A stretch of DNA of 64,000 nucleotides from Iningainema tapete BLCC-T55 (GTDB lineage Bacteria; Cyanobacteriota; Cyanobacteriia; Cyanobacteriales; Nostocaceae). The translations under genes and the position numbers were made by a program. Shown one piece after another: positions 1 to 64,000 of this stretch. The notes beneath the pieces were generated by a model. The model ran no database searches. It saw only the letters and a list, made by a program, of their open reading frames with translations, and was not told the DNA's origin. The stretch's first letter is position 1; each line of letters starts with the position of its first letter. The stretch covers positions 186,001-250,000 of the forward strand of contig NZ_JACXAE010000110.1 of the NCBI RefSeq assembly GCF_014698965.1. Direction: 5' to 3'.

Positions 1-543
1 ACTCACTTGCTTAAACGCCATAGCACCCAAAATATCGTTATTGGTGGAGCTGCTGGAGCAATTCCCGCATTGGTAGGTTGGGCGGCTGTTACTGGTACTT
101 TAAGTTGGGCAGCATGGATCATCTTTGCGATCGTCTTTTTGTGGACACCACCCCATTTCTGGGCTTTAGCTTTAATGATTCGGGATGATTACGCAAAAGT
201 AGGGATACCAATGCTACCAGTGATAGTAGGTGAAAAGCCAACAGTGCAGCAAATTTGGATCTACACTTTGGTAACAGTAGTAACAACACAGTTACTAGTG
301 TACCCCCTACATGTAAGTGGAATATTCTATGCGGCGATCGCACTAATGCTAGGTGGATTATTCATTTACAAAGCTTGGCAATTATTGCAAAATCCAGAAG
401 ACCGCTCTTTAGCAAAAGGGTTGTTTCTCTATTCCATTTCCTACATGATGCTGTTGTGTTTAGCGATGGTGGTTGATAGTCTCCCTCTTACCCACTACGC
501 AATTAATGCTGTAGCAAATCAGTTGCACTCACTTGTTAGCTAA
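1..543 (+). CDS. ctaB: Protoheme IX farnesyltransferase (heme O synthase), C-terminal part, truncated by window start
   Basis: Frame open from base 1; [29 protein letters not shown] and [26 protein letters not shown] are characteristic UbiA/CtaB segments. Confidence 0.93.
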
Positions 544-643
544 AAATACCCCTCCCAACCCTCCCCTTGCTAAGGGGAGGGCTAGGGTGGGGTTTACTAC
601 ATTTAAATGTAAAGCGTTGTATATTAAATACTAAAACTTAGAA

Positions 644-886
644 ATGCTGATAAATTACATCCATTTAGCAATGCAAAAAGCAACTTACGAGTTGCTAGAA
701 GATGGAACTTTCTATGGTGAAATTACTGAGTGTCAGGGCGTGTGGGCAAATGCACAAACATTAGAAGCTTGCCGAGAAGACTTGCAAGACGCTTTAGAAG
801 GATGGATTATTTTAGGGTTGCGCTTGAGTCATACTTTACCGATACTTGATGGTGTTGACCTGAATTTCACCGCATTGGTTGCCTAA
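644..886 (+). CDS. HicB-like antitoxin family protein (orphan)
   Basis: YELLEDGTFYGEITECQGVWANAQTLEACREDLQDALEGWI matches the HicB fold pattern; no adjacent HicA-like ORF. Confidence 0.65.
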   Translation: MLINYIHLAMQKATYELLEDGTFYGEITECQGVWANAQTLEACREDLQDALEGWIILGLRLSHTLPILDGVDLNFTALVA

Positions 887-1094
887 TACCACCGTTTGGA
901 TCAAATTGATGCAAATGAATAATTTTAGGACGGGTTTGATTTTCAGGAAAATGACAATGAACCGCATCACGAACCATTTCCCGCAGACTTTTTAAATCAT
1001 CAGCTTGAGTAAAAATCGATTCGCCTCCTAGCGCTCTAGCAGTATAACCACCGTCTGGATCATCTTCAACCAAAAATACAATTTCAGTCATCAC
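867..1094 (-). CDS. HicB-like / DUF1902-type small protein
   Basis: EIVFLVEDDPDGGYTARALGGESIFTQADDLKSLREMVRDAVHCHF; 3' end overlaps the previous ORF convergently by 20 bp. Confidence 0.6.
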   Translation of the reverse strand: MMTEIVFLVEDDPDGGYTARALGGESIFTQADDLKSLREMVRDAVHCHFPENQTRPKIIHLHQFDPNGGIRQPMR

Positions 1095-1178
1095 TAATCT
1101 TTTTTGAGTTTAACTATAATTTCACTAAATTTAGGACAGTTTCAACTTCTCTTGCCGTCATACGAAGGATGCGATCGC

Positions 1179-1382
1179 TCATAAGAGAATTATCTCCCTT
1201 GTAATCGCGCTTGGAGCAAGCTGAATTGAATCTGGCTGTAAATATAGTTGAATTGCTTCTTTAATATTTTCCAAAGCTTCTTCTTCGGTTTCTCCGGATG
1301 TAGTGCAGCCAGGTAGCTCTGGACACCATGCAGCCCAATCACCTGTTTCTATATCTGGTTCAAGAATCACACGCCATTTCAT
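1179..1382 (-). CDS. HicB family antitoxin-like protein
   Basis: DWAAWCPELPGCTTSGETEEEALENIKEAIQLYL is a typical HicB motif. Confidence 0.75.
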   Translation of the reverse strand: MKWRVILEPDIETGDWAAWCPELPGCTTSGETEEEALENIKEAIQLYLQPDSIQLAPSAITREIILL

Positions 1383-1515
1383 AGCTAATCTTTTTTACTT
1401 ATAATTTAAACTATATCAATTTATCCCTTGCAATAGCACCAATAGTTAACTTAATTGCTGCTCACTCATCTTCTTCTTTGACTCATCCCAAACTTGATGG
1501 CTAAAAGTTGATAAA

Positions 1516-1749
1516 TCAATATCTTGCCTCAGTACGTAAATTTTGTAAAATTTCTACACTGCTCGTTTTAGCTAGTGGTTGAGAAGCCCGCAACTGAGCG
1601 TGATTCGAGAGGCAACGTTTTGTTTGTTCCATTGGAGATAAACGAGCGATCATTCGCCCCTCACGAGTAATGATAATTTCTTCCCCTTGCTCAACCTGAT
1701 TCAGCAGTTGACTCAATCTCATTTGTACTTCACTAACACTGACGAACAT
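1516..1749 (-). CDS. Phd/YefM family antitoxin-like protein
   Basis: VSVSEVQMRLSQLLNQVEQGEEIIITREGRMIARLSP is a Phd/YefM N-terminal motif; no toxin ORF next to it. Confidence 0.8.
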   Translation of the reverse strand: MFVSVSEVQMRLSQLLNQVEQGEEIIITREGRMIARLSPMEQTKRCLSNHAQLRASQPLAKTSSVEILQNLRTEARY

Positions 1750-1790
1750 TGCTCTATGTCCTCTTGAATCTTTTTGTGAAAATTTTTCGT

Positions 1791-1819
1791 GTTTTCAATC
1801 CCATTACTTGAGCAAAAAC
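1791..1819 (+). repeat. Direct repeat copy 1 (gttttcaatcccattacttgagcaaaaac)
   Basis: 28/29 match to 5479-5507. Confidence 0.85.
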
Positions 1820-2003
1820 GTAGGTAGTAGTTTCTGGCAGGGTAAGAGAGCGTGGATTGACGTATCCTTCTTCACCAACTAATATTATTGAAACAGCAGA
1901 CACCTCTGCCCTTCCCAAAAATTAATACCCAGGGGGTGAGACTTAATGATAACTCTAAACAAACAAATCACTGCCAACAAATTGCTAAAACAGGAGTTTC
2001 ATT

Positions 2004-2957
2004 ATGTTGATTCGCCCCATTCAAAGGGAAGAACTTAAAGTATTTGCCGCCTTTAGTAACCAACCTGAGAGAAACGAGAGATTTTTAACTTATCTAACCT
2101 CGATGTGGGACGAAGGATACATCCGTCCTGAGTGGTGCTTTGTTGCTGAACAAGCGGGAGCATTTATTGGTCGTATTGTATACTGGACGCTGCCATCTCT
2201 AGACAATTTTTTTGAAGTTGATGTTTTAGAAGTACCTTGGAATGCTAATTACTTAGAAGTTGGTACAAAGCTTTTGCTTGACAGCTTGGCGCAGATGCCG
2301 CTTCCGCCGGAAGCCATCATACAGTATACACTTGATACGCCTTACCCAATGTCTACATCAGGGATTTCTACATATACGGAGCAACGAATTGAAGTTATGG
2401 AAAAGTTTGGGTTTTCGCTCTTAAGAGAAACGCACCGATTTGAATGGCAAGAGACTCAAACTCAGATAGCGTTATCACAGAGGCTTGTTTTCCGTACTCT
2501 GGAGGATGTAGGTGAGGATGTGTTCATCAACACTCTTATGCGAGTGTCGGAGAACAGCTTAGATCGGATATTACAGCAAGAAACGGAGAAGCTTGGCTTA
2601 GAGCGGTATGCCGTTGAAAAATTTAAGACGTTGAAAGCTTTCAAATACAAACCAACTTGGTGGCAACTAGCTTACACTCAAGATGGTTCTGTTGTTGGTC
2701 TAATTATGACCGCAGAGAATGATGGTGGACCAATCATTGGATACATCGGCGTGATACCAGAGTATCGGGGACAAGGCTACGTTAACGATTTGCTAGCGCA
2801 AGGAACTCTCTCTCTCAAAGCTGATGGCGCTTTGCGGGTTCGCGCTGATACTGATATTAATAATACACCAATGATATTGGCTTTTCAACGTGCTGGATAC
2901 AAGCAATTTGCCCTAAGACGTGAGTATCGTTTAGTACAGATTTGTGTAAATTCGTAG
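2004..2957 (+). CDS. GNAT family N-acetyltransferase (probably tandem GNAT)
   Basis: IGYIGVIPEYRGQGYVNDLLAQGTLSLKADGALRVRADTDINNTPMILAFQRAGYK is GNAT motif A/B. Confidence 0.85.
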   Translation: MLIRPIQREELKVFAAFSNQPERNERFLTYLTSMWDEGYIRPEWCFVAEQAGAFIGRIVYWTLPSLDNFFEVDVLEVPWNANYLEVGTKLLLDSLAQMPLPPEAIIQYTLDTPYPMSTSGISTYTEQRIEVMEKFGFSLLRETHRFEWQETQTQIALSQRLVFRTLEDVGEDVFINTLMRVSENSLDRILQQETEKLGLERYAVEKFKTLKAFKYKPTWWQLAYTQDGSVVGLIMTAENDGGPIIGYIGVIPEYRGQGYVNDLLAQGTLSLKADGALRVRADTDINNTPMILAFQRAGYKQFALRREYRLVQICVNS

Positions 2958-3023
2958 CGTTTTTTGTGTAATTAACCATAAAATCGGTAAAATACCCCTC
3001 TGCCTTGGGTAACTAAGCAATTT

Positions 3024-3353
3024 ATGTCTATCTCGCTGGCAAATTTAGACCTTTCTGGACTTGATCTCGACTTGGCAACACTTAAGGTGATTGAGCGAGT
3101 ACTCGATCAAATTGAGTTGCTCATCAACGACAAACCTGAAAGTGCGATCGCTTTCCTATACAAGCTCAAAAATGAGATTGTGCAACTCAAAGGTCAAAAA
3201 AGCAAGCCGGATACTAACATGATTCATGTTGGAATTAGTGAATTAAGGCAGTCTTTTCATGCTCATATTCGTGTTATTGTGGCTCAAATTAATAAAAGCC
3301 CTTCATCGTTAGAAAATCTCTGCAATTGGATTAAGGAGAATATCAACCGATGA
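3024..3353 (+). CDS. Small hypothetical protein translationally coupled to the downstream NTPase
   Basis: ORF of 109 aa; stop overlaps the next ATG (ATGA at 3350-3353). Confidence 0.65.
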   Translation: MSISLANLDLSGLDLDLATLKVIERVLDQIELLINDKPESAIAFLYKLKNEIVQLKGQKSKPDTNMIHVGISELRQSFHAHIRVIVAQINKSPSSLENLCNWIKENINR

Positions 3354-5470
3354 TTCCTTCAGATATCCGCCTTTACACTTGGGTTGACGTTGAAGAAGTT
3401 TTACTTCGCATATCTGAACAAGGTAGTTTGCCAGAATGGATAATTTGGGTGCGAGCCTACTGGGATGGTTTAATTGATGATATTTATGTTTTACCTTCAT
3501 TTCGTTCAACAGCTAGATTCTCCTCTTTAGAAATCAGACCAGAACATCTCATACTAGGTGCTAAAAACCCGTTTATACTAACACAAATACTAGCTGCTCT
3601 TGGAAAAACTTTAGGTGTAGATGTTGTATTAGTAGATCTGCGTGCTGGACTTTCCGAACTTTCTACAGGTCTTCTTTTAGATCCACGGGTTTACCGCATT
3701 TTTGTTACAACTTTAAGTGGACAATCTATTTCAGGAACAGCCAGACTTTTAGAGCTTTTAGGAGAGCGAGCACCTTCCATACGAGATACAGATCCATTAC
3801 CTGCAATCATTATTAGTCAGGTTCCTGAGGAATTCCAAAAAACAGATTTATTATCGAATCCAGAAGAAAAGCTTCTTGAATCTGCTAAATCATTTTTAGG
3901 AGAAGACCTACAACTTTTAAGGGTGATTACAGGATTTGTAGATAATTTGCTGGTTTTACCATCAATGTGGGAAGATGTAATCAATCGGCTTAATCGCTCA
4001 GGTATTGTAGATGCTGTACGTCCATTGCTGGATTTATTACCCACAAAGCCGAGTCAAACTGTTAAGGAAAGCCTTCCCACTTTAAAATCTCAAAGAGAAA
4101 CTCTCAGAGATGTTACTAAAAAACTGGTGTTTGCAGAAACGGCAGAAGCAGAAGATTTTTTAGCTACTATTCCTTTACGTCACTTGGCTTCAGATCACAG
4201 ACGTCAAGTCCCAATTACAGTTGTGGTTGGAGCTAAAGGTTCAGGAAAAACTTACACTTTTTTACAAATAATTCGTAGAGAAAACTGGCAAACTTTTGCT
4301 GAAGATGCTTGTGCAACTCAAGTCCAAGTTAACGCTCTAATTTGCCCTGTTTTGGCATCGAAAAATCTTAACCTTCCTGCCTTGCAATTGGTAGGAGAAG
4401 TACAGAAAAAGACAGCACAAGCATTGGGTTTTGCTCATCCCCACAACATCCAAAGTATTCGTGATCATATTGGAGATTTTTGTCAGTTGAATCTTCACGA
4501 AGGTCAGTGGCGAGAACGTTGGTTAGATATGATTGCCTGGGGTGTTGGATTTCAACCTCAAAAGGAGGGTGCTGGTCGAGCATTGACTGAATATCTAGTT
4601 GAGAAGCAAAAGCGATTGCTTGTCATTATTGATGGTTTGGAAGACCTTTTCCAAAACTTTGCTAGTGACGAAACTCAACAGACATCTTTACGGGCTTTAC
4701 TTCAAGAAGTTCCTGAATGGCTTGGGCAGCAGCCTGGTCGTCCTCTAGGTATTCTCATTTTTGTTAGACGTGATATGGTGCTGGCGGCTATACGTCAAAA
4801 TGCTGCGCAAATGATCGCACGCTACGAGCCTTATGCTCTAAAGTGGAATAGAGAAGAGGCTTTAAGACTTGTCGCATCGGTAACTAATCTGTCAAAAATT
4901 CAGATCAGTACTAGTATCGAAAAACTTCAGGATCTGAGGGAAGAGGAACTGACTCAGGTTTTAGTAACTTTATGGGGTAAAAAATTAGGTTCTGATAGCT
5001 CAAAAGAAGCTGCTTCTGCCAGATTTGTAATTGCAGCGCTTTCCGACTTCAGGGGACAAATTCAATCACGCGATTTAGTACGTCTTCTCCATTTAGCGGC
5101 TAAAGAATCAGTTAATGACGATCGCTGGCTTGATCGCATTCTTGTTCCCAAAGCCATTAAGGCTGCTTTACCTGAATGCAGTACTGAAAAAATTGCGGAA
5201 ATAGAACTAGAAAACACTGCTTTAAAAGATATTTTCACAAAATTACGTGGACTTGGTGAAGAAGAACGAAAAATCCCTTTCACACGCGAGCAACTACAAT
5301 TATCTGTAGGAGAAATGAAGATATTGGAAGATAACGGTGTCGTCATTCGCGAAAAAGATGATTATTATATGCCAGAAATCTTCCGTTTGGGATTAGGCTT
5401 TTCACTTAAGGCTACAGGACACCCTGCCGTTATGTCTCTGGCACGCCGCGCTGCTAAGCAGGGAACTTAA
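3350..5470 (+). CDS. Fusion protein: small N-terminal domain + P-loop-less ParA/MinD-like segment + STAND/AAA-type NTPase
   Basis: GVDVVLVDLRAGLSELSTGLLLDPRVYRIFVTT is ParA-like but no upstream KGG P-loop; later Walker A GAKGSGKT and Walker B-like LLVIIDGLEDL. Confidence 0.75.
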   Translation: MIPSDIRLYTWVDVEEVLLRISEQGSLPEWIIWVRAYWDGLIDDIYVLPSFRSTARFSSLEIRPEHLILGAKNPFILTQILAALGKTLGVDVVLVDLRAGLSELSTGLLLDPRVYRIFVTTLSGQSISGTARLLELLGERAPSIRDTDPLPAIIISQVPEEFQKTDLLSNPEEKLLESAKSFLGEDLQLLRVITGFVDNLLVLPSMWEDVINRLNRSGIVDAVRPLLDLLPTKPSQTVKESLPTLKSQRETLRDVTKKLVFAETAEAEDFLATIPLRHLASDHRRQVPITVVVGAKGSGKTYTFLQIIRRENWQTFAEDACATQVQVNALICPVLASKNLNLPALQLVGEVQKKTAQALGFAHPHNIQSIRDHIGDFCQLNLHEGQWRERWLDMIAWGVGFQPQKEGAGRALTEYLVEKQKRLLVIIDGLEDLFQNFASDETQQTSLRALLQEVPEWLGQQPGRPLGILIFVRRDMVLAAIRQNAAQMIARYEPYALKWNREEALRLVASVTNLSKIQISTSIEKLQDLREEELTQVLVTLWGKKLGSDSSKEAASARFVIAALSDFRGQIQSRDLVRLLHLAAKESVNDDRWLDRILVPKAIKAALPECSTEKIAEIELENTALKDIFTKLRGLGEEERKIPFTREQLQLSVGEMKILEDNGVVIREKDDYYMPEIFRLGLGFSLKATGHPAVMSLARRAAKQGT

Positions 5471-5478
5471 AAACGCTT

Positions 5479-5507
5479 GTTTTCAATCCCATTACTTAAG
5501 CAAAAAC
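5479..5507 (+). repeat. Direct repeat copy 2 (gttttcaatcccattacttaagcaaaaac)
   Basis: 28/29 match to 1791-1819; immediately precedes the GNAT tail remnant. Confidence 0.85.
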
Positions 5508-5594
5508 ATGGTGACTGCTTTTCAACACGCAGGATACAGGCAATTTGCCACAAGATATGAGTACCGTTTAGCACGGCTTCGGCTTAATTTGTAG
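5508..5594 (+). pseudogene. Remnant of a second GNAT acetyltransferase 3' end
   Basis: In-frame MVTAFQHAGYRQFATRYEYRLARLRLNL* resembles MILAFQRAGYKQFALRREYRLVQICVNS* at the end of 2004-2957. Confidence 0.75.
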
Positions 5595-5677
5595 CTTTCC
5601 GGCTGATAAAACTTTAAAAATATTTACTTTTCGTAAAGGACTAGTGTATACTCTATTACGGAAATATACCAAACTAG

Positions 5678-6088
5678 GTGAAACTCGTGGCTGATATTGT
5701 TGATACTGCTGTTAATGCTGGTTCTTTTAGCACCCTAGTTGCTGCAGTTAAGGCGGCAAATCTCGTAGATACACTTAAAGGTGCTGGTCCGTTCACCGTG
5801 TTTGCGCCTACTGATGAAGCTTTTGCTAAGCTTCCTGCAGGCACCGTAGACTCACTCCTGAATGATATTCCACAACTCACGAAAATCCTGACATATCACG
5901 TTGTTTCCGGTAAGGTAACGGCGGCAGATGTAGTTAAGCTGAACTCAGCTAAAACAGTTGAAGGATCAGAAGTGAAAATTGACGCTTCCAATGGCGTTAA
6001 AGTAAATGATGCTACAGTGGTAACACCAGATGTTGCTGCTGATAACGGTGTCATCCACGTCATTGACACAGTATTGATACCTGCATAA
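5678..6088 (+). CDS. Fasciclin (FAS1) domain protein; likely GTG start at 5678 or 5687
   Basis: [37 protein letters not shown] and [13 protein letters not shown] are FAS1 H1/H2 motifs. Confidence 0.93.
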
Positions 6089-6115
6089 GCATTCATCGTA
6101 GATGGATGATTAATA

Positions 6116-6149
6116 GTGGGGCAACGACTACTGATAGTCGTTGCCCCAC
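6116..6149. terminator. Perfect 15-bp stem, 4-nt loop hairpin downstream of the fasciclin gene
   Basis: GTGGGGCAACGACTA-CTGA-TAGTCGTTGCCCCAC. Confidence 0.6.
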
Positions 6150-6290
6150 ACTTGTCATTAGTATAAAAGATTCATTCGAGAGTGCTTAGTCACCTATTTT
6201 AAGATATCAACATTCGATGCCAATAATTGCTAACGTAGTCATAGAGGGTTCAGCACTCACCTAATCGCTTGCTGGGTGAAAAATGTTAAT

Positions 6291-7166
6291 ATGGCTCATT
6301 TAAATCTGCGTCGCCCCGAAAATGTTAGCGGCGATTTTTATGTCGATACTTCCTGCATTGATTGTGACACCTGTCGCTGGATGGCTCCACAGGTATTTGT
6401 TGAAGCTGGTGAACAATCGGCAGTTTATCACCAACCAACTAACGAAGCGGAAAGATTACTAGCACTTCAAGCTTTGTTAGCTTGCCCGACTAGTTCGATT
6501 GGTACAGTTGAAAAACCCCAAGATATCAAAGTCGCTCAGTCGAGTTTTCCGATCGCTGTAGAAGATAATGTTTACTATTGTGGCTACCACTCAGAAAACT
6601 CCTACGGTTCTGCTAGCTACTTTATTGCCCTACCATCCGGTAACATTTTGGTTGATTCTCCCCGGTTTACGCCGCCCTTAGTAAAGCAGTTGGAAAACCT
6701 GGGGGGAATCCGTTATATGTACCTGACTCACAGAGATGATGTCGCAGACCATCAAAAATTTGCCACCCATTTTGGTTGTCAGCGCATCCTCCATAAGGAC
6801 GATATTACCGCAGATACTCGCAATGTAGAAATGCAGCTGACTGGTACAGAACCATTTTCGCTAGGTTCCGACTTATTAATTATCCCAGTTCCCGGTCACA
6901 GCAAAGGACACACTGTTCTGTTATACAAAAAGTTTCTCTTTACAGGCGACCATCTGGCATGGTCTGATCAACTCAAGCATCTCTATGCCTTTCGTGATTA
7001 CTGTTGGTATTCCTACTCACAACAGATACAATCAATGCGAAAGCTGGCTAATTACTCGTTTGAGTGGGTATTACCAGGTCATGGAAGAAGGTATCATGCT
7101 GATACTGAGATTATGCGTCAGCAGATGCACAAGTGTATCGAGTGGATGGAACATGAGTTAAACTAA
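6291..7166 (+). CDS. Ferredoxin-MBL-fold metallo-hydrolase fusion
   Basis: CIDCDTCRWMAPQVF...ACPTSSIG (4Fe-4S) followed by YLTHRDDVADH and PVPGHSKGHTVL, LFTGDHL (MBL motifs); ATG at 6291 preferred over GTG at 6276. Confidence 0.88.
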   Translation: MAHLNLRRPENVSGDFYVDTSCIDCDTCRWMAPQVFVEAGEQSAVYHQPTNEAERLLALQALLACPTSSIGTVEKPQDIKVAQSSFPIAVEDNVYYCGYHSENSYGSASYFIALPSGNILVDSPRFTPPLVKQLENLGGIRYMYLTHRDDVADHQKFATHFGCQRILHKDDITADTRNVEMQLTGTEPFSLGSDLLIIPVPGHSKGHTVLLYKKFLFTGDHLAWSDQLKHLYAFRDYCWYSYSQQIQSMRKLANYSFEWVLPGHGRRYHADTEIMRQQMHKCIEWMEHELN

Positions 7167-7994
7167 CTCTACTGGCGTGTCGAGTCTGCTCCACTCTTCC
7201 CAAGAACCATCGTAATTGCGTACATTATGGTAGCCTAACAAGTACTTTAAGACAAACCAAGTATGGGATGAGCGTGCCCCAATTGCACAGTAGGTTATGA
7301 CTTCTTTGTTAGGGGTAATACCCTTGCTGCTATATAAGGTGTAAAGTTCTTCGGCTGATTTGAAAGTTTCATCTTCATTTTGGGCTAATTCATAAAAAAT
7401 GTGAACTGCACCAGGAATATGCCCTGCACGCTCATCCTTGAGTGGTGGTTTCATGGCGAACCATTCACCAGTGTACTCTTGGGGTGTACGTACATCTACC
7501 AAAACAGTTTCTGGCTTAGCGATCGCCGCTTGTACCTGTTCTTGTAGCGCACGTATGCTGGAATCAGGTTCGGGTACTATGTATGTAGTTGGCGTGATAG
7601 TGGGAATTTCGCTTGTCATGGGGCGTGATAAAGTGATCCATTTTTTACGCCCACCATTCATTACTCGCACATCGTTATGTCCGAAGACTTTGAGGAACCA
7701 AAAGACGCAAGCGGCGATCGCACTATGACTGCCATAAACAATAATAGTCGTGTCGTTAGTAATACCTGATTGCGTAAGCAATTCTTCTAAAGCCTTGGCA
7801 TCAAAGTTGAAACGGTAATTGGGCTGTAAAATTGTCGTGAATGCATTCCAGAAGACTGCGCCTTGAATATGTCCAGATTCATAAGCTGTTGCATTCATGT
7901 CCACTTCGATAAGTCGCACTTTGGGATCGCGTAAATGCTCGGCAACCCATTGGGTGTCTACAATAACTTCAGGATGAGCGTAGTTTAAAATCAT
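7158..7994 (-). CDS. Sulfurtransferase (two rhodanese domains)
   Basis: VRLIEVDMNATAYESGHIQGAVFWN and TVLVDVRTPQEYTGE...HIPGAVHI...ITYCAIGARSSHTWFVL. Confidence 0.92.
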   Translation of the reverse strand: MILNYAHPEVIVDTQWVAEHLRDPKVRLIEVDMNATAYESGHIQGAVFWNAFTTILQPNYRFNFDAKALEELLTQSGITNDTTIIVYGSHSAIAACVFWFLKVFGHNDVRVMNGGRKKWITLSRPMTSEIPTITPTTYIVPEPDSSIRALQEQVQAAIAKPETVLVDVRTPQEYTGEWFAMKPPLKDERAGHIPGAVHIFYELAQNEDETFKSAEELYTLYSSKGITPNKEVITYCAIGARSSHTWFVLKYLLGYHNVRNYDGSWEEWSRLDTPVELV

Positions 7995-8097
7995 CGTCTA
8001 TACTCCTTGCTCTAAAACTGTGATGAAGCTAGAGTAAAACTCATGGACAAACTACGCCTAGTCCTCGAAAGAGTACACTTAACTTTTGTGTTTCTAG

Positions 8098-8871
8098 TTA
8101 AATTCCCGCACCATCTAGAAAATCTTCAATTACTCCGTCATTCTTGCATTTACCATTGCTATTATGCGCAAAAGACAAAGGTTTAGCTTGTAACTGTTCA
8201 ATTTGTGTCTGTAGCGCCTTGATTCGTTCAAATAAGGCGCGAATTACTTCTGCTTCCACATCGCGCAAGTTGTTATGAGCAAGAATATCAGCTAAGTCGT
8301 CTTCTTTACGAGTCAAACGCCCTGGTATACCTACTACAGTGGTGTTACTTGGCACGTCTCGCAGCACTACTGAACCCGCGCCAATGCGCACATTGTCGCC
8401 AATTTGAATATTTCCCAATACCTTTGCACCAGCGCCCACAACTACGCAAGAGCCTACAGTCGGATGGCGTTTACCTGTTTGTTTTCCTGTACCACCCAAC
8501 GTCACTCCTTGATAAATCAGGGTATAGTCGCCTACTACTGCTGTCTCACCAATGACAACTCCCATGCCATGATCGATAAACACTCCCTTACCAATTTTTG
8601 CTCCTGGATGAATTTCAATCCCAGTTAAAAATCTACTTATCTGAGAAATAAATCGAGGGATAAAGGGAATTCCAGTTTTGTAAAGCCGATGTGCTAGTCG
8701 ATGCAAAACTAGAGCATGGAGTCCTGGATAGCATAGTATCACTTCCAACCAATTACGGGCTGCAGGATCGCTCTCATAAATTGTGCGCAAATCAGTTAAT
8801 AGCATAATTTGCTCAAAAAAGCTTGTTTTGTATGGGTTTGAACAATTCCCACTCTTCAGGTATGAAGGCAT
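8098..8871 (-). CDS. cysE: Serine O-acetyltransferase
   Basis: DPAARNWLEVILCYPGLHALVLHRLAHRLY...FIDHGMGVVIGETAVVGDYTLIYQGVTLGGTG hexapeptide repeats. Confidence 0.95.
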   Translation of the reverse strand: MPSYLKSGNCSNPYKTSFFEQIMLLTDLRTIYESDPAARNWLEVILCYPGLHALVLHRLAHRLYKTGIPFIPRFISQISRFLTGIEIHPGAKIGKGVFIDHGMGVVIGETAVVGDYTLIYQGVTLGGTGKQTGKRHPTVGSCVVVGAGAKVLGNIQIGDNVRIGAGSVVLRDVPSNTTVVGIPGRLTRKEDDLADILAHNNLRDVEAEVIRALFERIKALQTQIEQLQAKPLSFAHNSNGKCKNDGVIEDFLDGAGI

Positions 8872-9019
8872 TTTACAAATTTCTGTTCAATAAACCACTG
8901 TTATTTGGTAATAATATAGTATTTTTATAAGTTGTAAGCAGTATTTGATGACACAAATATCAGTTTAGCAGCTTATTCTATATAAAATACGTCTAATTAA
9001 TCAATAAATAGTAGTATTT

Positions 9020-9490
9020 ATGCATACGGATTTGATTAGTAAAAATTATGCTCTCCTTGACTTGTCATCTAAAGTTGAATATGCATTGCTAGCACTCTTA
9101 GAACTAGCAAGTCATAAGCAGAAGAAAATCGCCATCCCTTTAACCATGAGCGAGATTACGGCTCAGCAAGCTATCCCAGAACGTTATTTAGAACAAATTC
9201 TCGCTAGTTTGCGACGTGCTGGGTTAGTGCAGAGTCAACGTGGCTCGAAAGGAGGCTTTGTTTTGGCGCGTGAACCACATCAAATTACTCTACTGGAAAT
9301 TGTGATGTTGGTAGAAGGAGAGAAGAAAGAGAGAAATTCTGAGCCTTGTACGTTGGAACGAAGTTTGGTTAATGAAATATGGGAACAAGCTAATGCGGTT
9401 TCTGTACAGGTTTTGCAAAAGTTAACACTCCAAGATTTGTATCAGCAACGAGAAGCTCGAATGCAGCATAGTCCAATGTATTATATTTAG
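9020..9490 (+). CDS. Rrf2 family transcriptional regulator (CymR-like)
   Basis: LSSKVEYALLALLELA...ITAQQAIPERYLEQILASLRRAGLVQSQRGSKGGFVLAREP is an Rrf2 winged helix. Confidence 0.9.
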   Translation: MHTDLISKNYALLDLSSKVEYALLALLELASHKQKKIAIPLTMSEITAQQAIPERYLEQILASLRRAGLVQSQRGSKGGFVLAREPHQITLLEIVMLVEGEKKERNSEPCTLERSLVNEIWEQANAVSVQVLQKLTLQDLYQQREARMQHSPMYYI

Positions 9491-9493
9491 CTA

Positions 9494-11137
9494 TCATACC
9501 CCGTAAATTCTGGGGTATGGATTGAGGAGTGTCTTGGCTTGATAGACATAAATGACGTTGACTTCCACCCCACCGCGTCGAATTGGTATTGTTTCAATCT
9601 CAGTGAGGCTACTAAAGTGAGTTCGATAGTTATCCATCAAGTCTTTTCTCAGGTTAAAGGGGGCAGTAGTGATGTAAAGCGCGTCTTTTCCCAGCCATTG
9701 AGTAGCTGTTGACCAAAAAGCAAAGCCACGCAAATCCTTACCAATATCAAAGCAAGTAATTGGGATGTGGGCTAGGGGTTCAAGGGACATGGCGATCGGT
9801 CCACCAAGATAATAGCGATTGGTAAAGATAAAGTCAGATTTTTGTAGTGCCGCACTCAGCACAGGAGAATCAGCAAAGCCACGCCGCAGTTGGTAAATAT
9901 CAATTAACTCTGTAGAAGGATCATCTTTGGGAGGTAAGAATCCTCCCATGAAGGCATATTGGCTTGGTTTTTGCAGTATTCCTGTTGTCGTTTGCAGTAA
10001 GGCAATTAGTAAGATGGTAGCAACCACAATTCCCGAACCTAAGAGCCAACGTCGTAGCCAAAGTCGCGATCGCGAATCCCAAATCGTTGCCTGTTGTCCT
10101 AACAGCAATGTTATGCCCCAAAATCCTGGCATCGACCAAGCTGGCAAAATTTGTCGATATCCGCCTAAAAGAGTAAAGCCGAAAATTACAGGTAGGGAAA
10201 CCCATAAAATCAAGAGCGTGAAAGCGGAAAAATTTTCCGGACTCTTTAGTGATTTGCGCGAAAGAATTGGTTTCAATGATAAAGAGCGCAAACTTACCCA
10301 CCAAAGAGGTAATCCGATTGTTGGGAACAGGTAAGCTACAGAAGCTAAACCAGTGACTCCTACCGAGATCAGGCTGTAGCCGCTTTTTGGCACTGCTCGC
10401 TCTGATTGAAAGCGAAAGGATACCCAATCATGTTGGATATTCCAAAATATAATTGGCGAGATGGTGATAAAAAATAAGCCTAACCCCAGCCATGCCCAAG
10501 GAGAACGAATAACACAGCGATAACGTGGACTAGTCAAGCAAAAACCAATTAGCCCCAGTCCCAAAATAAAACCGTGATATTTACTATCGCATGCTAATCC
10601 AACTAAGATACCAAGGTAACACAAGCGGTAACTGGGGACGTAGGAATGAAATGAGTCGGCTCGTTGTTGATCCCCGCTTTGCCGAAAAAATTCGTTAACT
10701 GCAACATATAAACTGGCAGACCAAAAAAACATGAGTGGGCTGTCAGGTAAACTTAAAATGCCAAAACCAATGAGAAAAATGGGACTGATGGTGGCGATCG
10801 CCAAAGTCAGACTAGCAGCTTTGGGTGAGAATAATTTTAAGCCAACCAGATACAGTAGCAGCAAACTGCCTGTATGCCCAATCAACGCTCCCATGCGAAT
10901 CGTAAATTGAGACACAACTCCAGTCAACCAAGGACCAAAACCAGTTGTCAGCGCCACCATAACTGGATGGTCGAAATAACTCCAGTCTAAATGTAAGCTG
11001 TAAAGATAGTAGTAAGCTTCATCAAAGGTAGGATAAAGCCAGCAAGCAAGGAAAGCTCGAAACAGCAGTCCCCCAACCAGCAAAAAAAGCACCAACTGAT
11101 TAGTTTTTTGAGCCAACCATTTCAGAGCTATTTGCAT
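9494..11137 (-). CDS. Glycosyltransferase family 39 (ArnT/PMT-like membrane protein)
   Basis: YPTFDEAYYYLYSLHLDWSYFDHPVMVALTTGFG motif; many TM segments. Confidence 0.85.
   Translation of the reverse strand: MQIALKWLAQKTNQLVLFLLVGGLLFRAFLACWLYPTFDEAYYYLYSLHLDWSYFDHPVMVALTTGFGPWLTGVVSQFTIRMGALIGHTGSLLLLYLVGLKLFSPKAASLTLAIATISPIFLIGFGILSLPDSPLMFFWSASLYVAVNEFFRQSGDQQRADSFHSYVPSYRLCYLGILVGLACDSKYHGFILGLGLIGFCLTSPRYRCVIRSPWAWLGLGLFFITISPIIFWNIQHDWVSFRFQSERAVPKSGYSLISVGVTGLASVAYLFPTIGLPLWWVSLRSLSLKPILSRKSLKSPENFSAFTLLILWVSLPVIFGFTLLGGYRQILPAWSMPGFWGITLLLGQQATIWDSRSRLWLRRWLLGSGIVVATILLIALLQTTTGILQKPSQYAFMGGFLPPKDDPSTELIDIYQLRRGFADSPVLSAALQKSDFIFTNRYYLGGPIAMSLEPLAHIPITCFDIGKDLRGFAFWSTATQWLGKDALYITTAPFNLRKDLMDNYRTHFSSLTEIETIPIRRGGVEVNVIYVYQAKTLLNPYPRIYGV
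9495..9519. terminator. Hairpin between convergent Rrf2 and GT39 genes, overlapping the GT39 3' end
   Basis: CATACCCC...GGGGTATG stem. Confidence 0.5.
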
Positions 11138-11572
11138 TTACTCAACTATAACTGAATTCAACAAATCTAAGGGTACTGTAAAAACATAATAAATAACCCC
11201 TATACCTAAAAGTATTACGGCAAGAGCAGAGAGAATTACCCAACGATCCGCTGGTTCATAGTTATCGTTGTCAATATCACGCCGCACAACAAGGTAGTGC
11301 TGAGTTGAAAATATTACTGTCAACAAACCAACTAATGCAAAGGCTAAACCCAACTTCCAACCGGTTCCTGGGGGTTGCGGTGCTAAAGGAGGGCGGAGAA
11401 TACGCAGGCGAACAATTAGAACACCAAATCCCATCAAAGCGATCCCACTACGCATCCAAGCTAGATAAGTACGTTCATTGGCTAGGTGTTCTCGTACTCG
11501 ATCTGCACTACGTTTCTTGATATTTTCTAAATTATGTGTATTTTCTGTTTCTATTTTCATAAATTGTCTCAC
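11138..11572 (-). CDS. DUF202 / YidH family membrane protein
   Basis: REHLANERTYLAWMRSGIALMGFGVLIVRLRIL. Confidence 0.88.
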   Translation of the reverse strand: MRQFMKIETENTHNLENIKKRSADRVREHLANERTYLAWMRSGIALMGFGVLIVRLRILRPPLAPQPPGTGWKLGLAFALVGLLTVIFSTQHYLVVRRDIDNDNYEPADRWVILSALAVILLGIGVIYYVFTVPLDLLNSVIVE

Positions 11573-11706
11573 GCTAAGACGCTAAGACGCGCTTGAAGAA
11601 CGCGAAAAAATGTGGTTGAAATTAGATAAGATAAAGTAGGGTGCGCCATTCGCAGTGTAACGCACCTTAATCAAAGGTATTAATAACTGATTCTAGAGAT
11701 ATTTAA

Positions 11707-12408
11707 TCATTTTACTGTTTGCCAGATGTGACTGTTCTGAGCTAGTAGACAAAAACAGCTTAACACGATAGAAAGTACAGCTAAAACAGGATTTTCTAAA
11801 GTATGACTTTTGAGCATAATCACAACGCCCAACCCAATCAGAACAAAGGGAACAAGTTGATTACCATAGGTAGTGAGGATGTTGGCGATCGCACTAGTAC
11901 GAGTTAACTGATAGGCAGCATAACACCAAACACCTACTAAACTGAAGAATACAGCAAGAATCACAACAAGGCTGAACCAAGTACTGGTAGCAAATAATGG
12001 TGCATAAATAGCAACATTATCACCTCCATTAGCAATTGTGATTGCTGCTACACTGTAACTTTGAGGAGAGAGAAAGCTAGTAAACCAATTAATCGAATGT
12101 TCTTCTGTATTCACTTGAGCTTCTTCAGCATCTTGATTCAACCAGCGATTAATTCCAATCACAATTGGCAAAATTCCTAACAATCCAATCCAAGCAGGAG
12201 GTATCAAAAGGCTCCCAAAGAAACTAGGTAAGCTGAGAACAATTAGGGAAGCAAAACCAAGATATTGCCCCATAACAATGTGATGGCGACGAAACAATGC
12301 ATTCACCTGAGAGAACAAAAGCGACAAAATCACAATATCGTCAAGGTTAGTAACAGCAAAAGCAGTTATCCCTGTGGGAATGGCGGTATATAATTCACTC
12401 ATTTTCAT
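11707..12408 (-). CDS. Cadmium resistance transporter (CadD-like), paralog 1
   Basis: TNLDDIVILSLLFSQ...GQYLGF...IANGGDNVAIYAPLFA motifs. Confidence 0.85.
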   Translation of the reverse strand: MKMSELYTAIPTGITAFAVTNLDDIVILSLLFSQVNALFRRHHIVMGQYLGFASLIVLSLPSFFGSLLIPPAWIGLLGILPIVIGINRWLNQDAEEAQVNTEEHSINWFTSFLSPQSYSVAAITIANGGDNVAIYAPLFATSTWFSLVVILAVFFSLVGVWCYAAYQLTRTSAIANILTTYGNQLVPFVLIGLGVVIMLKSHTLENPVLAVLSIVLSCFCLLAQNSHIWQTVK

Positions 12409-12679
12409 ATCTGTTAGAGGCGTAGTTTCAATTTATTGCCCTCCTTCAAATGATGCAAATACTATTTCTTTTCAAATCCATAGACTAAATTTATTAATTT
12501 TTTCATTAGTATGAAATATAACAGTTTAAAAAACACTCCTTAGCGATATATACTGAGTTTTGAGGAAAAATAAACTAAATCAATATCTACTAAAATTAGG
12601 TCAATTTACCGTATAATACCAACAGATCGTAAGCACCAGAGTGATCATACCAACTGCACGGGAAGGTTCAAAAGCCAAA

Positions 12680-13588
12680 ATGACGTTTGAGCAATTACGA
12701 ATTTTTCTAGCTGTTGCAGAATTTCTGCACTTTACCCGTGCTGCAGAAGCACTTTATATTACCCAGCCAGCAGTGAGTGCAGCCATTCAAAGCTTAGAAG
12801 TAGAATACGGCATAAAACTATTTCATCGGATTGGGCGTCACATTGAAATTACCGATGCTGGTAAGTTACTACAGGCGGAAGCGCAGAAAATTGTTGAGCA
12901 AGTTACTTTAACAGAGCAGGGTTTGCGAGAATTGAACGATTTGCAACGAGGCGAGTTAAAGTTGGGATCTAGTTTAACGATTGGTAACTACTGGTTACCA
13001 GAAAAAATTAGCAAGTTCAAGCGTCAGTATCCTGGGATTATTTTTAACTGTACACTAGGTAATGCAGAAGAAATCTGCCAAGGCACAGCAGCAGGATTGT
13101 TTGATTTTGGTTTCGTGACAGGAGAAGTAAAACTTTCACTTAAAAGCCAAATAGAACAAGAAGTTTTAGGAAGTGAACGTTTACAAATTGTCGTTGGGAA
13201 ATCTCACCCTTGGTATGAGCGTACAGAGATTTGCCCAGAGGAAATTCTTACCACTTCTTGGGTAATGCGAGAAGCGGGTTCTGGAGTACAGCAAATGTTT
13301 GAGCATGCTTTGCAAAATTGGGAAATTGATTTAACAAAATTAGATGTCGTTCTCGTTTTTAACAGTAGCGAGATGGTGAAAGCAGTGGTAGAAGGCGGTA
13401 TTGGTGCTGCGGCAATTCCTGAATTGATGGTAAAAAAAGAATTACAGTTATCTACACTTCATGCTGTCAGGATAATAGATCAAGAAACTGGCAGCAAGCT
13501 GGAAATTGTTCAACCTATTTGGAAGCTGAAGAATAAACAGCGTTTTCAAACTCGACTTGCTAGCGCGTTTGAGCAGATATTAACGTAG
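12680..13588 (+). CDS. LysR family transcriptional regulator
   Basis: MTFEQLRIFLAVAEFLHFTRAAEALYITQPAVSAAIQSLEVEYGIKLFHR; ATG at 12680 preferred. Confidence 0.93.
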   Translation: MTFEQLRIFLAVAEFLHFTRAAEALYITQPAVSAAIQSLEVEYGIKLFHRIGRHIEITDAGKLLQAEAQKIVEQVTLTEQGLRELNDLQRGELKLGSSLTIGNYWLPEKISKFKRQYPGIIFNCTLGNAEEICQGTAAGLFDFGFVTGEVKLSLKSQIEQEVLGSERLQIVVGKSHPWYERTEICPEEILTTSWVMREAGSGVQQMFEHALQNWEIDLTKLDVVLVFNSSEMVKAVVEGGIGAAAIPELMVKKELQLSTLHAVRIIDQETGSKLEIVQPIWKLKNKQRFQTRLASAFEQILT

Positions 13589-13613
13589 AGACGCTCCGCC
13601 TGAGCGTCTTTAC
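13585..13613. repeat. GTAGAGACG-type palindrome
   Basis: GTAGAGACGCTC-CGCCT-GAGCGTCTTTAC. Confidence 0.85.
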
Positions 13614-14314
13614 AAGATGTCCGATGAACTGGTATTGTCTTTGACTAAAATAGTCAAACATGCACAACTAGCAATTAGTTTTACCAAACTCAAAGCGTTG
13701 CTTTTAAGTACAATGAAAGCACCCAACGCAATCAAAACAAAAGGTACGAGAGAATTACCGTACTCAGTTAAGATATTGGCGATCGCTCTTTGATGGCTGA
13801 ATTTATATGCTGCATAGCACCAGACAGCTATGAGCAGCAAGAATACTACTATAATTGTGAAAAAACTACCTACGTCACTGCTGGCAAACAACGGCACATA
13901 TACACTAATGTTATCACTACCATTAGCTACAGTAACAACTGCTACACTGTAGGCTTGAGGAGACAAGATTGCTAGAGTGGATTCTGATTGCTCTATTTCA
14001 ACGTCAGTAGATGAATCTTCTTCTGGATTAACTAAACTGTTAATACCTATAGTAATAGGTATCAAACCCAGCAGTCCAATCAAGTTTGGTGGTAAGATTA
14101 AACCGCCTAATAAACCAGGAAGACTAGCAAACACTAATATTGTGAAACCTAAATACTGACCGACAACGATATGTCTAGGAGTGAATGTAGAATTCACTTG
14201 AGAGAAAAACAGCAATAAGATCACAATATCATCAATGTTGGTGGCACTAAAAGCTACTGCCCCGGTGCTAATTGCCGTAAATAATTGGTACATTATGGTA
14301 GTTAAGTCTGTCAA
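13610..14314 (-). CDS. Cadmium resistance transporter (CadD-like), paralog 2
   Basis: TNIDDIVILLLFFSQVNSTF...GQYLGF...VANGSDNISVYVPLFA. Confidence 0.85.
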   Translation of the reverse strand: MTDLTTIMYQLFTAISTGAVAFSATNIDDIVILLLFFSQVNSTFTPRHIVVGQYLGFTILVFASLPGLLGGLILPPNLIGLLGLIPITIGINSLVNPEEDSSTDVEIEQSESTLAILSPQAYSVAVVTVANGSDNISVYVPLFASSDVGSFFTIIVVFLLLIAVWCYAAYKFSHQRAIANILTEYGNSLVPFVLIALGAFIVLKSNALSLVKLIASCACLTILVKDNTSSSDIL

Positions 14315-14350
14315 GTATTTAAATTACAGAATTTAAAATTGTCCCATTTT

Positions 14351-15010
14351 ATGAGTAGCCTCCAAACAGCCATTATTGAAAGTATAATCAGCTTCATTGC
14401 TACCAATATTGATGATATTCTGATTTTGCTACTATTTTTTTCACAAGTAGATGTGTTTCGTTGGCGATATATAGTTATTGGGCAGTACCTTGGTTTTTTA
14501 GCAATCGTGCTTGCTAGCTTACCAGGGTTTTTTGGTGGCTTAGTAGTACGACAAGAACTAATTGGATTACTGGGAATATTACCTATAGTAATTGGAATTA
14601 AACAACTAGTGGATAAGGAAGACGAAGCTACAGAAGTTCAGATAGTAACTAGTAATTTTACACAATCCTCACCTAGTAACCCCATAGTTTCTTTTCTCTT
14701 GAGTATTTTGCATCCTCAAGTTTACAAAGTAGCAGCGGTAACTTTAGCTAATGGCGGTGACAATATTGGTATCTACATCCCACTATTTGCTGGTAATAAT
14801 CTTGCTCGTTTAACCGTAATTATTGGTGTATTTTTTTTGATGGTAGGGATTTGGTGTTTGATTGCTTACTTTTTAGCCCGTCAAGCTTCTATTGCTTCAG
14901 TGTTAACCCGTTACGGTTCGTCTGCTGTACCTTTTGTACTGATTGCTTTGGGTGTGTTTATTCTCTACGAAAGAGGAACATTTAACTTACTACCCTGGGG
15001 AAAGTCTTAA
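14351..15010 (+). CDS. Cadmium resistance transporter (CadD-like), paralog 3
   Basis: TNIDDILILLLFFSQVDVF...LANGGDNIGIYIPLFAG; ATG at 14351 preferred over TTG at 14339. Confidence 0.85.
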   Translation: MSSLQTAIIESIISFIATNIDDILILLLFFSQVDVFRWRYIVIGQYLGFLAIVLASLPGFFGGLVVRQELIGLLGILPIVIGIKQLVDKEDEATEVQIVTSNFTQSSPSNPIVSFLLSILHPQVYKVAAVTLANGGDNIGIYIPLFAGNNLARLTVIIGVFFLMVGIWCLIAYFLARQASIASVLTRYGSSAVPFVLIALGVFILYERGTFNLLPWGKS

Positions 15011-15795
15011 TACACTAATTTGCAACTTGTCATCAGCATGATTGTGTAAATCACAAACCTGAGTGGGCGTTGGGGAGCAATTTGACAAAGTTTAGCACCT
15101 ACTATCACTCCAGGAACAGAGCCTAACCAAATTGGTAATACCAAACTCCAATCTACTGTTCCCAAGCTCAGATGTCCAAGGGAGGTAAACAATAATAAGA
15201 TTGCTGCTTGGGAAATATCTGTACCAACTAACTTAGAAGTATCCAGGCAAAAGAAGGTAATTAGCACTAGTGCAAACATTGAGCCAGAAGCTATGCTAGT
15301 TAGTCCTACCAAACAACCTAAAACTGCTCCCATACTCATAGCCAAAATTTTCCCCACAACTGTAGACAGGTTTAACTTGGGCATTTCGGGTAACTTTAAC
15401 TTTGGGAAAAAAGTCAACAGTAGCATTTGTGTGAGTGCTAGCAACGTGACTAATAGAATCATTACCCCGATGAGGTGAAGCATTATATAGTCTACGTTCT
15501 GTCCGGTATGCTTGAGATAGTGCAACATCCCTATACCGAATAGCGATCCGGGTACACTCCCCATTGCTAACCACTGAACTGCTTGTATGTCAAGAGTCTT
15601 TTGTTGCCAATGTTTGTAGCCGCCAACAAACTTCATTAACGTGGCTGATACCACATCAGAACTGACGGCGATAGCTGGGGGAACTTGGAATACAAAAATT
15701 AACATGGGCGTAATCAAAGATGCGCCACCAATTCCCGTTAAACCAACGATGACGCCAACAAAGAAGCTGAGTAATGGTAGTAATGAATGGTCCAT
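15007..15795 (-). CDS. Sulfite exporter TauE/SafE family protein
   Basis: GVIVGLTGIGGASLITPMLIFVFQVPPAIAVSSDVVSATLMK. Confidence 0.9.
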   Translation of the reverse strand: MDHSLLPLLSFFVGVIVGLTGIGGASLITPMLIFVFQVPPAIAVSSDVVSATLMKFVGGYKHWQQKTLDIQAVQWLAMGSVPGSLFGIGMLHYLKHTGQNVDYIMLHLIGVMILLVTLLALTQMLLLTFFPKLKLPEMPKLNLSTVVGKILAMSMGAVLGCLVGLTSIASGSMFALVLITFFCLDTSKLVGTDISQAAILLLFTSLGHLSLGTVDWSLVLPIWLGSVPGVIVGAKLCQIAPQRPLRFVIYTIMLMTSCKLVY

Positions 15796-15942
15796 GTTGC
15801 TGTCCTATCACAAGCTTTGAGCGTAGGTTTAATATCTATTGTAAATACATAATGTCGATTAGGTTACCGTATTTATACAATTAAGTTTGTAAAGCATCTG
15901 CTTTTTATCCCCCGAGAAATAAATTTATAGGCTCACAGCTCA

Positions 15943-16020
15943 AGTAAGCTAAAGCTTACTAGATATATTCAGTCCGTTTTAACGGACTTCGGCTATAAGC
16001 CTTGAACTTCAGTTCAAGGC
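15943..16020. repeat. Three consecutive near-perfect palindromes upstream of the PAP2 gene
   Basis: AGTAAGCT-AA-AGCTTACT (15943-15960); AGTCCGTT-TT-AACGGACT (15971-15988); GCCTTGAACT-TC-AGTTCAAGGC (15999-16020). Confidence 0.85.
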
Positions 16021-16046
16021 ATACTGAGTTATAGAGGCTTTTGGCA

Positions 16047-16802
16047 ATGCTTCAGACTAATCTCCATAAACAGATCGAATCCTTTGTCAACTTCTTTAGG
16101 CAGTTGCTTGTTGCTCGTTGGCGCTCTCTGTTATTACTGTTGATCGGAATTTATTTACCTTTGCAAATCTTTGGGCTGCTGGCAGTGCATGTTTGGCAGA
16201 ATCAAGGCGGATTTCCGTGGGATGATCCCATCTTGCTAGCAGTTCACAAAACTTCACAAGCACAATTAGATTTTTTTGCCACAAGACTAACTCAACTGGG
16301 AAGTCCACGAGCTACACTACCTTTTGTTGGTGTGGTTGGACTAGTGTTATTATCCCTAAGAAGGTGGCGATCGCTTACCTATCTACTCACCACCACAGTA
16401 GGAAGTGCGATTATTAACCGTACAGCAAAAGTATTTATGCATCGAGTGCGCCCCCATCTGTGGGATTCAATTACCCCTGAGTCAAGTTTTGCATTTCCTA
16501 GTGGTCATTCAATGGCTAGTATGACATTAGTAGCAGCTTTAGTAATTTTGACTTGGGGTAGCGCTTGGTGCTGGTTGATTCTCATTGTTGGCAGCACCTT
16601 TGTCGTGGCGATAGCTTGGACAAGAATATACCTGGGGGTTCACTTTCCCAGTGACATTTTAGCAGGCTGGATGGTTTCTATCGCTTGGGCAATTGGCGTG
16701 AGTCTAATTATCAAACCCCATTTAACTACTTCATCTGGTGCTATTCCCAAAGCTCCACCTCTAGATGAAACCACATTAACACCTGAAGAAAAACGGGTTT
16801 AA
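16047..16802 (+). CDS. PAP2-type phosphatase
   Basis: KVFMHRVRPHLW...SFAFPSGHSMASMTL...RIYLGVHFPSDILAGW are the three PAP2 motifs. Confidence 0.92.
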   Translation: MLQTNLHKQIESFVNFFRQLLVARWRSLLLLLIGIYLPLQIFGLLAVHVWQNQGGFPWDDPILLAVHKTSQAQLDFFATRLTQLGSPRATLPFVGVVGLVLLSLRRWRSLTYLLTTTVGSAIINRTAKVFMHRVRPHLWDSITPESSFAFPSGHSMASMTLVAALVILTWGSAWCWLILIVGSTFVVAIAWTRIYLGVHFPSDILAGWMVSIAWAIGVSLIIKPHLTTSSGAIPKAPPLDETTLTPEEKRV

Positions 16803-16849
16803 ACAGCAAACATTGTTAGAGACTGGAAACGAGGGGAATATGCTGGTTT

Positions 16850-18469
16850 TTAGTAGTCACAATGCAGTAATTCTTGATAGTATTCCTCAGTATCGTCGGG
16901 TAAATATGTAGTCATTTCCAAGGTGTGTTGACGCGGATTGAGCTTAAAAGCTTGAGTGATGTTAATCCGACTCAAGAAATCCAAATCGTGGGAAATAATC
17001 CACAGCGCACCTTGGTACTCATTGATACCTTCTACCATTTGAGCGACGGTTTCAATATCTAAGTTATTGGTAGGTTCATCGAGAATTAGCAAATCAATGG
17101 ATGATATGCTAATGATGGCGATCGCTAATCTTGCCAACTCACCTCCACTCAAAACAGATGCAGGTTTGTTCACCTCATCATTTTTAAACAAGAAGTGTCC
17201 TAACTGCTGCCGCAATAGTTGATAGCTAAGATTGGGATTGGCAGCTTGCATATTTTCCAGAATCGTTTGTTCTCGATTTACAAGTTCGTAAGTTTGATCC
17301 AGGTACAAAGCTTTCAATCCAGCCGTCAGTAAAACTTCTCCCGACTCTAAAAATGCTGAATTCTCAATGCCCAAGATTGCTTTTACCAAACTAGATTTGC
17401 CAGAACCATTAGCACCTGCGATCGCAACTCTATCACCAACAGACACATGAAGATTAATGTTCTTAATCAGCAAGCGATTTGACACTCTAAGATTTGCACC
17501 CTGAATATCAATTAAATTTCTGCGTTTTTGATTTCGTTCCTCCAAATGAATATTCGTCGCCTTCGTCGTTTTCACCTTTGTTTGGGCGACTTTTTCAGTA
17601 GCCTTTGCTACCATTTCCTCATGTTTCTTTTTCGCAGTACCTGCTGTCACCTCAGCTTTTCTTTTCATTACTCCTGCGGCTGCTCTATCTACACTACCAT
17701 TGAGAAACTTTTCACGACCGTTTCGACGAGATTGGGCTGCCCGTTGTTGCTCTTGCAATGCCGATGCTTTGGTACGTTTTAGTTCTTTTCTCGCAACTTC
17801 GTGAGTTCTTAAAGCCACAGCCATTTCTATTTCTTTTTGCTCTCGATACAGAGAAAAATTACCTCCATACACATTAACTCGATCTGGCGTGAGTTCCCAG
17901 GTAATATCTACTACTCGATCCAGGAAAAAAGGTTTGTGAGAGACAATGACAAATGCCCCCTCGAAATCATTGAGAAAATGCCTCAAGTTTTCTAGCGCCA
18001 CCAAATCCATGTGGTTCGTTGGCTCATCGAGTAATAGTAAGTTAGGGTTTTTAGTTGCGCCAATCGCCAGAAATAGCTTTGTCAGTTCCCCACCGCTTAA
18101 AGTTGTAGGCGGTAAAGATAAGTCAAGCTTAGTGTTGAATTTCGCCGCTAAAATTTCCTCAATCTTCCACCATTCTTCAGTCAGAGAACTTAAAAAAGTC
18201 AGTATCGTGTCTGCTTTGATTTCCTGCCTGATGTTGCTAATCTGGGGCAAGTAGTAGACAAAGCCATTTCGGGAAATAGAACCTGTAGTGGGGCTAAGTT
18301 GACCTGCTATAATTTTTAGCAAAGTTGATTTACCAACGCCATTGCGCCCGACTAAGGCAATGCGCGAGTTCTCCCCAATGTTTACCTGAACACCTTCAAA
18401 CAAAGTCCTAGTTTTGCTGAGTTTATAAGTTAAATTTGTAAGCTTTAGTATTGATTTCTGCATTATCAA
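16850..18469 (-). CDS. ABC-F family ATPase
   Basis: Two NBDs: GRNGVGKSTLLK...LSGGELTKLFLA and GANGSGKSSLVK...LSGGELARLAIA, with linker, no TM. Confidence 0.9.
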   Translation of the reverse strand: MIMQKSILKLTNLTYKLSKTRTLFEGVQVNIGENSRIALVGRNGVGKSTLLKIIAGQLSPTTGSISRNGFVYYLPQISNIRQEIKADTILTFLSSLTEEWWKIEEILAAKFNTKLDLSLPPTTLSGGELTKLFLAIGATKNPNLLLLDEPTNHMDLVALENLRHFLNDFEGAFVIVSHKPFFLDRVVDITWELTPDRVNVYGGNFSLYREQKEIEMAVALRTHEVARKELKRTKASALQEQQRAAQSRRNGREKFLNGSVDRAAAGVMKRKAEVTAGTAKKKHEEMVAKATEKVAQTKVKTTKATNIHLEERNQKRRNLIDIQGANLRVSNRLLIKNINLHVSVGDRVAIAGANGSGKSSLVKAILGIENSAFLESGEVLLTAGLKALYLDQTYELVNREQTILENMQAANPNLSYQLLRQQLGHFLFKNDEVNKPASVLSGGELARLAIAIISISSIDLLILDEPTNNLDIETVAQMVEGINEYQGALWIISHDLDFLSRINITQAFKLNPRQHTLEMTTYLPDDTEEYYQELLHCDY

Positions 18470-18580
18470 ACCTTCCGCTCAAGCGGTTATCTTTATATCC
18501 AGCACATCTCGTGTGGCTGCGGGTGCAGGGAGCATCTTTGTTTTTAGCTAACACCCACCAAGGGTGCAGCTACACTTACA

Positions 18581-18634
18581 AAGCCTGCGCAGGCAGGCTT
18601 GGCTCTACTAGCCCCACCCTTCTAGGGTGTGGGC
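18581..18634. repeat. Two adjacent short hairpins (intergenic REP-like repeat)
   Basis: AAGCCTGC-GCAG-GCAGGCTT (18581-18600) and GCCCCACCCT-TCT-AGGGTGTGGGC (18611-18634). Confidence 0.55.
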
Positions 18635-18835
18635 GGGCGTATTGCTTTGGCAAAGGTTTTCTGCTACTACTTCATGTCCGCTATTTGAGTTGAGGCGTGT
18701 TTAGGTTTGATATTGACTACAGCATAGCACTATCAGATTCCGGATGGGTAGGATAACTTGACATTTTGCTGTCATAGTTATCGACCAAGCTAGAAGTAAG
18801 GTTAAAACCATTCTCAAGAGTACATTTTGCTTACA

Positions 18836-19288
18836 ATGTCTCACATTTCTCTTCACAAGTCAGCAACTGCTTGTTCTTTACTTTTAGCTGGTATTTTAGG
18901 TGGTGCATTAGCGATTCCGGCTACTATGCAGCTAGTTGAGCAACCAACAGTTATACTTGCAGATTCTACTACCAATATTCCACAGTCTACAGAAGAAGTC
19001 AACAAAACCGCGCTGACACTGGCTGTAGTTACAGCAGGTGGGGTTGCTGTTGGCTTGACTTTAAGGGCAAGAAATGGAAGTAATAAATTCCCCACTGGCG
19101 TTTCCTCTATCATTACCATTGACTCGGCTAGCTATAAGCTCCAAAAGCAACTTCTTTTGCTATTACACGAGGATAAAAAGACAGCCAATCGGCTCATAAC
19201 TCAAGCCAAGCAGAAATATCCAAACAAAACCGCGAACTGGTATGTAGAAAAAGTGATCTATGATTTGAAGCGCGATCGCGGTGCGTAA
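18836..19288 (+). CDS. Hypothetical membrane/secreted protein
   Basis: Hydrophobic N-terminus ATACSLLLAGILGGALAIPATMQ; second hydrophobic stretch ALTLAVVTAGGVAVGLTL. Confidence 0.6.
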   Translation: MSHISLHKSATACSLLLAGILGGALAIPATMQLVEQPTVILADSTTNIPQSTEEVNKTALTLAVVTAGGVAVGLTLRARNGSNKFPTGVSSIITIDSASYKLQKQLLLLLHEDKKTANRLITQAKQKYPNKTANWYVEKVIYDLKRDRGA

Positions 19289-19369
19289 GCTATTGAGTTT
19301 TATTCAACACCTGATATCAAATTCTTGTAAGTGGGAATACTAAGATTAAGTCATTGGATGATTTAATAT

Positions 19370-19867
19370 ATGAAACTTATAAGCATTTGGGCAACAGTGT
19401 TTTTTTTTACCAGCTTAACACCCGCTTTTGCTGGTTTCAGCCAGTGTCAGCGATGGAAGTGGGATACTAGGAATATCAAAATATCTGACGTTAGATTTGA
19501 ACCTGAATTTCTGATTGCGTCGGTTCCGACAGAAGATAAAAAAGGTAAAAAATTTAACATGAACATACAATGCGGCAATAATCCCAATTTTTACTACAAG
19601 CGCTTAGCGGCACAAACCACAACTGAAATGATGGAAACAGACGAAGAGTTTGTAACTAAGGTATGTAGTCAAGCTTTTGAGATGAGAGATGTCTATATCC
19701 GTCAGTTACTTTCTACAGAAACCTGTAAACGGATCAATTGGCAATACGGTATCAGCAGTATCCCGGTTAGCTTGTATGGGGAGCTTGCTAAGAAAAAGGA
19801 CAAGGGTGGTAATGGATTTGCTTGCGATTTGTACTATACTGAGTCACCAATGATTCCTGATAAGTGA
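19370..19867 (+). CDS. Hypothetical secreted protein
   Basis: Signal-peptide-like MKLISIWATVFFFTSLTPAFA-G. Confidence 0.6.
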   Translation: MKLISIWATVFFFTSLTPAFAGFSQCQRWKWDTRNIKISDVRFEPEFLIASVPTEDKKGKKFNMNIQCGNNPNFYYKRLAAQTTTEMMETDEEFVTKVCSQAFEMRDVYIRQLLSTETCKRINWQYGISSIPVSLYGELAKKKDKGGNGFACDLYYTESPMIPDK

Positions 19868-19996
19868 TCCCCCCAACCCCCCTTAAAAAAGGGGGTATTA
19901 AACCCCCCTTTTGCGGTAGCGATACTGCCAGATTTTCTTGAGGCGGAGCCGCAAGAAATGCATTCCCAGTCTCTGATTGGGAACGAGGTATCGAGA

Positions 19997-20605
19997 CTAG
20001 ATGTTGGCTGCTTGATCGATATTGTTGAGGGCGGAACGTGCGTTCAAAGAGAACATTACGCGAGAAACGCCAGTGGTGAGAATGCTAGCGCCGACTAGTG
20101 TACCAATTAGCCAAGGTGCATTGAAGGGCCATTGGAACCAAATTAACGCACCTAGTAGTAGGGTAATGATACCGTCGCCTAGTACCCATGTCCAATTTTG
20201 TTGTGGACGCAACCGGAACGCGAGGATTAAATTGAATACGCCTTCAGCCAGTAAAAAGCCACCCAGTAAAAGAGTCAGGGTGAGAATACCTCTGAAAGGA
20301 TTAGCAATCAGCATCAAAGCTGTGCCAATGTAGAGAATACCCAGCACAAGTTGCCAAATAAAGCCTTGGTTATTTCCGTTCTTGCGGAGTTGAAATGCGT
20401 AGCTAATCTTAGCACCGCCTGCAGTGCCGAGAATCACAGCAAACCATGTTTCAGCGAAAATAGTCGATACAGCAGGTTGTGCGATCGCCACAATTCCCAA
20501 GATAATCAAAAGTACACCTACTATAATCGACCCATTAATACTATTTTTAACGTCAGTCGAAATATTGGATGTGTTTTTATTTTCGTTAGAAATGTTGGAT
20601 GTCAT
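19997..20605 (-). CDS. HdeD family membrane protein
   Basis: GVLLIILGIVAIAQPAVSTIFAETWFAVILG...LLLGGFLLAEGVFNLILAFRLRP. Confidence 0.85.
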   Translation of the reverse strand: MTSNISNENKNTSNISTDVKNSINGSIIVGVLLIILGIVAIAQPAVSTIFAETWFAVILGTAGGAKISYAFQLRKNGNNQGFIWQLVLGILYIGTALMLIANPFRGILTLTLLLGGFLLAEGVFNLILAFRLRPQQNWTWVLGDGIITLLLGALIWFQWPFNAPWLIGTLVGASILTTGVSRVMFSLNARSALNNIDQAANI

Positions 20606-20848
20606 AAAAATCTTTTCCCTATGTTTTCCGTCAACTCTACGATCAAGGCTAGGGAATTTTTTCCAACCTTACTATCACCCTAAGATAGACCCTACTTTAA
20701 CACGCTCTAAGTATCTGTTTTACTGAATCTAAGCCTACTTCACTTATCAATTCTGGCTTTTCATCTAAATTGCTTAGGTAAAAAGTAGTACGTCCAAAGA
20801 TTGATAAGCGTGAAATTTATTTTATATACAGTCTTATGTAACAAATTT

Positions 20849-20878
20849 TGTAGAGACGCGCCATGGCGCGTCTCTACA
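20849..20878. repeat. GTAGAGACG-type palindrome (perfect 30 bp)
   Basis: TGTAGAGACGCGCCATGGCGCGTCTCTACA. Confidence 0.9.
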
Positions 20879-20922
20879 TTGTGAAAATATTGGGATAAAT
20901 AGATTGATAGAATCGTCTGTTT

Positions 20923-21783
20923 TTAACTTTCTAAATTTTGCGGTTTCTGGCGACGATATGTAAAAATACCGTGATGAGGACTAAATAGCAAGGCAAGTAT
21001 AAATAATCCTGAGACTACTAAAACAATAGCAGGACCGGAGGGAAAATTGTAGAAGTAGCTGAGATACATACCGCTAATACTAGAAATTACGCCGATAAGC
21101 GCACCTAAAATCATGACTTGATGTAGGCGTTTAACTAATAAGTAGGCGGTTGCTCCTGGTGTAATTAGTAGTGATAAAACTAAGACTACGCCAACAGCTT
21201 TCATACTAGCAACAATTGTTAAAGCTATTAGCAACATCAGTCCGAAATTCAGACGATTAACTGGTAGTCCGGCAGCTTGAGCGCCTAGTGGATCAAAAGT
21301 ATAAAAGAGTAGTTCTTTGTAGACAAAAAATACGGTGAGCAAAACTATGGCTGCGATGATGGCAGTGTCTCGTACTTCGCTTTGTGTAACGCCGAGAATG
21401 TTACCAAAGAGAAAGTGATTCAGGTCGATTTTGTTGTCTTTTTGGATGACGGTAATTAAAGTTATACCAAGGGCAAAGAATGCTGAAAATACTATACCCA
21501 TAGCGGCGTCTTCTTTAATAGGCGATCGCGTTCTAATCCAGGCGATCGCCATTGTACTGAGAACACCAGCAATAAATGCGCCAATATAAATATTTCCCCC
21601 TAGTATAAAAGCGATCGCCAGTCCTGGTAAAACTGAGTGACTAATAGCATCGCCAAGCAAAGCCAACCGCTGTACCATTAAGTAGCTACCGACAACCGCG
21701 CACAACAAACCTACTAAAATGGCAATCACGAGCGATCGCTGCATAAATCCATAATGCAAAGGCTCAATCAAAGCTTGCAACAT
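20923..21783 (-). CDS. Metal (Zn/Mn) ABC transporter permease
   Basis: MQRSLVIAILVGLLCAVVGSYLMVQRLALLGDAISHSVLPGLAIAF is an ABC-3 permease motif. Confidence 0.93.
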   Translation of the reverse strand: MLQALIEPLHYGFMQRSLVIAILVGLLCAVVGSYLMVQRLALLGDAISHSVLPGLAIAFILGGNIYIGAFIAGVLSTMAIAWIRTRSPIKEDAAMGIVFSAFFALGITLITVIQKDNKIDLNHFLFGNILGVTQSEVRDTAIIAAIVLLTVFFVYKELLFYTFDPLGAQAAGLPVNRLNFGLMLLIALTIVASMKAVGVVLVLSLLITPGATAYLLVKRLHQVMILGALIGVISSISGMYLSYFYNFPSGPAIVLVVSGLFILALLFSPHHGIFTYRRQKPQNLES

Positions 21784-21791
21784 AACAGTAT

Positions 21792-21826
21792 ATTTACTTT
21801 TTACTTTTTACTTTTTACTTTTTACT
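21792..21826. repeat. Tandem heptamer (ttttact)n upstream of the metal permease gene
   Basis: tttactttttactttttactttttactttttact. Confidence 0.85.
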
Positions 21827-21828
21827 TG

Positions 21829-22716
21829 TCAAGCTGCTTGTTGCCAAAACATGACTTTACCGCCGTAAGCGCGAGATAAATTTTCTTCAGTAAGTACCTC
21901 GTGGCGAGAACCTGTAGCAATTAACTCGCGATTTAATAAAATTAAGTCATCAAAGTGGCTGATAGATTCGCCTAAGTCGTGGTTGACAACTAGAACAATT
22001 TTTCCGGCGGCGGCAAGTTCATGGAAGACTTGAAAAATTACTACTTGGGTTTTTTGATCGATCCCGACAAACGGTTCATCAAAACAGAAAATTTCTGCTT
22101 CTTGCGCCAAAGCACGCGCTAAGAATACCCGCTGCTGTTGTCCCCCAGAAAGTTGTCCGATGGGACGATTGCTCAATTCTAGCATACCTACGCGCTCTAT
22201 AGCACTTTTTGCTACCTGGCGACTAACAGTAGAAAACTGACGTAACCATCCTGTTTTCTTCACTCTCCCCATCATCACTACATCCCAGACGGTAGCAGGG
22301 TAAGTCCAGTCTATTTGGCTTCTTTGTGGTACATATGCAACTTTTTCTAGTTGAGAAACTAAAGGTTTGCCTTTGTACTGTACTATTCCATGACTCGGAA
22401 CTAATCCCAGCATCGCTTTCAATAAGGTACTTTTACCAGCACCATTGGGACCAAAAATTCCTGTGAGTCTTCCTGGTTTGACAATACAGTTAACATCTCT
22501 AAGGGCTTCGTGTGTCCGGTAGTTTACCCACAAATTGGCGATGCTAATTGCTTGGGTAGCAGTGCTGTCGCTTTCATAGACTATTGAATAGGGCATCTCT
22601 TGTGTCTTAAGACTGAAATGGGCAAATTTTGGGTGTAATGAGGGGGTTTTCATATTTTTGGCTTGAATACTCCTTTGCTTGAGCTTACTATAAAAATGAA
22701 AAGAATATGAAAACAT
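21829..22716 (-). CDS. Metal ABC transporter ATP-binding protein (true start probably 22653 or 22596)
   Basis: GIFGPNGAGKSTLLKAMLGL...QLSGGQQQRVFLARALAQEAEIFCFDEPFVGID. Confidence 0.92.
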   Translation of the reverse strand: MFSYSFHFYSKLKQRSIQAKNMKTPSLHPKFAHFSLKTQEMPYSIVYESDSTATQAISIANLWVNYRTHEALRDVNCIVKPGRLTGIFGPNGAGKSTLLKAMLGLVPSHGIVQYKGKPLVSQLEKVAYVPQRSQIDWTYPATVWDVVMMGRVKKTGWLRQFSTVSRQVAKSAIERVGMLELSNRPIGQLSGGQQQRVFLARALAQEAEIFCFDEPFVGIDQKTQVVIFQVFHELAAAGKIVLVVNHDLGESISHFDDLILLNRELIATGSRHEVLTEENLSRAYGGKVMFWQQAA

Positions 22717-22744
22717 CTATAACTAGAAGTAATAAATAACATAA

Positions 22745-23758
22745 ATGAAAGTAATACTTCAGAAGGAAGTCAGCCGTTATTACAGTCAAAGGCTCAAAGC
22801 ACAAGATAGAAGGCGCTTCTGCCTTCTGCCAGCCCTCTGCCTTCTATTTACTTTATTTAGTTGTACCCAAAATAATCCTACGACTGGTAATAATAAGCCG
22901 AAAGTAGTATCAACTAGCACTATTATTACTGATTTAACTCAAAAGGTAGGGGGAGACGAAATTCAGTTAACGGGAATTCTCAAACCGGGTGTAGATCCTC
23001 ATGTTTACGAACCAGCACCCGCAGATACTAGGGCGATGGAGGAAGCGAATTTAATTTTGTATAACGGCTACAACTTGGAACCAGGGCTAATTAAGTTGAT
23101 GAATGCTGCGGGTGAAAAGGCGCAGAAGATAGCAGTGGGGGAAGTTGTTAAGCCTTTGCAATTAGATGAAGGTAACAAGGGCAGAGTTCCCGATCCCCAT
23201 GTTTGGGGTGATGTCAAGAATGCGATCGCAATGGTAAACGCGATTCGGGATGCTTTGATTAAGTTATCACCAGAAGATCGAGCGGAATTTACCAGCCAAG
23301 CCCAGCAACTAACTGAAGAGTTAAAGCAGTTGGATAGTTGGATAAGTGCGCAAATTCAAACGATTCCACCGGATAAACGCAAACTTGTCACCACCCATGA
23401 TGCATTTCAATATTATGGACGTGCTTACAAAATACCTATTGCAGGTACTTTAATTGGTATTAGCACAGAAGAACAACCCAGCGCTCAAACACTAAAGCGA
23501 CTGGTAGAGTCGATTAAAAAGACAGGCGTTGCGGCAATTTTTGCAGAAACTACGATTAACCCAGCTTTAATTAATACAGTTGCGCAAGAATCCGGGGTGA
23601 AATTAGCATCACGTCAACTGTATTCTGATTCTATTGGTGCTGCTGGCAGTGAAGGAGAAAGTTATATCAAAATGATGGAGGCTAATACACGGACAATTGT
23701 TGAAGCTTTAGGAGGAAAGTATACACCCTTTAAACGAGGTTCGGTTTCCAAAAAATAA
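22745..23758 (+). CDS. Metal ABC transporter substrate-binding lipoprotein (ZnuA/MntC-like)
   Basis: Lipobox LFSC; DPHVYEPAPADTRAMEEANLILYNGYNLEPGL; PDPHVWGDVKNAIAMV. Confidence 0.92.
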   Translation: MKVILQKEVSRYYSQRLKAQDRRRFCLLPALCLLFTLFSCTQNNPTTGNNKPKVVSTSTIITDLTQKVGGDEIQLTGILKPGVDPHVYEPAPADTRAMEEANLILYNGYNLEPGLIKLMNAAGEKAQKIAVGEVVKPLQLDEGNKGRVPDPHVWGDVKNAIAMVNAIRDALIKLSPEDRAEFTSQAQQLTEELKQLDSWISAQIQTIPPDKRKLVTTHDAFQYYGRAYKIPIAGTLIGISTEEQPSAQTLKRLVESIKKTGVAAIFAETTINPALINTVAQESGVKLASRQLYSDSIGAAGSEGESYIKMMEANTRTIVEALGGKYTPFKRGSVSKK

Positions 23759-23788
23759 TGTAGAGACGTTCCATGGAACGTCTCTACA
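23759..23788. repeat. GTAGAGACG-type palindrome (perfect 30 bp)
   Basis: TGTAGAGACGTTCCATGGAACGTCTCTACA, immediately after the stop codon of 22745-23758. Confidence 0.9.
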
Positions 23789-24191
23789 ATTGGATTAACT
23801 GATACCATTTGCTCATGGTGATAGTGATTATAAATAACTTTTAAATTAGGAATTTAGCTATTTAGTTATTAGCTGATGCTTGTTTTTATTAATGTTTTAA
23901 TCCTCAAGACAATTAATTACGTGGTCGAATAATAAAAATTTGTTATATGATCCCCAAGATAGAAGTAATTGCAAAAAGTGTGCTAAGATAATAATCAATA
24001 GCTGCACTATAGCTGGTAGGGTGCATGTAAATTTGGAGGGGTGAAGATAAAGAAACAAATTAACCGAAAAAGCTTGCTATAGAGCAATTTTGGTTAGTTT
24101 AAGCTTCAAAAACGGAGGTAAGAATATTCGCGAAGTAAAGTATGAAAACCCTAGTCCAACAACTAATTTACCTGCTGAACCAAAACAATTT

Positions 24192-25280
24192 ATGAAGATC
24201 GCTCAAATAGCCCCCTTATGGGAACGAGTTCCACCGCCAACATACGGAGGAATCGAACTGGTAGTGAGTCGTTTGACTGATGAACTGGTGCGTCGAGGAC
24301 ATGATGTTACCTTGTTTGCTTCAGGCGATTCGCAAACATTGGCAAGGTTAGAAGCGGTTTATCCTCGCGCATTGCGTTTAGATCCAGACATCAAAGAATT
24401 TTTGATGTACGAAATTCTAGAATCTAGCCTAGTTTACCAAAAAGCAGCGGAATTTGACATAATTCATTCTCATGTAGGAGTTTGGGCATTACCTTTTGCC
24501 AGTTTGGTATCAACACCTACAGTACATACTCTACACGGCAGATTTACGAGAGATAACAGCGCAGTATTTAGTCACCATCGAACGCAACCATATATCAGCA
24601 TCAGCAATGCGCAACGTCAACTAGACTTGAACTACATCAGCACTGTTTACAACGGTATTTGCATCGAAGAATATACGTTTGTACCTCAACCGCAAGAACC
24701 ACCGTATCTAGCATTTTTGGGACGCTTTTCACCAGAAAAAGGACCACAATTAGCGATTGCCATCGCACTCGCTACGGGTTGGCGTTTGAAGATGGCAGGA
24801 AAAGTAGATGTCGTAGACAAAAAGTTTTTTGAACAAGAAATCGCTCCTCACATAGATGGAAATCAGATCGAATTCCTGGGTGAAGTGAACCACGCTCAAA
24901 AAGCCGAACTTCTAGGCAACGCAGCTATCACCCTTTTTCCCATTACCTGGCAAGAGCCATTTGGCTTGGTAATGATCGAATCAATGGCGGCTGGTACACC
25001 AGTAATTGGCATAAATTTAGGTTCCGTACCAGAAGTAATTGCTCACGGTGTGACGGGTTTCGTCTGCAAGAGCGCTGAAGAGATAGCAGCAATGATTCCT
25101 GCTACTTTGGAGCTAGATCGTCGAAAAGTCCGCGAGTACGTGGAAAACAATTTTACCGTTACCCAAATGGTGAATGGGTACGAGGCAGTCTATGAAAAAA
25201 TTATCATGGGCAGCAGTCAGAATAACGGGCGCATTCATACCAAGAAAACTGCATTAACAAACGCTTTTGCAAAGCTGTAG
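24192..25280 (+). CDS. Glycosyltransferase family 4
   Basis: MKIAQIAPLWERVPPPTYGGIELVVSRLTDELVRRGHDVTLFASGDS...EPFGLVMIESMAAGTPVIG; ATG at 24192. Confidence 0.92.
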   Translation: MKIAQIAPLWERVPPPTYGGIELVVSRLTDELVRRGHDVTLFASGDSQTLARLEAVYPRALRLDPDIKEFLMYEILESSLVYQKAAEFDIIHSHVGVWALPFASLVSTPTVHTLHGRFTRDNSAVFSHHRTQPYISISNAQRQLDLNYISTVYNGICIEEYTFVPQPQEPPYLAFLGRFSPEKGPQLAIAIALATGWRLKMAGKVDVVDKKFFEQEIAPHIDGNQIEFLGEVNHAQKAELLGNAAITLFPITWQEPFGLVMIESMAAGTPVIGINLGSVPEVIAHGVTGFVCKSAEEIAAMIPATLELDRRKVREYVENNFTVTQMVNGYEAVYEKIIMGSSQNNGRIHTKKTALTNAFAKL

Positions 25281-25311
25281 TCACAAGCTTTGCGTGCAAA
25301 GGAGATTAAGT

Positions 25312-25491
25312 ATGAGTGCGAAAACCAATTGTCTGTGTTGTAGTGGTTCCCTATTACGTCATGTGCGGCGCAATCAAGTTCACTGGTTTTGTAAATCCTG
25401 CTGGCAAGAAGTACCACGTTTATCTATTAGCCAGTCGCAAGGCTTAGTAGTAAGCAACCATCAAACCAAGTTCAGTTCTTTGATGTACTGA
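25312..25491 (+). CDS. Small zinc-ribbon-like protein
   Basis: CLCCSGSLL...HWFCKSCW Cys pairs; ATG at 25312. Confidence 0.6.
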   Translation: MSAKTNCLCCSGSLLRHVRRNQVHWFCKSCWQEVPRLSISQSQGLVVSNHQTKFSSLMY

Positions 25492-25682
25492 TTGGTTTAA
25501 AGTAGTTCACCCCCCCCAGTTTTGAACCCCCCAACCCCCCTTATAAAGGGGGGCAGTAAATTCTAAGTATGGGCGATCGCTAAGCTTGAATACCCTAGAG
25601 TAAGGACACAATAGTATTGTCTGCCTACTGTTCACTCTGTTAGACTAGAACAGCTATACTAAGGCAACTACGGCATAGTCGA

Positions 25683-26996
25683 ATGAGTAGCAAGCAAAGA
25701 CCGATTGGTGTAGATTTATTTGCAGGTGCTGGTGGCATGAGCCTTGGCTTTGAACAAGCTGGATTTGATGTGCTTGCTGCTGTGGAGATAGATCCCATTC
25801 ATTGTGCCACCCATAAGTTCAACTTTCCGTTTTCGTCTGTCTTGTGCCAAAGTGTTGTGGAGACAACAGGAGAAGAAATTAGAAAACGTTCTGCTATTGG
25901 CAATCAAGAAATTGACGTTGTATTTGGCGGCTCTCCTTGCCAAGGTTTTTCAATGATGGGCAAACGCATTTTAGAAGATCCGCGCAATAGGCTTGTGTTT
26001 CACTATTTACGAATAGTTTTAGAGCTTCAACCGAAATATTTTGTGTTTGAGAATGTAGCAGGACTGACTGTTGGTAAACATCGGCAGTTTCTCTTAGAAA
26101 TTATAGAAGAGTTTAATGCTAACGGCTATGAAGTAGAAGCAGATTATCGCGTACTAAATGCTGCTAATTATGGAGTACCTCAAGATAGAGCCAGATTATT
26201 TCTTTTGGGATGTCGTCAAGGTTTGTCTCTACCTAAATATCCCCAACCTCTGACTAAACCAAACTCTGTGAAAAAATCAAAATATTTTGTAGTACGTACC
26301 GATTTACCAGCAAGTCCGACAGTTTGGGATGCCATTGGCGACTTACCACCAATAGAATTAATCCCAGAATTGTTACACAGAGATTGGGCTTACGCACAGT
26401 ACGGCAAACCCAGTTACTATAGCAGCCTTCTTCGAGGGCTGGCTACAACAGAGGATAATTATGCATGCGATCGCTTATTTGATTCCAGAATTATCACCTC
26501 TAGCATCCGCACAAATCACAGTTTAGAATCCATTGCTAGATTTAAAGAAACAAAACCTGGTGAAACCGAGCCGATTAGCCGCTTTTATAAACTTGCGTCT
26601 AGTGATATATGTAACACCTTAAGAGCGGGAACTGCTAGTAACAGAGGTGCTTTCACCTCTCCTCGACCAATACATCCTATCATGCCGCGATGTATTACCG
26701 TGCGAGAGGCGGCACGACTGCACTCTTACCCCGACTGGTTTCGGTTTCATGCCACAAAGTGGCACGGTTTTCGGCAAATCGGTAATTCAGTACCACCCCT
26801 GTTGGCAAAGGCAGTTGCCGCAGAAATTATCCGCGCTCTTGGAGTGGTTCCAGTTAAGCCTCAAGATAAGATTGAGTTAGGTTTAGAGAGTTTGCTTCAA
26901 CTAAACATGTCCCAAGCCGCTCAACTTTACGGTGTATCTGCTCACGTGATTGAGCCAAGAATAAGACAAACCACAAAACTGGGTAATCATGGCTAA
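25683..26996 (+). CDS. DNA (cytosine-5) methyltransferase
   Basis: DLFAGAGGMSLGFEQAGF; GGSPCQGFSMMGKR; FENVAGL; QDRARLFLLG; RCITVREAARLHSYPDWF...QIGNSVPPLLA. Confidence 0.96.
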   Translation: MSSKQRPIGVDLFAGAGGMSLGFEQAGFDVLAAVEIDPIHCATHKFNFPFSSVLCQSVVETTGEEIRKRSAIGNQEIDVVFGGSPCQGFSMMGKRILEDPRNRLVFHYLRIVLELQPKYFVFENVAGLTVGKHRQFLLEIIEEFNANGYEVEADYRVLNAANYGVPQDRARLFLLGCRQGLSLPKYPQPLTKPNSVKKSKYFVVRTDLPASPTVWDAIGDLPPIELIPELLHRDWAYAQYGKPSYYSSLLRGLATTEDNYACDRLFDSRIITSSIRTNHSLESIARFKETKPGETEPISRFYKLASSDICNTLRAGTASNRGAFTSPRPIHPIMPRCITVREAARLHSYPDWFRFHATKWHGFRQIGNSVPPLLAKAVAAEIIRALGVVPVKPQDKIELGLESLLQLNMSQAAQLYGVSAHVIEPRIRQTTKLGNHG

Positions 26997-27795
26997 GGCT
27001 AAAAAACAGCCGGGAAGATACGACGTCATTATTGTTGAGATTTTTCATCGGCACTATCAGCAAGGAATTGAAAGTTTTGAGTTTAGCCGTTCAGAAATTG
27101 CCTCCGTGGCAAGTCATCTTAGTATTGCTGTGCCCAAAAACTTTGGTGACGTTTTTTATAAATACCGCTTTCGCACAGAATTGCCCAAGGAAATATTAGA
27201 CACTGCACCTGATGGTTTAGAATGGCTGATCGAACTTGCCGGACATGCCAATTATCGGTTTCGACTTAGCCGAAAAAATCGTATAATTCCAAATTATAAT
27301 CTAATACAAATTAAAATCCCTGACTCTACACCAGAAATTATTGCTAAATACGCATTGAGTGATGAACAAGCTCTTTTGGCAAAGGTACGCTACAATCGGC
27401 TAATAGATATATTTTTGGCGATCGCAACATATTCATTGCAAAACCATCTTCGGACTACTGTCAAAGGTATTGGGCAAATTGAAATTGACGAAATTTATGT
27501 TGGTGTCAATCGTAATGGAACACAATTCGTTATCCCAGTTCAAGCAAAGTCCGGAGATGATCAATTAGGAATTGTTCAAACCAAGCAAGATATTGCCTGT
27601 TGTCAGGCAAAATTTCCTGAGTTGATTTGCCGCCCAGTAGCTGCCCAATTTATAGCTAACAATATCATTGCCATGTTTGAATTGGCTTTGGAAGAAGATG
27701 AGATCAAAATAGTTGATGAAAAGCACTACAAGTTAGTTCCAGCAAATGAAATTTCTAGGCAAGAGTTACATAATTATAGAATACGTGAGCAATAA
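26989..27795 (+). CDS. Putative type II restriction endonuclease (cognate to 25683-26996)
   Basis: Overlaps the MTase by 8 bp; GQIEIDEIYVGVNRNGTQFVIPVQAKSGDDQLG fits a PD-(D/E)XK-like core. Confidence 0.75.
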   Translation: MAKAKKQPGRYDVIIVEIFHRHYQQGIESFEFSRSEIASVASHLSIAVPKNFGDVFYKYRFRTELPKEILDTAPDGLEWLIELAGHANYRFRLSRKNRIIPNYNLIQIKIPDSTPEIIAKYALSDEQALLAKVRYNRLIDIFLAIATYSLQNHLRTTVKGIGQIEIDEIYVGVNRNGTQFVIPVQAKSGDDQLGIVQTKQDIACCQAKFPELICRPVAAQFIANNIIAMFELALEEDEIKIVDEKHYKLVPANEISRQELHNYRIREQ

Positions 27796-27811
27796 ACATC
27801 TCCAATTAAAT

Positions 27812-28090
27812 TCAAGAAGTAAACCACATGCGCAGTTTATAAGCGGCAGGAGAAAGAGGTAAACCTAAATAGATAGGCATCCAAAAAACGAAGGAAACTA
27901 AAATCACAAAGGTAACAGTAACACCGATCGCACGCAACTCCAGACGATAACTGCGCACACACCTCTCCACCAGCCAAGCGATCGCCAGAAATGCAAACAC
28001 CACACCCGTCATATAGTGGTAGATAAAAATGCATCGCAATACCTTCACACAAGGTAATAAATTTATGGTATAATTAATCACTATATACAA
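27812..28090 (-). pseudogene. Duplicated C-terminal fragment of the PMT-type glycosyltransferase at 29222-30640
   Basis: YHYMTGVVFAFLAIAWLVERCVRSYRLELRAIGVTVTFVILVSFVFWMPIYLGLPLSPAAYKLRMWFTS nearly identical to the full gene's end. Confidence 0.92.
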
Positions 28091-28126
28091 TTCAATTCAA
28101 GTATTACTTCCAGATCTACTATTGAG

Positions 28127-28612
28127 ATGACGGCTGCTGCCAAATTCATTAATGCTACTGATAAAGGGAGCAGTGCTGCTTTTGGTGTCAATCAATTAAA
28201 AACTGGAAAAATTATCAAAATCATGAGTCGTTCATCTATTGGACGAGAAGTCTTAGCAAGGGTTCAAGCAGATGATATTAACCTTGTATTAAGTATTCGT
28301 AACGATGTTCCAAAAAATTTAATGGGCGGATCAAGTAGTAGTTTGGCAACTGCATATGTAAAAAATACTCAAGGCTATGAAGAAACAGTATTAACTCTTA
28401 TTCATGAAGGGGTTCATGCTTTAGGTATCGGAGGTTCCCGTCGGGCAGAAGCCCTTGCAAGGCTTGCAGAAGTATCACACAAAGGGGGAGCAATTAACAG
28501 AGCCGCTATGAGACAAGTACTGCAAGATATACGTTCTACAGGAGCCTACGATCACTTACAGTGGAAAATGTATGCTCAATCTATTTACTTCAAAGATAGT
28601 GTTACATTTTAA
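28127..28612 (+). CDS. Putative polymorphic-toxin-type metallopeptidase domain protein (HExxH)
   Basis: VLTLIHEGVHALGIGGSRRAEALARLAE contains HEGVH (HExxH); small standalone ORF followed by another small ORF. Confidence 0.55.
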   Translation: MTAAAKFINATDKGSSAAFGVNQLKTGKIIKIMSRSSIGREVLARVQADDINLVLSIRNDVPKNLMGGSSSSLATAYVKNTQGYEETVLTLIHEGVHALGIGGSRRAEALARLAEVSHKGGAINRAAMRQVLQDIRSTGAYDHLQWKMYAQSIYFKDSVTF

Positions 28613-28656
28613 CTAATTACTTCAAGGATAATGTTACATTCTAACTCAAGTATCAT

Positions 28657-29238
28657 ATGCAAAAATCAATTCAAGACAAAGCACGTGAGCAAGCTTATAC
28701 GGATTGGAAGAATAAGAGTTCTGTGTTTTGGGTAAGTGGACGTTTAGACCCCAATAAGCCTGTTCTCTCCGAAACTCAGATCTTCTATCCACGCTTTTGC
28801 TTCATTAATACGAGTGAAGATGAAGAATTTTATCAGACTTACAACCAAATGATTAATAAGTTGATTGACGAAAAAGGAATACCGGATTGGGCACCAATTA
28901 AACGTATTCCAGAAAGAGCAATTGTTCTGGAATACCTGACTAAAAATGGTCATAATCTATCGACTTTTGTTCATTCTTCTATAGCTGAGAGAAATTTGGT
29001 AAGAAGTGTATTAAATAAATGGACATTTGGTAAACCTATGATTTGGAGTCGCATTCCACAGCAATTTATTCTATTATTTGGGGGCAATACTACTGAAAAA
29101 GCAGGACGAGTTGATGTCTTAGATACTGAACAGATGAAGTGGTTAGCTACATTTGAATTTCTTCGTAAACACTACCCTAATCTGCCTTGGGATCATCAAA
29201 CTAACATGGACGAATCATGCATTAAATCCAAGAAGTAA
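28657..29238 (+). CDS. Hypothetical protein, candidate immunity partner of 28127-28612
   Basis: 193-aa ORF immediately downstream, same strand; 3' end overlaps the pmt stop. Confidence 0.45.
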   Translation: MQKSIQDKAREQAYTDWKNKSSVFWVSGRLDPNKPVLSETQIFYPRFCFINTSEDEEFYQTYNQMINKLIDEKGIPDWAPIKRIPERAIVLEYLTKNGHNLSTFVHSSIAERNLVRSVLNKWTFGKPMIWSRIPQQFILLFGGNTTEKAGRVDVLDTEQMKWLATFEFLRKHYPNLPWDHQTNMDESCIKSKK

Positions 29239-30640
29239 ACCACATGCGCAGTTTATAAGCTGCAGGAGAAAGGGGTAAACCTAAATAGATGGGCAGCCAA
29301 AAAACGAAGGAAACTAAAATCACAAAGGTAACAGTAACACCGATCGCACGCAACTCCAGACGATAACTGCGCACACACCTCTCCACCAGCCAAGCGATCG
29401 CAACAAAAGCAAATACAACACCCGTCATATAGTGGTAGATAAAAACGCAACGAGTTACCTTCACCCAGGGTAATAAATTTATTATATAATTAATTACTAT
29501 ATATAATCCAATCCATGTATCCATAGAAAGCGTTACATTAGAAAAACGCTTTTGCCTTAACCAAGGAACAAGCATTTGCCTTACCAACATTCCTACCAAA
29601 AAAAGCAGCGCTGCAACACCAAACCACCACAAGAACGGATTACCCATTGCATGAACATCATAAATTACTTTGCCAGTACTACCAGGTAAAGGAGGTCCTA
29701 ATACGGGTAGCCCATCGTTCACACTTTGAGTTGTTCCGTAAAAATACGCCATTGGGCGTGTCATCAATGGCCATTTATACCATGCAGCACAGTAAGGATG
29801 TACCGTGCGAGTGTTTCCACCAAGCCGTTCATGAAACCCCAAAATTTGCTTGTGTACTTCGACAAAATTATACCTTGTATCTAGTTGTAGGTGGGGAATC
29901 CAAATGATACTGTAGACTACAACTGGAATAATTCCTAAATAAAATAAGATTTGCTTAATATTAATTTGAGTTAAGTTTTGTAAAGGAGATTTCGTCTCCT
30001 CATTTCTTACTCCAATCCATGAAAATATCCAAGCAACGCTCCAAATTATATAAACACCGAGAAGATACCACAAACCATTCCACTTGCTAGCAGCAGATGC
30101 ACCAAAAGCAATGCCAGAAAGAATTAACCAAATACGTCGTTGCCTTTGTGCCAATGCTAATAAGAAAAACCACTGTCCCAACAAACCAAAAAAGACAATA
30201 TATTGGTTAATTAAAGCATAGCGAGACTCGACGAGAAATATGCCATCAACAGCTGTGAACAAACCAGCAAATATTGCCAAGCTACGGCGATAGCTTATTT
30301 GATAAGCAATTCCAGCAACAATTAAAGGAATAAATGAGCCAAACAAAGCGTTGATCCATCTATAACTCCAAGGTGAGAGTACCTTACCTGTCAGCCCATT
30401 TACCTGATCTTGCCAAAAGGGAATATGGCTACCAATCCATATTCCCATCGCAATAATTAATTTACCTAGTGGTGGATGACCATCAAAAAACGGGACATTG
30501 TTGAGATAGTTATTACCAAATTTAGCATAATAAACTTCATCAAATACCAATGTGTTAAACCGTCCTAGTTCCCAAAATCTCAGGGTAAATGACAGTAAAA
30601 ATACTCCCGTGATGGCAATCCAAAACCACTTTTTAGTCAT
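29222..30640 (-). CDS. Phospholipid carrier-dependent glycosyltransferase (PMT family)
   Basis: RFWELGRFNTLVFDEVYYAKFGNNYLNNVPFFDGHPPLGKLIIAMG. Confidence 0.93.
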   Translation of the reverse strand: MTKKWFWIAITGVFLLSFTLRFWELGRFNTLVFDEVYYAKFGNNYLNNVPFFDGHPPLGKLIIAMGIWIGSHIPFWQDQVNGLTGKVLSPWSYRWINALFGSFIPLIVAGIAYQISYRRSLAIFAGLFTAVDGIFLVESRYALINQYIVFFGLLGQWFFLLALAQRQRRIWLILSGIAFGASAASKWNGLWYLLGVYIIWSVAWIFSWIGVRNEETKSPLQNLTQINIKQILFYLGIIPVVVYSIIWIPHLQLDTRYNFVEVHKQILGFHERLGGNTRTVHPYCAAWYKWPLMTRPMAYFYGTTQSVNDGLPVLGPPLPGSTGKVIYDVHAMGNPFLWWFGVAALLFLVGMLVRQMLVPWLRQKRFSNVTLSMDTWIGLYIVINYIINLLPWVKVTRCVFIYHYMTGVVFAFVAIAWLVERCVRSYRLELRAIGVTVTFVILVSFVFWLPIYLGLPLSPAAYKLRMWFTSWI

Positions 30641-30712
30641 TGTTAATTGTTAATTGCTAATTGTTAATTGCTAATTGCCAGTCTTCCATTAGCTATTAGC
30701 AATTAGCCATTA
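30641..30712. repeat. Heptamer-type short tandem repeats (ttaattg / ctaattg)
   Basis: tgttaattgttaattgctaattgttaattgctaattgcc. Confidence 0.8.
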
Positions 30713-30713
30713 G

Positions 30714-33212
30714 CTAGGGACTTGTGGGATTAGCACTTTCTACTTTAGCGACTTCTAACATAGTCTTCAAAACAGAATCTGGATTGAGACTAATGGAGTC
30801 AATGCCCTGTTCAACCAAAAACTGGGCGAACTCTGGGTAATCGCTGGGAGCTTGTCCACAAATACCGATTTTGCGGTTATGCTTTTTAGCAGCAGCGATC
30901 GCCATTTTCACCATCTGCTTCACTCCTTCATTACGTTCATCAAACAAACGCGCCACCAAAGCTGAATCTCGATCCAGCCCTAATGTTAGCTGAGTTAGGT
31001 CATTAGAACCAATCGAAAACCCATCAAACACTTGTGCAAATTCAGAAGCCAAAATCACATTACTTGGTAACTCGCACATCACATAGACTTGCAAACCGTT
31101 AGTCCCCTGCTGCAAACCATTTTTTGCCATTTCTGCCAACACCAAACGCCCTTCATCAGGAGTGCGACAGAAAGGAATCATGGGGATCACATTCGTCAAA
31201 CCCATGGAATCTCTAACTCGCTTGAGGGCATGGCACTCTAAAGCAAAAGCATCCCTATAACGCTCATCATAATAACGTGCTGCTCCCCGCCAGCCTAGCA
31301 TTGGGTTTTCTTCTTCGGGTTCAAACTGTCTGCCCCCCAACAAGTTAGCATATTCATTGCTCTTAAAATCCGACATCCGCACCACTACAGGCTTGGGATA
31401 AAACGCAGCTGCAATCCTACCGACGCCTTGGGCTAACTTATCGACAAAATACTGAGGTTTATCATCATAGAGTGCGGTTATTTCGGCAATTTTCGCTTTG
31501 ACAAATTCATCTTCTAACTTGTCAAAGTGAATCAATGCCATGGGATGAGTTTGGATGTGGTTGGCAATGATAAATTCCGTCCGCGCTAAACCTACTCCAT
31601 CGTTAGGAATCGCAGACAAACTTAATGCTTCTTGGGGATTGCCTACATTCATTAAAATTTGTGTACGGGTACGAGGCAAGTTTTCTAAGGGAACTTCTTG
31701 AACTTCAAAAGGTAATAATCCCTCGTAAACACGTCCTTCTTCTCCCTCAGCACAGGAAACTGTGACTTCTTGACCATTTTTCAAAACTTGTGTAGCATTG
31801 CCGCATCCGACGATCGCCGGTACACCTAATTCCCGTGCAATAATTGCGGCATGGCATGTTCGGCCCCCAGTGTTGGTAATAATTGCACTGGCTTTTTTCA
31901 TAATTGGTTCCCAATCGGGATCGGTTCTATCTGTAACTAGTACTTCCCCTGCTTTAAACCGATCTAGTTTTTGCACATCCATAATTAGGTGTGCTTTACC
32001 TTGACTAATGGCTTCCCCTACAGCACGCCCTGTTACCAAGGGGAGAGGACATTGGGGAGTTGTCATAGTTTTTTCTCCATTCCCGATTCCCCATGCCCCA
32101 TTCCCCAAGACAAGATGATAACTGCGCAATACATTACCCACTTTCTGAGATTGTACTGTCTCGGGGCGGGCTTGGACGACAAACAATTCGTTGGTAATAC
32201 CGTCTTTTGCCCATTCGATGTCCATCGGGGTGTAGACGCCGTGGACTTGAGAATAATGCTCTTCAATTAGACACGCCCACCGTGCTAGTTGTAAAATTTC
32301 GTCATCGCTGAGGGCAAATTTACTTTTTTCACTGACAGAGACTGGCACGTTTTTGGTAAATTTAGAGCCGTCGTCATACACCATTTTAAATTCTTTGCTA
32401 CCCAATTTTTTATCGATAATTGGGCGGAAGCCTTCGAGTAGAGTAGGTTTAAATACATAGTACTCGTCTGGGTTGACTGTGCCTTGAACAACGTTTTCTC
32501 CTAAACCGTAGGCAGCTGTAATTAGGGCAGCGTTTTCAAAGCCTGTTTCTGTTTCGATGGAGAACATTACCCCTGAGGTGGCTAAGTCGGAGCGTACCAT
32601 TTTTTGTACCCCGACGGCTAGGGCAACGCTAAAGTGGTCAAATCCTTTTGTGTGACGGTAGGAAATGGCACGATCTGTAAATATAGAGGCAAAGCAGCGG
32701 TGACAGGCTGCTAATACTCCTTGGATACCAGTGACGTTGAGGTAAGTTTCTTGTTGTCCGGCAAAACTGGCGTCTGGGAGATCTTCGGCGGTAGCACTGG
32801 AGCGCACTGCTACATCTGTGTCAGTGTTATATTTATCACATAATATTTTGTATGCGGCGGCGATCGCATCTCGTAAATCTACTGGGAATGGTGTATGCAA
32901 CAGTAGCGCTCGTGCCTTTTTCCCACGTTCTCGTAAATTTTTGACATCATCAACATCTAAGTCTGAAAAGAGTTCGCGTAGCTGGTCTTCTAGTCCAGCA
33001 GATTTGATAAAATACCGATAAGCATAAGCCGTAGTGGCAAATCCATTAGGAACATTGACCCCTTTGGAGGTGAGTTGTTGAATCATTTCCCCCAAGGAGG
33101 CGTTTTTACCACCTACTATGGGTACGTCGGCAATCCCCACTTGGTCGTACCAAAGGACGAGCGATCGCTCTAGTGTTTCTTGTGCTAAAGTATTTTCTGA
33201 TACTGAAACCAT
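30714..33212 (-). CDS. ppsA: Phosphoenolpyruvate synthase
   Basis: PIVGGKNASLGEMIQQL; GGRTCHAAIIARELGVPAIVGCGNAT; GICGQAPSDYPEFAQFLVEQGIDSISLNPDSV. Confidence 0.96.
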   Translation of the reverse strand: MVSVSENTLAQETLERSLVLWYDQVGIADVPIVGGKNASLGEMIQQLTSKGVNVPNGFATTAYAYRYFIKSAGLEDQLRELFSDLDVDDVKNLRERGKKARALLLHTPFPVDLRDAIAAAYKILCDKYNTDTDVAVRSSATAEDLPDASFAGQQETYLNVTGIQGVLAACHRCFASIFTDRAISYRHTKGFDHFSVALAVGVQKMVRSDLATSGVMFSIETETGFENAALITAAYGLGENVVQGTVNPDEYYVFKPTLLEGFRPIIDKKLGSKEFKMVYDDGSKFTKNVPVSVSEKSKFALSDDEILQLARWACLIEEHYSQVHGVYTPMDIEWAKDGITNELFVVQARPETVQSQKVGNVLRSYHLVLGNGAWGIGNGEKTMTTPQCPLPLVTGRAVGEAISQGKAHLIMDVQKLDRFKAGEVLVTDRTDPDWEPIMKKASAIITNTGGRTCHAAIIARELGVPAIVGCGNATQVLKNGQEVTVSCAEGEEGRVYEGLLPFEVQEVPLENLPRTRTQILMNVGNPQEALSLSAIPNDGVGLARTEFIIANHIQTHPMALIHFDKLEDEFVKAKIAEITALYDDKPQYFVDKLAQGVGRIAAAFYPKPVVVRMSDFKSNEYANLLGGRQFEPEEENPMLGWRGAARYYDERYRDAFALECHALKRVRDSMGLTNVIPMIPFCRTPDEGRLVLAEMAKNGLQQGTNGLQVYVMCELPSNVILASEFAQVFDGFSIGSNDLTQLTLGLDRDSALVARLFDERNEGVKQMVKMAIAAAKKHNRKIGICGQAPSDYPEFAQFLVEQGIDSISLNPDSVLKTMLEVAKVESANPTSP

Positions 33213-33479
33213 CAGGATTTTCCTCCAGGGTAGATGTGATTGTCAAATGATTGAGCGGCGATCGCGCTGTCTCTAAGTAGGATATATCACAAATACTAGT
33301 GAATCATTTTATAGTTTCTTTAGATTTAGGATAATAAATTTTAGATCTTTAAGCCTCTTACATCAATTCATAACATATTTAAAATTTCCGGAATGATCTA
33401 TATCCTTGTTGAATCAAAATTTATAATATTCCCGTCCTAGCAGTGGACACAATTTTAATCGTATTCAACAGATAAATAT

Positions 33480-34730
33480 ATGCAGAACAATATCAATCAT
33501 AGCTTTCCTAAAGGTCGTACAGCATTTTTAGTCATCCACGGGATTGGGGAACAAAACCCTTTTGAAACAATGGACTATTTTGCGCGAAATTTGACTAAAT
33601 ACTTTGAGAACCAGAATTTAGATCTCAAGCTAGAACACTTAATAGCTAAGCGTAGATTATCAACAGGTAGTATTTGGACAGAAAGCTTTGTCAGACTGAA
33701 TTCAAATGATGAAAACTCGCTAATTGACATTCATGAGTATTACTGGGCATATCAGACAGAAAATCAGATTAGTGTTCCTGAGATATTGCGATGGGCGGAA
33801 CAAACACTAGATGGCACAATTAAATTTTATAACCGTACAGAGAACAAACCTTTATTAGCAGAATTACTGAAAACAAAGAAAGGAAAAAGCTTCTTTGTCT
33901 TTCGCTTACGCTGGGTGACTATATTACTGCGTCTATTTAACTTGATTTACCCAGTGTTACGACTGTTGTTATGGGTTGTGTTGTCTTTGGCAAGTCCATT
34001 TCTTAGGGGTAGTTTTCTACAACCAACTTGGCAACTGAGTAAAAAACTAGTGACTCCGCTATTGGTTGACTACATCGGTGATATTGCCATATACACCACA
34101 ACTGATGTAAAATCGCCAAGACAAAAAATCCGAGAACTGATATTAGCCGAATCTTCAACGTTACTTAAAGCAATTCTGAGGGATCAGCAAGCAAATTATG
34201 ACCAAGTAATATTGGTAGGACATTCTCTTGGTAGCTGTATTACTTATGACACATTAAATCATTTGTGTATAGAAGCAAGCTTGCGTGGAGACAAGGGAAA
34301 AAATTTGCATCTTGATAAGATTACAGGGCTAGTAACCTTCGGTTCACCTTTAGACAAAATCGCCTTTTTCTTTCGTGAAGTAGCGCAGCAGGGACAGTAC
34401 ATTAGACAGCGGATATTGGAACACCTCAACTCATTTCGTGTGAAACCTGTAGCAAATGAGAGTTCATTTTTTACCACTCATCCAGTAAATTGTCACCTAG
34501 ATCAAGTAAAGTGGGTGAATTACTACCATCTCCAAGATCCAATCAGTGGTCATCTGGATTACTACGAGAACCTAGAAAATGTACGGTTGGAATTTCCAGC
34601 TACTTGGGGAGAACAAGGACACTTGGGTTACTGGACAGATCCTAATTTTTACGAAGAGATTGCTAAACGCTTCCTGCATACCGTAAAACAAAATGGGGAG
34701 ATTGAAAAGAGCGCAAGTGCAAGAAATTAG
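33480..34730 (+). CDS. Alpha/beta hydrolase-like protein with hydrophobic segment
   Basis: AFLVIHGIGEQNP and VILVGHSLGSCITYDTLNHL; hydrophobic VLRLLLWVVLSLASPF. Confidence 0.75.
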   Translation: MQNNINHSFPKGRTAFLVIHGIGEQNPFETMDYFARNLTKYFENQNLDLKLEHLIAKRRLSTGSIWTESFVRLNSNDENSLIDIHEYYWAYQTENQISVPEILRWAEQTLDGTIKFYNRTENKPLLAELLKTKKGKSFFVFRLRWVTILLRLFNLIYPVLRLLLWVVLSLASPFLRGSFLQPTWQLSKKLVTPLLVDYIGDIAIYTTTDVKSPRQKIRELILAESSTLLKAILRDQQANYDQVILVGHSLGSCITYDTLNHLCIEASLRGDKGKNLHLDKITGLVTFGSPLDKIAFFFREVAQQGQYIRQRILEHLNSFRVKPVANESSFFTTHPVNCHLDQVKWVNYYHLQDPISGHLDYYENLENVRLEFPATWGEQGHLGYWTDPNFYEEIAKRFLHTVKQNGEIEKSASARN

Positions 34731-34835
34731 TCATGAATTACTTCAGACTCAGGACTAATGACGGCAACGCACGCTACACTACCCAATGGCAGAAGTCTCT
34801 CGTTTCACACAAAGCCATTCCCGGAGACAAAAATC

Positions 34836-35888
34836 ATGGCAAAGTACGACAAGGTTTTTAATTCAGATAAGAAATTAGAAGAACCACTCTCAACTGAAGA
34901 AGCGTTAGCGGCGGTTGCCGTTGTCACAGCAGTTGCTGATTCTTCCTTAGAAGATGTGGACGTAGATCTTTTAGTTGATGTACTTTGGGGATTCGAGGTT
35001 TTTGAAGACTACTCAGATGACGATTTGTTTGAAATAGTCGATAGACTAGTCGCGATCGCCGAAGATAACTCAGTGGGTGCGCTGTTTAACACTGCGAAAC
35101 AATCTCTCAGTAACGATTTATTGGAGGACGCTTTTGCAGGCGGAGTCAGCGTACTCATAGACGAAGATGAACTACGTATTCCCAAAGGGAAAACGACTTT
35201 GCTTAAAAAGCTACAGGAAGCTTTGAATTTAAACGATGAACAAGCGAAAGAAATTATCGAAGAGGTAATTGCTGCGTTTGAAGAAGCAGAAGAAGAGTTC
35301 CTTGAAGACGACGACGAGGAAGAAACACTACCACAGGAAGAAGATCATCAGTTCTATGAATCGCCTAATGGTAATTTTACAGTACCGATTCCTGTAGACG
35401 TTCAGCAAGGTGGCAGAGTACAAACTAAAGAAGGGCTTGTCAGCTTTTCCGATGACTTTGGCACAATGCTCCAAATAGATTACCATGCTATTCCTGAACA
35501 AGAAGCAAAGCAAAGGTCGGCGGCGGCACAGGAAAAATATCTCAAGTCAATTCTACTAGATAAGTATGTGCCTGAGGCGATCGCTGCCAATTTACCTGGT
35601 GCAACAGTAGAGCATACCGAATATCTGAACGATATATTTACCGGAGCTTACTTTGCCTTAGTTAATATGCCGGAAGGTTCAACAATTTCTAAGACAGGAA
35701 ACAATGGCACTGCTACCAGGTTGAATGCTAAACGTGGGCTACTCACTTTTTCCGAAGGCGATTTCATCTACATAGTCAGCAGTCAGCGCAGCTTTTCTCA
35801 AGGCGAAACTCCTGGTTCTGTTGAAGAAGAAGCGGAGGAAATTAAGCAGAGTGTTTTAAATTTTGTTGACACCATCGAGTTCACATAG
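34836..35888 (+). CDS. TerB-like N-terminal domain protein, acidic linker, unknown C-terminal domain
   Basis: LSTEEALAAVAVVTAVADSSLEDVDVDLLVDVLWGFEVFEDYSDDDLFEIVDRLVAIAED; acidic run EEAEEEFLEDDDEEE; ATG at 34836 preferred. Confidence 0.6.
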   Translation: MAKYDKVFNSDKKLEEPLSTEEALAAVAVVTAVADSSLEDVDVDLLVDVLWGFEVFEDYSDDDLFEIVDRLVAIAEDNSVGALFNTAKQSLSNDLLEDAFAGGVSVLIDEDELRIPKGKTTLLKKLQEALNLNDEQAKEIIEEVIAAFEEAEEEFLEDDDEEETLPQEEDHQFYESPNGNFTVPIPVDVQQGGRVQTKEGLVSFSDDFGTMLQIDYHAIPEQEAKQRSAAAQEKYLKSILLDKYVPEAIAANLPGATVEHTEYLNDIFTGAYFALVNMPEGSTISKTGNNGTATRLNAKRGLLTFSEGDFIYIVSSQRSFSQGETPGSVEEEAEEIKQSVLNFVDTIEFT

Positions 35889-35919
35889 TCAATATAGGGT
35901 TAATACGGTGGTACGTGTG

Positions 35920-35947
35920 TAGAGGCGAACAACTGTTCGCCTTTACT
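35920..35947. repeat. GTAGAG-type palindrome, variant arms
   Basis: GTAGAGGCGAACA-AC-TGTTCGCCTTTAC. Confidence 0.75.
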
Positions 35948-35981
35948 ATCAACCATCACTAATAACTCAATATTCCAGTTT

Positions 35982-37166
35982 ATGACCACGAACATTAGTA
36001 CCAGCATAAATCCTAGCGTCGAACAAGTTAGGAAAACTCAAGAAGCTATTGATGCGTATATTCGCAGCATAGATGCTAACCCAAATCATCGAGCTGGTGC
36101 TTACCCCTACTACCGTTTCCACGAACCAGGACAACCGATTCGTGGAACTGTGGTCATTTTTCACGGCTTTAGTGCTACTCCTCACCAAATGTGGCGATTA
36201 GCAGATTACCTATTTTCTGGTGGATTTAATTTCTATCAGCCCTCCATTGCCGGTCATACCTTTATTCCACCAGATAAATGTTGGCCTCAAGTCGATCTCA
36301 AACCAGAAATTGCCATCCCTTTGCGCCAAAAGATACAGCAAGATCCAGTTTTACAAAACTTTCTTGCTAATTTGGCTTCTTCAAACTTAGAGCAAATTCG
36401 TCGTCCTAGCTCTCAAGAACAGGCGGCGTTGGTTGCCCGTTTGTTAGCGATCGAGCCAAGGTTACTCGATATTATTCAAGCGATTCAGCAAGAGAACGAT
36501 CCCGACTTTGACAAGTACTTTATCTCGTCCCACATGAATTATGTTACCGAGGTGCGTGCGCAAATTGCACAACTAGATGCAATGCCAGGACCAATTTATA
36601 CAGTGGGGTTATCAGTTGGCGGAACAGTAGCGTTGTGTGCTGCAGCACAACGACCAGATCGGGTGAAGAAAGTTGTCGCTTATGCACCACTTTTGAAAGT
36701 TTATGACGATCAGCGACGCCAATACATTATTTTAACAGGACCACTTGATATCCAAGAGATGGGCTGGAACCCACAATTGCGATTTCCAGTTGGGGCGTTG
36801 ACTGCTTGCGATCGTTTTGGGAGCTTTGTCCGCAATAGCAAGAATGTGGCTACCTTAAAGAATATTCCTACATTTATGGTGCTGACGGAAAATGAGGATG
36901 CCGCTGACATCAATACTAACAAAGATTTCTTTACGAAAATCGGCGGTAAGCAAAAAGGGCATCATTTTTACATGTATCCTGCCTCTGACTTAGTACCGCA
37001 CCCAATGGTAGATCCCACAGAAGTTAGTCAAAACATGAGTAATCGCTTTTGGCAAAGCCTTTATCAAGAAACTTTTCGCTTCTTGACAAAAGGTGAGGTT
37101 AATGCTATCAACATGAGTAGCATTGAGCAAGACTCTGATTTACCTGCTGTTCCACCAGTTGTGTGA
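35982..37166 (+). CDS. Alpha/beta hydrolase
   Basis: GTVVIFHGFSATPHQMWRLADYL; YTVGLSVGGTVALCAAAQRPDRVKKVVAYAPL. Confidence 0.8.
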   Translation: MTTNISTSINPSVEQVRKTQEAIDAYIRSIDANPNHRAGAYPYYRFHEPGQPIRGTVVIFHGFSATPHQMWRLADYLFSGGFNFYQPSIAGHTFIPPDKCWPQVDLKPEIAIPLRQKIQQDPVLQNFLANLASSNLEQIRRPSSQEQAALVARLLAIEPRLLDIIQAIQQENDPDFDKYFISSHMNYVTEVRAQIAQLDAMPGPIYTVGLSVGGTVALCAAAQRPDRVKKVVAYAPLLKVYDDQRRQYIILTGPLDIQEMGWNPQLRFPVGALTACDRFGSFVRNSKNVATLKNIPTFMVLTENEDAADINTNKDFFTKIGGKQKGHHFYMYPASDLVPHPMVDPTEVSQNMSNRFWQSLYQETFRFLTKGEVNAINMSSIEQDSDLPAVPPVV

Positions 37167-37211
37167 TCCCCACCCCCCCAACCCCCCTTATGAAGGGGGG
37201 GCATACAACTG

Positions 37212-38210
37212 TTATAAGGCGCTACTACAACGCACTTTCTCAACCACTTGACGAATTGCATCAATGACTAATTCTGGATCGTCGAGTTGGATTACATGTC
37301 CACTTCTATGAGCAATAATGTGAACGCCTTGAGGTGACTCATTAGCTAAATCGGCATGTAATTCTTGCAGTCTCTGAAGCACCTCTTGTGTTATGTCGAA
37401 GTCTGGCTTTCCAGACGACAAGACAATGAGGGGAATCTCAGGAAATGGCTTTGTCTTGCGTGCCTGTTCAACCTGGTTCATGCTCACTGATACCGCAGCC
37501 GATTCTTGAGCAAAGGCTTTCCCAAACTGAGTTTGGGAATAGAGTGCTTTAGCAACAGGCTGCATTGAAGGTGGAAATTTTTGGAATAAACCAGCCGCAA
37601 AAGGCAAAGAATCAAACGTGACAAGCAAACGAAGTAGACCGATGCGCCCTATAATTGGCACTACATGAACTAACAACCCTTCAAGTCGTTTGTTCAATTC
37701 AACCCATTCGGCTGGTGACTCCTCGTACATCTTCTCATGAGCTACATCTACTAGAACCATCCCAGCCACTTCTTCTGGATAGTGATAGGCAAATAGGCGA
37801 CTGAATAAGCCACCTAAAGACATTCCCACTAAAACATAAGGTGGCTCAATTTCAGCCTTTCTCAAAAGTTGACGCAACTCACTGACAACTTGTTCAGCCG
37901 TGCGTGGTTCTGAGCTTAAATCACTCCAGCCATATCCTGCGCGATCGTAGGTCAAGATTCTCGTAAATTTGGCGACTTCGGGCTGCACGCACTGCCAATC
38001 TAGGTGAGTACCTCCGCTTCCACTATCTACAATAACTGTCGGATGACCTTTACCCATAATTTGATAGTGCCAATTATTACCATCAATCTCAATTAATTTT
38101 CCAGGTGGCAGAAACCTACGCCGATCGCGACTTGTGGCAAATGCTTGATAAATTGCTCCAAACCCGACTACTCCAATCACTACCCCAAGGAGCGCAACAA
38201 GCCATAGCAT
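37212..38210 (-). CDS. Alpha/beta fold hydrolase with N-terminal TM segment
   Basis: PTVIVDSGSGGTHLDWQCVQPEVAKFTRILTYDRAGYGWSD; YVLVGMSLGGLFSRLFAYHYPEEVAGMVLVD. Confidence 0.88.
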   Translation of the reverse strand: MLWLVALLGVVIGVVGFGAIYQAFATSRDRRRFLPPGKLIEIDGNNWHYQIMGKGHPTVIVDSGSGGTHLDWQCVQPEVAKFTRILTYDRAGYGWSDLSSEPRTAEQVVSELRQLLRKAEIEPPYVLVGMSLGGLFSRLFAYHYPEEVAGMVLVDVAHEKMYEESPAEWVELNKRLEGLLVHVVPIIGRIGLLRLLVTFDSLPFAAGLFQKFPPSMQPVAKALYSQTQFGKAFAQESAAVSVSMNQVEQARKTKPFPEIPLIVLSSGKPDFDITQEVLQRLQELHADLANESPQGVHIIAHRSGHVIQLDDPELVIDAIRQVVEKVRCSSAL

Positions 38211-38319
38211 TTCAGTTAATTCCTATTTGAATACGTTTGCAATTGTCTCACAGAAGGCTAAACTCCAAAGTGGACGAACAATAGTTTGCATTAAAATATG
38301 ATTGATGGGAGAGTAGAGT

Positions 38320-38502
38320 ATGTGGGAAGACGAGATTTTGGAAGAACTGCACCGAATCCGTGAGGAACACGCAAAGTCTTTTAACTATGACTTCAAAGCA
38401 ATATTTGCTGATTGGCAGAACAGACAAGCTGCAAGCGGAAGAGAGTTAGTCTCATTGCAACCCAAGCAGCATTCTAACAACGTAGTGCAGCGGACTGAAT
38501 AG
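38320..38502 (+). CDS. Small conserved-type protein, possibly antitoxin-like
   Basis: MWEDEILEELHRIREEHAKSFNYDFKAIFADWQNRQAASGRELVSL resembles a common small cyanobacterial family. Confidence 0.55.
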   Translation: MWEDEILEELHRIREEHAKSFNYDFKAIFADWQNRQAASGRELVSLQPKQHSNNVVQRTE

Positions 38503-38503
38503 T

Positions 38504-39544
38504 TTAAGATTTGGCTTTGATGGACATAAGTTTTGATAGTGGTTGTTGATGCGTGGTAATTTCCAATTGTTCTTTTGCCCACTCATGAGCCACTTTCATA
38601 ACTGAAGTTTGGCTTAGTTTGGATCGTGCCTCTTTCCAGTTATTTACATAAAGTAAATCTTGAGCAAAATCGGTTTCTTTTATCTCCAGCCTTGTGGAAT
38701 ATAAATTATCTTCTTCCGACTGTAAATAAGCAGATTGAAATTTCACCAATGCATCTTCAAATGCTGGTAATGATTTCAATTCTGGCGTTAACATACTAAT
38801 TACCAAAGAAGGATCGTAATAACTTTCATCATCGACCTTTGCTTTTGGCGGTGCGACGCGACCAATTTGCGATAACACCAGATTTATACCTCTAAGAGAT
38901 TGATCGTTGATTGTTGTCACAATAATTCGCTGAATTCTTGGGTCAAAAATGATGGGACTGGATATTTTACTTAAACCAGAACTCAAATCAATTAATACAT
39001 AGTCAGCACCAACTGCTTTACCTAAACTATGAATAGCATTGCCGCATTCCCAAACTCCCTCTGGACTTGTGACCAACTGCTCAGGTAGAATGGGAGTATC
39101 TAATAGCTGATTATCATCAAGACACGCAGGTAAAAAATATACAGTTGACTTTCCTTCATATTTAGGGGATTTGTTAACTTCCCTGGCAAATAATGAAAGT
39201 GTTTGTTCTCTTTCAATCGGAGAGTAGTGGTAAGCTTCAAGAAAATCAATAAAAGAAACTACTGGTTGTGGCTTTTCACTCATGTTCCAGTAAGTAAGAC
39301 CAGGAGCTTCTAAATCAGCATCAATAACTAATACAGTTATAGACCTATCTATTTCTTTAGCTCTATCTAACAAAGCAAAAAGATGTGCGGCTAAATTTAA
39401 TGTTCTGCCCACACCACCTTTGAAAGAATAGAAAGCTATTAAACTTGGCTTCTCAATATATGGTTCTGGAAGCTTAACTATTGCTTGTACTTTTGACCTT
39501 TCCTCTTCATTAATATAAGCAATTTCTTCCCAAAACGGACGCAC
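38504..39544 (-). CDS. KGGVGR-motif ParA/MinD-like ATPase
   Basis: LIAFYSFKGGVGRTLNLAAHLFALLDRA; TVLVIDADLEAPGL; DYVLIDLSSGLS. Confidence 0.9.
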   Translation of the reverse strand: MRPFWEEIAYINEEERSKVQAIVKLPEPYIEKPSLIAFYSFKGGVGRTLNLAAHLFALLDRAKEIDRSITVLVIDADLEAPGLTYWNMSEKPQPVVSFIDFLEAYHYSPIEREQTLSLFAREVNKSPKYEGKSTVYFLPACLDDNQLLDTPILPEQLVTSPEGVWECGNAIHSLGKAVGADYVLIDLSSGLSKISSPIIFDPRIQRIIVTTINDQSLRGINLVLSQIGRVAPPKAKVDDESYYDPSLVISMLTPELKSLPAFEDALVKFQSAYLQSEEDNLYSTRLEIKETDFAQDLLYVNNWKEARSKLSQTSVMKVAHEWAKEQLEITTHQQPLSKLMSIKAKS

Positions 39545-39583
39545 AGAAATATCAGTTGTACTTTTTTCCTCTCCTGGAATAAA

Positions 39584-39835
39584 TTATACTGGCAATGTAG
39601 CATCACCAAGGTCAAGTTGGATGACAGACTGATCTTCCTGATACCAGTCTTTGAACCAATTTTTTAAAGCCTGCGCGGCATTCTCTCTGTTTTCTTTGCT
39701 AATAAGACCTATTTCCAAAGCATCGGAGAAACAACGAATCCTGACTACTCCTTCTGGTAGCTTGCTGCCATAGCTAGTTTCGCGGCAAATAGTTCTTCTC
39801 ACATCAAGCCATGTTAGTAATCTGAGAAATTTCAT
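39584..39835 (-). CDS. Small partner protein upstream of the KGGVGR ATPase
   Basis: FLRLLTWLDVRRTI...LPEGVVRIRCFSDALEIGLIS aligns by eye with the N-terminus of 3350-5470. Confidence 0.65.
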   Translation of the reverse strand: MKFLRLLTWLDVRRTICRETSYGSKLPEGVVRIRCFSDALEIGLISKENRENAAQALKNWFKDWYQEDQSVIQLDLGDATLPV

Positions 39836-39885
39836 GGTCTTTAACGATTTTTCACTGAGTTATACCTCGCTAAGATTATGCTCAC

Positions 39886-40086
39886 TCATGTGCGTGCTTC
39901 TGTTTGATCAAGTTCTAAAAAAAGTTCTTCTGCACTCAGAGTAAGTTCTTCATCAGTTAATGCTGGAAAATTGTTAAAGTGTATAGTGCGTTTGAGTAAC
40001 TCTAATGCCGTTTCCCACTTTTCAGATTCGCTTAAATTCTCAAAAGAATTAAGAAGATTTTGCACAGCTATGTTCATATCATACAC
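39886..40086 (-). CDS. Small antitoxin-like protein
   Basis: VQNLLNSFENLSESEKWETALELLKRTIHFNNFPALTDEELTLSAEELFLELDQTEA resembles cyanobacterial TA-associated small proteins. Confidence 0.55.
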   Translation of the reverse strand: MYDMNIAVQNLLNSFENLSESEKWETALELLKRTIHFNNFPALTDEELTLSAEELFLELDQTEART

Positions 40087-40546
40087 AGTGGTAGAATAGA
40101 GGAGAGGCTTTTAATTAGATACTAGCAGGTCTAATGGCATCTTAGCGTGGAATTCAGTTGTGCCAAAATAAACACTTTCTCAAGAAACACCGCTCATGAA
40201 GTGACTAGCGTAGCAACCCCACGGTTGGCGACAGCAAGTGAAAGCCAAGCTTGGACTGCTCAAGGGCGAAAGTAAGTTAATTTCAACTCAAGTAGGTAAA
40301 AAGTCTGTAGCTCATTATTGTTTCTAAACTCCAATTAAAAGGGTGGGTAATCACTACTTGCTGTTGATTTATAATTTATACGAAAACAGAATAAATAATA
40401 TTACTGATGTTTTTGAAAACATAAATGAATATAGATTTACTGAGTTATCGTCAGAAAGTAGGCATGGGTCAAGTACAGGTTGCTAATATACTGGGTATCT
40501 CCCATGAGAAGTTTGTCTTTATGAGCAGGCTCCTGAAACAGTTCCA

Positions 40547-42688
40547 ATGGGGCTTTTAGTGAAATGGCTGCAAATATTTGGGCAGGACATTGCTCGTGCC
40601 ATATCTGAGTCAGCACCAACACCACCATTAAAAGCAATTGATCCAGGGATTCCATACGCTGAACTATATCGCCGACTGAATTTGCTCAATCAGTACGTTG
40701 ATGCGGTTCCTCCTATAGACACATTGGATCTACCAACACTACCAGCCACCCCAAATGATTTTAAAAAGCAACTCAAGCTTTACAAGCAAAAGCCTAATTT
40801 AGTACTAACTGGAGGCTTTGACGCTGGCAAATCACATATGGCGAATGCTCTGTTGGGCAGCAAAAACTTGCCTGTCGGCTATCAGCCAGCAACACGAGTC
40901 ATTACATTTATTCGTCACGTCGAAGATCGTCCAGAATGGTTCAAAGACGATGTATTGATTTTTGATGAGGACTTTTGGCTAAAAGATGAGAAAGGTAAGC
41001 AAATAATTGACTTGCTACTCCTAGATGACAAGGAACGTTGTCAGCAGTATTGTTTACAAGCAGGAAGCTTCAATATTTTGCAAAAATATGGGGTACATGG
41101 TAGTAATGAGGATATAGCAGCCCATGCTGCCGTAGTCTATATGGACTCCCCTGTACTCAAAGCTTGCAATCTGATCGACCTCCCAGGTTACTCAGATCAA
41201 CCTGATGAAGTATCAAAAGATGTGGAGAAGGCGAATAGCGCCGCACAGGTAGCCGATGTATTATTGTATGCTTCGCCTGCCAAGGGTCACATTAATGGTC
41301 AAGATATGATCCGCCTCGGTAGCTTACTGCGTTTACTTCCTGCTCCTGAGAATGAATACAGTAATTTCCCAACACTGGGCAATCTTTTCATTGTGGCGAC
41401 CCATGCTGATCCTAGTATTTCTGACCATCAACTGACAGAAATCTCAGATAAAGCCACAAAAAGACTCTATAAAAATATAAGCGAAACCGTTTTAGAGCGT
41501 CGTAGAGAACAGACAAATCGTACTATTACTGAAGCAGATTTACGAAAAAGATTCTTTACGTTTTGGTCAGAAAGACCCGATAGATGTCAAAGTTTATTTA
41601 ATGAGTTGACACAAATACTAAGTGAATTTCTGCCTCAAGCACGTATGTGTCGTGTTGAGCGGGAAATTAAAGCAATAAAGGAGGACAACATAAAAAAGTA
41701 CGTAAGCCTGATTGAGGCATACCAAACAACTATTGCTGAAATAGATTTACAGCGAGATCAACTACAAGCACTCTCAGAAAATGAACCTACTCGCCAACAA
41801 CAAACTCAGCATAAACGTAACAAGGTACGCCAACGTATCAATGACTTAAAAAAAGACACTAAAGCAACATTTCAGAGGTATGTAGAAAAACTGTTAAATG
41901 TCGATGCTGTAGAACAGATAATCCGAAATAAGTACAGCGATAAAAAAGAGGCGAAGGAATATGTTGCTGGCTATCTTGTAGAAAAACTTCAAAACGAGGC
42001 AGAAAACCTGATTAAAGTTAATTCTGAGAAATTAAACGTAGAGATTGACGCTTTGCTTGAAGGGTACACAGAAGCACGAGCTAAAATTCCAAATCCCGAC
42101 AAAATACCTGTAGATATTCCCTTCGATGCTAAAGGTGCTTTTCTCGGTGGGCTTGTAGGTTTAACTAGCATCGGAGCCTTGTCTGCTTGGGCGGCAGCAC
42201 TTGGAAATCTTGGCGGTTACATCTTAGTTGCTAAATTGGTTAGTCTTTTGTCAGCACTCGGCATTGGTTTTGGTTTCAGCGGCGGCACGGCTGGAGTAAT
42301 TGCTTTCGTAGCGGCTATTGGTGGTCCTATCGTGCTTGGCATAGGTTTAGCTGCTGCATTCGCTTTCGCAGTCTGGGGTTTATTTGGAGAGTCTTGGCAA
42401 AAGCGTTTAGCAAAGCAAATTGTTAATTATTTTACCGAACAGCGAGTGCGTGAGAAGTTCACAGAAGGAATCGATCAATACTGGCAAGACACAACTAACG
42501 GTTTTGAGAAAGGCGCTGATGCAGTAGAAGCTGACTGGAACAAATATCTTAAACACTTGCGTGAGATAACTTCTCCTAAAACAGAATCAAAGGAACACAT
42601 TGAAAAGATTATCAACAAACTTGAGGTACTCAGGGATTTTTTCGCCGAAATCCCTTGGTTGAATATTAACCTTGCTAAGCAAAGCTGA
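40547..42688 (+). CDS. Dynamin-like GTPase
   Basis: LVLTGGFDAGKSHMANALLG (G1); YQPATRV (G2-like); LIDLPGYSD (G3); ATHAD (G4); C-terminal hydrophobic region GGLVGLTSIGALSAWAAALG. Confidence 0.85.
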   Translation: MGLLVKWLQIFGQDIARAISESAPTPPLKAIDPGIPYAELYRRLNLLNQYVDAVPPIDTLDLPTLPATPNDFKKQLKLYKQKPNLVLTGGFDAGKSHMANALLGSKNLPVGYQPATRVITFIRHVEDRPEWFKDDVLIFDEDFWLKDEKGKQIIDLLLLDDKERCQQYCLQAGSFNILQKYGVHGSNEDIAAHAAVVYMDSPVLKACNLIDLPGYSDQPDEVSKDVEKANSAAQVADVLLYASPAKGHINGQDMIRLGSLLRLLPAPENEYSNFPTLGNLFIVATHADPSISDHQLTEISDKATKRLYKNISETVLERRREQTNRTITEADLRKRFFTFWSERPDRCQSLFNELTQILSEFLPQARMCRVEREIKAIKEDNIKKYVSLIEAYQTTIAEIDLQRDQLQALSENEPTRQQQTQHKRNKVRQRINDLKKDTKATFQRYVEKLLNVDAVEQIIRNKYSDKKEAKEYVAGYLVEKLQNEAENLIKVNSEKLNVEIDALLEGYTEARAKIPNPDKIPVDIPFDAKGAFLGGLVGLTSIGALSAWAAALGNLGGYILVAKLVSLLSALGIGFGFSGGTAGVIAFVAAIGGPIVLGIGLAAAFAFAVWGLFGESWQKRLAKQIVNYFTEQRVREKFTEGIDQYWQDTTNGFEKGADAVEADWNKYLKHLREITSPKTESKEHIEKIINKLEVLRDFFAEIPWLNINLAKQS

Positions 42689-42712
42689 TTCCAAGGGATA
42701 GTCTCGCACTAA

Positions 42713-42774
42713 GAAACCCCCCAAACTGGAAGATGTGCATACTGCTACATGCCATCCGCCAGTTTCAGGGTTTC
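42713..42774. terminator. Imperfect long hairpin downstream of the dynamin-like gene
   Basis: GAAACCCC..CAAACTGG...CCAGTTTC.GGGTTTC. Confidence 0.4.
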
Positions 42775-42814
42775 AGGCTTAGGCAATGGCGCTCATCATC
42801 TCAAAAATCTACTA

Positions 42815-43039
42815 CTAAATATCTTGCTCTGGAAAATTACCCCACATCTCTTTTCGGGCTTGGGCAATATCTTCTTCTGTAATATCAATGTCTAAGCCAG
42901 CCCACAATCCCTTGACACTACGAAGGGGAGGTTTAGAAGCCATTTTTTGGTGGAGAAATTCAGCAAAATCTAATACTTCTTGCTGTTTGTCAACAGGTAA
43001 CTGGCGAAGTTTTTCTAATACAGCTTGCTCGATTTTCAT
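42815..43039 (-). CDS. DUF2281-type antitoxin-like protein
   Basis: AVLEKLRQLPVDKQQEVLDFAEFLHQKM...SVKGLWAGLDIDITEEDIAQARKEMWG. Confidence 0.75.
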   Translation of the reverse strand: MKIEQAVLEKLRQLPVDKQQEVLDFAEFLHQKMASKPPLRSVKGLWAGLDIDITEEDIAQARKEMWGNFPEQDI

Positions 43040-43071
43040 ATATTTTTCTCCTTATTTAGCAATTCTATGTA

Positions 43072-43320
43072 CTAAATCCCAGCGCGAAAAATTTGTTGAG
43101 CAGTTAAGTTTAACTCTGGAAAGGTTGGGGATACAATACGTTCATCACCCCGAAACTGCATAACCTGGTACTCACCCTCAACCAATGAGTAAATCGAGAT
43201 AGTTGGTTGTTTGGGATTGCCAAGAAAAGAGCGCCCGCCAAGAGCTAAGTAGTCTACAATCCAGTATTCAGCAATACCAATCTCTTCATAGACACCACGT
43301 TTGGTGTAATAGTCAATCAC
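43072..43320 (-). pseudogene. Uma2 family endonuclease, N-terminally truncated
   Basis: DYYTKRGVYEEIGIAEYWIVDYL...SPTFPELNLTAQQIF is the C-terminal part of Uma2; GTG start overlaps the recG stop. Confidence 0.75.
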
Positions 43321-45827
43321 GTCAAAATTGCTCCGCCCATTAACTTCTCGTACCTAGACTTCAACTCTTCTTTCATCAGATACCAGCGTTCCAAAGTAGC
43401 ATCTATCTCTATTACTTTCTCGGCTGCTTGCCTTGCCAAAAGTAAAACTTCCTCATCTTCTACTAAAGAAGCTAAGGTAAAATCTGCTACTCCTGATTGA
43501 CGAGTTCCCAGCACTTCCCCAGGACCACGAAAACGCATATCCATTTCTGAGATAAAAAAGCCGTCCTGGGATTGTTCCAACACCTTCAAACGTTGCTGAG
43601 CATCGGGACTTCTGGTACTACTCATTAATAAACAGTAGGACTGAGCCGCACCACGACCAACACGTCCCCGTAATTGGTGCAACTGAGATAAGCCAAAACG
43701 CTCCGCATTTTCTATGAGCATAACTGTTGCATTGGGCACGTCTACGCCTACTTCTACCACAGTAGTAGAAACCAAGATTTGAGTTTGGCGATCGCGAAAC
43801 TTCCCAATCGCCTCATCCTTTTCCGCCGAAGTCATCCGCCCATGCAGTAGCCCCACCTGAAACTCAGGAAAAACACTTTCCTGTAACTTTTGATGCTCCT
43901 CCACCGCCGATCGCAAATCCAACTTTTCCGACTCTTCCACTAAAGGTAAAACCACATAAACTTGTCGTCCTTGGGCAACTTCCCGACGAATCAAATCATA
44001 AGCATGGTTGCGTTGCTGACTAGTTAACGCCGTTGTTTGAATCTTTTGCCTTCCTGGAGGTAACTCATCAATCTGACTCACATCCAAATCCCCGTGTACA
44101 GTCAGCGCCAAGGTGCGGGGAATCGGAGTCGCAGTCATAGTTAACACATGGGGCTGCTCACCTTTTTGCTGCAACCGCGCTCGTTGTTCCACCCCAAAAC
44201 GGTGCTGCTCATCAATCACCACCAAACCCAAGCGATGAAAAATTACCGGATCTTGAATTAAAGCATGAGTCCCCACCAAAAGCGGCAACTCACCAGTTTC
44301 TAACTGAGCATGTATCTGTCTTCTTTTTACAACTTTTGTCGAACCAGTCAGTAATTCCACTGGTAAATGCAAAAGATTAAACCAATTAACTAACTTGCGG
44401 TAATGCTGTTCTGCCAAAACTTCTGTCGGAGCCATCAACGCCGCTTGATAGCCAGATTGAATCGCTGCCAGAATAGCAACCACCGCTACAACAGTTTTAC
44501 CAGAACCAACATCTCCTTGGACAAGACGATTCATTGGTACTGATTTTTGCAAATCATTAAGAATATCGTTGATGACTCTTTGTTGTGCGCCAGTCAACTT
44601 AAACGGCAATATTTCGTAGAAAGTTTCCACTAACTTACCTCTAGGGGCAAGAACAGCACTTGTTTGAATTTGCCGTGCTTTATGTTGCCGCTGAAGTAAC
44701 CCAAGTTGAAGGTAGAAAAATTCATCAAAAACGAGGCGACGACGAGCAACTTGAAGAGTAGCAGTATCATCCGGGAAGTGAATGTTACTAAGTGCATCCT
44801 TCAACTCCATCAACCCATACTTATCTCGCAAACCACTGGGCAGAGGATCTTTAAGATGCACAGTGGAAGGCAAAACAGTAGTTACCGCTTGGCGCATCAA
44901 ATCCGCGCCTATGCCTTCAGTCAGCGCATAAATTGGTACAATCCTGCCAATAGTCAGTGACTCAATCTTATCTCCTGGAGTTGCCAAAACTTCTAGTTCC
45001 GGATCTTCCAAAGTCAACCCATATTTACTTTCTTTCACTAAACCACAAGCAGCGACAACACTACCCTCTGGGTAGCGACGCTTTAAACTCTCCTGCCAAG
45101 CGCGACTAGTATAACGTGTACCAGCAAAAAAGCGATTAACTTTAATGCGACCAGTATTATCCCGCAACTCCATCTGCAAAACCATTAATTTTTGATTGCG
45201 AGGGCTAACATAGCAGTTACAGTTTTTCACCTTTGCCACTATCGTCACCGTCTCACCTGCATCTAACTCGCCGATATTTACTTGACGAGCATAATCAATG
45301 TGATCGCGGGGATAATAAAATAGCAAGTCACGTACAGTGTGTAAACCTAACCGCGCTAACTTATCTGCTTTTCTAGCTCCTATTTCTGGTAACTCAAAGA
45401 GTTTTTGGTCAATATTAGCAGCCAGCCTACGACTTACCTCCGCAACAATTGGCGACTGACGTAATTTAGGAATTGAGGAGTTAGAATAATTTCCCCCCTG
45501 CTCCCCGACTCCCCGACTTCCCTGCTCTCCTACTTCTTCACTCCCCTGCTCCATTGCTAATTGCAATTTACTTAAATAAGAGCGAGTTTGAGCTACTAAA
45601 TTTTGTCTTTCTTCCAGTTCTAAATTGGGATAGGCAGCAAATTTACCCGCCAGTTCTTGCCAACGGCGGCGCTCCGAGCTTGGCAGTGTCCAAGGGAATT
45701 TGCCAAAAGTTAGACAAAGAAACTCACTGAAGCGGTATTGGTTACCAACTAAATCAGTGAAACCCTTGGATGCCTCTATTGCCAAGGCTTTTTGCAATCT
45801 TAACCAATCAGGTTTGTCGTTCGTCAT
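43317..45827 (-). CDS. recG: ATP-dependent DNA helicase RecG
   Basis: QGDVGSGKTVVAVVAILAAIQSGYQAALMAPTEVLAEQHY; VVIDEQHRFGVEQRARLQ; MTATPIPRTLALT; QLHQLRGRVGRGAAQSYCLL. Confidence 0.97.
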   Translation of the reverse strand: MTNDKPDWLRLQKALAIEASKGFTDLVGNQYRFSEFLCLTFGKFPWTLPSSERRRWQELAGKFAAYPNLELEERQNLVAQTRSYLSKLQLAMEQGSEEVGEQGSRGVGEQGGNYSNSSIPKLRQSPIVAEVSRRLAANIDQKLFELPEIGARKADKLARLGLHTVRDLLFYYPRDHIDYARQVNIGELDAGETVTIVAKVKNCNCYVSPRNQKLMVLQMELRDNTGRIKVNRFFAGTRYTSRAWQESLKRRYPEGSVVAACGLVKESKYGLTLEDPELEVLATPGDKIESLTIGRIVPIYALTEGIGADLMRQAVTTVLPSTVHLKDPLPSGLRDKYGLMELKDALSNIHFPDDTATLQVARRRLVFDEFFYLQLGLLQRQHKARQIQTSAVLAPRGKLVETFYEILPFKLTGAQQRVINDILNDLQKSVPMNRLVQGDVGSGKTVVAVVAILAAIQSGYQAALMAPTEVLAEQHYRKLVNWFNLLHLPVELLTGSTKVVKRRQIHAQLETGELPLLVGTHALIQDPVIFHRLGLVVIDEQHRFGVEQRARLQQKGEQPHVLTMTATPIPRTLALTVHGDLDVSQIDELPPGRQKIQTTALTSQQRNHAYDLIRREVAQGRQVYVVLPLVEESEKLDLRSAVEEHQKLQESVFPEFQVGLLHGRMTSAEKDEAIGKFRDRQTQILVSTTVVEVGVDVPNATVMLIENAERFGLSQLHQLRGRVGRGAAQSYCLLMSSTRSPDAQQRLKVLEQSQDGFFISEMDMRFRGPGEVLGTRQSGVADFTLASLVEDEEVLLLARQAAEKVIEIDATLERWYLMKEELKSRYEKLMGGAILT

Positions 45828-46855
45828 TCTTCAAACCAACTTGCACGCCACGCTGCTTCTGCTTCAGCAATTGACAGTTCTCTGTGTTTTTTTAGATACT
45901 CTTGTCCTATTTTATTTAACTGAGCTAAGATTTGACGAATTTGTTTGCGCTCAGACGAGAGTTTTGCATTGGCAAATTCAATTTCTCCCAAACGCAAATT
46001 AATAGCCATAATCTGTGTCAAGCCAGTATTAGACGCAGGCTGCTCTCGATCCACTTCAATTACCAAGCTTAATATATTAGGTGGTCCAGATACCACATCT
46101 GCCGATGCTTCTGATGCTGCTATCGCCGCTTCTAAAATTTGCTCTGGTAGTTTTTTGGGTAAAATTCCTGCTTTTTGTAACGTCTGGTTAGCTTCGTGAG
46201 ATAACTTTTTTAACGTTTGTTGCGTTACTCTCTCTATACTTTGTTGCCATTTTGCTACTTCTTTAGGGTTAGAGGAGACACCCAAAGTAGGCACCGAAGT
46301 AGATTCTTCGGCTTCTCCAAGTTGTAGAAACCCAATAGGTAGCTTCCCGTTTGCCGTAAATGTTACTGTTGGCGCTGCGTCTTGAGCAGAAGACAAAGTA
46401 GGTGTCACTAACTCCGCAATTTGATCTGCAATGTCGTTGACGCTAATGGGTGATGGTAGGGTTGTAGATACGCCCAGGTGGGGCGTCTCCACAGAGGGGA
46501 TGCTAGATGGGGTAGGAATAGTAGAAGGAGTAGAAGAGGTTTCTTCCTCTTGTTCTTCCACTTCGTTTTCTTCTCCCTCGGAAGTAGGAGCAAGTAACTG
46601 AAACGCAGCATTTTGAGCTAATTGACGGATGGCTTGCTGCAATTGTTGTCTTTGATTTAAGGACAACTTCAAAAATTTATCAGGGTATCCTTGAGTACAC
46701 AGGTGATAAGTTGCTAAAATTAACTGCTGACGCACAGCTTGCCCTAAGATAGTGAGATAACTAGTGTAAGCGCTCTGCAGTTCTAAGGCGATCGCCTCTG
46801 TTTTCTCGCTAATTACCACTATATCTTGCTCTATTCGCTCAATTGGTCTGGTCAT
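45824..46855 (-). CDS. Hypothetical protein, translationally coupled to recG
   Basis: 343-aa ORF overlapping the recG start by 4 bp. Confidence 0.75.
   Translation of the reverse strand: MTRPIERIEQDIVVISEKTEAIALELQSAYTSYLTILGQAVRQQLILATYHLCTQGYPDKFLKLSLNQRQQLQQAIRQLAQNAAFQLLAPTSEGEENEVEEQEEETSSTPSTIPTPSSIPSVETPHLGVSTTLPSPISVNDIADQIAELVTPTLSSAQDAAPTVTFTANGKLPIGFLQLGEAEESTSVPTLGVSSNPKEVAKWQQSIERVTQQTLKKLSHEANQTLQKAGILPKKLPEQILEAAIAASEASADVVSGPPNILSLVIEVDREQPASNTGLTQIMAINLRLGEIEFANAKLSSERKQIRQILAQLNKIGQEYLKKHRELSIAEAEAAWRASWFEE
46464..46492. repeat. Degenerate GTAGAGACG-type palindrome inside CDS 45824-46855
   Basis: GTAGATACGCCC-AGGTG-GGGCGTCTCCAC. Confidence 0.65.
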
Positions 46856-46902
46856 ATCTTCTTTTTATTGCCCATTTTAACAAGAAAGACCCAGATCCCC
46901 TC

Positions 46903-46935
46903 AGATCCCCGACTTCTTTAAGAAGTCGGGGATCT
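46903..46935. repeat. Palindrome AGATCCCCGACTTCTTTAAGAAGTCGGGGATCT
   Basis: Exact reverse complement of 58447-58479. Confidence 0.9.
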
Positions 46936-47509
46936 AGTCTATTCCAAAAAAGCGTTGAACTTGAACGCGAAAACCTGGCAATAGGGGTGAGGTGATTTCG
47001 TCATTTGATAGCAAGGTTGCTACTAGTTTCAATTGGGTAGCTTCTCTACGGTAAACTTCTACTTGCTGTGAGCGCCAATCAGCAATCCAATACTCTTGTA
47101 CTCCTTTTAAAGAGTAAAGCTTTAATTTAGCTTCTCTGTCTCGACGTTCATTATTTACCCCTGGGGAAAGCACTTCCACAATCAGCTCTGGCGCTCCTCT
47201 CAAATGTCCCTCTTCATCTAGTAACTGAGGTAACCTCTCATAAGTAATCCACACAACATCGGGAATGACATTATCTGCATCTGTAAAAATTATTCCGGGA
47301 GTTGGAATTGCTTCGCCTAAACCACTGCTTCGTGACCAGTATTGTAACTCTAAGTGAATATTACCAATAGCCCGTTGATGACCCCAATGAGGTGCTCTAG
47401 TCACAAATAGTTCTCCGTCAATGATTTCATAGCGCTTCCACTCATCAGTTGCGAGTAACTCTAGATCAGAGGTAGTCCAGCGTACTCTTTCAGATATTAT
47501 TTGACTCAT
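46934..47509 (-). CDS. Uma2 family endonuclease
   Basis: TTSDLELLATDEWKRYEIIDGELFVTRAPHWGHQ...PDVVWITYERL...PELIVEVLSPGVNNERRDREAKLKLYSLKGVQEYWIAD. Confidence 0.92.
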   Translation of the reverse strand: MSQIISERVRWTTSDLELLATDEWKRYEIIDGELFVTRAPHWGHQRAIGNIHLELQYWSRSSGLGEAIPTPGIIFTDADNVIPDVVWITYERLPQLLDEEGHLRGAPELIVEVLSPGVNNERRDREAKLKLYSLKGVQEYWIADWRSQQVEVYRREATQLKLVATLLSNDEITSPLLPGFRVQVQRFFGID

Positions 47510-47525
47510 AGCACCTGCTCCTTAC

Positions 47526-48584
47526 CTAAGATTCTTCATCCTTATACAAATCTTGCAATTCCTGCAACTGTGTTTTCCGAGATTGACGGCGATATTTTTT
47601 ACTTTCTAGCTTTGGTTCGTACTGAGTTTGTCCTTTACCTTTGGTTTTTACCTTGAGTGTAGATTCGGCGTCAGCTTGTTGGTTAAGTTGAGTTTGACGT
47701 GCTGTCACCTCTGGCAAAAAGTCTAAGTAATGTTGATAACGTTCCCAATCTCCTCGTACTGCACAGTCTGGCTCATCGCGATGCAGACAATCACTAAATC
47801 TACACCTTGCCACCTCTAATCTTTCTCGCGCTTCTGGGAAATAATGTACTAATTCTTCTGGTGTACAATCTAGGTCTGGCTGATTAAAGCCGGGAGTATC
47901 TGCTAGTAATCCACCACTAGGTAACTCAAATAATTCTACGTGCCTGGTAGTATGACGACCTTTTAAAAGTTTGCCAGAAACTTCTCCTACTCTTAAATTA
48001 GCATTAGGAATTAACCTATTAATTAAACTAGATTTGCCAACTCCGGAAGCTCCTGCTACCACTGTAATTTTATCTTGAAGGTGACTTGTTAATTGCTCAA
48101 TATTTATACCTTTGTTGACACTAATAAATATTGGTTGATAGCCCCATTTGTTTAAGCGATCGCCAACTTCTTCTTGCTGTTTTTGAGAAATTAAATCACT
48201 TTTATTTAAACATAAAACTACATCTAAACCTGTAGACTCAGCTTTAACTAAAAAGCGACTAAGTTGATAAGGTTCTAGGGGTGGATCGGCAACAGCAAAT
48301 ACCAGTAGAATTTGGTTAACATTGGCAATTGCTGGACGATCTAACTGACTTTGACGGGCTAGGACGTTGGCGATCGCACCTCCACCGGAACCATCTGGTT
48401 GTACAACTACGCGATCACCCACCATTACTTGTTGGCCAATTTTTTTCAACCGTGTTCTGCGGGTACAGAGGAGAGACGTTGCCTGCAACGTCTCTACAAC
48501 ATCCATTTGCACCCGATAATAATTAGCTTGCACGGCTGATACCGTACCTAATAACTGCCCAGTAGTGATAACTTCCCCTTCCAT
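47526..48584 (-). CDS. rsgA: Ribosome small subunit-dependent GTPase A
   Basis: LDRPAIANVNQILLVFAVADPPLEPYQLSRFLV; VVAGASGVGKSSLINRLIP; HTTRHVELFELPSGGLLADTPGFN; CRFSDCLHRDEPDCAV. Confidence 0.97.
   Translation of the reverse strand: MEGEVITTGQLLGTVSAVQANYYRVQMDVVETLQATSLLCTRRTRLKKIGQQVMVGDRVVVQPDGSGGGAIANVLARQSQLDRPAIANVNQILLVFAVADPPLEPYQLSRFLVKAESTGLDVVLCLNKSDLISQKQQEEVGDRLNKWGYQPIFISVNKGINIEQLTSHLQDKITVVAGASGVGKSSLINRLIPNANLRVGEVSGKLLKGRHTTRHVELFELPSGGLLADTPGFNQPDLDCTPEELVHYFPEARERLEVARCRFSDCLHRDEPDCAVRGDWERYQHYLDFLPEVTARQTQLNQQADAESTLKVKTKGKGQTQYEPKLESKKYRRQSRKTQLQELQDLYKDEES
48471..48497. repeat. GTAGAGACG-type palindrome inside rsgA
   Basis: GAGAGACGTTGC-CT-GCAACGTCTCTAC. Confidence 0.88.
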
Positions 48585-48838
48585 TAAGCAGTTACAGGAC
48601 GACGAACCAAAAGAGAAAAATAACCAGAGCGATCGCTAATTTGTTCGACCCGAAATCCTGCCATTGTCAAGCTATCGGGTACTTGCTCAATCGGTTCTCC
48701 CGGATCTAGCCAGACTTCGAGCAAACTACCGGGGTTCATTTGTTCCAAGCGTAATTTTGTCCGCACAAAATTAATCGGGCAAGGGGTGCCGCGCAAGTCA
48801 AGTTGAGCATTAGGAGTTTCCATCAAGGATTCACTCAT
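48584..48838 (-). CDS. TusA-like sulfurtransferase family protein
   Basis: [45 protein letters not shown]. Confidence 0.92.
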
Positions 48839-49962
48839 CGTGGGTGAAACAAATTACCGATAAATCCTTCTATCCCGCCTTTACCAATACGTTCTCCTTT
48901 AATTTTAGCTAGCTTTTCTAAAAGTTCTCGTTCCTCCGTCGTCAACTTTGCCGGAATATCAATTTGTACCGTAATCATGTGATCTCCTCGACTAACGGGA
49001 TTCCCCAAGCGTGGTACGCCATGATTTTCCAACTTCATCACCGTATTCGGTTGAGTTCCTGGTGGAATTACCATCTCCACTGGTCCATCTACCGTATTTA
49101 CCTCAAACCGGGAACCTAAAATTGCTTGAAGGTAGCTAATTTTGACTTCTGAGAGAATGTTAATGCCATCGCGATGGAATTCTTCGTCCTCATTCACAAA
49201 CAAGTACACGTATAAATCACCAGATGGACCACCGCGTTGACCAGCATCTCCTTCCGAAGAAATCCTTAAGCGTGTACCGTTGTCAACTCCCGCAGGGATG
49301 GTAATTTTTAATTTCTTGGTAACTTGATTTGCACCCTTGCCATCACAGGAATCGCATTTATCTTCGATCACCATTCCTGAACCGTTACAGGTGGGACAAG
49401 TCGAAACTTGAGTAAAACTACCGAAGGGGGTTCTCGTAACTCGGCGTACTTGACCTGTTCCAGTACAAGTTGAGCAAGTGCGGGGGCGAGTTCCTGGTTT
49501 AGCACCAGAGCCAGTACAAACTTCGCATGTTTCTAGATGGGAAATACGAATTTCTTTTTCCCCGCCAAATACAGCTTCGCGAAAGTCTAACTTTAGGTCT
49601 AATCTGAGGTCATCACCTCGCACCGGGCCATTGCGCCGTCTTTGTGTTTGACCACCCATCCCGCCAGCAAAACCGCTGAAGATGCTTTCAAAGATATCGG
49701 CAAAGCCGCCCATATCACCCATGTCTTGAAAGCCAGATCCAGGACCCACAGCAGCTTCACCAAAGCGGTCGTAGCGAGCGCGAGTTTCTGGTTCACTTAG
49801 CACTTCATAAGCGCGGTTGATTTCCTTAAAGCGTTCCTCCGCTCCCGGTTCTTTATTCACGTCTGGGTGATACTTCCGGGCTAAGCGGCGGTAGGCATGT
49901 TTGATTTCTTCTTTGTCGGCGTCACGAGCGACACCCAGAGTTTCGTAATAATCGCGGGCCAT
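48835..49962 (-). CDS. dnaJ: Molecular chaperone DnaJ
   Basis: [54 protein letters not shown]; four CxxCxGxG-type repeats. Confidence 0.97.
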
Positions 49963-50235
49963 ATAGCAAAGGTAAAAGTTAAAGGTTTATTGCGCGTAAG
50001 ACGGAAAGCAGTTCTGTAGGCAACAGTTAAGTTTTATTAATATTTGATTTTACCTTAGTAACAAGTACTTTCCTGTTGGCAGAAGACAAAACTAGTGCCA
50101 ACTAGGCTGTCTCTATTACAATTGTGCTACGGACTACGGGAAAACTTCGCCAATAAACCTTATAGTGCTAGCCGCACCATTAGGTGTGGAAAACCCACCA
50201 ATTGTTTTTAGGGGCAATGGGCATGGTCAAAGGGA

Positions 50236-50280
50236 TAGTACCCAGTCCCCAGTCCCCAGTACCCAATACCCAGTACCCCT
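50236..50280. repeat. Short tandem repeats (cagtccc/cagtacc)
   Basis: agtacccagtccccagtccccagtacccaatacccagtacccc. Confidence 0.8.
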
Positions 50281-50283
50281 AAC

Positions 50284-52224
50284 CTAATCTATCGCTTCGT
50301 AATCAGCTTGTACTGTATTTTCTTCCTCAAAATCAAAATTAAATTGTGATGTCAGCACTCCCGTGACTGAATCTGTCGCGGCGGCAACGTCGGCAAACTC
50401 ATCATTCGGGCTGTTTGCTCGGTTATAAACGTCAGCGCCAATAGCAAACAGTGTTTGCTGGAAATCATCTAAGCTTTGTTGAAATTCTGTGATGGGAATC
50501 TGCTCATCTACCATAGCGGCTTTAAGTTTTGTGGCTTTTTCCACAGCCAAGATTTTCCATTGCTCTCCAATCAGAGTACCATTATCCCTGAGAGTCGATT
50601 CGTAATTGAACAGTAGATTGTCTGCTTGGTTTTTCAGTTCAACTAGTTGTTTACGTCTCGTGTCCTCTTCGGCATACACTTCCGCTTCTTGCCGCATTCT
50701 TTCTACTTCATTGCTACTCAAACCACCTGTATTCGTAATGCGAATACTCTGCTCTCTACCAGTACCTTTATCTTGTGCCAAAACATTCAAAATACCGTTA
50801 ACATCAATTTCAAATGACACTTCAATTTGTGGTACGCCCCGGGCGGCTGGAGGAATTCCTGTGAGCAAAAATTTGCCAAGACTCTTGTTGTCTCTTGCCA
50901 TTGCTCTTTCACCTTGAAGGACGTGAATTTCTACTGAGGTTTGTCCATCAACTGCGGTGGAAAATATTTGAGACTTACTGGTAGGAATTGTGGTATTGCG
51001 TTCGATGATTTTAGTAAAAACTTCTCCTAAAGTTTCGATCCCTAGCGACAAGGGTGTGACATCTAGTAATAAGAGATTATCGACTTCGCCGCCCAGTACT
51101 CCAGCTTGGATGGCAGCTCCGAGTGCTACTGCTTCATCAGGGTTAACCGAGCGATCTGGTGCTTTACCATGAAAAAATTTGCTGAGTGCGTTTTGAACTG
51201 CTCTAATCCGAGTAGAACCACCAACTAAAATAATTCTATCTATGTCTTTTGGTTTGAGTTCTGCATCTTTAAGTGCCTGCACCATTGGTTCAATAGTAGC
51301 TTCAATTAGATGACTAGTTAGCTCGTCAAATTTTGCACGGCTAAGTTCCATTTCTAAATGAACAGGTCCTTTTTCATCAGCGGTGATAAACGGTAAATTA
51401 ATCGAGGTACTTACCATGCTCGAAAGTTCAATCTTGGCTTTTTCTGCAGCTTCCCGCAAGCGTTGCAGAGCCATTTTGTCTTGGTAGAGGTCGATTTTCT
51501 CTTCTTGTTGAAAACGTTCTACCATCCAACGGACAATACAAATGTCGAAGTCGTCTCCACCTAATTGATTATTGCCACAAGTGGCTTTAACTTCAAATAC
51601 TCCATCTCCTAGTTGAAGGATGGAGACGTCAAAGGTTCCACCGCCCAAGTCAAAGACTAGAATAATTTGCTCTTGATCTTGTTTATCTAAGCCAAAGGCT
51701 AGGGCGGCAGCGGTAGGTTCGTTGATGATCCGCAGTACTTCTAGTCCGGCTATAGTGCCAGCGTCTTTTGTGGCTTGTCTTTGGGCATCGGTAAAATAGG
51801 CGGGTACGGTAATGACTGCTTGTTGAACGGATTCACCAAGAAAGTTTTCCGCATCCTGTTTGAGTTTTTGCAGGATCATGGCGGAAATTTCTTGTGGGGT
51901 ATAATTACGTCCGCGAATTTGGACATCAACAGTATCGTCTCTACCTTTGACACAGCTATAGGGTACGCGATCGCGTTCTTGAGTCGTATCATCCCAACGA
52001 CGACCGATGAATCGTTTAATACTGTAAATTGTGTTTTCGGCATTGGTGACAGCTTGCCGCTTTGCTAGTTGCCCAATCAAGCGATCGCCACCTTTGCCAA
52101 ATCCGACAATACTGGGCGTGGTTCTGCCTCCTTCTGTATTAGCAATTACAATTGGTTGACCACCCTCTAATACCGCGACACAACTATTGGTAGTGCCTAA
52201 GTCGATCCCAATAACTTTGACCAT
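50284..52224 (-). CDS. dnaK: Molecular chaperone DnaK
   Basis: [47 protein letters not shown]. Confidence 0.97.
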
Positions 52225-52365
52225 AAAAATTCAGTATTTTTACACAGATTGCTGCGAGTTAATTATGACTCAAAACTACAAACTAGATGTTTCGCGGATG
52301 ATTGGGAAGGTGCGATGCTCGCCCTAGTAACCCAGGGTTTGGTCAATGAGGCGAGCGATTACAGT

Positions 52366-53031
52366 TTAAATACTGGCTGGACTCGACTGATTTTCCTCCT
52401 CTGGTGGGGTATCTTCCTTGGCGGCAGCTACCTTCACCATTGCATGACGTAGCACGCGATCGCCCAAGTAATATCCGCGTACTAACTCTTCTAACACTGT
52501 TCCTTCCGGAACTTCATCCGTAGGTTCCCGCATTACTGCTTCATGAAGATTAGGATCAAATTCTTGACCTTCAGGACGCATTGGTGATACACCCAAACGC
52601 TTCAAGCTATCTACCAATTGCTTGTAAACGCTCTGGTAACTCTTATGAATTGTCAACTCACCCTCAGTTTGAGTTTTAATGTGCGCTCTTGCCCGCTCAA
52701 AATTATCAACTATTGGCAATAATTCATTAATTGTATTACGCTTCACTTGCTGTTCTAAATCTTCTTTCTCTTTGATTGTCCGTTTACGGTAATTTTCAAA
52801 ATCTGCCGCAATCCTGATCGATTGATTATTGCGATCTTCTAACTGGGCTTTGAGGGACTCGATTTGTTGAGCCATTTGTGCTTGTGTTTGGTTGTCCAAT
52901 ACAGGATTTTCAGTTGCAGTCACATTATTTTCTGGATTGGGCGAAGCTGCATCCTGTAAGTTTGTTTGTGCCACTTGTTCTGTCACGGAGTTGCCATCAT
53001 TAGAGTTGATTTGAACTGGATCGCTGTTCAT
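52366..53031 (-). CDS. grpE: Nucleotide exchange factor GrpE
   Basis: [66 protein letters not shown]. Confidence 0.96.
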
Positions 53032-53331
53032 TGCTTAAATTACCTCGCCTTGGTTCACCTGAAAGTGCTTGTATTGTTAATCTGTCGTCCTCTATTTTGA
53101 CAAATGCTGAGCATGATAGCGCAGAGGCTTTAAGGTCGGCTTTCCGTAAGATTAAGGTAGGACATCACGATATGGAATTGCTTTTTTGTCAGAACAAACA
53201 CTGAATTTTAAAATCACTACGTGTATTTAAGTATATTTATTTAGATGAGAAGTAAATTCCTTGATATGGTAATTTTCTCACTGAGTTTGGGAACACTCTA
53301 ATCAGAGGTTTCTGCTACTCACTGCTAATTT

Positions 53332-55347
53332 ATGAACTCGTCACAACAAAGGCGCAGTACTGCTCTCACTACCAGAACGGAGTTTTCCCCTTTTGGCAAT
53401 AAGCTAATTCAATCTGGCTATGTCAACAACGAACAAATGAAGCAGGCGCTGATTGAAAGCCGCAAGTCTGGCAGACCCCTGACTGAAGTGCTTCAATCAA
53501 TTACCGGGCAACAACTAACACCAGAGTTACTCAGGCAATACAAAAAGCAGCAGCTATTTGAACTCAAAATACTTTATGGTGTTGAATCTTTAGATCCAGA
53601 AGTTAGCCAAGTTGGCACGACAACGGTAGGGCAGTTAATTGATAGCCTTATTCCTGTGGATATCTGTCGTCGCCATCGCTTGGTTCCACTGGCTAAACAT
53701 GAAGACCAAAACCCGCCTTCAGTTTTAGTGGCGATGGTCGATCCCGATAATCTCGAGGCTTGCGATGATCTTAACCGCATCTTGCGTCCTCAGAACATAG
53801 CATTGCTGCGCATGGTAATTACCCAAGAGGACTACCAACAGATCATCAACCAATACTTGGATGAATTGGCTGTTCGGCAAAAGCATCTGGAAAAAGAAAA
53901 GTTTACAGATATTAATCAGGATTTAGAAAATCTCGAAAATCTCAACCTCAATATAGAGGATGCTCCTGATGATGCTGAAGCTGACTTGGGTGCGGCAATG
54001 AAAGGTGCTGAGGATGCGCCAGTAATTAGTTTAGTCAATCGAATCCTCGCAAAGGCACTACATGAGAAAGTTTCTGATATTCACATAGAACCCCAAGAAG
54101 AAAACTTACGCATTCGCTTCCGTAAAGATGGTGTGCTACGTGAGGCATTTGACCCCTTACCCAAAAAAATTATCCCTGCTGTTACAGCTCGATTCAAAAT
54201 TATCGCCAACCTAGATATTGCTGAACGACGCCTACCTCAAGACGGACGTATTCGACGGATGTTTGAAGGACGCAAAGTTGACTTCCGTGTGAATACTTTG
54301 CCCAGTCGTTATGGGGAAAAGGTAGTACTGCGAATTTTGGATAACTCCGCCACACAACTAGGATTAAATAAATTAATTACCGATCCTGAGACTTTACAAA
54401 TTGTCCAAGACATGGTAGCACGTCCCTTCGGTCTAATCCTAGTTACAGGTCCAACTGGTTCTGGTAAAACAACTTCTTTGTACTCAGCGTTGGCAGAGCG
54501 AAATTCTCCAGGAATTAATATCAGTACTGTAGAAGACCCTATTGAGTATAGTTTACCAGGAATTACTCAAGTACAGGTGATTCGGGAAAAAGGGCTAGAT
54601 TTTGCTACTGCTTTGCGGGCTTTTCTACGACAAGATCCTGATGTGCTGTTAGTAGGTGAGACACGAGACAAGGAAACAGCAAAAACAGCAATTGAAGCTG
54701 CTTTGACCGGTCACTTGGTATTAACTACTTTACATACTAATGATGCACCAGGTGCGATCGCACGTTTAGGAGAAATGGGCATAGAGTCTTTCATGATTTC
54801 CAGTTCCCTCATTGGTGTTTTGGCTCAACGTCTTGTTAGACGTGTTTGTTCCACATGTCGCATTCCCTACACTCCAACTCCAGAAGAACTAGCTCGTTTT
54901 GGTTTATCAGCTTCATCTGATGCCGGAATCACCTTATACAAAGCCAACACCCTCACATCAGAACAAATTCAAGAAGCCAAAGCCAAAAATCAGCTTTGCC
55001 CAGATTGCAATGGTGTTGGTTACAAAGGACGTTGTGGTGTCTATGAAGTGATGCGAATTACCGAAAACCTGCAAACTCTCATCACCGAAGAAGCACCCAC
55101 AGAACGAATTAAGGAAGTAGCAGTAGAAGAGGGTATGAAAACTCTGCTGGCTTACAGTTTGGACTTAGTACGTCAAGGCGCTACCACTTTAGAAGAAGTA
55201 GAAAGGGTAACTTTCACAGATACAGGTTTAGAAGCAGAGTTAAAAGCAAAACGTAAAAGTGGTCTTACCTGCCGATCTTGTAATGCTCAATTACAACCAG
55301 AATGGCTTGATTGTCCCTACTGTATGACACCAAGATTTCAAGATTGA
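53332..55347 (+). CDS. pilB: Type IV pilus assembly ATPase PilB (GspE family)
   Basis: ILVTGPTGSGKTTSLYSAL; RAFLRQDPDVLLVGETRDKETA; CPDCNGVGYKGRCGVYEVM. Confidence 0.95.
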   Translation: MNSSQQRRSTALTTRTEFSPFGNKLIQSGYVNNEQMKQALIESRKSGRPLTEVLQSITGQQLTPELLRQYKKQQLFELKILYGVESLDPEVSQVGTTTVGQLIDSLIPVDICRRHRLVPLAKHEDQNPPSVLVAMVDPDNLEACDDLNRILRPQNIALLRMVITQEDYQQIINQYLDELAVRQKHLEKEKFTDINQDLENLENLNLNIEDAPDDAEADLGAAMKGAEDAPVISLVNRILAKALHEKVSDIHIEPQEENLRIRFRKDGVLREAFDPLPKKIIPAVTARFKIIANLDIAERRLPQDGRIRRMFEGRKVDFRVNTLPSRYGEKVVLRILDNSATQLGLNKLITDPETLQIVQDMVARPFGLILVTGPTGSGKTTSLYSALAERNSPGINISTVEDPIEYSLPGITQVQVIREKGLDFATALRAFLRQDPDVLLVGETRDKETAKTAIEAALTGHLVLTTLHTNDAPGAIARLGEMGIESFMISSSLIGVLAQRLVRRVCSTCRIPYTPTPEELARFGLSASSDAGITLYKANTLTSEQIQEAKAKNQLCPDCNGVGYKGRCGVYEVMRITENLQTLITEEAPTERIKEVAVEEGMKTLLAYSLDLVRQGATTLEEVERVTFTDTGLEAELKAKRKSGLTCRSCNAQLQPEWLDCPYCMTPRFQD

Positions 55348-55428
55348 AGGAGACAGGAGTCAGGAGTCAGGAGTCAGGAGACAGTTAACAGTTAACAGTT
55401 AACAGTCAACAGTTAACAATCAACAAAG
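55346..55428. repeat. Two successive heptamer tandem repeats (aggagtc)n then (agttaac)n
   Basis: aggagacaggagtcaggagtcaggagtcaggagacagttaacagttaacagttaacagtcaac. Confidence 0.85.
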
Positions 55429-55439
55429 GACAAATAACT

Positions 55440-56549
55440 ATGGAAATGATGATTGAAGACTTAATGGAAAAAATGATAGAAATGGGCGGTTCAGATTTAC
55501 ATTTATCTGCCGGACTGCCTCCTTATTTCCGTATTAGTGGTAAACTTACACCCATTGGAGAAGAGCTTTTAACAGCAGATCAATGTCAAAGATTGATCTT
55601 TAGTATGCTCAACAACTCTCAACGTAAAGCGTTGGAGCAGAATTGGGAGTTAGATTGTTCCTATGGTGTCAAAGGATTAGCTCGGTTTCGGGTGAATGTT
55701 TATAAAGAACGTGGTTCCTACGCCGCTTGCTTACGAGCATTAAGTTCTAAAATTCCTAATTTTGAAAAATTAGGTCTGCCTGATGTTGTAAGAGAAATGG
55801 CAGATAAACCGAGAGGACTAATTTTAGTCACAGGACCAACAGGTTCTGGTAAAACAACTACTTTAGCAGCAATTATTGACTTAATCAACCGCACCAAAGC
55901 CGAACATATTTTAACTGTAGAAGATCCGATAGAATTTGTTTACGAACCAATTAAAAGCCTTGTTCACCAACGGCAGCTAGGAGAGGATACCAAGAGTTTT
56001 GCTAATGCTTTGAAAGCAGCTTTGCGGGAAGATCCAGACATAATTTTAGTAGGAGAAATGCGCGATTTAGAAACAATTTCTCTAGCTATTTCTGCGGCAG
56101 AAACAGGACACTTAGTATTTGGTACTCTCCATACTAGTTCAGCATCCCAAACTGTTGATAGGATTATCGACGTTTTCCCATCGGAAAGACAAACTCAGGT
56201 GCGCGTACAGTTATCTAACTCCCTCGTAGCCGTGTTTAGCCAAACTTTAGTTCCTAAGAAAAATCCCAAACCAGGTGAATATGGTCGAGTAATGGCTCAA
56301 GAGATTATGATTATTACTCCTGCTATTTCTAACTTAATTAGAGAAGGTAAAACAGCTCAAATTTACTCAGCTATTCAAACTGGTGGCAAATTGGGTATGC
56401 AAACTTTGGAGAAAGTATTAGCCGATTTATACAAAGCAGGCACAATTTCTTTTGAAGCGGCAATTTCCAAAACTTCCAAACCCGACGAAATACAACGTCT
56501 CATTGGTGGTGTACCCCCTGCTGCTACCACTGCTGCTGTTAAAAAATAA
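55440..56549 (+). CDS. pilT: Type IV pilus twitching motility ATPase PilT
   Basis: MGGSDLHLSAGLPPYFRISGKL; ILVTGPTGSGKTTTLAAIIDLIN; ALREDPDIILVGEMRDLETI. Confidence 0.96.
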   Translation: MEMMIEDLMEKMIEMGGSDLHLSAGLPPYFRISGKLTPIGEELLTADQCQRLIFSMLNNSQRKALEQNWELDCSYGVKGLARFRVNVYKERGSYAACLRALSSKIPNFEKLGLPDVVREMADKPRGLILVTGPTGSGKTTTLAAIIDLINRTKAEHILTVEDPIEFVYEPIKSLVHQRQLGEDTKSFANALKAALREDPDIILVGEMRDLETISLAISAAETGHLVFGTLHTSSASQTVDRIIDVFPSERQTQVRVQLSNSLVAVFSQTLVPKKNPKPGEYGRVMAQEIMIITPAISNLIREGKTAQIYSAIQTGGKLGMQTLEKVLADLYKAGTISFEAAISKTSKPDEIQRLIGGVPPAATTAAVKK

Positions 56550-56559
56550 CAGTTTGCTG

Positions 56560-56618
56560 ATGGCTAATTGTTAATTGTTCATTGCAATTAGCCATTAACA
56601 ATTAATAATTAACAATTT
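56560..56618. repeat. Heptamer-like repeats (taattgt...ttaacaa)
   Basis: ctaattgttaattgttcattgcaattagccattaacaattaataattaacaa. Confidence 0.65.
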
Positions 56619-56626
56619 TAATATCT

Positions 56627-57838
56627 ATGCCAACATTTGTTGCCCGCATTAGGGACTCACAAGGAAAATCTCGAAAAGAAAAAGTTAACGCAGAATCTTT
56701 AGCGCAAGCCCGTACAACTCTCAGAAAACAGGGTTTTGTCATTCAAGATATCAAACAACATCAAAGTTTTGATTTGAAAAAACTTGAGAATTATTTGACT
56801 TCTGTTTCTATTAAGGATAAAGCCGTCTTTTCCCGTCAATTTGCTGCGTTGGTAAATGCAGGAGTAGCGATTGTGAGAAGTTTGGGGGTACTATCTGAAC
56901 AGTGTTCCAATCCTAAACTGAAACAAGCGCTTTTAGCTATTAGTGCTGATGTGCAAAGCGGAGTTAATCTTTCTGAGGCGATGCGCAAACATCCTGATTG
57001 CTTTGATGGTTTATATGTTAGCATGGTTCAAGCTGGTGAAGTTGGTGGTGTCTTAGATGAAGTACTTAATCGCTTAGCCAAATTGTTAGAAGATGTTGCC
57101 CGATTACAAAACCAAATTAAATCAGCGCTGTCTTATCCAGTTGTAGTATGTTTTTTGGCACTTGCTATTTTTGTCGGTATGACTGTCTTTCTGATTCCAA
57201 TCTTTGCTACTATTTTCAAAGAATTGGGAACAGAATTACCTCCTCTTACACAGTTTTTGATGACTTGTAGTGAAATTTTACGAAGTTTTTGGATTTTTGT
57301 GATAGTTGCTATTGTAATAGGATTGGGATTTGCTTATAAACAATACTACAAAACTCGTGTAGGACGTGAGACAATCGACCGTTTTTCCTTAAAAATGCCT
57401 TTGTTCGGTGATTTGATTCAAAAATCAGCAGTTGCCCGCTTTAGCCGTACTTTTGGCTCTTTGACTCGTTCAGGAGTACCAATATTAACTTCTTTAGAAA
57501 TTGTTCGAGATACATCAGGTAACCAGGTAATTGCTAACGCGATAGATGCGGCACGTGCAGAAATTCAACAAGGAGGCATGATTAGTATTGCTTTGCAAAA
57601 AGAGAAAGTTTTTCCTCCTATGGCAATTCAAATGATTAGTATTGGGGAGGAAACTGGGGAATTAGATGGTATGTTGATGAAGGTAGCTGATTTCTATGAA
57701 GATGAGGTTGAGCAGGCAGTAAAAGCACTAACTAGCGTAATAGAACCGTTGATGATTGTGGTTCTAGGGGGAATGGTTGGCACGATTTTGATGGCTATGT
57801 ATCTGCCTCTGTTTAAGGTATTTGAAAAGCTAGGCTAG
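56627..57838 (+). CDS. pilC: Type IV pilus inner membrane protein PilC (GspF family)
   Basis: FSRQFAALVNAGVAIVRSLGVLSEQ; FPPMAIQMISIGEETGELDGMLMKVADFYEDEVEQAVKALTSVIEPLMIVVLG. Confidence 0.96.
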   Translation: MPTFVARIRDSQGKSRKEKVNAESLAQARTTLRKQGFVIQDIKQHQSFDLKKLENYLTSVSIKDKAVFSRQFAALVNAGVAIVRSLGVLSEQCSNPKLKQALLAISADVQSGVNLSEAMRKHPDCFDGLYVSMVQAGEVGGVLDEVLNRLAKLLEDVARLQNQIKSALSYPVVVCFLALAIFVGMTVFLIPIFATIFKELGTELPPLTQFLMTCSEILRSFWIFVIVAIVIGLGFAYKQYYKTRVGRETIDRFSLKMPLFGDLIQKSAVARFSRTFGSLTRSGVPILTSLEIVRDTSGNQVIANAIDAARAEIQQGGMISIALQKEKVFPPMAIQMISIGEETGELDGMLMKVADFYEDEVEQAVKALTSVIEPLMIVVLGGMVGTILMAMYLPLFKVFEKLG

Positions 57839-57852
57839 GTGAAGTATTAAGT

Positions 57853-58410
57853 ATGCCTGTACAACAATCTCATTATGAAGCAAGTTTAGCATCGTGTTGT
57901 AATCATCTATCAGCGATCGCCTTGCTCAAGCAGTACCGCCCCTACCTGGAAATGATGCCCAGTCTACGCCGCCCAGATGAAAGCATCATCATCATTCCAC
58001 TACCCATTGTCTATCTTCGCGATGGCGTAACATCAAAAGCCCAAGCAACTAGCTTACCATGTGATGTAACGATTTTGATGTGCGATCCAGAATGGAAAAT
58101 TAAAACCGAGTCGGAAATTATGATCTTCATTCATCGTCCTCATGAAGATTTTTCTGACTTATTAGGGCGTTGGCGACAAACACAAGTTTGGCTGGATAAA
58201 GACTATGAATGGCTCATGCCCCCCCGCTATAAACATATTTTAAGTGAGGGAACAAAAACTACTTATCCTTTATTTGTGGTTTTTCCAGAAACAGCAGAAC
58301 GGATTAAATCTGGACTCAATTGCGCTGAACTACCATTCATAATTCACACCCCAGAATTAATGCTTGAGGACAACTTTAAAGAAAGTTCCTCAGAAAGTTC
58401 TTCCATATAA
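57853..58410 (+). CDS. Hypothetical protein downstream of pilC
   Basis: 185-aa ORF 15 bp after pilC, same strand. Confidence 0.65.
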   Translation: MPVQQSHYEASLASCCNHLSAIALLKQYRPYLEMMPSLRRPDESIIIIPLPIVYLRDGVTSKAQATSLPCDVTILMCDPEWKIKTESEIMIFIHRPHEDFSDLLGRWRQTQVWLDKDYEWLMPPRYKHILSEGTKTTYPLFVVFPETAERIKSGLNCAELPFIIHTPELMLEDNFKESSSESSSI

Positions 58411-58446
58411 GAACAAACAAATCAACAAATCAACAATAGTCGGCTC

Positions 58447-58479
58447 AGATCCCCGACTTCTTAAAGAAGTCGGGGATCT
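58447..58479. repeat. Palindrome AGATCCCCGACTTCTTAAAGAAGTCGGGGATCT
   Basis: Exact reverse complement of 46903-46935. Confidence 0.9.
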
Positions 58480-58524
58480 TGTTGTTTACTATAGGACAAA
58501 CAAATCAACAATTATCCAATTACT

Positions 58525-58612
58525 TCTTGTGGAGACAGGCATCCCTGCCTGCCCTAGTCTAAGGCGGGCAAGGATGCCCACCCCACAAGAGGGATGCCCA
58601 TCCCACAAGATA
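58525..58612. repeat. Intergenic GC-rich repeat with repeated gatgcccacccc/catcccacaaga words
   Basis: ggatgcccaccccacaagagggatgcccatcccacaaga. Confidence 0.65.
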
Positions 58613-58656
58613 GATAATTTATTTTTTGGTAATCACACAAAAACCTTGGTAAATAG

Positions 58657-58700
58657 CCAAAAGCTCCCGTTAAACATGATTTAAAGGGAGCTTTTTTTGG
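58657..58700 (+). terminator. Rho-independent terminator-like hairpin with T-tract
   Basis: ccaaaagctccc...gggagctttttttgg. Confidence 0.75.
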
Positions 58701-58830
58701 CATAAAACTGCATAAGTCAATTTTGGCGTTATCTATTAACTAAATAAGTGACATCAAAGCTCATGGCTTGGATGTACTCATTGATTGTAGCCAATTTTTT
58801 GAATACTAATTTTGGTTAAGGAGAATTTTC

Positions 58831-61392
58831 ATGACTCTAAATCGGCTGGTTGATTCTGGACAGCCACTCCCACCACCCTCTGACATACAGAGAACTACCT
58901 TTTCTTTGGATGGGGTAGCACGTTTTGTTTGCAACACATGGGATGAGGTGTTGGCAGCACAAGCAGGTGGTCAGTTTGATGCGATCGTCATTGGTTCGGG
59001 TATGTATGGCGCGTATTGTGCGTCTAAGCTGTTTGAATTTGGCGAACAATTACCGAATTCACAAGATCGTCCACGCATTCTGGTATTGGAATCAGGACCT
59101 TTCTTAATCAGCGAACATTTCCAAAATCTCACTCGTGTTGGTCCTTTGTTCGACGTCGTTAACGAAACACTGGTTGAAGATGGGCAGAAAAACATCGTTG
59201 AACCAGATAGTTATTCCAATCACCATAACTTTAATATGCATCACCGTTGTGTGGGTGGTAAGTCCTTGTTTTGGGGCGGTTGGACGCCACGTTTGACTCA
59301 AGAAGATTTGCAGCAGTGGCCGAACGAAGTGGTGGAGTATCTGCAACTCAAGGATCAAACTGACGGCTATGAATTTGTAGAGCGTGAAATTGGTACTTGG
59401 CCTCCGGCAGACTTTATTAACGGCGAACTGTTTAATATCCTCAAGGGTCGTGCTAAAGATACACTCCAACAGCAGCGCGATCGCCTAGCTTCCCTCCAAG
59501 AAGTGCAAGATCCGCCCATTGCTGTTATGGGCAGTGCGCCTGGTTCTGGCTTGTTCAGTATGGATAAGTTCAGCAGTCTGCCTCTACTGCTTGATGCTAT
59601 TCGTCGAGACAATGATAACAACGGTGCTAACAATGATCGGCGACGACTGTTCTTAGTCCCCAATGTTGAGGTTCTCAAGTTAGAAACTATCAACGGTGTT
59701 GTTCGCCAAATAGTAGTAGCCCTTAAAGACCCGTTTGATCGCGACAATAAAAGTAAAGCCCGTGTAGTGCGTCTGAATGTTAGTCCTAGTGCTGCAGTAG
59801 TAATTGCAGGCAATACTATCAACTCTACACGACTAGCATTAAACTCATTCCCACGTCCTCAACAGCTAGCACCAAATGGTGAGTTAATGGGACGCAATCT
59901 CATGGTTCACGTCCGAGGCAACTTCATTTGGAAAGTTTCTCGCTCTGCCTTGGGTGTTCCCAACCAACTGTCCAATGAGTTACAAACTGCTGCCCTCCAC
60001 GTGAGAGGCGCAATACAAACTCAGAAGGGTCCAGGACAGTTCCACTTCCAGTTTTATGCGGCACCAAGCTTGAATGATCCAGCTTTTCCTGGCGCTCAAG
60101 GAAATCCAGAAGAGTTTCTCTACCGCATGATCCCTAACTACGATGAATACTATCGAATTCTGTCTGCCCAAACTAAAGGCACAATGGAGGGCAAAGTTGT
60201 CCTTAGCATTCGTACCTGCGGCGAAGCTTTTGGTGACAGAACTACCCCGATTGGAACTAACAAAAACGTTAGTTGGATGAGTGTTAATCCTTTCGGTGGC
60301 GAGGGTGATGATGTTTACACTAACGGTGAAAACCTGCGTGTTCCCAAAGCTTATGTGAATTTAGTGGAAATACCAGCAGATAAAGAGGTGCGTGTTGCTC
60401 AAGCTCAGGCTGCTTTTAGCTTCATTGAGGCATTAACTAATCAGCCACCAGGATCTGCCACGCAGCAAACTAATCCTAATGCGCCGATTCAGTTTATGAG
60501 CGGCGGTGAAGACGGTGTAGGTACGACATATCACGAATCAGGCACTCTATGGATGGGTACTGATTATACCCAGTCGGTTACTGATGTGAATGGTCGTTTT
60601 CACCACGTATCTAATGCTTACTGCATTGATCAGTCTATTTTCCCCACCGTTGGTTCAGCCAATCCAGTCCCCACTGGACTAGCTTTATCTCGCAAGGTTG
60701 CTCGTGCGATTATTGATCGCTACCGCGACTCTGAGGTTAAGGATGAATCAGGCTTTGAAACTCTTTATCGCGGTAACTTCAAGGCAGATGGCTGGGAAAT
60801 TGTTGCTAATGGTAGCCAGAACTTCTTTGATGTCCTAAATCAAAGTACTCCAGTGTTGGGTGCTGGTGTTGGTGATAAGAATGTCGGATTGGGTGTTCTT
60901 TGGTTTACGCGCAAAAAATTCAAGAATTTCATTCTGAAGTTGGATTGGAAAGCTTTTGATGTCGAAGCTAACGCTGGAATTTTCTTGAGAATGCCAGAAC
61001 CTAAGGAGCTTAACGATTCTTTCTATCACTCCACCACCGAAATCCAAATCGACGAACGTGGTTATGACTTTGCTAACAATATCTACGGTAGTCCTTTACA
61101 TAAGACTGGTGCAGTATACGAGGTTTTCCCTGCACAAAAATGGGCAGCAAAGGCGATAGGCGATCGCAACTCAGGTAATCCTAGCTACTGGAACAGCTAT
61201 GAAATCAGGGTGCAAGGCAATGAGATAGAAGTCAAACTCAATGGTCAATTAGTCAGTGCTGGAACCTTCCCACAACTGTTAGACTTTGCCGCCCCTAGTG
61301 ATGGTAAGAAGAAGCGTTCTGAAGGTTTTATTGGCTTGCAATGCCATACCGAAGTTGTGCAGTTCCGCAACATTCGGATTCGCGAATTGTAA
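58831..61392 (+). CDS. GMC-type FAD oxidoreductase fused to a C-terminal DUF1080 (3-keto-disaccharide hydrolase/LamG-like) domain
   Basis: FDAIVIGSGMYGAYCA; CVGGKSLFWGGWTPRL; YHESGTLWMGTD...FPTVGSANPVPTGLALSRKVARAI; C-terminal FETLYRGNFKADGWEI...NAGIFLRMPEP...STTEIQIDERGYD. Confidence 0.88.
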   Translation: MTLNRLVDSGQPLPPPSDIQRTTFSLDGVARFVCNTWDEVLAAQAGGQFDAIVIGSGMYGAYCASKLFEFGEQLPNSQDRPRILVLESGPFLISEHFQNLTRVGPLFDVVNETLVEDGQKNIVEPDSYSNHHNFNMHHRCVGGKSLFWGGWTPRLTQEDLQQWPNEVVEYLQLKDQTDGYEFVEREIGTWPPADFINGELFNILKGRAKDTLQQQRDRLASLQEVQDPPIAVMGSAPGSGLFSMDKFSSLPLLLDAIRRDNDNNGANNDRRRLFLVPNVEVLKLETINGVVRQIVVALKDPFDRDNKSKARVVRLNVSPSAAVVIAGNTINSTRLALNSFPRPQQLAPNGELMGRNLMVHVRGNFIWKVSRSALGVPNQLSNELQTAALHVRGAIQTQKGPGQFHFQFYAAPSLNDPAFPGAQGNPEEFLYRMIPNYDEYYRILSAQTKGTMEGKVVLSIRTCGEAFGDRTTPIGTNKNVSWMSVNPFGGEGDDVYTNGENLRVPKAYVNLVEIPADKEVRVAQAQAAFSFIEALTNQPPGSATQQTNPNAPIQFMSGGEDGVGTTYHESGTLWMGTDYTQSVTDVNGRFHHVSNAYCIDQSIFPTVGSANPVPTGLALSRKVARAIIDRYRDSEVKDESGFETLYRGNFKADGWEIVANGSQNFFDVLNQSTPVLGAGVGDKNVGLGVLWFTRKKFKNFILKLDWKAFDVEANAGIFLRMPEPKELNDSFYHSTTEIQIDERGYDFANNIYGSPLHKTGAVYEVFPAQKWAAKAIGDRNSGNPSYWNSYEIRVQGNEIEVKLNGQLVSAGTFPQLLDFAAPSDGKKKRSEGFIGLQCHTEVVQFRNIRIREL

Positions 61393-61401
61393 TTGCGATT
61401 T

Positions 61402-61429
61402 GTAGAGACGTTACATGTAACGTCTCTAC
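61402..61429. repeat. GTAGAGACG-type palindrome (perfect 28 bp) between the GMC and DyP genes
   Basis: GTAGAGACGTTACATGTAACGTCTCTAC. Confidence 0.9.
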
Positions 61430-61466
61430 GTTATGAACACATTTACCAATTATCAAGGAATAGAAA

Positions 61467-63413
61467 ATGCCACTAGATCTCAATTCAAACAGAGAACCAA
61501 TCGACCATACTCAACAACAATATCAAGATGTGCTTCAAGACTTACAAGGCAACATTCTTAAAGGACATGGAAGAAAACACTCTGTACACATTTTCTTCAC
61601 TTTTCCCCAAAATAATCCAAGCGCAATTAAAGCACTCAAACAATCAATTTCTCAAGTTGCCAATGATATTACATCAGCTAAAAAGCAATTGGATGATGCT
61701 GATGCATGGAGAAATCAAAAACGTGATGGTGGTGTATTAGTACACTTTTCTTTATCTTCTTCAGGTTACAGAAAACTAGGTTTACCTAATTCTAGACAAC
61801 CAAAAGGTGTCAATCTTCAAGGAAGAAAAGAAGCTAACGAAAAACAACTTCAAGATGACTACGCTAATGTCTTTCAAACAGGAATGAAGGCACGACAATA
61901 TGCACTTCTAGATCCTGCAGTTAGCAAATGGGAGCCAGGATTTCAGCGAGAAATTGATGCATTGGTCATCATTGCAGCAAATAATTTAGAAGATGTCAAG
62001 AAAAAACAAGCAGAAATTACTGACAAGCTCAAGAACAATGCTACGGTATCTGCTGTTGAACCAGGAATCGTACAACGTCGCAAATTTAATAATACTGGTG
62101 TTGAGCAAGTTGTTGAACATTTTGGCTTTACAGATGGTATTGGTCAACCACTTTTTCTCAAAAAAGATGTAGAAACAGAACAAGGTGATATCGCCAAAAA
62201 TCTTTTCCGTGCGCCACTTAATCTTGTTCTTGTTCAAGATCCCTTTGGCACACCCAATGTTAGCTTTGGTAGTTTTCTCGTCTTTCGTAAACTTGAGCAA
62301 AATGTTCAAGGATTCAAAAAAGCTGAACTTGCCCTGGCTAACGCATTAGGTATCTCTCCTCAACTAGCAGGTGCAATGGCAGTGGGACGTTTTGAAGATG
62401 GCACCCCACTGGTTGTTTCTGGCAAAGACGGAAGTAATAACCTAAATAACTTTGACTATTCTCAGGATGCTTTTGGACTAAAATGCCCATTCCAAGCGCA
62501 TCTTCGCACGACCAATCCCCGACTGGAATCGGTTAGAAAAGGTGGACCTTTTGCGCAAAGCAATGAACAGGAGCTTGGACATCGGATTGCACGACGTGGA
62601 GTCGGCTATGGTGGAGAAGTTAGTGACTTTTCCAACCTCGATAAATTGCCAACAGGTGGTGTTGGGTTGTTATTCATGTGCTTCCAGTCTGATATTTGGG
62701 AACAGTTTGAGTTTATTCAACGGTTTTGGAGCAACCATCCCAGATTCTTGGAACAAGCTATGTCCGAGTCGCGCAATGTAAAAAATAAGAATTACGACAG
62801 GACTGGGCTGGATGCTGTCAGTGGTCAAAGCCAACCAGATCAGAGCGACCCGGCGATTCAAGAAGTGCCACTGCCACCCCAAAACTGGTTAAAACAACGC
62901 GATCAACCAACCACGAAACCCGGTGTGACTTTTGCACAGTTTGTCACACTCAAGGGAGGTGAGTACTTCTTCTCACCAAGTATCAGTTTCTTGAAGAACT
63001 TGCCTAACATACCGGAAGATTTCACCCCGTCGCCAATTCAAGCACCCACACCTGCCAAAACATACGTTATACAACAAGGTGACGATCTAGCAAGGATATC
63101 TCAGAGAGCTTACGGAACTGACAGTTACTTTAATCTAATTTACAACGCTAACAAAAATGTAATTGGATCTGACCCTGGCTTGATCTTTCCTGGACAGATA
63201 GTTTACATTCCCATCCTGCCACAAAATACTACCCCCACACCAGGGCAAACGTATACTGTGCAACAAGGTGACTACCTATTCTTGATTGCTCAAAGAGCTT
63301 ACGGAGATGGCAATTTGTCCAACCTAATCTACGAGGCTAATCGAAATGTGATTGGACCTGACCCCACTATACTCTTACCCGGTCAGCAACTTTTCATTCC
63401 TTTACGACCATAA
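61467..63413 (+). CDS. DyP-type heme peroxidase with two C-terminal LysM-like domains
   Basis: LQGNILKGHGRKHSVHIFFTF; HFGFTDGIGQPLF (GxxDG); ELGHRIARRGVGYG; tandem YVIQQGDDLARISQRAYG...GLIFPGQIVYIP and YTVQQGDYLFLIAQRAYG...TILLPGQQLFIP. Confidence 0.9.
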   Translation: MPLDLNSNREPIDHTQQQYQDVLQDLQGNILKGHGRKHSVHIFFTFPQNNPSAIKALKQSISQVANDITSAKKQLDDADAWRNQKRDGGVLVHFSLSSSGYRKLGLPNSRQPKGVNLQGRKEANEKQLQDDYANVFQTGMKARQYALLDPAVSKWEPGFQREIDALVIIAANNLEDVKKKQAEITDKLKNNATVSAVEPGIVQRRKFNNTGVEQVVEHFGFTDGIGQPLFLKKDVETEQGDIAKNLFRAPLNLVLVQDPFGTPNVSFGSFLVFRKLEQNVQGFKKAELALANALGISPQLAGAMAVGRFEDGTPLVVSGKDGSNNLNNFDYSQDAFGLKCPFQAHLRTTNPRLESVRKGGPFAQSNEQELGHRIARRGVGYGGEVSDFSNLDKLPTGGVGLLFMCFQSDIWEQFEFIQRFWSNHPRFLEQAMSESRNVKNKNYDRTGLDAVSGQSQPDQSDPAIQEVPLPPQNWLKQRDQPTTKPGVTFAQFVTLKGGEYFFSPSISFLKNLPNIPEDFTPSPIQAPTPAKTYVIQQGDDLARISQRAYGTDSYFNLIYNANKNVIGSDPGLIFPGQIVYIPILPQNTTPTPGQTYTVQQGDYLFLIAQRAYGDGNLSNLIYEANRNVIGPDPTILLPGQQLFIPLRP

Positions 63414-64000
63414 AACAGTTCTTCGGGTGGGCAATGCCCACCCTGCAACTAAAGTAGAGAGGGCAAGATGCCTATCCCACTCTCAAAGATTATTGATAGA
63501 TTCACATTTTTACAATTGAACAGTGAGCTTCATTGCTCTAGAATTTCTTTGAATTGCGCTGGGGTAATAATTGAAATACCCCTAAGGAGAACTAAGTAAG
63601 CTACTAATAAACACGTTAGTGTTAAAGACGACTTTCAACGGAAGAATCCTTGTCAGTAAATTCATCATTCAAGGCCAATATCTGAAGACAGAATTTCATC
63701 AGTTAAGCCATTGTCTCTGGCTTCTTTATTAATGTCTTTCACAAGTGTCTTTAGTTTTTGCGCACGCCACTGCCTATACTCGTTGAATTCGTTGTCTGTA
63801 AATTACAATACATTTATATTTAGTGAAAACACTAATAATTTTCTTTTCGGAACGTCAACTAAAATGTTACCTAAATATCAAAATTAATAACATCTTAATA
63901 ATTAATTAATAGCAGGTTGATAGGTTAGTCTTGTTACATTTAGCTGGGTTTCATACCAAATTAGTTGACTATGATCCGGCTTTAATCGGTGAATATTTCC

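Follow-up and report, generated by a model that had tools for sequence, protein, structure and literature searches.

Two damaged copies of a conserved HEPN-like and KGGVGR NTPase gene module, a phage-defence candidate, in a cyanobacterial sequence

Introduction

The closest described relatives of the locus studied here belong to PDC-M28, a phage-defence candidate of PADLOC. In cyanobacteria its classical form is composed of three genes in the order A-B-C: A (about 143 aa) is small and HEPN-like, B (455-472 aa) carries a KGGVGR domain with an N-terminal region, and C (about 500 aa) is a P-loop protein of the Sll1717 type. A followed by a fused BC is also found in cyanobacteria, including a complete copy elsewhere in the genome from which our sequence comes (L157). 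NCBIfam keeps separate models for the two ATPases, NF047398 (AAA_KGGVGR) and NF047389 (ATPase_Sll1717), the descriptions of which name neither a system nor a partner. Pairs of a small HEPN gene (MAE_18760) and a ParA/Soj ATPase gene were proposed as toxin-antitoxin modules by Anantharaman et al. 2013 (PMC3710099). Kaur et al. 2020 (PMC7159879) describe NTP-dependent conflict systems as enriched in multicellular bacteria, with predicted-inactive MinD/ParA-like domains among their domains.

We analysed a stretch of 64,000 nucleotides from Iningainema tapete BLCC-T55 (hereafter “the window”). The original prediction had recognised two genes at 38504-39835, coding for an 83-aa protein and a KGGVGR ATPase, in the same order as the corresponding parts of a fused protein at 3350-5470. 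The two products were proposed to interact (a “Rosetta-stone” case), and both loci to belong to one under-described NTP-dependent system. The three ORFs are present at these positions, that at 3350-5470 having 706 codons.

Results

The intact module and its relation to PDC-M28

A single scan of 84,980 species genomes (the whole-genome sets hold one genome per species) gave 80 named loci. The N-domain and the KGGVGR domain lie in one ORF at 78 of them, so that the pair of adjacent genes expected to be conserved elsewhere is not. The two exceptions are an interrupted gene with an insertion-like break between these domains (L235) and a gene with a 135-residue N-terminus that is not scored by the N-domain model (L244). 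The gene pairs that are truly conserved are a HEPN-like gene directly upstream of the NTPase gene, usually overlapping its start (76/80 loci), and a KGGVGR protein with a C P-loop protein. The intact module was found in cyanobacteria, proteobacteria, desulfobacteria, heliobacteria and acidobacteria.

The intact protein of family I (914-958 aa) comprises the N-domain, a KGGVGR MinD/ParA-like domain and a C-terminal P-loop (STAND-like) domain, i.e. the C domain. The KGGVGR domain passes the curated cut-off of NF047398 (155-159 bits for a cut-off of 90) and the C domain falls just under that of NF047389 (68-69 bits for a cut-off of 75). The top fold matches of the middle domain are FleN, ParA and MinD. 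Its Walker A is of the deviant kind of the MinD/ParA (SIMIBI) ATPases: the signature Lys is kept in 55/55 proteins, and Arg stands where a P-loop usually has Lys in 55/55. Also invariant in the 55 intact proteins are KGGV.R, D-x-D-x-EAPG, DxRxG and R678/D680 and, in the C domain, the Walker A GxKGxGKT and the Walker B. In the DLRxGLSE motif the Arg is kept in 55/55 and the Glu in 54/55 intact proteins (alignment A2).

The HEPN-like partner (about 145-210 aa) gave a structure model with a pLDDT of 95.7. Its invariant residues are Y36, E39, K43, H66 and R113-Y114-G115 (alignment A3). The Rx4-6H RNase motif is absent from this alignment; RNase activity is therefore not predicted. The partner has no Pfam HEPN match, and its profile matched none of the sequences of solved structures. 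The HEPN structures 1ufb, 2hsb, 1wol and 4nqf are among its top Foldseek matches, which are weak (E at least 0.15, TM up to 0.50). The profile of the partner matches that of the classical PDC-M28A type (hhalign probability 89, E 2e-6). “HEPN-like” is thus a qualified assignment, resting on these weak structural matches and on the profile match.

The matches to the PADLOC models are distant. PDC-M28B scores 1.2e-12 on the intact chain and 2.5e-12 on 38504-39544 of the window; PDC-M28C scores 1.8e-9 on the intact chain and 7e-12 on 3350-5470, and is absent at the 38.5-kb locus; PDC-M28A scores 0.019 on the partner. B and C are separate in classical PDC-M28 and joined in one chain in the two families of the window; the true Rosetta-stone pair is therefore B with C. 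As judged from sequence comparison, the module appears to be a distant, B-C-fused relative of PDC-M28. It resembles the dyads of PMC3710099 in its pairing of a small HEPN-like gene with a ParA/Soj-like ATPase gene, but its partner has neither a Pfam HEPN match nor Rx4-6H, and its ATPase has in addition the N-domain and the C-terminal P-loop domain. Unlike the conflict systems of Kaur et al. 2020 (PMC7159879), it shows no vWA-MoxR, GTPase or EAD component. No named function for the intact module was found in the literature searched, in which neither KGGVGR nor PDC-M28 is named, and the relevant passages of the 2020 and 2021 eLife papers do not describe the module.

Two damaged paralogues in the window

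At 38504-39835 (minus strand) about 443-444 codons are read in one frame through both predicted ORFs, the sole stop of this translation being a TAA at codon 84. The features of the locus are as follows.

38504-39835, minus strand: remnant of a family I NTPase gene, with N-domain, KGGVGR MinD/ParA-like domain and one TAA, the C-terminal P-loop domain being absent (translation, relatives, HMMs)
39587-39835, minus strand: N-domain part, the “83-aa protein” (N-domain HMM, E 3.5e-39, positions 1-77 of 108)
39584-39586, minus strand: in-frame TAA (codon 84) within the last predicted strand of the N-domain, Glu in relatives (translation, structure model, alignment)
39404-39421, minus strand: KGGVGR motif (deviant Walker A), sequence intact (alignment)
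38966-38989, minus strand: DLSSGLSK, an altered DLRxGLSE motif (compared with the intact proteins of alignment A2)
38510-38530, minus strand: approximate breakpoint of the homology with intact genes, close to its place in Rhizonema PD37 and PD38 (sequence comparison)

The missing C domain counts about 480 aa in relatives. A model search of the window found no HEPN-like partner at 39.8 kb.

The locus at 3.0-5.5 kb is a family II paralogue that carries two in-frame deletions.

3350-5470, plus strand: family II NTPase gene (the “fusion”), keeping the first 39 residues, the latter half of the KGGVGR domain and all of the C domain (HMMs, comparison with Rhizonema PD37)
3469-3473, plus strand: TTTAA microhomology (5 bp) at the junction of an in-frame 546-bp (182-codon) deletion by which the P-loop half was lost (alignment)
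3024-3353, plus strand: HEPN-like partner gene of which only model positions 2-31 and 132-146 of 147 survive, with an in-frame 288-bp deletion at about 3307 (HMM, alignment)

Both deletions were defined by reference to Rhizonema PD37, which is intact at the family II locus and 81-97% identical in DNA. The family II gene is intact in about 20 other genomes searched, and the 546-bp deletion was seen in no other family II gene among them. The 3350-5470 protein covers only positions 1-35 of 108 of the N-domain model and 103-282 of 282 of the ATPase model, and it matches NF047398 only at 92-188 of 190, the KGGVGR P-loop half being gone. It is thus not the complete fusion that it had been taken for. 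The dN/dS of its lineage (a three-taxon value, as for the family I lineages below; all dN/dS values come from a simple counting method) is 0.13-0.17; therefore the deletions arose late or the protein, although shortened, remains in use. In another family II copy (L029/L091, G001) a single in-frame TAA lies just before IRPEHL.

The similarities announced between the two loci are real. Over 37 aa BLASTP aligns the 83-aa ORF to the beginning of the 3350-5470 protein (E 5e-6), and the N-domain HMM finds the two (3.5e-39 and 1.3e-16 respectively); the ATPase ORF matches the stretch that follows, over 186 aa (E 2e-18). The domain order is alike, and the loci are paralogues of one under-described NTP-dependent system, as had been proposed. 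We consider it very probable that the 83-aa and ATPase ORFs are pieces of a single broken gene, and that both loci of the window are damaged copies of one gene.

Loss of the C domain in two clades

The nearest branches to the window copy, in a tree built from 33 genes of family I, are Rhizonema sp. PD37 (G046) and PD38 (G232), the three forming a group with a bootstrap of 100. The C domain is missing in all three, homology stopping at about one point, and the flanks of the window copy are partly common to PD37. From the common loss, the breakpoint and the part-shared flank we therefore infer one inherited loss of C. On these sequences, the loss of the C domain would predate the separation from the Rhizonema lineage, and the window copy would afterwards have lost its partner and gained the in-frame stop. 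The C-less genes are open ORFs in both Rhizonema genomes; the HEPN-like gene is kept in PD37 and gone in PD38 and in the window copy. The dN/dS is 0.22 (0.14-0.40) for the window 38.5-kb lineage, 0.29 for PD37 and 0.31 for PD38; in lineages with a C domain it ranges from 0.11 to 0.48.

In a second C-less clade (G030, G142, G143 and G145; dN/dS 0.16-0.29) the P-loops are degraded (NDGVER, KGDVER) and the proteins carry a FitA-like ribbon-helix-helix tail (PF22513, 2.7e-6, obtained with a shortened query that combined the beginning and the tail of a single such protein). The Arg and Glu of DLRxGLSE are kept in none of the seven proteins of the two C-less clades, and both are kept in a gene that is split between B and C (Sphaerospermopsis, G243). 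This correlation, over two clades, suggests that the motif is tied to the presence of C.

The loci L079-L082, from one cyanobacterial genus, code for C-less KGGVGR proteins with a degraded P-loop and a FitA-like tail, under purifying selection. At another locus (L083, G147) the first part of the HEPN-like gene runs, across an in-frame deletion, into the latter half of the KGGVGR domain.

The C-less proteins could be a retained product that keeps intact modules in check, e.g. as a dominant-negative or immunity partner. C was indeed lost in two separate clades while the rest stayed constrained (dN/dS 0.16-0.31), both clades lost the Arg and Glu that are nearly universal in intact proteins, and one of them combines a degraded P-loop with the FitA-like tail. 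But PD38, G143 and the window copy have no partner gene left, one member (G147) has the deletion that fuses partner to ATPase, and the clades are only two. We hold this explanation for possible, without believing it to be the probable one.

Links with phages

The HEPN-like and NTPase module is found on a P2-like viral contig of IMG/VR (L248, 2579778630), between the portal gene and a P2-type replication gene. This site is the P2 defence hotspot described in PMC9122126. The Microcystis phage Mic1 carries a gene annotated “ParA family protein” (L253:4010-4630; MN013189.1 8171-8791), the 206-aa product of which shares 61% identity with the C P-loop domain encoded by Microcystis viridis FACHB-1342 (L195). 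Its Walker A is destroyed (GEDVAKKT vs GAKGAGKT). Relatives of this copy on four viral contigs (L254-L257) are all without Walker A and have a similar end point, and the gene order of L257 is as in Mic1. The dN/dS among the phage copies is 0.30-0.44. This mimic, which is known from one lineage, may be a captured host-derived decoy and is a candidate anti-defence protein.

The 18 neighbour proteins checked are mostly ordinary, with few defence matches: GmrSD/HEC-05 near L209 and a type IIG or DISARM-like methylase near L226. Enrichment in defence islands is therefore not claimed. In many cyanobacteria the copy follows a conserved gene, always the one of about 830 aa that we take to be recG. A toxin-antitoxin or housekeeping switch with no role in phage defence would agree with this conserved position, with the ordinary genes that flank other copies and with the proposal made for HEPN and ParA/Soj pairs (PMC3710099). 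The location in the P2-like hotspot and the phage-borne mimic speak against such a switch, which we regard as unlikely. We thus lean towards an anti-phage system as the role of the module.

The in-frame stop of the 38.5-kb locus

Codon 84 codes for Glu in relatives (“TLPVEF”, vs “TLPV*F” in the window). A structure model made for an intact relative (mean pLDDT 86.6) gives the N-domain the order helix-strand-strand-helix-strand-strand, with residues 80-86 forming the last strand; the stop thus cuts this strand. The GTG at 39544, given as the start of the ATPase ORF, is merely the first start codon past the TAA. No well-placed ribosome site lies 5' of it, the GGAGAGG about 20 nt away being conserved coding sequence. 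Programmed recoding of the TAA was considered and rejected, since relatives have an ordinary sense codon there.

A TAA that results from a sequencing or assembly error would leave an intact C-less N-domain plus KGGVGR protein, as in Rhizonema PD37. The reading holds no further stop or frameshift in its 444 codons, the gene is under purifying selection and the C-less form is open in both Rhizonema genomes, as this explanation would have it. But the HEPN-like partner is gone too, as expected of a decaying locus, and the second locus of the same genome has two large deletions; an error is in our opinion improbable. That the ORFs are two genuine genes with interacting products, fused elsewhere, agrees with their order in the paralogue and with the dN/dS of the window branch past the TAA (0.22; 0.12-0.37), but is made highly implausible by the single frame with one stop inside a strand, by a GTG lacking a well-placed ribosome site and by the single ORF of nearly all relatives.

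The interaction deduced from the “split” therefore loses its ground, the split being one nonsense codon inside the last strand of the N-domain. This is a general trap: a nonsense codon can mimic a Rosetta-stone pair and falsely suggest that two proteins interact.

A proposed phage-triggered switch

The explanation that we favour, and think probable, is that the two loci of the window are damaged paralogous copies of a conserved two-gene module (HEPN-like protein and N-KGGVGR-C NTPase) that acts as a phage-triggered switch. This overall grading is a compromise: our confidence is higher for the broken copies, somewhat lower for the anti-phage role and lower again for the detailed switch. In such a switch the N-domain and the HEPN-like protein would sense, or would hold the complex. 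The binding of nucleotide by the KGGVGR domain would be passed on to the C NTPase by way of the DLRxGLSE switch region. On infection the C domain would control the HEPN-like partner, by assembly or release of a toxic state. Copies missing one part of the NTPase would be inert or dominant-negative, an effect that Mic1-like phages would exploit by expressing a P-loop-dead copy of the C domain.

A more extended form of this proposal is that the module is an anti-phage system of which partial copies have been turned against it or restrain it, i.e. the dominant-negative C copy of phages and the two C-less clades with their parallel DLRxGLSE decay. We put it forward tentatively, as somewhat less likely than not to hold in full. 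Several points go against the switch with damaged copies. Constraint acted for most of both branches, so that the damage could be of late date or the proteins, though shortened, could be active still. The HEPN assignment has weak structural matches and no Rx4-6H motif, the neighbours are mostly ordinary genes, the PADLOC matches to a candidate system are distant, and the phage mimic comes from one lineage.

The loci of the window are broken genes, and the points of interest are the system and its viral mimic. The intact module offers concrete grounds for testing it as a phage defence. From the C-domain mimic of phages follow predictions on the domain that phages would attack and on the partial copies expected to be dominant-negative.

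Surroundings of the 38.5-kb locus

Upstream of the locus lies a small ORF (39886-40086) without Pfam matches, possibly an antitoxin-like element. The 284 bp around it are 80% identical to the sequence downstream of the Rhizonema PD38 copy (L077 5128-5406). The locus also adjoins a gene for a Dynamin-family GTPase (40547-42688; Pfam Dynamin_N, 2.9e-12).
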